This document shows positions 1-7,526 of a DNA stretch of 7,526 nt, in pieces. The stretch is from Candidatus Latescibacterota bacterium (GTDB taxonomy: Bacteria; JAAXHH01; JABIQT01). The notes beneath the pieces are model-generated. The model ran no database searches and was not told the origin of the DNA. It worked only from the letters and a program-made list of their open reading frames with translations. Every line of letters starts with the position of its first letter. Position 1 is the first letter of the stretch. The stretch lies in contig JABIQT010000111.1 of NCBI GenBank assembly GCA_018667995.1, positions 1 to 7,526 of the forward strand, read 5' to 3'. The position numbers and the translations under genes are program-made.

Positions 1-879
1 ACAGAGGTGGGCGAGTTTCATTAGGGACGTCGTTCCTAATCGGGCATTAGCCCTTAGCAAGTCGGTGGCACCAGCTACCAGCCACTCAGCCGAGAGATCG
101 CGGTCATGCATCAATGTTTCTGGGGTGACAATTGGGACATCAAGCTTTTCACGAAGCCTGACGAGTGATGCCAGCTCCCGGTCCTCCAGTGGCTCTTCAA
201 ACCATCGAAATCCAAGATCAAACAGAGAACGACCAACTCGAAGAGCCTCATCAAAAGTATATTGGCACCATGCCGCGTCGTGCATCAGGTCCGGTACATC
301 CCCTAATGCACTACGCACCCCCTTGAATCGTGTAATATTCTCGTCGGCGGTGTCATTGAAATGGTCTTTCAGCGCCAGGAATCCCATGCTCTGGGCTTGA
401 AGCGCATCATCTACCGCCGCATCAAGTGTGGCGCCCCCGTAATTGTAGTACGCTGGGCATTGATCGCGCGCTTGCCCGAGGAGCGCGTAAACCGGCAGTC
501 CGCTGACCTTGCCAGCTATATCCCACAGGCAATTGTCAAAGGCTCCCGACCAGCCGGGACGCGTGAAAATGCTACGTGTGGCCATGCGCAGTTTCGCATC
601 GAGATATTCTCGAGCCAGGGGGTTTCGACCGACTGCCATGAAGCGCAGCTGCTCCAGATCCTCAGGGCGCATGGTGGTGTACCTGGCATCCCCAACCGTA
701 CACATTCCCTCAATCCCGTCACTGGTCCTTACGTGTAAAACGTGGATGGTCTCAGTGCCCGCCTTGGTAGCGGTCCGGACCCATCGTGCATTTCCGCGCG
801 TCACTTGCTCTTCCGTATCGAAAAGTGGCGTGTTTACAGGAAGTTCAAACACGGACAGAGATATGGATTCAATGGTCAT
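1..879 (-). CDS. Enolase-superfamily (mandelate racemase/muconate lactonizing type) enzyme, C-terminus cut by window edge
   Basis: The minus strand reads open from an ATG at 879 to the left edge, giving 293 residues without a stop. Family members are about 370-400 aa, so roughly the last 90 residues lie outside. The N-terminal capping domain (about 1-125) is followed by the barrel. Metal ligands fit the MR pattern: D201 (MHDAAW), E228 (WFEEP) and E254 (TPET), with the E-to-E spacing of 26 seen in mandelate racemase. The second-strand motif is LKDH (K171, H173) rather than KxK, and the strand usually carrying the Asp of the Asp-His dyad reads LLRANARLG (N278). Such enzymes abstract the proton alpha to a carboxylate and are mostly sugar-acid dehydratases, racemases or cycloisomerases in the cytosol; the substrate cannot be told. 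An in-frame ATG at 918 is possible, but MTIESISLSVFE is the usual family N-terminus. Neither start has a clear ribosome binding site. Confidence 0.9.
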   Translation of the reverse strand, partial: MTIESISLSVFELPVNTPLFDTEEQVTRGNARWVRTATKAGTETIHVLHVRTSDGIEGMCTVGDARYTTMRPEDLEQLRFMAVGRNPLAREYLDAKLRMATRSIFTRPGWSGAFDNCLWDIAGKVSGLPVYALLGQARDQCPAYYNYGGATLDAAVDDALQAQSMGFLALKDHFNDTADENITRFKGVRSALGDVPDLMHDAAWCQYTFDEALRVGRSLFDLGFRWFEEPLEDRELASLVRLREKLDVPIVTPETLMHDRDLSAEWLVAGATDLLRANARLGTTSLMKLAHLC

Positions 880-1126
880 ATATATGCCCAGTTTCGTGAA
901 GTCGTGGCACCAATACATGTGAGCCAGGTGGCTCGTGCCTTATGGGGTCGTATTTCCCCGACCGAATCTTGTTTCGACTATGACGGTTCTGTGTTCAGCT
1001 ACAGGTATCACTCTACAGGAAAACGCTGCTCACCGAGTATTCAGCGGTACACCTCGATAATGATTAGCAGTCCCCTGTTAAGCCTTACAATGTCGCGTGC
1101 TGTAGGAACGAAACCTCGGTGCCCAG
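880..1126. other. Intergenic gap between two minus-strand genes, no gene seen
   Basis: This 247-base stretch separates the dehydrogenase stop from the enolase-superfamily start. I find no convincing ORF, no hairpin followed by a T-run, and no clear promoter. A 7-base direct repeat CTACAGG occurs at 999-1005 and 1013-1019 (14-base period), and a small GGTCG/CGACC hairpin lies near 940-957. The gap is long enough to hold a separate promoter for the downstream enolase-superfamily gene, so the two minus-strand genes need not be one transcript. Confidence 0.5.
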
Positions 1127-2140
1127 CTAGGCGGGCATGCCCCATTTCTTCGCCGCCAGCGGCTTCACTTCTGGATTCACAAGTCCATCATCGGGCCACT
1201 GGCCACTCAGGATTTTCACGAGCTGACTGGCGGACTTCTTGCGGCGTTCTATAGCTCCCCTGTCCGAGGTGGACGCCATGTGAGGCGTAAGCACGACGTT
1301 ATCCATTTCGAGAAGTGGATTGTCCGATGATGGAGGTTCCTGCTCAAGCACATCCAACCCTGCTCCTGCGATACGATTCTCCTGCAGCGCCTTTATCAGC
1401 GATGCTTCATCGACCACCTTGCCGCGCCCGGTATTTATGAAATGAGCCGTGGGCTTCATAACCGCAAAGTCATCCTCACCGATGAGATGGTACGTCCCGG
1501 GCGTGTGAGGCGCGTGGCACGAAACAAAATCCGATTCCGCGAAGAGCGTCTTCTTGTCCACCATGGTCACGCCGTATTTATCGGCCACCTCTTGCGGTAC
1601 AAATGGATCGTATGCCAACATCCTAAATTCGAACCCCTCCGATATTTTTGCCATCGCTCTTCCTATGTTACCGAAAGATACCAGGCCGAGTGTCTGACCA
1701 TACAGATGTTGAACGGAGCCTCGATTGATAGAAGGCGATCGAGCCTTCATGGCATTTGTTATGGGTACAAGATTTCTGGCTAGTGCGAGTAGGAGCATCA
1801 TGGCTTGGTGGGCAACTTCGCGCTCAAACACACCGGGAAGATTGAAAACAATGATCCCCCGTTCGGTGGCGGCTGGTACGTCTACAAAATCGACGCCAAT
1901 GCCCCCGGATCCAATGACCCTGATCCGCTCCGGCAGTTTTTCAACTACCTCCCGGGGCAAGCGAAATCCTCCTTCGAGGATACCGTCCACATCCTGCGTT
2001 GCCGCCGTCAGTTCGTCCTCGGTCCTGTAGATGGCCTTCTTAAGTTCACAGCCGATTTCGCGCAATGATTCGGCGAGAATATCTGCCGGAGAGTTGGCTT
2101 CATCGGGGTTACCGTACGATAGAATCCTGAATCCGGACAT
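1127..2140 (-). CDS. D-isomer-specific 2-hydroxyacid dehydrogenase, NAD-dependent
   Basis: A 337-residue protein, normal for the family, reducing 2-keto acids to D-2-hydroxyacids or the reverse in the cytosol. The N-terminal substrate domain (1-~105) has the IGSGGIGVD stretch at 76-84. The Rossmann domain has LGLVSFGNIG (151-160), where the usual GxGxxG reads S155xG157xxG160, and an acidic strand end at D178 (AYDP) that favours NAD over NADP. The catalytic triad is present: R239 (NTGRG), E268 (EQEPP) and H287 (TPHMAS). The start at 2140 is chosen because AGGAG lies 5 bases upstream; the frame stays open to an ATG at 2251, but that extension has no homologous look and would cover the divergent promoter region. 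It lies divergent to larB and upstream of the enolase-superfamily gene. The exact substrate (hydroxypyruvate, glyoxylate, sugar-acid derivative) is unknown. A 3-phosphoglycerate dehydrogenase role is less likely, as there is no ACT domain. Confidence 0.93.
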   Translation of the reverse strand: MSGFRILSYGNPDEANSPADILAESLREIGCELKKAIYRTEDELTAATQDVDGILEGGFRLPREVVEKLPERIRVIGSGGIGVDFVDVPAATERGIIVFNLPGVFEREVAHQAMMLLLALARNLVPITNAMKARSPSINRGSVQHLYGQTLGLVSFGNIGRAMAKISEGFEFRMLAYDPFVPQEVADKYGVTMVDKKTLFAESDFVSCHAPHTPGTYHLIGEDDFAVMKPTAHFINTGRGKVVDEASLIKALQENRIAGAGLDVLEQEPPSSDNPLLEMDNVVLTPHMASTSDRGAIERRKKSASQLVKILSGQWPDDGLVNPEVKPLAAKKWGMPA

Positions 2141-2145
2141 GATAT

Positions 2146-2150
2146 CTCCT
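2146..2150 (-). promoter_or_regulatory. Ribosome binding site of the 2-hydroxyacid dehydrogenase gene
   Basis: On the minus strand GGCAGGAGATATCATG places AGGAG 5 bases before the ATG at 2140. This decides the start against the longer in-frame ATG at 2251. Confidence 0.8.
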
Positions 2151-2211
2151 GCCGTAAGAAATTGCTTGCCAATAGGGGGTCTCTTCAAACAAGTTACCGA
2201 TCCGCCCAGAA

Positions 2212-2238
2212 GTAATACGGCACCTGATACGTTGTCAA
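2212..2238 (-). promoter_or_regulatory. Possible sigma70-like promoter for the dehydrogenase gene
   Basis: Read on the minus strand, TTGACA (2238-2233) is followed after 15 bases by TATTAC (2217-2212), about 70 bases upstream of the start at 2140. The -35 box is perfect, but the spacer is short and the -10 box imperfect. It lies in the divergent region shared with larB. No comparably good plus-strand promoter for larB was seen. Confidence 0.3.
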
Positions 2239-2269
2239 ACACCTTTATCATCGGACCGTGGATAACGCC

Positions 2270-3025
2270 ATGAACGAACAGCAGATACGACGGTTGCTTG
2301 ACGGGGTGAAGTCGGAATCCGTAAGCGTAGATGAGGCCATTGATTCTCTACGAGACTTGCCGTTTGAAGATCTCGGATTTGCGATGGTGGACCACCATCG
2401 CGCGCTCCGGCAAGGATTTCCAGAGGTCATCTATTGCGCGGGCAAGACCGTCGACCAGATCATTACAATCGCCGATAGAATAGTAACGCGAGGCGCGGAC
2501 CTGCTAGCTACCAGGGCATCTCAGGAAATCTACAATGAGGTGGCTGCACAGTTGCCGGATGCGGAGTATCATGAGGCAGCACGGGCTATAGTCTTACAGA
2601 AAGATCATACGATTCGAGGCAGAGGGCGCATACTTGTGGTGTCTGCAGGTACCAGTGATATCCCCGTGGCGGAAGAGGCAGCCATAACAGCAACCGTCAT
2701 GGGAAATGAAGTGGACAAGATCTTCGATGTGGGTGTGGCGGGCATACATCGCCTGCTCGCGCATCGAGAGATGCTTACAAGCGCGTCTATACTCATTGTG
2801 GTGGCAGGAATGGAAGGAGCCTTGGCCAGCGTCGTAGGTGGAATGGTCGCCCGACCCGTCATCGCCGTGCCTACCAGTGTGGGATACGGGGCCAGCTTTG
2901 GTGGCGTAGCTGCGCTGCTCGGTATGCTCACCAGTTGTGCCTCAGGTGTCACAGTGGTGAACATCGACAATGGCTTCGGTGCGGGATATGCGGCCAGCCT
3001 AATGAATCGAGCCGACACGCCATGA
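2270..3025 (+). CDS. larB: LarB, pyridinium-3,5-biscarboxylic acid mononucleotide synthase (nickel-pincer cofactor synthesis)
   Basis: LarB carboxylates and hydrolyses nicotinic acid adenine dinucleotide to give pyridinium-3,5-biscarboxylic acid mononucleotide, the first step towards the nickel-pincer nucleotide cofactor of LarA-type racemases. The 251 residues match family length. Visible family motifs are [13 protein letters not shown] (40-52), [13 protein letters not shown] (125-137), [11 protein letters not shown] (153-163), [15 protein letters not shown] (177-191), [13 protein letters not shown] (200-212) and NIDNGFGAG (231-239). C223 in TSCASG and E182 in GMEGAL correspond to the Cys and Glu described as catalytic in LarB. 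The C-terminal half has the PurE-like (AIR carboxylase) fold signature. It is the first gene of the plus-strand operon, and its TGA overlaps the larC ATG. I chose the ATG at 2270; a GTG four codons upstream (2258) is an alternative, and neither has a strong ribosome binding site (GTGGA at 2258-2262 is the best). Confidence 0.95.
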
Positions 3026-4149
3026 CCATTGCCTATATCGATCATATCTCTGACCTCACCGCCTATGCACTTCTAGGCGCGCTCATTGACGCCGGCGCTG
3101 CTCCAGAAGTTATAGAAGCCGCCCTAAGCCGCCGAACGGAACTCGAACTCAGGATATTACTCAGCCGGGAAGAGCGACATGGTGAAACTGTTTTGCTGGC
3201 AAGCCTGTCTCCGAGCAGCGAGGACCTCCGACTTACCAGGGAAGATCTTGATAGGTTCTCGTCCGCCTATCCTGAGATAGACAGACTGAGTGATGGCTGG
3301 ACAAAGCTCTGCGCTTCACGCGGCGAGTCTGACTCCCTCAGCGCGACTGACAGTCAAGAGGCGTTGGCGGCCATTGCGGTGCATGAGGCCGTCATCCAAC
3401 TTCAGCTCGACCGGGTTTACTGCACCAGCCTACCATTGCCCTCCGGGCTGGAACCCAATGACGCCACAGTCATGGATCTGATGCACAAACAACCTGTGCA
3501 GTTTACCGACCAGACCATACCCACATCCGCCTTGGGCGTGATCGCACTGACCACAGTATCCGATCAATATTCGCTGCCTCCAGCAGTCACATTGAGTCGA
3601 ACAGGTTGTGGTGGAAGAGAAATAGAGGATGCCCCCGGATCGGGTCTTCTGAGACTCTCCATCGGGGAACTGGTATACACCTCCGAGGCACCTCAGGAAG
3701 ATTCCGTTATGGTCGTGGAAACCAATATCGACGATATGAATCCACAGAACTACGGACATGTGATGGACCTGCTTCTGGAAACAGGAGCCCTGGACGTAAC
3801 ACTGACTCCGATTATCATGAAGAAAGGTCGTCCGGGGAACTTGCTTTCCGTCCTGGTCGATCGGCCGGGCCTTGAAGCAGTGATATCCCTCATACTTCAA
3901 GAGACCACCACTATCGGTGTGAGGACGCACGCTGTTCGCCGAAGGACGCTGGATCGGAAGATTGCCGAGGTAGCGACACCCTTTGGCACCGTGAGAATCA
4001 AGGTCGTCAGGCAGGGCAACCACGTTCGGTGTACTCCGGAATATGACGACTGCAGGGAAGCCGCCCGCGCCCATGAGGTACCCATCACAGAAGTCCAAAA
4101 TGCGGCGCGGCGTGCGGCGGACGCGATCGATCTGGATGTTCTGTTGTGA
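3022..4149 (+). CDS. larC: LarC-like nickel insertion protein (DUF111 family) with divergent N-terminal half
   Basis: LarC is a CTP-dependent cyclometallase that inserts nickel into the pincer nucleotide in the last cofactor step. The C-terminal half (about 229-375) is typical: [12 protein letters not shown] (231-241), GALDVTLTP (255-263), IMKKGRPG (265-272), ETTTIGVR (294-301) and CTPEYDDC (337-344). This corresponds to the CTP-binding LarC2 part. The N-terminal half keeps the family outline ([10 protein letters not shown] 16-25, [13 protein letters not shown] 130-142, GCGGREI 195-201). It lacks the usual GISGDM (here HISDLTAYA), the HFHEVGAVDS segment, the HGxLPVPAPAT segment (here [11 protein letters not shown]) and the TPTGAA motif (here IPTSALG). 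At 375 aa it is somewhat shorter than common LarC proteins. The start at 3022 overlaps the larB stop (ATGA), implying translational coupling; the longer open frame from 2935 lies inside larB. No frameshift is needed to read both domains, unlike in L. plantarum. Confidence 0.9.
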
Positions 4150-5882
4150 TAGCCGTGCAAGGTTTGCACTTCAGCTATACCGACCAAGACCACGCTCCCC
4201 CTACACTTCAAGACATAAATCTTTCCATACCTAAAGCCGGATATGTGGCCATACTTGGTCCGAATGGATCTGGTAAAAGTACGCTCGGACGTTGCCTGAA
4301 CGGCCTTCTCCAACCCACATCAGGGTCGGTGACGGTAGACGGATTGGATACGGCAGACGCTGAACATACCTGGGAAATACACCGTCTTGTTGGCATGATC
4401 TTTCAGAATCCCGACAATCAACTGGTTTCTACAACCGTAGAACGCGAATTGGCCTTTGGACTCGAGAACATTGGAATAGAACCCGCTGAGATACAGTCGC
4501 GTGTGGCGGAGTCTCTGGACCGATTCGACCTCGGCCACATAAAACTCCATGCTCCCCATCGTCTATCCGGTGGCCAGAAGCAACGACTGGCCATTGCGGC
4601 CGTAATGGCAATGAGACCACGGTATCTTATCTGTGACGAGCCGACGGCTCTCCTCGATCCTCGCGGACGCTCCGAAGTGATCGAGATGATCACTGCCATG
4701 CACCGTGATTACGGCATATCTGTGGTGCACATCACACAGTTTCCGGAGGAGGCCGAAGGTGCTGATCAAGTCATTATCATACAGGACGGCCGCATCGCGG
4801 TGCAGTCGGTCCCTGCTGAGACAATAGCTGATGCCGGATGCCTTCAGACCTACGGCTTATCCGTGCCCGTAGCTGTGCACGTTGCAGATAAAGTCCGCAC
4901 GAAGGGCGTCCCCCTGACATCAGGCATAGTAAGTGCCGAACAGCTGGTTCGAGCCGTGAAGCAATGGCCGCCCTCCTCAAAAAGCGCTGCACAAGAGACT
5001 GCGACCGTCGCCGTGGAACCCGCTCCTGATGCGATGGCTGAGCTAAAACAAGTTTCCTTCACATATTCTACCCATGCAAAGGCCGCAGCTGCAGCGCTTT
5101 CAGATGTGTCGATACGCATTGAACGGGGTACTTTCACAGCCCTCATAGGACCTAATGGATCAGGGAAATCCACATTGATGCAGCACCTAAACGCACTGAT
5201 TCAATCCGATCAAGGAGAGGTATTGATCGACGGCGTTTCCCTCAAAGCAAAACAGACTGACCTGGTGATAATTCGCCAGCAGGTAGGACTCGTCTTCCAG
5301 TTTCCTGAGGCGCAGCTGTTTGAAGAGACCGTCTTTCAGGACGTAGCATTCGGTCCGACAAATCTGGGAATCATGGGAGAGGCACTTAGAGATACCGTAA
5401 ACGAGGCACTCCGAGATGTACGGCTTGATCCCGATGTGTTTTCGACGCGCACCCCATTCTCCCTCAGCGGTGGGGAAAAACGGCGGGTGGCAATCGCCGG
5501 CATTCTAGCCATGAAGCCGTTATTTCTTGTATTAGATGAGCCAACCGCCGGATTAGATGCAGTGGGTATCGCACAGGTGGAGGCAATCCTCAAGAGATTC
5601 CAAGCTGCAGGTGGAACGGTACTTCTTGTTTCCCACGACATGGACTTGGTGGGACGCATGGCCGAACGCGTTATCGTCCTGGACGAAGGACGCATTGTGG
5701 GCGACGGTCCTCCACAGGAGGTCTTCGCAGAGAACGAGATTATGGAAACGACCGGGCTGCATTGCCCAACACTCAGTTATGTCCTCAGCGAACTACATGA
5801 GCTTGGGTATCCGGTGTCCGCGTGGAACTTCGATATCGATCTGGCAGCCGAATCTATTGCCGCAGCGATTGATCTGAACTAA
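4146..5882 (+). CDS. Fused two-domain ECF-type ABC transporter ATPase (CbiO/EcfA-like, LarO-like context)
   Basis: One 578-residue chain carries two complete ATPase domains. Domain 1 has Walker A GPNGSGKST (38-46), Q-loop Q87, signature LSGGQ (140-144), Walker B LICDEP (161-166, catalytic E165) and H-loop H195. Domain 2 has Walker A GPNGSGKST (335-343), Q-loop Q385, signature LSGGE (440-444), Walker B LVLDEP (461-466, E465) and H-loop H497. The segments QNPDNQLVSTTVERELAFG and QFPEAQLFEETVFQDVAFG are the pattern of energy-coupling-factor ATPases (cobalt, nickel and vitamin uptake) rather than exporters. A linker of about 60 residues joins the halves. It starts with GTG overlapping the larC stop (GTGA), so it is translationally coupled. 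Context with larB and larC suggests nickel uptake; fused ATPases also occur in vitamin-precursor transporters (YkoD type), so the substrate is inferred. No EcfT/CbiQ or substrate-binding membrane gene is in the window. Both ATP sites look functional. Confidence 0.93.
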   Translation: MIAVQGLHFSYTDQDHAPPTLQDINLSIPKAGYVAILGPNGSGKSTLGRCLNGLLQPTSGSVTVDGLDTADAEHTWEIHRLVGMIFQNPDNQLVSTTVERELAFGLENIGIEPAEIQSRVAESLDRFDLGHIKLHAPHRLSGGQKQRLAIAAVMAMRPRYLICDEPTALLDPRGRSEVIEMITAMHRDYGISVVHITQFPEEAEGADQVIIIQDGRIAVQSVPAETIADAGCLQTYGLSVPVAVHVADKVRTKGVPLTSGIVSAEQLVRAVKQWPPSSKSAAQETATVAVEPAPDAMAELKQVSFTYSTHAKAAAAALSDVSIRIERGTFTALIGPNGSGKSTLMQHLNALIQSDQGEVLIDGVSLKAKQTDLVIIRQQVGLVFQFPEAQLFEETVFQDVAFGPTNLGIMGEALRDTVNEALRDVRLDPDVFSTRTPFSLSGGEKRRVAIAGILAMKPLFLVLDEPTAGLDAVGIAQVEAILKRFQAAGGTVLLVSHDMDLVGRMAERVIVLDEGRIVGDGPPQEVFAENEIMETTGLHCPTLSYVLSELHELGYPVSAWNFDIDLAAESIAAAIDLN

Positions 5883-5894
5883 GAGATACAAAAC

Positions 5895-5900
5895 AGGAGG
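5895..5900 (+). promoter_or_regulatory. Strong ribosome binding site of the amidohydrolase gene
   Basis: ACAGGAGGAGTAATG gives a full AGGAGG four bases before the start at 5905. It is the strongest site in the operon, where larC and the ATPase gene rely on overlapping stop/start junctions, so this last gene may be translated independently and at a higher level. Confidence 0.85.
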
Positions 5901-5904
5901 AGTA

Positions 5905-6804
5905 ATGCTTGTAGACATCCATACGAATCTGATGTGGTACCCGGATCACATGTCTGACGAGTTCGTTGAATTTGCCTATGCGGCGAAACGTGCGAAAATG
6001 CGACTCACCCCGGACGTTTACTTTGCAGGCCACGACGACAAGTACAAGAACGCATTTGATTCAACACCCGAAGCCCTGCTGGAAGCCACGTCGAACTGTG
6101 ACAAAGCCGTCGTGTTTGGCCTGAAGGCTCCCTACTGCGGCATAAACGTGCCTCAAACTATAGTTTCCGACTTCGTGGCTACCCATAGTGACCGATTTAT
6201 CGGATGGTGCTCCGTGGATCCCAATGACGACGACTGCGTGGACCAATTGGACTACAATGTCAAGCAACTCGGTTTGCGCGGTCTCAAGGTGGCGCCCATA
6301 TATCAGAATTTTGATCCGCAGGACCCACGCCATCTGCCATTGTTCAAGAGAGCAGAGAAGCTCGATATTCCCGTTATCTGGCATCAGGGCACGTCGTTCG
6401 TACGCCCGGGACCTCTGAAATATGCAAACCCAATTCAGCTGGAGGACATCGCCATTGCATGTCCGGATTTGCGTATGATGATCGCCCACATGGGGCACCC
6501 TTGGGAGGATGAGTGCGTCGTGCTGATTCGAAAACACCCCAATCTATATGCTAATGTGTCTGCGCTACACTACCGGCCATTGCGGCACTACCAAGCCTTC
6601 ATCTCAGCGCTGGAGTACGGAGTAGAGCATAAGTTGATATTTGGATCTGACTTTCCGTCTGCGACCACAGACCAGGTGATAGCGGGACAGTGGAAGGTCA
6701 ATGATATTGTTGAGGGAACAAAGCTGCCCAGGTTTCCTGATGAGGCTATACACAACATCATCTACGAGAATTGGCGCCAGTTTCTGCGGAACGACGAGCT
6801 GTAG
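5905..6804 (+). CDS. Amidohydrolase-family TIM-barrel protein (Amidohydro_2 type), substrate unknown
   Basis: The 299-residue protein has the order and spacing of Amidohydro_2 (ACMSD-like) metal-dependent hydrolases or decarboxylases. It shows DIHTN at 4-8, GLRGLKV with K128, IPVIWHQGT with H160, MIAHMGHPW with H195 and H198, and LIFGSDFPS with D249. The first-strand motif is normally HxH; here the second His is N8, while H6, H160, H195 and D249 remain. Family members bind one divalent metal and hydrolyse or decarboxylate cyclic or carboxylated small molecules. Lactone or sugar-acid hydrolysis would fit the neighbouring hydroxyacid genes, but this is only inference. It has no signal peptide, so it is cytosolic. 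It is the last gene of the lar operon, 22 bases after the ATPase stop and directly before the terminator. Its pairing with lar genes is not part of the classical lar set. Confidence 0.88.
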   Translation: MLVDIHTNLMWYPDHMSDEFVEFAYAAKRAKMRLTPDVYFAGHDDKYKNAFDSTPEALLEATSNCDKAVVFGLKAPYCGINVPQTIVSDFVATHSDRFIGWCSVDPNDDDCVDQLDYNVKQLGLRGLKVAPIYQNFDPQDPRHLPLFKRAEKLDIPVIWHQGTSFVRPGPLKYANPIQLEDIAIACPDLRMMIAHMGHPWEDECVVLIRKHPNLYANVSALHYRPLRHYQAFISALEYGVEHKLIFGSDFPSATTDQVIAGQWKVNDIVEGTKLPRFPDEAIHNIIYENWRQFLRNDEL

Positions 6805-6835
6805 CCTGTTGGTACAGGTGGTACAACGGTAAACG

Positions 6836-6873
6836 AAAAAGGGGCAGCGAGTATAAACTCGCTGCCCCTTTTT
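6836..6873. terminator. Bidirectional intrinsic terminator between convergent operons
   Basis: GGGGCAGCGAG (6841-6851) pairs perfectly with CTCGCTGCCCC (6858-6868) around a six-base loop TATAAA. Five A bases before and five T bases after extend the stem to 16 pairs and supply a U-tract on either strand. It lies 31 bases after the amidohydrolase stop and 27 bases beyond the end of pal, so it should end both transcripts. Confidence 0.93.
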
Positions 6874-6900
6874 AAAGACTACCTAATTTGACCAGCTCAA

Positions 6901-7509
6901 CTACTGTCGTTTGAGGTCTGTGCGTCTATTTCTTGACCAGGCGCCTTCCGTATGACCTGGATCTGCCGGACGTTCCTCACCGTAGCTTATTGTGGAGATT
7001 CGTCCTTCCTCAACGCCTGCGTCCGATAGGTATTTCTTCACGGCACTGGCACGACGTTCTCCGAGCGCGAGATTGTACTCCACTGTGCCGCGTTCATCAG
7101 CATGACCTTCCACGAGGACGTTCTCCTCAGGGCGGTACTCGCGCAGTCTCCGAGCATTTTCATCAAGGGTGGTCCGCTGATCATCGCGGAGGTTGCTCTT
7201 GTCATAGTCAAAGTAGACTGTGCTAAGCATAGCCATGCGACGTGCTTCTGCTTCGGCGGCACGACGGGCCTCCTCGGCCTCACGCTGGCGTCTTGTTTCC
7301 TCTTCCGCAAGACGGCGCTCTTCCGCTTCCACACGAATGCGCTCTGCTTCCTGCACAGCAGATATCGAATCCTGCCGGGCCCGCTCACGCATAGCAGCCA
7401 GTTCCTCAGCCGTCGGACCGGGAGGGGGTGGCGGTGTGCAGGCCATCCAGAAAACGCCGCTTGCCATGATGGCAAGAACCAGGAAGGAAGAGAACGAAAA
7501 TCGCTTCAT
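6901..7509 (-). CDS. pal: Peptidoglycan-associated lipoprotein Pal (OmpA-C domain)
   Basis: Pal anchors the outer membrane to peptidoglycan as part of the Tol-Pal system that acts in envelope constriction at division. The 202 residues begin with a lipoprotein signal peptide: KRF, a hydrophobic stretch 6-20, and cleavage before C24 in FWMAC. The -3 residue is W21, where Leu is usual. A proline run (26-30) follows, then a highly charged Ala/Glu/Arg region (about 34-95), predicted helical or coiled coil and longer than the linker of E. coli Pal. The OmpA-C domain runs from 98 to the end: VYFDYDKSNL (98-107), VEGHADERGTVEYN (133-146), LALGERRA (147-154), and ISYGEERP near 174-181. D138 and R153 match the diaminopimelate-binding Asp and Arg, 15 residues apart. 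AAAGGA lies 7 bases before the start. It is convergent to the lar operon and functionally unrelated to it; tolB would be expected just upstream, outside the window. Confidence 0.96.
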   Translation of the reverse strand: MKRFSFSSFLVLAIMASGVFWMACTPPPPPGPTAEELAAMRERARQDSISAVQEAERIRVEAEERRLAEEETRRQREAEEARRAAEAEARRMAMLSTVYFDYDKSNLRDDQRTTLDENARRLREYRPEENVLVEGHADERGTVEYNLALGERRASAVKKYLSDAGVEEGRISTISYGEERPADPGHTEGAWSRNRRTDLKRQ

Positions 7510-7516
7510 GACATGA

Positions 7517-7522
7517 TCCTTT
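7517..7522 (-). promoter_or_regulatory. Ribosome binding site of pal
   Basis: Read on the minus strand, GAAAGGATCATGTCATG puts AAAGGA 7 bases before the pal ATG at 7509. An earlier ATG (7514) in another frame reads ATG TCA TGA, a two-codon frame whose stop overlaps the pal start. It is more likely chance than a leader. Confidence 0.7.
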
Positions 7523-7526
7523 CAAG

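Follow-up and report, generated by a model that had tools for sequence, protein, structure and literature searches.

A LarC with a decayed LarC1 domain is paired with an intact stand-alone LarC1 across a bacterial order: a putative nickel insertase divided in trans

The larC gene of the window (the whole stretch of 7,526 nucleotides analysed here, from genome G000) encodes a LarC in which a LarC1 domain that has lost its conserved motifs is fused to an intact LarC2 domain, and an unlinked gene of the same genome encodes an intact LarC1 domain alone. The pairing of stand-alone LarC1 and decayed LarC is a property of the lineage. We consider it likely, at a probability of roughly 0.75, that LarC, which inserts nickel into the lactate-racemase cofactor, is divided in trans in these bacteria, such that a LarC1 gene was gained, complementary losses followed, both proteins are now needed, and the pseudo-LarC1 domain serves as a scaffold or docking surface. 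The features of the window are as follows:

2258–3025, forward strand: larB, intact, 5' of larC with a 4-base overlap (NF033503, 299.6 bits, cut-off 175)
3022–4149, forward strand: larC, in which an intact LarC2 domain follows a pseudo-LarC1 domain (PF01969, 12bi alignment, AlphaFold2)
3022–3699, forward strand: decayed LarC1 (N-terminal) domain (9/34 highly conserved positions; TIGR00299 unmatched; dN/dS in relatives)
3052–3069, forward strand: GISGDM site, here DLTAYA (alignment with 12bi)
3334–3372, forward strand: HFHEVGAVDSIVD site, metal-ligand-like residues replaced (alignment with 12bi)
3448–3462, forward strand: HGxLPVPAPAT site, hairpin deleted (H178-G179 gaps; models compared)
3517–3543, forward strand: TPTGAA site, only the glycine retained (alignment with 12bi)
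3706–4056, forward strand: intact LarC2 (CTP-binding) domain (NF052512; 19/19 conserved positions; Foldseek 6bwq)
4146–5882, forward strand: fused double ECF ATPase of the EcfA1-EcfA2 type, its gene overlapping the end of larC (above cut-off for TIGR04520 and TIGR04521; synteny)
5905–6804, forward strand: amidohydrolase 2 family protein (PF04909; synteny)

The larC open reading frame runs from an ATG at 3022, where it overlaps the stop codon of larB, to 4149 and gives a protein of 375 residues. Its outline is that of LarC, since the solved full-length LarC 12bi aligns with residues 2–369 (phmmer, E 9e-37); PF01969 is matched with 203.7 bits over profile positions 131–374 only. The C-terminal half, described as textbook in the first-pass annotation, deserves the term: the LarC2 model NF052512 matches residues 229–345 (154.9 bits, cut-off 50), all 19 of the LarC2 positions that are ≥95% conserved (such as DD, MKK, and RP) are kept, and in a Foldseek comparison the predicted model matches the LarC2 structure 6bwq with a TM-score of 0.91 by target.

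The N-terminal half was examined in an alignment of the window protein and its relatives with 82 canonical LarC proteins and 12bi, the residue numbering of which is used here. At positions H134, H136, E137, D142, and D146 the window protein has S, S, A, E, and A, and at E205, T208, P209, and T210 it has I, S, A, and L, with G211 kept; H178-G179 correspond to gaps in 15 of the 15 decayed LarC proteins of the order. The absence of GISGDM, HFHEVGAVDS, HGxLPVPAPAT, and TPTGAA from this half, proposed on first reading, is thereby confirmed against both PF01969-type LarCs and a structure: the four motifs are replaced or deleted in place, and the alignment rules out that they are present but shifted. 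The window protein keeps 9 of 34 N-domain positions that are ≥95% conserved among canonical LarC (canonical mean 33.5), and the LarC1 model TIGR00299 (cut-off 90 bits) finds no match in it at E ≤ 0.001. This loss far exceeds ordinary divergence, and comparable N-domain loss occurs in 18 relatives belonging to three groups. A broken gene or frameshift is ruled out by the open frame and the confident predicted fold, and the earlier views that the gene has diverged rather than broken, and that its product, coupled to larB, probably still works, are also in line with a reading frame and synteny kept throughout the order and with dN/dS below 1.

Two PF01969 genes are present in G000 (6.06 Mb, 85% complete): the window larC and a LarC1-only gene of 270 residues at a separate locus on contig C361. 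The product of the latter scores 208.9 bits against TIGR00299 (cut-off 90) and has GISGDM, HLHEVSGLDAVVD, HGRLPVPAPG, and TPTGAA all in place; it lacks LarC2, the gene stopping after LarC1 and being followed by an arabinofuranosidase-like gene. A search of the genome for LarC2 returned the window copy only. The idea that such genomes might carry a second, canonical LarC therefore holds for the N-terminal half and fails for the C-terminal one; a second complete LarC was not found elsewhere, there being a single LarC2 per genome. One LarB and one LarE (311.4 bits) exceed curated cut-offs in G000, together with several LarA-like genes, as would be expected if the genome has just one nickel-pincer cofactor pathway. 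As LarB and LarE are single and LarA is present, there is one pathway for the stand-alone LarC1 to serve. With LarB, LarE, and LarA homologues present as in the ordinary pathway, two suggestions made earlier for the window protein, namely use of another nickel donor and production of a modified cofactor, find no support.

The order was sampled through G000 and 15 further genomes, all 15 of which were examined (16 in total); the other genomes available for comparison are related at the level of the domain only. A LarC with a decayed N-terminal domain is paired with an intact stand-alone LarC1 in 15 of the 15 resolvable genomes (14 of 15 besides G000), a result that favours the earlier suggestion that the window protein may need a partner, since the stand-alone LarC1 carrying the lost motifs occurs in every resolvable genome with a decayed LarC. 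In the sixteenth genome, G011, larC1 lies at a contig edge and the larB contig stops 94 bases past the LarB match, near the expected start of larC, and its larC is thus taken to be unassembled. Every genome of the order with an assembled larC keeps larB, the decayed larC, the fused ecfA1A2, and the amidohydrolase gene together as a cluster in this order, the amidohydrolase being 81–85% identical across the order, and the stand-alone larC1 occupies a separate locus with conserved neighbours that include HAD-type hydrolases. Each genome has one LarB and one LarE over cut-off (except G014, where LarE is in two pieces), LarA is present in all, and LarC2 is single in the resolvable genomes. The mean number of LarC1 positions kept out of 34 is 33.5 for canonical, 31.5 for stand-alone, and 12.5 for decayed proteins, the last of which keep on average 18.8 of the 19 LarC2 positions. 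The most canonical-looking decayed LarC is that of G001, with 18 of 34 LarC1 positions; the rest of the order keeps 9–13.

Of the three regions compared in one genus (12 genomes, 66 pairs), the pseudo-LarC1 domain has the highest median dN/dS, 0.333; the medians of LarC2 and the stand-alone LarC1 are 0.173 and 0.161, respectively. In the pairs examined across the order, identities are 28–35% in the pseudo-LarC1 domain, 57–66% in LarC2, and 64–72% in the stand-alone LarC1. By these figures, selection on the decayed domain is relaxed yet remains purifying, and the stand-alone LarC1 is under strong purifying selection. AlphaFold2 models of both proteins are confident (mean pLDDT 89 for the window LarC and 88 for the stand-alone LarC1, except that residues 77–100 of the latter, a loop that contains histidine, are poorly predicted), and the order of helices and strands in the two N-terminal domains is largely alike. 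The window LarC model differs in the strands of the HG-PVPAP hairpin, which the LarC1 model has, and in the HFHE loop, these elements being absent or shortened. The shared order of secondary structure thus places the losses mainly on conserved loops, with the scaffold spared. A Foldseek search with the stand-alone LarC1 model gave no solved match, 12bi being absent among the matches listed. Separately, a histidine-rich loop occurs in the stand-alone LarC1 of several deep branches; the window protein is without it. One example is:

L037, 1930–2739, forward strand: LarC1 with a histidine-rich loop at about residues 66–103 (also in L039 and L058)

Because the two proteins occur together, the pathway genes are single-copy, and the residues retained are complementary, we infer that the window LarC and the stand-alone LarC1 act together; the simplest account is that a LarC1 gene was gained first and complementary losses followed. 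The location of the two genes at different loci counts against this account, as does the occurrence of LarC1 without LarC2 in nine genomes named below. An ancestor would have gained a second, LarC1-only gene, the product of which has retained the conserved N-domain chemistry, and the larB-linked full-length LarC would then have been free to lose its N-terminal conserved loops while LarC2 stayed intact. Nickel insertion into P2TMN would require both proteins, the stand-alone LarC1 contributing the motif-bearing site, probably for nickel or substrate handling, and the window protein the putative CTP-dependent LarC2 site. The pseudo-LarC1 domain would act as a scaffold or docking surface, where contact with the intact LarC1 partner perhaps takes the place of a LarC1-LarC1 contact in the usual oligomer.

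A survey of 384 genomes, many of them fragmented, found PF01969 in 203 and a strong full-length LarC match in about 168 (by subtraction). An extra LarC1 gene accompanies full-length LarC in one of these approximately 168 genomes, G329; other second PF01969 matches in genomes with full-length LarC are fragments or small LarC2-like pieces. A second group with the pairing comprises G110, G248, G377, and G384 (five genomes of that phylum were found, and the remaining one has only a 22-position fragment), and a third is represented by G163; most of the same motif residues are lost in both groups, and in G110, G248, and G377 the decayed larC again adjoins larB. The LarC1 gene of G377 is in two overlapping frames, the pieces of which were joined for the motif count, and may reflect an assembly error or a frameshift. 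In the LarC2 of G163 (L204, 4216–5328, reverse strand) and of G386 (L231), MKK reads TRA or TRG, and LarC2 is therefore altered too in that group. The extra LarC1-like protein of G329 is itself unusual, as a TrmO N-terminal domain (PF01980, 108.7 bits) is inserted between two LarC1 segments:

L216, 4031–5503, reverse strand: LarC1-like protein with the TrmO insertion, in G329 (PF01980; a canonical LarC is also in the genome)

An intact LarC1 gene occurs in every resolvable genome with a decayed domain, as against about 1 in 168 others, which tells against the alternative that the window LarC suffices alone, with an N-terminal domain redesigned for another nickel donor or for nickel supplied directly by the neighbouring ECF transporter, and that the stand-alone LarC1 has another purpose. 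Tight coupling of the ECF ATPase to larC throughout the order would fit such a scheme, as would nine genomes with a LarC1 match and no LarC2 (G038, G053, G182, G198, G247, G253, G353, G370, and G381), by which LarC1 may serve without LarC2 somewhere and so have a role of its own. One of them is:

L067, 6374–7180, forward strand: LarC1 without LarC2 in the genome, in G038 (listed as 100% complete; larE-like and larB genes ahead)

However, no common set of metal-ligand-like residues occupies the lost motif positions across the order, and relative to dS the altered region evolves about twice as fast as LarC2. We therefore regard this alternative as unlikely. The fused two-ATPase ECF component lies directly 3' of larC in the whole order, and no membrane subunit is alongside it within the window; the protein encoded at 4146–5882 may belong to nickel uptake.

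A further alternative accepts insertion of nickel by LarC2 and a LarC1 in trans and treats the pseudo-domain as a functionless, decaying remnant. Five genomes (G063, G095, G236, G306, and G365), in which LarC1 and LarC2 are two distant genes and no pseudo-LarC1 domain is attached, indicate that LarC2 can occur without a LarC1-like domain. A functionless remnant is nevertheless difficult to reconcile with a dN/dS of 0.33, which is not near 1, or with a domain that stays nearly full-length throughout the order and two other groups and has a confident predicted fold, and we judge this reading improbable. The LarC2 of G306, where LarC1 is a separate distant gene, follows a MoaB/MogA-type molybdopterin-binding domain (PF00994, 109.5 bits):

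L209, 4660–5655, reverse strand: LarC2 fused behind a MoaB/MogA-type domain, in G306 (PF00994)

Trees were built for both halves (151 columns for LarC2), and in each the proteins of the order form one clade. An artefact, whether a contaminating contig as the source of the stand-alone LarC1 or a faulty assembly of the window LarC, might be feared for a fragmented metagenome-assembled genome such as G000 (1165 contigs, 85% complete, 4.2% contamination), but is already refuted by recurrence of the pair in the order, including genomes assembled in 7 or 9 contigs, and is highly improbable, contamination of C361 being ruled out by synteny common to the order and by the G000 LarC1 falling inside the order's own LarC1 clade.

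With respect to origin, the stand-alone LarC1 of the order is sister to the fused LarC of L005/G054, and its LarC2 groups elsewhere with modest support; because the sisters differ between the trees, transfer, as opposed to duplication, may have been the source of the stand-alone LarC1. The AU test does not reject one common origin of the pairing for the order and the second group (p 0.18 for LarC1 and 0.57 for LarC2), and so no claim of convergence is made. More tentatively, and at somewhat less than even odds in our estimation, three or more deep lineages would have a nickel insertase made from two genes, an intact LarC1 and a pseudo-LarC1-LarC2, and this arrangement would have arisen more than once. 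If that is true, the functions of LarC1 and LarC2 would be separable steps that tolerate different polypeptides.

To our knowledge, the role of the LarC1 half is still unsettled, and division of LarC in trans would make this lineage a natural two-component system in which nickel handling and CTP use could each be traced to one half or the other. The decayed protein would reveal which N-terminal residues are dispensable once a partner exists. For annotation, it is a warning that a good LarC2 score may hide the absence of a working LarC1 domain.

The structures annotated as full-length LarC (PDB 12bi–12bl) are from a species that we take to be Moorella thermoacetica. LarC of this type has the same LarC1-LarC2 order as the window protein, which keeps its LarC2 residues; however, 12bi keeps the LarC1 loops, whereas the window protein has lost them and the second gene has them. 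In Lactiplantibacillus plantarum, frameshifting yields a LarC1-only product in addition to full-length LarC, and the LarC2 of this species (6bwo/6bwq) is 42% identical to that of the window in the Foldseek alignment. The LarC1-only product would be a parallel to the present lineage, with the difference that one coding region yields both proteins in L. plantarum, whereas here there are two unlinked genes, the full-length one without LarC1 motifs. In the literature searched, no description was found of a lineage that keeps a pseudo-LarC1 domain alongside an intact stand-alone LarC1. NCBIfam models the halves separately, with TIGR00299 matched by the stand-alone gene and NF052512 by the window gene; neither model describes a decayed-LarC1-LarC2 protein paired with a LarC1 gene. 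For Anaerobutyricum, separate larC1 and larC2 genes are named in PMC7702098 (EHLA_1342/EHLA_1341), and given these genes and the separate NCBIfam models, the splitting of LarC is in itself no novelty. The Anaerobutyricum halves are likewise on two polypeptides but, compared by description only, they differ from those of the present order in having adjacent locus tags and no reported pseudo-LarC1 on the LarC2 gene.
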